11,159 nt of DNA, taken from assembly GCA_002900555.1 (NCBI GenBank), contig MUGD01000061.1:1-11159 (forward strand), in the 5' to 3' direction. Positions within the stretch are counted from its first letter, which is position 1. Every line of letters starts with the position of its first letter. Source of the DNA: Thermoplasmata archaeon M9B2D (lineage in GTDB: Archaea; Thermoplasmatota; E2; DHVEG-1). Below, piece by piece: positions 1 through 11,159 of this stretch. Position numbers and translations under genes: made by a program. A model generated the notes under the pieces. It had not been told where the DNA came from and did not search any database. It saw only the letters and a list, made by a program, of their open reading frames with translations.

Positions 1-1
1 T

Positions 2-118
2 CGCTCGAAAAATCAAAATACCACTCACTTAGGTCTACCGATGCGTTTTGATACAGAAAAGAGGATATTACTAGTGAATGGTTTTTCAAATCAAGTGGTG
101 CTAGAGTTGTATCAGTGA
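2..118 (+). CDS. C-terminal end of a truncated upstream gene (unknown)
   Basis: This frame is open from the window edge to a TGA at 116-118 and gives 38 residues ending LELYQ. The start lies outside the window. The segment contains a plausible alternation of hydrophobic and polar residues (KRILLVNGF, then QVVLELYQ). Its stop overlaps the GTG of the next ORF in the arrangement GTGA, a common sign of translational coupling. No family can be assigned from so short a piece. The alternative is that this frame and the next are two parts of one frameshifted or decaying gene. Confidence 0.4.
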   Translation, partial: RSKNQNTTHLGLPMRFDTEKRILLVNGFSNQVVLELYQ

Positions 119-342
119 GATTCCAAAAGCTTGTATCGAATTCTGTCTGGGGCGGAATAGAAGAAGTTCTTTCTGGAAAATTAGAACCTGCAAAAAATAA
201 CATTGCAGTGATGCTGCCCATGAACATCGTCATTATGATGATTGCAACGATTGATATTCGTTTGTTCATTGACAAATCCCTACTTTTCTATAAACGCGAA
301 TTATCTTTTGTTGAAGGTCTGTTCAAGCCGAATAAAAAATGA
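115..342 (+). CDS. Unrecognised 75-residue protein, possibly membrane-associated
   Basis: The GTG start at 115 overlaps the preceding stop (GTGA). No strong ribosome binding site is visible, so coupling to the upstream frame would be needed. The protein has one hydrophobic stretch at about residues 31-50 (methionine- and isoleucine-rich, around MNIVIMMIATIDI). Basic, aromatic sequence follows and it ends in PNKK. In-frame ATG codons at 211 and 220 could give a shorter product starting just before the hydrophobic stretch. The frame is open upstream to position 52, so a frameshifted larger gene is possible. It converges with the minus-strand gene ending at 376. I recognise no family. Confidence 0.35.
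   Translation: MRFQKLVSNSVWGGIEEVLSGKLEPAKNNIAVMLPMNIVIMMIATIDIRLFIDKSLLFYKRELSFVEGLFKPNKK
334..339 (-). terminator. Possible T-tract terminator of the arginine deiminase unit
   Basis: On the minus strand a run of six T lies about 36 nt beyond the stop of the 127-residue gene, flanked by AT-rich sequence. Archaeal RNA polymerase can stop at T-tracts without a hairpin. The run overlaps the last codons of the convergent ORF. The support is weak. Confidence 0.2.
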
Positions 343-375
343 ATGAAGACAGGAACTGAACATGTCTAATGAATA

Positions 376-759
376 TTATTTTGATGCTGTTTTTCCTTGC
401 TTCTTTATACGTTTTGTACGTTCATCTCTTAGCCATCTGATTTCTTCATGATACTCAATTTCGTCCATAAAGTCATCCTTAATCTCGTGCCAACTCTTAC
501 CCAATTGACAAAGGTGTTCCCTATTCTTCCATATCTTCGATATTCTCACTGCGAATAGGTATTCCTTTTTCTTTCTCAAATCTCTTACAAGCTGTTGAAC
601 ACATTCACCAGTGTTCGAAATGTCCTTTTTAGTAAAGGTTTCAAGAGGCGGATAGGTTATGGTTTTTTCAATCATCTCGAGCACAAGTATTGCTCGGGTG
701 TCCAACTCATCGCTCTTCACTGCCTCATAATTTTTGATAAGATCTCTTAGATGTGGCAT
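376..759 (-). CDS. Unrecognised 127-residue charged, helical protein
   Basis: The ATG at 759 is preceded by AAGGAG with a 9-nt spacer, a strong ribosome binding site, so the gene is likely real. It starts 19 nt after the stop of the 63-residue gene and is the last member of the arginine deiminase unit. Residues about 22-66 (a helix, then TFTKKDISNTGECVQQLV, then RDLRKKKEYL) have the rhythm of a small helical or winged-helix segment. From about residue 92 the sequence is rich in Glu, Asp, Lys and Arg and probably forms one long helix ending in a Lys-rich tail. There is no signal peptide and no membrane segment. I cannot assign a family. A DNA-binding or adaptor role is only a guess. Confidence 0.65.
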   Translation of the reverse strand: MPHLRDLIKNYEAVKSDELDTRAILVLEMIEKTITYPPLETFTKKDISNTGECVQQLVRDLRKKKEYLFAVRISKIWKNREHLCQLGKSWHEIKDDFMDEIEYHEEIRWLRDERTKRIKKQGKTASK

Positions 760-778
760 TTTCTCTGGCTCCTTAGGC

Positions 779-970
779 TCATTTTATGATGACTGTTCCT
801 CCGTTTCCACTGGGGAATAGAAGTGCATTATCTATTGATGTTAGTGTTGTTTTATTTCCACTATCCTCAATAAATCTGATTGCTAACTCAACCTCAGGTA
901 TCACACTGCTTGTTGCGTATTCGTTCTCTGCTGCAGGTTTCTTGGCTTTTCTAACTAATATATTATTCAA
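779..970 (-). CDS. Unrecognised 63-residue protein (TTG start)
   Basis: This small gene lies between arginine deiminase and the 127-residue gene on the same strand. It starts with TTG only 4 nt after the deiminase TAA. A GGGGGT motif 6 nt upstream, inside the deiminase stop region, serves as ribosome binding site and fixes the TTG as the start. The N-terminus is basic (RKAKK). Residues about 25-60 (PEVELAIRFIEDSG, then a Thr-rich stretch, then GGTVIIK) look like a small alpha/beta fold. The tight spacing on both sides suggests co-translation with the deiminase and a possible role as an accessory factor. An opposite-strand frame covers the same bases but lacks a ribosome binding site. Confidence 0.55.
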   Translation of the reverse strand: MNNILVRKAKKPAAENEYATSSVIPEVELAIRFIEDSGNKTTLTSIDNALLFPSGNGGTVIIK

Positions 971-974
971 GTGA

Positions 975-2276
975 TTACCCCCGTCTCAGTGCAGCGGTCA
1001 TACAGTGAGCTGCTCCGTAGCCTCCCGTCAGATTCGTAAGAACCATGGGGTATGCATCTATTCCATGTTGGTACATCTCTCGCTTGTGAGGAAAGAACTC
1101 TGACTCGCTCTTCAGAAACTTGAAGTCTTTCTCTGCTTGTTCTAGCAGAGCCCTATATCGCTGCGGCTCAGCATGTGATTTAGCTTGAAGTTGGAAGAGG
1201 ACATCCTTAACATCTTTCGCAACTTCGACAGACAATATTGTTCCATCCTTGATTGTGAGAAAGTTGGTTGCATAGCTCAGCTGTTCGAGCGTTGTTATAT
1301 CCACCACATCAAAGCCCCATCCGTTTATGTAGCTCAGCAAGTCTGTACTGTCTTTCTCTTTCTCGTAGGTACCCGGGCCTGCTCTATTATAGATGTCAAC
1401 CTTTGCAGCCTTCAAGAGTGCCTTTCGACCAACTGCGACTCCGCTAGAAGCAATATTGAAGTAAGTATCAAGATGCATATTAATCATGGAATCTGTTCCA
1501 CTTTCTGGAATCAGTGGATGATTCGGTCGGTGAACAACTCCTACTTCATCGAACCCAATACCATGATTCAGCAGCTGATTTAGTCCCAATTCATTTGTGC
1601 GATCTCCAACACCAACAAGCGCAAAATCTTTCATTGGTATGAAATCTCCACCCTCGAAAGTCCCTGGTTCAGTGACTGTATGTACGACTTCAGCTCCTAG
1701 TACATCCCATAGTAATTTTGTGATGATGGGTTCTCTTCTCCGCTGCGGTTTGCTCATACGTGATAGAAAAATTCCTTTGTCAGTGATTGCTTGTTGGTCC
1801 CTCATAAAGTAGATATTTGAGAGAGGTTGTTTCTCAGCTATATCTAGGTGAATCATTCTCGTTCCCTTATCCTTCTCCAACTCAATCTGAGGATTAAGGA
1901 GAAGTATACTAAGAAAGTGATCGGGGTCAAGAATATCCTTATTCTTCTCAAGTTCATTACGTGCTAGCTTGACCTCTGCTTCATCGCCAGTTACACCGAT
2001 AACATCATATGCTGCCCTAACAAGTCGATTATGGATTTCTGGATTCCGTTCAGCGGCTTCTACAATCGTATCTCTCATTCTAATTACGTTGATTCGAAAT
2101 TCATGTCTGAGAACATGTTCTAGTCGCTCGTGCTCTCGTATTGCTCCATTTTGACTGAAAGCACGTTCATAGAGGGAGGCATATGGTTCGAGAAGTCCGA
2201 AGAACATTTCCATTCCTGGTCTGTGTATTGCCACGGTTCGGAGTCTGTCCCACTCAGCTTTGATTCTTGTTTCCAT
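975..2276 (-). CDS. arcA: Arginine deiminase family protein
   Basis: Predicted to hydrolyse L-arginine to L-citrulline and ammonia in the cytoplasm. The start is the ATG at 2276, preceded by GGAGG with a 10-nt spacer. The frame is open 21 codons further (to 2339), but that extension has no binding site and would place extra residues before the conserved strand RTVAIHRPG. The 433-residue product is close to the family size. It shows the guanidinium-modifying core: FMRD with Asp160, FEGGDF with Glu208, MHLDTYF with His268 and Asp270, GDRTN with Arg226, and the nucleophile Cys425 in HCMT. Near the nucleophile the sequence reads GGYGAAHCMT where well-studied deiminases, as I recall them, have an Arg five residues before the Cys. 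Here that position is Tyr420, so substrate binding may differ. Two small unknown genes follow in the same unit. No carbamoyltransferase or carbamate kinase is in the window. Confidence 0.87.
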   Translation of the reverse strand: METRIKAEWDRLRTVAIHRPGMEMFFGLLEPYASLYERAFSQNGAIREHERLEHVLRHEFRINVIRMRDTIVEAAERNPEIHNRLVRAAYDVIGVTGDEAEVKLARNELEKNKDILDPDHFLSILLLNPQIELEKDKGTRMIHLDIAEKQPLSNIYFMRDQQAITDKGIFLSRMSKPQRRREPIITKLLWDVLGAEVVHTVTEPGTFEGGDFIPMKDFALVGVGDRTNELGLNQLLNHGIGFDEVGVVHRPNHPLIPESGTDSMINMHLDTYFNIASSGVAVGRKALLKAAKVDIYNRAGPGTYEKEKDSTDLLSYINGWGFDVVDITTLEQLSYATNFLTIKDGTILSVEVAKDVKDVLFQLQAKSHAEPQRYRALLEQAEKDFKFLKSESEFFPHKREMYQHGIDAYPMVLTNLTGGYGAAHCMTAALRRG

Positions 2277-2542
2277 TTTAGTGACGCCTCCAAAAAGGAC
2301 TAAGGTGCCCGAATATTCCGGATAACCTACTCTCTCCATGTTCCCACGCAGTCAACTGCTCCCTTTCAACAAAATCCATTATAGCAGGCGAGACGAATGT
2401 GCCTAAACTTACTATGCACTCTAAACCAGGTGCAACAAGAACAATCAGTCCTATATCGCAACTCAAGCCGCTTGTTCTTTCCATATAGTTTGCGTGAGTT
2501 GGGTTAGAGCTTTCTATTACCGTTTTTCTTGGCCTCCGATTT
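2277..2542 (-). other. Gap between H+-ATPase and arginine deiminase; only the deiminase RBS is clear
   Basis: This stretch holds the deiminase ribosome binding site (GGAGG on the minus strand, about 2287-2291). A TATA-like CTATATG at about 2481-2487 would imply a leader near 180 nt. A 68-codon open frame (2278-2484) fills much of the gap, but it has no ribosome binding site and no recognisable content. No clear terminator is seen after the ATPase, so read-through from ATPase to deiminase is possible. Confidence 0.35.
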
Positions 2543-4984
2543 TTACGCTTGTTCCATTAGCTCAAGACCCCCATGCTTGTAGAACAATGTCTTGAGTACG
2601 TCAGTGACTAGGAACCAAACTAATGCATAGCCCCACACGAAAAGAGCAAGTCCCCAGCCCATCGCTGGAAGCAGAAAACCGTATACAGTGATTAGTGTAG
2701 CAATTAGCTGGGTGCCAATAATCGCAGAAATCAATGGTAGGGCTGGTTTCACTGACCAGAATGGACCACGGGTCCGCGCAACAAGAAGAGTTAGATGTCC
2801 AGCAACAGAGAGTTTTAGATAAATAAATGACTGAAGAACTTCACGGCTTAGGTGAAAGACCGTATCTCCAATGATAAAAATACCAAATGATGCTGTTACT
2901 CCAATTATTCCGAGAAATGTCGCCATGCCTAGTAGCATCTTGGAGTTCCATCTCTCAGGAGTCTTGGAGTACTTCACATTATCATAGGCAATGGTCATTA
3001 TTGGGAGGTCATTCAATAACGCTAGCAGGACAATCATAATTGGAGTTACGGGGTAGAATTGGAATACCAGAATAGACGCTGCAATAAAGAGAATTACTCG
3101 GATGGACTCGGCAATTCGATAAATCGAGTAATTACTCATTCGTTGGAATATCTTTCGACTATTCTTTATTGCATCCACGATTACTGAGATACCAATCCCA
3201 GTAAGCACTATGTCCGCGGCGGACTTCGCGACATCTGTTGATCCTTCTACAGCTATTCCTACATCTGCTTTTTTCAATGCTGGAGCGTCATTGACGCCAT
3301 CCCCAGTCATTCCAACAATATGATTCTTTCCTTGAAGAAGGCTTACAATTCGGTACTTATGCTCAGGAAAGACCTGTGCAAACCCATCAACCGACTCAAC
3401 GATTGGCTCTGCTTCTTCATCAGGCACTTCTGTGAAATCTTTGGGTAGCGCCATGTTTTGACCCAGATTTACTCGGCTTGAAATCTCCTTGGCAATTGCT
3501 ATATGATCTCCTGTGACCATTTTCACATCGATTCCCATTCTCTCTGCACTAGCTATGGTTTCTGCTGAATCATCACGAGGTGGATCGAAGAGTGCAAATA
3601 AACCCACAAAATGCCAAGAACCCTCTTTATCGGTCTTTGCTACAGCAAGAGCTCGGTATCCTTTCTCAGCAAAAGACAGCACATCCATATCGATTTGTTT
3701 GCATACTTTCGCGGCCTCTTTTGTGAGGCCTGCTACAACTTGTGGAGCGCCCTTTGTGACTTTGAATTCACTGCCATCAGATGATTTGAATATGACTTCG
3801 GTCCGCTTTGACACTGGATCGAACGGTTTGAATTCTAGCAAACTCAGGCTCGTGTTGAGCTCAATGTTGGTGTCTAACTCAGCACGAGTAATAATTGCAT
3901 CATCTATTGCATCATTATTTCCTTTCCTAGATGCTAAGAGCCCAAATCGTAGAACATCGCTCTCCGTGAAGTCGCCGTATGGTTTTATTGTGCCGATTGT
4001 TAGTTTGTTTTGGGTTATAGTTCCTGTCTTATCTGTACAGAGAACGTCCACTCCGGCCATCTCTTCGATAGCTGCAAGTTTACTAACAATGGCTCCCTTC
4101 TTGGCGAGTGCTACCGCACCGACTGCCATTGTCACAGAGAGAACAGCTGGTAGAGCCACTGGGATTGCTGCAACAGTTAGAACAAGAACGAATCTAATAT
4201 TCTCGAGAAGATTATCGCCTCGAATAATCCCCGCTGCAAAGACAATAACTGCCATGGTAATAGCTAGTGCAATTAGATAATTCCCTATCTTCATAATGAT
4301 TTTTTCAAAATGGCTTTTGGTTACAGCTTCTTCAACTAGCTTTGCTGTTTTACCATAGTACGTATTCATTCCTGTATTGATTACTAGCCCATCCATCTCT
4401 CCCATTCGAACTGGAGATCCTTGAAATGAAACGTCACCAATTTTCTTGTCCACTGGTAACGACTCTCCAGTCAGAGCAGACTGATCCACTGAGAGGTAAT
4501 CTCCTGAAGCCAGTTTTAGATCAGCAGGAATAACATCTCCCGGGCGAACTCTTACAATATCACCAAGTACAACTTCTCTTGCAGGAAGATGCATCCAGCT
4601 TCCGTCACGCAGAACGCGAGCTGTGGGCGATAGTCTTTCCTTAAGTTTCTCAATTGCACTGTCTGCCTTATTCTCTTGATAGAATCCTACAATTCCGTTC
4701 ATTATCAACATAAGAGATATTATCCAAAAATCTGGCCAATGTTCCACAATAGCTGAAAGGATCATAGCTGCCTCTATCATAAAGGGTATCGGTCCCCAGA
4801 AGTAACGAAGGAATCGCAATATTGGATTGACCTTTCTCTCTAGAAGTTCATTTGGACCATCTCTTTCAAATCTTGCTTTTGCCTCCTCAGATGATAGCCC
4901 TGTTGGACTTGCTTCAAGTAATTCGTACAACACATCTATCGTCATTTTTTGCAAGTCTTTTGTAGCCACAGCAGTATTATCCAT
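2543..4984 (-). CDS. P-type H+-transporting ATPase (type IIIA)
   Basis: An 813-residue cation pump of the plasma-membrane proton ATPase class, which uses ATP to move protons out of the cell. Landmarks in order: N-terminal cytoplasmic region 1-55, membrane helices 1-2 at about 56-101, actuator TGES at 172-175, helices 3-4 with AIPVALP at 273-279, phosphorylation motif DKTGTIT with Asp318, nucleotide-binding KGAP at 411-414, TGDH at 491-494, the hinge motif GDGVNDAP at 561-568, then helices 5-10 to the C-terminus. Asn96 in helix 2 and Asp659 in LLNDLPIMT line up, by family knowledge, with the Asn and Asp of the plant pump's proton pathway, which supports H+ over Ca2+ or heavy metals. The long C-terminal autoinhibitory tail of plant pumps is absent, as in other archaeal members. 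The ATG at 4984 has GAGG about 9 nt upstream. It is divergent from the TrmB/MEDS regulator. Confidence 0.93.
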
Positions 4985-5026
4985 ATAATCAGCCTCGTAA
5001 TCTTCGTTGAGCGAATTTAGCCTTCT

Positions 5027-5035
5027 ACGTATAGC
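5027..5035 (-). promoter_or_regulatory. Candidate TATA box for the H+-ATPase gene
   Basis: On the minus strand GCTATACG is centred about 47 nt upstream of the ATPase ATG. A start site about 26 nt downstream would give a leader of roughly 20 nt that still includes the GAGG ribosome binding site. This fits archaeal geometry, but the match to a TATA consensus is only fair. Confidence 0.35.
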
Positions 5036-5067
5036 AGGACTAAGGGATTATTATTAAGAAGGTGTGA

Positions 5068-5079
5068 GTGTAGCTACAC
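5068..5079. promoter_or_regulatory. 12-bp perfect palindrome, candidate operator in the divergent promoter region
   Basis: GTGTAGCTACAC is a perfect palindrome in the 132-bp region between the ATPase start (4984) and the regulator start (5117). A TATA-like TTATTATTAAG at about 5049-5059 would put the regulator's transcription start near the palindrome, where a bound protein would block it. The sequence beside it is a direct repeat, ACAGTA ACAGTA (5078-5089). The adjacent TrmB-type regulator is the obvious candidate ligand, but the sequence does not prove this. Confidence 0.4.
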
Positions 5080-5116
5080 AGTAACAGTATCACAATTTGC
5101 TACGCAGGTGGTCTTT

Positions 5117-6532
5117 TTGCCTAATAAGGACAGCATCAATTTTGACATTCTGTCAGAGTTCGGACTTACAGAGAATCAAGCAAAAGTGTTCATTGCTACG
5201 ACACGTTTGGGAACTCCGACTGTTTCCGAAGTGGCTGAGGCTTCTGAAGTCCGGAGAGAAGAAGTCTATCGTCTGCTTCCAGAACTTGAAAAAATCGGAT
5301 TAATTGAACGTCTTCTTGGAAAACCAATCCGACTGAGAACTCCCAACCCGCAAGCATCAATCTCATTGCTAGTGCAGCTTGAGAAAGAACGAGCCAAAGA
5401 CCGCATTGCAGACCTCTCTAGCAAATCTCAGGAGCTACTACAATATCTAGGTCATCACGCTGTAGAAATCCCTTCTGATGAAGAATTTGTGTCTGATTTT
5501 TCACTAATCCAAGAGAAAGAATCGGTCAGGACAATAATATATGATATGATAAGCAAGTCCACGCAACAACTGGACATTCTATTCTCTCGAGCCGACTTGA
5601 TATGGTTATTATCGACACAGGGCGAGGTTCTTCAAAATGCTGTTGAACGTGGAATCAAGATTAGAATAATCAGCGAGCCATCAGCAGGTCGTGATAGGAT
5701 TCCCAAAATACTTCATAGGCGTTTTCCCAGTGAAATTGAAATGCCAATGAAGTACCTATTAAATCCTACAGCATTTTATCTTGTTGCTGACCAATCTCAG
5801 ACCCTACTCATTACTTCTGGTGTCAATCACCTTCCCTTATCGAATTGTCTATGGACAAATAATGATAGTCTAGTAACACTGACGTGTAGAAATTTCGAGG
5901 ACCATTGGCACGAGTCAGTTCATTGGAAGACTATCGATGGAATAACATTGTCCATTTCGCCCCAAGATGGGGCAGAAGGGGGAACATCCCGTGTTCATAG
6001 GCTTTTCCTCTATCAGTCCTTAGAAGTCAAACATAAGGTTTTGTTTACCTTTTTGAAAAATCATTATGATGCTGGCTACATGGTTCTCTATGTCTGTTCA
6101 GAAGACTGTATAGAAGACGTGAAAGAGGAAATGTACAAGTTTGGTTTTGATCGTAAATTGATTGATTCAGATGACAATCTTCGAGTCTTGGAATGGCATA
6201 AGTGGCTTCTTGATGATGGGAGTTTTAGCATAGAGAAAGCAGTCGATGTGTGGGATGAACTTTATTTTGAGGTACAGGATCATAATTTCAAGGGTCTCGC
6301 CGCCACAACTGATATGCAATTCTTTTTCGACAACAATATGATTGAAGAGCTCGAGGAGTATGAAAAACAGATTCATGGTATGTTAGAGGGTCAAATGGAA
6401 ATCAAGTGTGCTTACGATGAACAAGCCATACTTAGTACAAAATATCCCTTGCAGCTCTATGCTCGATTACTCGGATATCATACTACACTGCTATCAGAGG
6501 AAAAAGGAGGCATAAAGGGAACTAGAACATGA
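5117..6532 (+). CDS. TrmB-type regulator: winged helix, PLD-like domain, C-terminal MEDS-like sensor
   Basis: Predicted cytoplasmic transcription regulator of 471 residues. I chose TTG at 5117 because AGGTGG (5106-5111) lies 5 nt upstream. A GTG at 5108 sits on that motif and has no site of its own. Residues about 11-72 form a winged helix (LTENQAKVFIA, then TVSEVAEASEVRREEVYRLL, then a wing), as in TrmB. A charged helix at about 85-112 is a likely dimer coiled coil. Residues about 134-272 look like the PLD-like middle domain of this family (LDILFSRADL, then RGIKIRIISEP). From about 303 to 462 the pattern changes: HKVLFTFL, then GYMVLYVCSED, LRVLEWHKWLLDDG, LEEYEKQIHGML and KCAYDEQAI. This is the layout I know from the MEDS domain of methanogen and DcmR-type sensors. 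It is divergent from the H+-ATPase and followed by a small membrane protein. Confidence 0.8.
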   Translation: MPNKDSINFDILSEFGLTENQAKVFIATTRLGTPTVSEVAEASEVRREEVYRLLPELEKIGLIERLLGKPIRLRTPNPQASISLLVQLEKERAKDRIADLSSKSQELLQYLGHHAVEIPSDEEFVSDFSLIQEKESVRTIIYDMISKSTQQLDILFSRADLIWLLSTQGEVLQNAVERGIKIRIISEPSAGRDRIPKILHRRFPSEIEMPMKYLLNPTAFYLVADQSQTLLITSGVNHLPLSNCLWTNNDSLVTLTCRNFEDHWHESVHWKTIDGITLSISPQDGAEGGTSRVHRLFLYQSLEVKHKVLFTFLKNHYDAGYMVLYVCSEDCIEDVKEEMYKFGFDRKLIDSDDNLRVLEWHKWLLDDGSFSIEKAVDVWDELYFEVQDHNFKGLAATTDMQFFFDNNMIEELEEYEKQIHGMLEGQMEIKCAYDEQAILSTKYPLQLYARLLGYHTTLLSEEKGGIKGTRT

Positions 6533-6562
6533 GATGACCCGCAAGGAGCGGTAAGAATAACG

Positions 6563-6784
6563 ATGCCAAAACGCAAGGCTCTTGCAATCATTCTCATCCT
6601 CATTGGAGTCGTGTTTCTTGTAGATGAATTATGGATGTTTGGATTACCAATAGGACACATTCTTCCGGATTTGAGTGAGTTCCATATTGCGCCTTTTGGA
6701 TTTCAGTATCACCATTGGATGACTGGAATAATCTTGTTTATTCTGGCTTTGGTTCTCTTGTACACTGATGCCCAAAAACGATAG
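6563..6784 (+). CDS. Small two-helix membrane protein
   Basis: A 73-residue protein starting 30 nt after the regulator stop, probably in the same transcript. AAGGAG lies upstream of the ATG but 14 nt away, a long spacer. Helix 1 is at about residues 6-27 (LAIILILIGVVFLVDELW) and helix 2 at about 52-68 (WMTGIILFILALVLLY). The loop between them carries four His (32, 41, 50, 51) plus Asp and Glu residues, and both termini are basic (MPKRK and QKR). By the positive-inside rule both ends should be cytoplasmic, with the His-bearing loop outside. The function is unknown. Proximity to a sensor-regulator and a proton pump makes a pH- or metal-responsive accessory role conceivable, but this is inference only. 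Confidence 0.75.
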   Translation: MPKRKALAIILILIGVVFLVDELWMFGLPIGHILPDLSEFHIAPFGFQYHHWMTGIILFILALVLLYTDAQKR

Positions 6785-6836
6785 AACTCACTGCTGTCTT
6801 GAATCTATTATTGGATATTCCTTAAACTCCATTAGA

Positions 6837-8153
6837 TTATTGGAATGAAGCATCTTCCGGTGCCGGTGTACTGATTTTCTTCTGTGCGTTCCTTCCTCTT
6901 ATTGGATCATAGGCTGTCAGAAGAGTCAGACCAGCTGTCACTAAGAGTATTGCTGCTGCTATGAAAGGTATCCCGCTGATGAGTCCTGAATGAGTTTCTC
7001 CAGGAACAGGAGTTGCTGTTATATCAGCTAAGTAACCCAGGAACAACGGTCCTGCGATGAATCCCAAGTCACTTATCATTCGATAGAGTCCCATAGAGAC
7101 CTCAAGCTTGTCTTGTGGAGACACATCTGTTACAAACGCAGCAATAGGTCCTGATAGTCCGATAATCGCTCCATAAATCGCCATGTTGATAGTCAAATCA
7201 AGCAGATTGCTAGAATAGGGAATCCAAATTGAAATTAGTGCAGAAAGTAGTAAGCATAATGCCAGAGGATTCCTTCTCCCGATTCTATCTGAGATGCTTC
7301 CCATCGGCACCATGGTCGCAGCAGTTGTAATTCCAGCTACAGTAAGAATCCCTCCGATAAAACTAGGATCTAATCCCAAATTATTTGCTGCAAATAGAGG
7401 GACAAGTGTGCTTCTTACTCCAGTCCTGATGAAAAACAGGGAAAAGGTTGCGAAGGTTGCGAGAATAAATGAAGGGTATGTGAGCACTTGCCACATATCA
7501 TGCAGGGTGGATTTTCGTTCATCAGCTCCAGAGGTATGTTCGGAATTCTGTAACTTTGGAAGCGTTAGAGTCGGAATAACACCTAATCCAGCTACTATGG
7601 CATAGGCGAAGAATGGAGCACGTATATCAAAAGATGAAGCAATGACACCGCCAAATGTGGGTCCAAAAATGCTTCCTAGAAGAAGCATTCCCGAGTAAAG
7701 ACTCATCCACTGCCCACGTTTCTCCTTTCCAGATATCTGAGCTAGAAAGACGGTGGCTGAGGTAACATATAATGCAGATCCTGCGCCTTCAATCATCCTG
7801 GCAATTACTAGGACAATATAGGTTGGGGCAAGTCCTGCCATGATTGACGAAACGACAATTAATGTCAGACCTAGTATCATAATCATCTTTTTGTCATATT
7901 TCCTCGATAGAAGACCTGCTGGGATATCTAGGACCACCCTAGTGAGTGCAAAAGAGGAAATCACAAATCCTACAAGCGTATACGATACCTGAAAGCTCTC
8001 TGCATAACCTGGAAGAATAGGCGAAACCATGCTTAGTCCTAAAAGTACAAGAAAAGTGACTGCAGCCAGATTAAGAACTGTGATGAGTTGACTATGTTTT
8101 AAGGAACCTGAAATGCTGTCCTGTGTAGATTGCACTTCTTTTTCTATGTCCAC
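6837..8153 (-). CDS. Major facilitator superfamily transporter (drug:H+ antiporter-like, 12 helices)
   Basis: A 438-residue inner-membrane carrier with twelve hydrophobic segments in two halves joined by a hydrophilic loop at about 200-220. It has motif A in the helix 2-3 loop (GLLSRKYDKK, 80-89) and again in the second half (GSISDRIGRR, 285-294). A motif-B-like ARMIEGAGSA lies at 118-127, and a motif-C-like GSIFGPTFGG at 160-169. Motif C is typical of proton-coupled antiporters that export, so an efflux role is likely. The substrate cannot be read. The start is GTG at 8153 with a modest GAAGG upstream, and no better start is in frame. It lies 73 nt downstream of the cupin gene on the same strand with no clear promoter between, so the two probably form an operon. 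Confidence 0.88.
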   Translation of the reverse strand: MDIEKEVQSTQDSISGSLKHSQLITVLNLAAVTFLVLLGLSMVSPILPGYAESFQVSYTLVGFVISSFALTRVVLDIPAGLLSRKYDKKMIMILGLTLIVVSSIMAGLAPTYIVLVIARMIEGAGSALYVTSATVFLAQISGKEKRGQWMSLYSGMLLLGSIFGPTFGGVIASSFDIRAPFFAYAIVAGLGVIPTLTLPKLQNSEHTSGADERKSTLHDMWQVLTYPSFILATFATFSLFFIRTGVRSTLVPLFAANNLGLDPSFIGGILTVAGITTAATMVPMGSISDRIGRRNPLALCLLLSALISIWIPYSSNLLDLTINMAIYGAIIGLSGPIAAFVTDVSPQDKLEVSMGLYRMISDLGFIAGPLFLGYLADITATPVPGETHSGLISGIPFIAAAILLVTAGLTLLTAYDPIRGRNAQKKISTPAPEDASFQ

Positions 8154-8226
8154 AATCCCAGCCTTCTTGTTGATATTCTACGCAATGCCTTTGTCCGATT
8201 GTCTTGAAATGGTGCGTGACATAAAC

Positions 8227-8562
8227 CTACTCTGTCTTATACCTGTCTGCCTCTAAGAAGAAATCCATCACGCGAACGAATGTTTTGAACTTCGCATGGT
8301 GAATTACTCCATCAGGAATATGATACGAATCTCCAGTTCTATAGGTTCGCGTTTCTTCTCCTATGGTGAGAACCATTTCACCTTCAAACACATAGCCATA
8401 TTGTTCACCATGACTGTGTGGTGAAACTTCGCCACCAGCTTCTATCTCGAAGAAAACCAACTGGAACCTCTCACCTTGAGCGACCCATCCCTGCACTCCC
8501 GGAAATGGGATTATCGCCTTTGCAAGGTTCTTGATATAGTCAGAATATTGCTTTGTTGTCAT
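8227..8562 (-). CDS. Small cupin-fold protein, KdgF-like
   Basis: A single-domain cupin of 111 residues. Cupin motif 1 is GGEVSPHSHGEQYGYVFEG (43-61), with metal-ligand candidates His49, His51 and Gln54 (or Glu53). Motif 2 is GDSYHIPDGVIHH (77-89), with His88 or His89. The HSH...EQ.GYV pattern and an Asp near the C-terminus (VMDFF, Asp100) resemble KdgF, which from memory uses Gln as one ligand and linearises unsaturated uronates from pectin and alginate. One residue fewer separates the second His from the Glu-Gln pair than I recall for KdgF, and no uronate catabolic gene is in the window, so the substrate is open. The ATG at 8562 follows a GTGA-like site closely. It is upstream of, and probably co-transcribed with, the MFS gene. 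Confidence 0.8.
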   Translation of the reverse strand: MTTKQYSDYIKNLAKAIIPFPGVQGWVAQGERFQLVFFEIEAGGEVSPHSHGEQYGYVFEGEMVLTIGEETRTYRTGDSYHIPDGVIHHAKFKTFVRVMDFFLEADRYKTE

Positions 8563-8686
8563 TCAAATCACGATTACACTCACGCCATCATGCTTCCATT
8601 TTAGCATTATGCAAATTCATCGTACAATCAAAATTGGATACTGCAATACGAAGTGGACGATAAAGAACTGCAAAAGAAAGATGACT

Positions 8687-8735
8687 GGTGAGTCCCTCCG
8701 TTTTCAGAATTCAAGTGATCGCGGAGAAACTCACC
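8687..8735 (-). terminator. Interrupted 12-bp hairpin after the basic micro-gene; terminator or structured RNA
   Basis: On the + strand the arms are GGTGAGT-cc-CTCCG (8687-8700) and CGGAG-aa-ACTCACC (8722-8735), with a 21-nt loop. All seven outer and five inner pairs are Watson-Crick, around a symmetric 2-nt internal loop. On the minus strand the hairpin begins 15 nt beyond the stop of the basic micro-gene and is followed by pyrimidine-rich sequence (CTTTCTTTT). That position suits a terminator or a 3' stabilising structure between the micro-genes and the cupin operon. Confidence 0.5.
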
Positions 8736-8750
8736 TTTGTCATATTGATG

Positions 8751-8846
8751 TTACTTTTTCTTTGGTTTTCCACTAGCTTTCGCTTCTTTCTTTGCGCCTG
8801 CTTTCTTTGCAGGCGGCTTCTTTGTTGTTGGTTTTTTACTACCCAT
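8751..8846 (-). CDS. Basic Lys/Pro/Ala micro-protein, 31 residues
   Basis: The ATG at 8846 is preceded by AGGTG with a 7-nt spacer, a good ribosome binding site, and the frame ends in TAA at 8751. Thirteen of 31 residues are Lys, with one Glu, giving a net charge of about +12. Lys pairs alternate with Pro, Ala, Thr and Gly (KKPTTKKPPAKKAGAKK at 4-20), and the C-terminus is KPKKK. Both AAA and AAG codons are used, which argues for selection on the peptide and not simple repeat expansion. The composition is that of histone H1 or HU tails and of ribosomal-protein extensions, so it is probably disordered and binds nucleic acid or acidic protein. It lies 97 nt downstream of the acidic micro-gene on the same strand. 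I know of no described family. Confidence 0.6.
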   Translation of the reverse strand: MGSKKPTTKKPPAKKAGAKKEAKASGKPKKK

Positions 8847-8895
8847 CAGTTAACACCTAAGTGGTATTGCTTACAATCTGATTTTTAGTCAGGTG

Positions 8896-8903
8896 ATTAA
8901 AAC
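8896..8903 (-). promoter_or_regulatory. Candidate TATA box for the basic micro-gene
   Basis: GTTTTAAT on the minus strand lies about 50 nt upstream of the ATG at 8846. It would allow a leader of about 25 nt that includes AGGTG. If it is active, the basic micro-gene can be expressed apart from the acidic one. The match is weak. Confidence 0.25.
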
Positions 8904-8915
8904 AGACAGATGGTA

Positions 8916-8934
8916 GATTCATGAGAACTGAATC
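8916..8934 (-). terminator. Short hairpin between the two micro-genes
   Basis: GATTCA and TGAATC form a 6-bp stem with a 7-nt loop, starting 9 nt past the stop of the acidic micro-gene. A short T-run (GTTTTAAT) follows within about 20 nt on the minus strand. It could end or attenuate the acidic transcript before the basic gene. The stem is AT-rich and weak. Confidence 0.25.
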
Positions 8935-8943
8935 AGACTAGTA

Positions 8944-9027
8944 CTAGAAATCGTCGTCGTCCCAGTCATCATCATCTTCCCAATCTTCGTCATCATCGTC
9001 CCAGGTATCTTCATCATCGAAGACCAT
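8944..9027 (-). CDS. Acidic Asp/Trp-rich micro-protein, 27 residues
   Basis: The ATG at 9027 follows GAGAGGTGA with four A in between, the best ribosome binding site in the window, and the frame ends in TAG at 8944. Of 27 residues 16 are Asp and 3 are Glu, with no Lys or Arg, for a net charge of about -19. Three Trp at 9, 16 and 22 each begin a W-(D/E)-D-D-D unit, and Phe sits near the start (3) and at the end (27). GAT and GAC are mixed and Trp codons recur, so the peptide, not a triplet expansion, seems to be what is kept. It must be disordered. The tryptophans in an acidic background recall the acidic segments of the eukaryotic proteasome and BRCA2 partner Dss1/Sem1, but that protein's C-terminal helix is missing. 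The basic micro-gene follows on the same strand. Confidence 0.65.
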   Translation of the reverse strand: MVFDDEDTWDDDDEDWEDDDDWDDDDF

Positions 9028-9063
9028 TTTTTCACCTCTCGGCAAGCGAAGTCAAATCAAATG

Positions 9064-9071
9064 TAAAATAT
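9064..9071 (-). promoter_or_regulatory. Candidate TATA box for the acidic micro-gene
   Basis: ATATTTTA on the minus strand is centred 40 nt upstream of the ATG at 9027. Transcription starting about 26 nt downstream would give a leader of roughly 14 nt that just includes the GAGGTGA ribosome binding site, a geometry that fits archaea. Confidence 0.4.
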
Positions 9072-9225
9072 GTCTAACATCCAATATCAAGTTTATAGGG
9101 TTTAATTCAAAAAATTAAGGTATATATTGATATTAAAGATTAGAAGAAGTTCTATCAACCTCTTTTATGAAGGCTAAGATGATTTAATTGTCACAATAAA
9201 GATTTTAACGGTTATAGCTATCGCA

Positions 9226-9252
9226 CATGTGTGTCACTCTGGTTTTCATGTG
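9226..9252 (+). promoter_or_regulatory. Paired CATGTG elements upstream of a TATA box
   Basis: CATGTG occurs at 9226-9231 (inside the palindrome CACATGTG, 9224-9231) and again at 9247-9252. The spacing is 21 bp, two turns of the helix, and the second copy ends just before the TATA-like sequence at 9254. This placement suits an activator or a modified transcription factor B recognition element. Confidence 0.3.
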
Positions 9253-9253
9253 A

Positions 9254-9260
9254 GTATATC
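9254..9260 (+). promoter_or_regulatory. TATA box for a probable leaderless gene
   Basis: GTATATC is centred about 27 nt upstream of the ATG at 9284. Archaeal transcription would then begin at or within a few bases of the start codon. No Shine-Dalgarno site precedes this ATG, which agrees with a leaderless mRNA. Confidence 0.45.
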
Positions 9261-9283
9261 AAGTCAAGAATCAAACTCTAATT

Positions 9284-10126
9284 ATGGATGGTTTAATCAT
9301 CGTGAACGAGGTGAATACGGAGAGTATCAATCTTGCTCAGATTGATTTGAAGGGCACATCTAAATTAGTTATTCTTCTTGGGACTAAAGAAGGTATCAAA
9401 GGGATTTCAAAGAAACTGCGGCAAGATGATGATCTAGTACGCGTAGGAAAAGGCATCTTTATTGCTGGCTCGAGCGGGGGTGCTCACACTGAGCTCTTAC
9501 ACTCACTACCCACATTATCATTCATCCGAACTCGTGAGATTCCCGGCATTAAAGCCCGGCTTGAGGACCCATACGCAGACCGAACCTACTCGATAGTTTC
9601 CTATCGTTTCAATAATCCCACTCCCGGACAAAAAAAGCGTGTCGAACGACTTCTGCGAAGGTCTATGGGTATTCGTATTAGACCTGGTGTTCTTCTGTTC
9701 CCTGTATTAAGAGCTAGAGAACGCAGGAAAGTTCTTGATTATGAAAAAGGGCATTCGTTACTCGACTCCAAGGAATTCAATAACCAGCTGAAATCCATAG
9801 GTGCGCTATCTATGCGGTGGTCGCGACTTCGATTAGCTGAATCCAAAGATTCGGTACACATCAGAGAGGCAATTGAAAGTACTCTAAATAGGGATCTTTT
9901 GTCAATTGAATCTAAACTTCACCGAATTCGTGAGTTAAGTAAGAATCCTTTGGCATCCTCAGATACTCTTAGGAAACAATCTCTTGCAGTATTGCGGCGA
10001 TATCGCAAGCTCAAATTCAAGTGGGTTCTTGCCAAGACTCTCTGGCATTATAATGCTGAAAAGTCCTTGAAACGAATCTACAATCTTGGGCTGAATACGA
10101 AGTACATGATTGATAGTCGAGATTAG
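9284..10126 (+). CDS. Unrecognised 280-residue basic protein with a ferredoxin-like segment
   Basis: The start is ATG at 9284 with no ribosome binding site but a TATA box 27 nt upstream, so it is probably leaderless. No signal peptide or membrane helix is present. Residues 1-80 alternate strands and helices (DGLIIVNEV, then KLVILLGTKEG, then GKGIFIAGSSGGA). Residues 101-140 follow a strand-helix-strand pattern (TYSIVSYRF, then PGQKKRVERLLRR, then IRIRPGVLLFP) like the ferredoxin-like folds of Cas2, PaaX C-termini and the N-terminal domain of the chromate regulator ChrB. Residues 190-270 are helical and very rich in Lys and Arg (VLRRYRKLKFKWVLAKTLW). The order, ferredoxin-like unit then long helical region, is closest to what I recall of ChrB, but no diagnostic motif is clear. 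Nucleic-acid binding is plausible. There are no cas genes nearby. Confidence 0.75.
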   Translation: MDGLIIVNEVNTESINLAQIDLKGTSKLVILLGTKEGIKGISKKLRQDDDLVRVGKGIFIAGSSGGAHTELLHSLPTLSFIRTREIPGIKARLEDPYADRTYSIVSYRFNNPTPGQKKRVERLLRRSMGIRIRPGVLLFPVLRARERRKVLDYEKGHSLLDSKEFNNQLKSIGALSMRWSRLRLAESKDSVHIREAIESTLNRDLLSIESKLHRIRELSKNPLASSDTLRKQSLAVLRRYRKLKFKWVLAKTLWHYNAEKSLKRIYNLGLNTKYMIDSRD

Positions 10127-10256
10127 ACCATGGAGTCGAAACAGGGGTGTTGCTTCTACAAAACGATCTCCAATGCAAAATATTTTGGCACTCTAGAAGA
10201 ATATGATATGAGTGATTGAGAATTGCTGTCATAGTGGTCAGATCTATATTCATGGT

Positions 10257-11054
10257 TCAACTTGTGCATGTAGCCTTTACAAAAAACACCGGATCCGCCT
10301 TTGAATACATAAACCCCATTTTTTCATAGAGTTCTTTTGCTGGTATGTTGCTTTCGAAATAATGAAGAACCACAAGATCTGAGTCGTTTAGAACTTCTTC
10401 GACCACCGCTTTGATACATGCTGCTGCATACCCCTTCCTCACATGGGCTGGATGTGTAGCAACATTGCCAATCTCTGTCCCATATGGTGTCATAAAATGA
10501 ACCCCCGCAGCAGCTGTAACTGTTCCATCCTTCTCAATGATTCCATAAAATGGTCCGAGGTTCATCGCATTGGGTGTCCATGCTGGTGTTCCTGTGACAC
10601 GGTATAGCTCTTTGAGTTTTCCAGAATCATGCATTGAGAGTCTGACTGGAGTCTTTTTACAATCACAATAAAGCTTGGATTCTCTATCAACAAACATCTG
10701 ACGCTCCTTGATTGGCTGCAAAATCACGCAAGCCTCCTTAAACTGATCAAGTTGCTCTTGAGTACAAATAGCTACGAATTCTTTTCCAACAAGAATATTG
10801 GTAAAATCCGTCATGATTTCTCTTAATGACACCACCTCTCGGCTCCAAAATGCAGTGGCTAGAAAATCAAGGTCACTATACACTGAAAAAATAGCCTTGA
10901 TTTCATTATCTCTTATCAGGATGCGGATATCACACCATTCTCTTAATTGAGTACAGTCCGCAATCAGAATGATATTTGATAATGCATCTTTTGTTAGAAG
11001 TTGGAGTACTTCGTCAATGTTCTCATCTGATAGGGATACAATTTCGGAGGTCAT
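10257..11054 (-). CDS. GNAT-family N-acetyltransferase with an N-terminal extension domain
   Basis: A 265-residue protein predicted to transfer an acetyl group from acetyl-CoA to an amine. Residues about 1-125 form an N-terminal alpha/beta domain, perhaps a degenerate second GNAT unit. Residues about 135-260 are the catalytic domain: a strand IIEKDGTVTAAAGVHF, then TEIGNVATHP, then the acetyl-CoA pyrophosphate loop VRKGYAAA (205-212), and the late motif NIPAKELYEKMGF (236-248) with Tyr243 as the usual general-acid position. The substrate cannot be inferred. The ATG at 11054 has GAGAGGT upstream but about 17 nt away, an unusually long spacer, and no closer start exists. It converges with the 280-residue gene, with a 130-bp gap that holds nothing clear. 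Confidence 0.85.
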   Translation of the reverse strand: MTSEIVSLSDENIDEVLQLLTKDALSNIILIADCTQLREWCDIRILIRDNEIKAIFSVYSDLDFLATAFWSREVVSLREIMTDFTNILVGKEFVAICTQEQLDQFKEACVILQPIKERQMFVDRESKLYCDCKKTPVRLSMHDSGKLKELYRVTGTPAWTPNAMNLGPFYGIIEKDGTVTAAAGVHFMTPYGTEIGNVATHPAHVRKGYAAACIKAVVEEVLNDSDLVVLHYFESNIPAKELYEKMGFMYSKADPVFFVKATCTS

Positions 11055-11102
11055 TGTTAATTGAAATATTACCTCTCTCTTATCAATTACACTCCCTCTT
11101 TT

Positions 11103-11116
11103 TCAAATTAATTTGA
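11103..11116. promoter_or_regulatory. 14-bp perfect palindrome upstream of the acetyltransferase
   Basis: TCAAATTAATTTGA is a perfect palindrome 49 nt upstream of the acetyltransferase start. At that distance a bound dimer would cover the likely promoter, so it is a candidate operator. Its AT-rich core could also be chance in this base composition. Confidence 0.35.
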
Positions 11117-11159
11117 GGTGACATAACTAGTAGTTCTATTGCGGAATTGAGTATCTATG

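Follow-up and report, generated by a model that had tools for sequence, protein, structure and literature searches.

Introduction

DSS1/SEM1 is a small, acidic and disordered protein with spaced tryptophans. Cas2 has a conserved aspartate which ends its first strand, and the Cas2 fold includes nucleases. PaaX carries an N-terminal winged helix-turn-helix. The polyanionic protein prothymosin-alpha binds both the disordered and the folded basic parts of histone H1, in charge-driven complexes without fixed structure (PMC7661507; PMC11971343). It is a disordered chaperone that extracts H1 from nucleosomes (PMC11971343). The histone tails of Asgard archaea are described as short, disordered and Lys-based (PMC10919886).

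The locus described here belongs to the window, i.e., the whole stretch of DNA analysed (11,159 nucleotides). Its two micro-genes point to a gene neighbourhood which is conserved around a protein family without a name, in those archaea that are closest to eukaryotes. Loci and genomes are designated below by numbers preceded by L and G, respectively.

The two micro-genes of the window

The acidic micro-gene (8944..9027, minus strand) starts with ATG and encodes the peptide MVFDDEDTWDDDDEDWEDDDDWDDDDF, with 19 Asp or Glu, no Lys or Arg and a terminal Phe. Its aspartate runs are spaced by tryptophans. A longer call of the same frame (8944-9045) starts with a TTG that is not preceded by a separate binding site; the ATG at 9027 comes after GAGAGGTGAAAAA (9028..9040, minus strand), a ribosome-binding region of the AGGTG type. 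The basic micro-gene (8751..8846, minus strand, ATG start) encodes the Lys/Pro/Ala peptide MGSKKPTTKKPPAKKAGAKKEAKASGKPKKK, which contains 13 Lys and one Glu and has MGSKKPTTKK as N-terminus. Its ribosome-binding region, TTAGGTGTTAACTG, is localized at 8847..8860 on the minus strand (it is given as acttaggtgttaa in the locus census). The gap between the two genes is 97 bases. The opposition of charge is extreme, i.e., −19 in 27 aa vs. +12 in 31 aa, with low complexity on both sides, and both genes are smaller than the usual gene-calling sizes. The preliminary description had reported oppositely charged tandem frames on one strand, each with an AGGTG-type site; the frames and charges were found as given, and AGGTG precedes each ATG.

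Upstream of the acidic gene, CATATTTTACA (9062..9072, minus strand, 35-45 bases before the ATG) would function as its core promoter element. This candidate was picked by eye from an alignment of four close loci and from an upstream listing of 18 loci; in that listing, also judged by eye, the word TTTTAC or CTTTAC recurs near the same position in most of the thorarchaeal loci. A sigma-70 promoter scan of the window has no meaning for an archaeon. Two other blocks lie outside the frames: (i) in the gap between acidic and basic genes (8847-8943), the block CATCTGTCTGT..TNATCACCTGA is conserved in the window, L001 and L003, and for the most part also in L002, and is a candidate promoter or RNA element; (ii) between the acidic gene and its divergent neighbour (9192-9210, read on the minus strand), the block CGTTAAAATCTTTATTGTG is identical in the four close loci and is possibly the promoter of one of these two genes.

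Selection on the two frames

The window, L001, L002 and L003, i.e., the four close loci, were aligned over about 600 bases. In the acidic frame, 47 of 47 differences (summed over six non-independent pairs) are at codon position 3. Trp and Phe of the acidic peptide are invariant among these loci. Asp and Glu both use GAN codons, so that some third-position changes (0-2 codons per pair) exchange Asp and Glu without affecting the charge. Since all the differences among these close relatives are at position 3, the acidic frame is under protein-level selection in them. In the basic frame, the three pairs among the window, L001 and L003 give 0/2/6, 1/2/2 and 1/0/5 differences at positions 1/2/3. The basic frame looks to be under protein-level selection as well. 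More distant pairs are less clear-cut in both frames (acidic 7/5/12, 5/6/13 and 3/3/7; basic 5/4/7, 3/3/6 and 2/2/3), with differences at all positions and the third one leading.

One hundred dinucleotide-preserving shuffles of the whole window yielded no ORF corresponding to the acidic rule (here at least 22 aa and at least 60% Asp plus Glu) or to the basic rule (given below). Both frames are taken as genes, the acidic one with more certainty. It must be noted that the micro-proteins of the window have no Pfam match, that the acidic family has a single weak one (E 0.19) and that a search of PDB sequences with the acidic profile and one basic peptide returned no match; the composition filters of HMMER weaken all three tests.

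The divergent 280-aa protein

A gene of 280 codons (9284..10126, plus strand) starts 256 bases from the acidic start and diverges from it. Its product is basic (+25), and the whole family is strongly so: in 38 of 42 loci the matched part comprises at least 230 residues, and its charge there ranges from +19 to +39. No match of weight was obtained in Pfam, NCBIfam or PADLOC, only scattered weak ones (best E 0.0037, 0.001 and 0.0045). Against PDB sequences, the 280-aa profile gives weak matches (best E 0.08), largely to coiled-coil or helical chains. The organism names among the homologues, carried by a minority of the matches, are all Thorarchaeota or Promethearchaeota; the other labels are «hypothetical protein», with one pseudouridine-synthase label on a shorter match. 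The nearest named relatives of the protein of the window are Candidatus Thorarchaeota, and by this comparison of sequences the window is thorarchaeal.

AlphaFold2 gives a pLDDT of 85 and a pTM of 0.82 for the whole protein, and 90.5 and 0.82 for residues 95-280 alone. The predicted structure consists of two ferredoxin-like units followed by a three-helix bundle; residues 25-82 of the model are arranged as strand-helix-strand-strand-helix-strand. The top PDB match in Foldseek is PaaX (8a39), with E 6e-4 for the whole model and E 9.9e-4 (prob 0.99) for residues 95-280. Rv0674 (3kfw) comes next and then, for residues 95-280, many Cas2 chains, all with low TM-scores. The helical part of the model resembles many unrelated bundles, and in the VIA-align lists of fold matches no family is clear of the rest. 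The model has no PaaX-type N-terminal winged helix, and the protein has no Pfam helix-turn-helix match. At the place corresponding to the Cas2 aspartate, chosen by eye, an aspartate is found in none of the 42 rows of one alignment and in one of the 16 rows (L096) of the other. No Cas1 is present among the ten proteins of this short window scanned by Pfam.

The 280-aa protein represents an Asgard family not described so far, for which a Cas2/PaaX-like fold is predicted. Because it is basic, because of this predicted fold and because the Cas2 aspartate is not conserved, the family is probably, for the most part, non-catalytic and nucleic-acid-binding.

The other genes of the window match arginine deiminase, cation P-type ATPase, TrmB/MEDS regulator, MFS transporter, cupin and acetyltransferase; four of the ten proteins scanned, including the 280-aa one, match no family. 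Two ORFs of 127 and 63 aa on the minus strand (376-759 and 779-970) are without Pfam match. The Rfam scan of the window found no family. Similarity to plasmid DNA is limited to short matches (E 0.009 or worse), none of which extends across most of the query.

Linkage in Asgard genomes

The profile of the 280-aa family matches in 35 of 227 Asgard genomes. The first census comprises 38 non-redundant loci, window included, whose flanks were read. An acidic ORF was defined by (i) a start codon behind GGAG, GAGG, AGGT or GGTG, (ii) a length of 18-62 aa with at least 45% Asp plus Glu, (iii) a net charge of −10 or beyond, (iv) an aromatic residue and (v) a distance of at most 1.2 kb from the matched part of the 280-aa gene. 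A basic ORF was defined by at least 38% Lys and a net charge of +8 or more, the binding site not being required. Left out were the repeats of L001-L017 (L018-L031, L033, L036, L041) and those of L085-L096 (L042-L044, L046, L047); L040, a near copy of L039, was counted, as were L017, L045 and L089, where the 280-aa gene is partial. L010 and L013 end close to the 280-aa gene, and features out of view there were counted as lacking.

With these rules, which were set after many of the loci had been seen, 36 of the 38 loci have an acidic ORF with a binding site next to the 280-aa gene. It is lacking in L085 and in L013, where the contig starts about 300 bases upstream. In the remaining 254 kb of the 38 loci, the acidic rule gives four matches (L001, L004, L005, L007), all of them paralogues of the acidic family. 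The basic rule gives 18 of 38 loci and none in the 254 kb of background; its Lys-rich ORFs mostly begin MAKKK. A similar rule with the binding site required gives 10 of 38. The Lys-rich frame of L085 is counted here but doubtful, as another frame is also open at this place, and it is the only case, among all the 42 loci considered below, of a basic ORF without an acidic one. In L002 the expected position is occupied by a diverged basic frame, which the rule excludes; this locus was counted as basic in the tree.

A refined profile of the family raises the number of genomes to 38 of 227 and adds four loci (L166-L169) which were not involved in setting the rules. Two of them have an acidic ORF and one has a basic ORF. 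L166 contains two acidic ORFs and a Lys-rich ORF of 17 aa. L168 contains an acidic ORF, and its Lys-rich match, being another frame of the same acidic gene, was dropped. L167, whose contig starts about 155 bases upstream, and L169 have neither. In total, acidic ORFs are present in 38 of 42 loci and basic ORFs in 20 of 42 by the rule alone (19 of 42 once L168 is dropped).

It is concluded that the constant partner of the acidic gene is the 280-aa gene, the basic gene being a frequent third member. The preliminary description centred on the acidic-basic pair and missed the divergent gene, i.e., the most constant partner. The pairing itself stands in part: the first census has both ORFs in 17 of its 38 loci, one of the four later loci has both as well, and the acidic ORF is without the basic one in 19 of 38 (including L002 and L010, the latter at a contig end) and has paralogues elsewhere. 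The occurrence of one gene without the other at unrelated loci, which would speak against the pair, is thus partly observed.

Gene order and history

Of the 36 loci of the first census with an acidic gene, 10 have it on the same strand as the 280-aa gene; in the other 26, namely the thorarchaeal loci, the Loki locus L016, those of several other genomes and L095, it is on the opposite strand. Where opposite-strand loci have a basic gene, it is behind the acidic one (window, L001, L003, L006-L009, L011, L038; diverged in L002). Two arrangements are thus distributed by clade: basic<-acidic<- ->280 vs. 280->basic->acidic. The second one, with the three genes on one strand, occurs in a distant clade, where seven loci have it (L086-L089, L091-L093); the acidic-then-basic order of the preliminary description is therefore not general. 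L094 and L166 show the order 280, acidic, acidic, basic.

The flanking genes vary by lineage: MFS/cupin, AMP-binding enzyme, TFIIB, Na/Ca exchanger, phosphorylase or carbon-nitrogen hydrolase. As the genes beyond the cassette differ in this way, general synteny fails to explain the linkage, and since two arrangements exist, the linkage has outlived rearrangement. In most genomes with the family, the acidic and 280-aa genes have stayed neighbours through inversion or reordering.

A tree was made of 37 family members, without L045 and the four last loci; L085 and others form long branches of unsure placement. The basic label (19 rows, L002 and L085 included) needs 9 changes on this tree and occurs in both of the halves that the midpoint root separates; an equally low number of changes is reached in 13 of 500 shuffles. 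This fits, without proving it, a basic gene that is an old member lost repeatedly.

Acidic paralogues and other acidic ORFs

In L001 (15154-15228), L004 (17987-18067), L005 (7361-7441), L071, L076, L078 and L079, a paralogue of the acidic gene comes immediately after a metallo-beta-lactamase-fold gene and a MarR gene, the lactamase gene being absent from L077; these two families were scanned in L001 only, the other loci being judged by alike sequence starts. This site is a second conserved home of the acidic family, in Thorarchaeota and their kin. Other paralogues (L066, L056) occur at a phosphorylase/hydrolase spot without a 280-aa gene, the families being scanned in like genes of L035 and L039.

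A different acidic micro-ORF, with words like WPEEFWDDD or PEEYW, lies antisense to the 280-aa gene, at its 3' end (L034:2283-2387, L016:10759-10848, L035:456-575, L039:1364-1477). This ORF could represent another small acidic family or, in part, an antisense shadow of the 280-aa gene. It is followed by a carbon-nitrogen hydrolase gene in L039 (Pfam) and, judging from similar sequence, also in L034 and L035.

Basic peptide and histone tails

The start MAKKKP was searched for and found in 39 of 227 Asgard genomes. Among the 30 loci read, ten (L110-L115, L117, L118, L124, L125) are N-termini of histone-like proteins beginning MAKKKPA, recognised by eye; in G098 and G112, the two of these ten genomes scanned with PF00808, the coordinates put a histone match in the same frame. 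The rest of the 30 loci and four further places contain no free basic micro-gene. PF00808 is present in 23 of the 28 genomes scanned. The genomes of the ten MAKKKPA-histone loci have no match to the 280-aa family with either profile. On the side of the genomes with this family, 26 loci were put to a crude pattern; six readable histones begin PRSRKDRI or PRSKKDRI, without a Lys-rich tail, and the rest were not recognised by the pattern.

In L009 and L011 the basic peptide begins with MAKKKPAAKK, and the same ten residues open the N-termini of histone-like proteins of other Asgard genomes, so that the label «histone-tail-like» of the preliminary description was apt. This match of low-complexity sequences may be convergence. 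Ten genomes with a MAKKKPA histone and no 280-family match would fit a detached tail that does the work of a histone tail, but the clades are confounded and the words are of low complexity; the resemblance is thus only a lead.

Discussion

The reading preferred here, tentative and somewhat short of an even chance, is that of an Asgard cassette in which a disordered acidic polyanion, rich in Asp and Trp, works with two basic partners, chiefly the 280-aa protein and often the Lys-rich peptide too. The main interaction is placed at the 280-aa protein since its gene is the near-constant neighbour of the acidic one. By analogy with known polyanions, the steps could be the following. The 280-aa protein would bind nucleic acid. 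The acidic peptide would compete with nucleic acid for the positive surface of this protein and for the Lys-rich peptide, acting as a soluble chaperone or release factor which buffers or frees its basic partners, while its tryptophans might add contacts to lysines. The Lys-rich peptide would be a detached tail, compacting or neutralising nucleic acid until it is removed by the acidic peptide.

The two peptides could instead be primarily partners of each other in a charge complex, as in the preliminary description, with the 280-aa gene as a separate neighbour. This is suggested by the fact that an acidic ORF accompanies the basic one in 17 of 18 loci, in both orders, and that basic ORFs do not occur in the 254 kb of background; as 36 of 38 loci have the acidic ORF next to the 280-aa gene and 20 of 38 lack the basic one there, it is judged quite unlikely. 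A somewhat less improbable explanation, although still on the unlikely side, makes the acidic peptide a general small accessory factor of the DSS1 kind (for a polymerase, proteasome, ribosome or nuclease), near the 280-aa gene by chance, with paralogues serving different machines. The paralogues without a 280-aa gene at the lactamase-fold/MarR locus and at the phosphorylase/hydrolase spot argue for it, and the Trp-spaced acidic stretches recall DSS1/SEM1. On the contrary, the linkage to the 280-aa gene survived rearrangement, the acidic profile has neither a PDB match nor a Pfam match of weight (low-complexity filters weaken both results) and none of the 227 Asgard genomes passes the DSS1_SEM1 (PF05160) cut-off. 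Five weak matches to PF05160 exist; the two of these loci that were read (L161, L162) contain neither a 280-like gene nor a micro-ORF that is acidic by the rule.

Adjoining genes of opposite charge also bring to mind a toxin-antitoxin-like module, i.e., a 280-aa nuclease of Cas2 fold inhibited by an acidic peptide that mimics nucleic acid. The Cas2 chains in the Foldseek list and the aspartate of L096 at a Cas2-like place agree with such a module. This single row among 16, and none among 42, by eye, is little for a nuclease; moreover the acidic gene is opposite in strand in 26 of 36 loci, unlike the usual co-directional operons, acidic genes also occur alone, and the PADLOC matches are weak and scattered (best E 0.0045, 1-2 members each). 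Such a module is therefore very improbable. Least credible of all, to the point of being nearly discarded, is open low-complexity DNA whose GAY/AAR repeats have no protein product. The composition is indeed extreme, the gene products are known from sequence alone and another frame of such DNA can mimic a basic ORF, e.g., in L168; against this stand the changes restricted to third positions, the binding sites, the absence of such ORFs in 100 shuffles and the linkage in distant genomes. On the same four grounds (codon positions, binding sites, shuffles and linkage), chance or non-coding low-complexity DNA was ruled out.

For the cassette with a polyanion and two basic partners, a stronger form can be proposed, which is more doubtful and is itself considered unlikely: an ancestral Asgard polyelectrolyte module of three parts, i.e., a free tail-like polycation, a Trp-spaced polyanion chaperone and a basic protein of Cas2 fold on which both act, as a prokaryotic counterpart of prothymosin/H1 that would consist of separate micro-genes and would have been retained through rearrangement. 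If a disordered charge complex does control a nucleic-acid-binding protein here, it would be a eukaryotic chromatin mechanism in the form of a prokaryotic gene cassette, and, if this is true, the time of origin of polyanion chaperones and Lys-rich tails would become a question for experiments on three short synthetic genes.

None of the three parts is covered by a family among those tested, as far as sequence comparison goes. A search of titles in open-licence PMC found no article on such a cassette, an absence of little weight. The cassette is rated as new as such, with a mechanism that resembles a known one. Comparison with the described systems leads to the following. (i) The aligned acidic peptides, of 24-55 aa, are shorter than DSS1/SEM1. 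(ii) The 280-aa protein is like the Cas2 and PaaX families by its predicted ferredoxin-like fold, with PaaX and Rv0674 at the top of the matches and Cas2 chains after them; it differs by a long C-terminal three-helix bundle and by the lack of an N-terminal winged helix. (iii) The tail-like peptide, close to Asgard histone tails in its first residues at L009 and L011, differs from them as a free gene product without histone fold. (iv) Prothymosin-alpha/H1 of vertebrate chromatin combines, as the cassette would, a disordered polyanion with a disordered polycation rich in Lys and with a folded domain that is basic. This likeness would be one of working only: the Asgard peptides are far smaller, have spaced tryptophans and are encoded in a gene cassette, whose folded partner has a predicted Cas2/PaaX-like fold.
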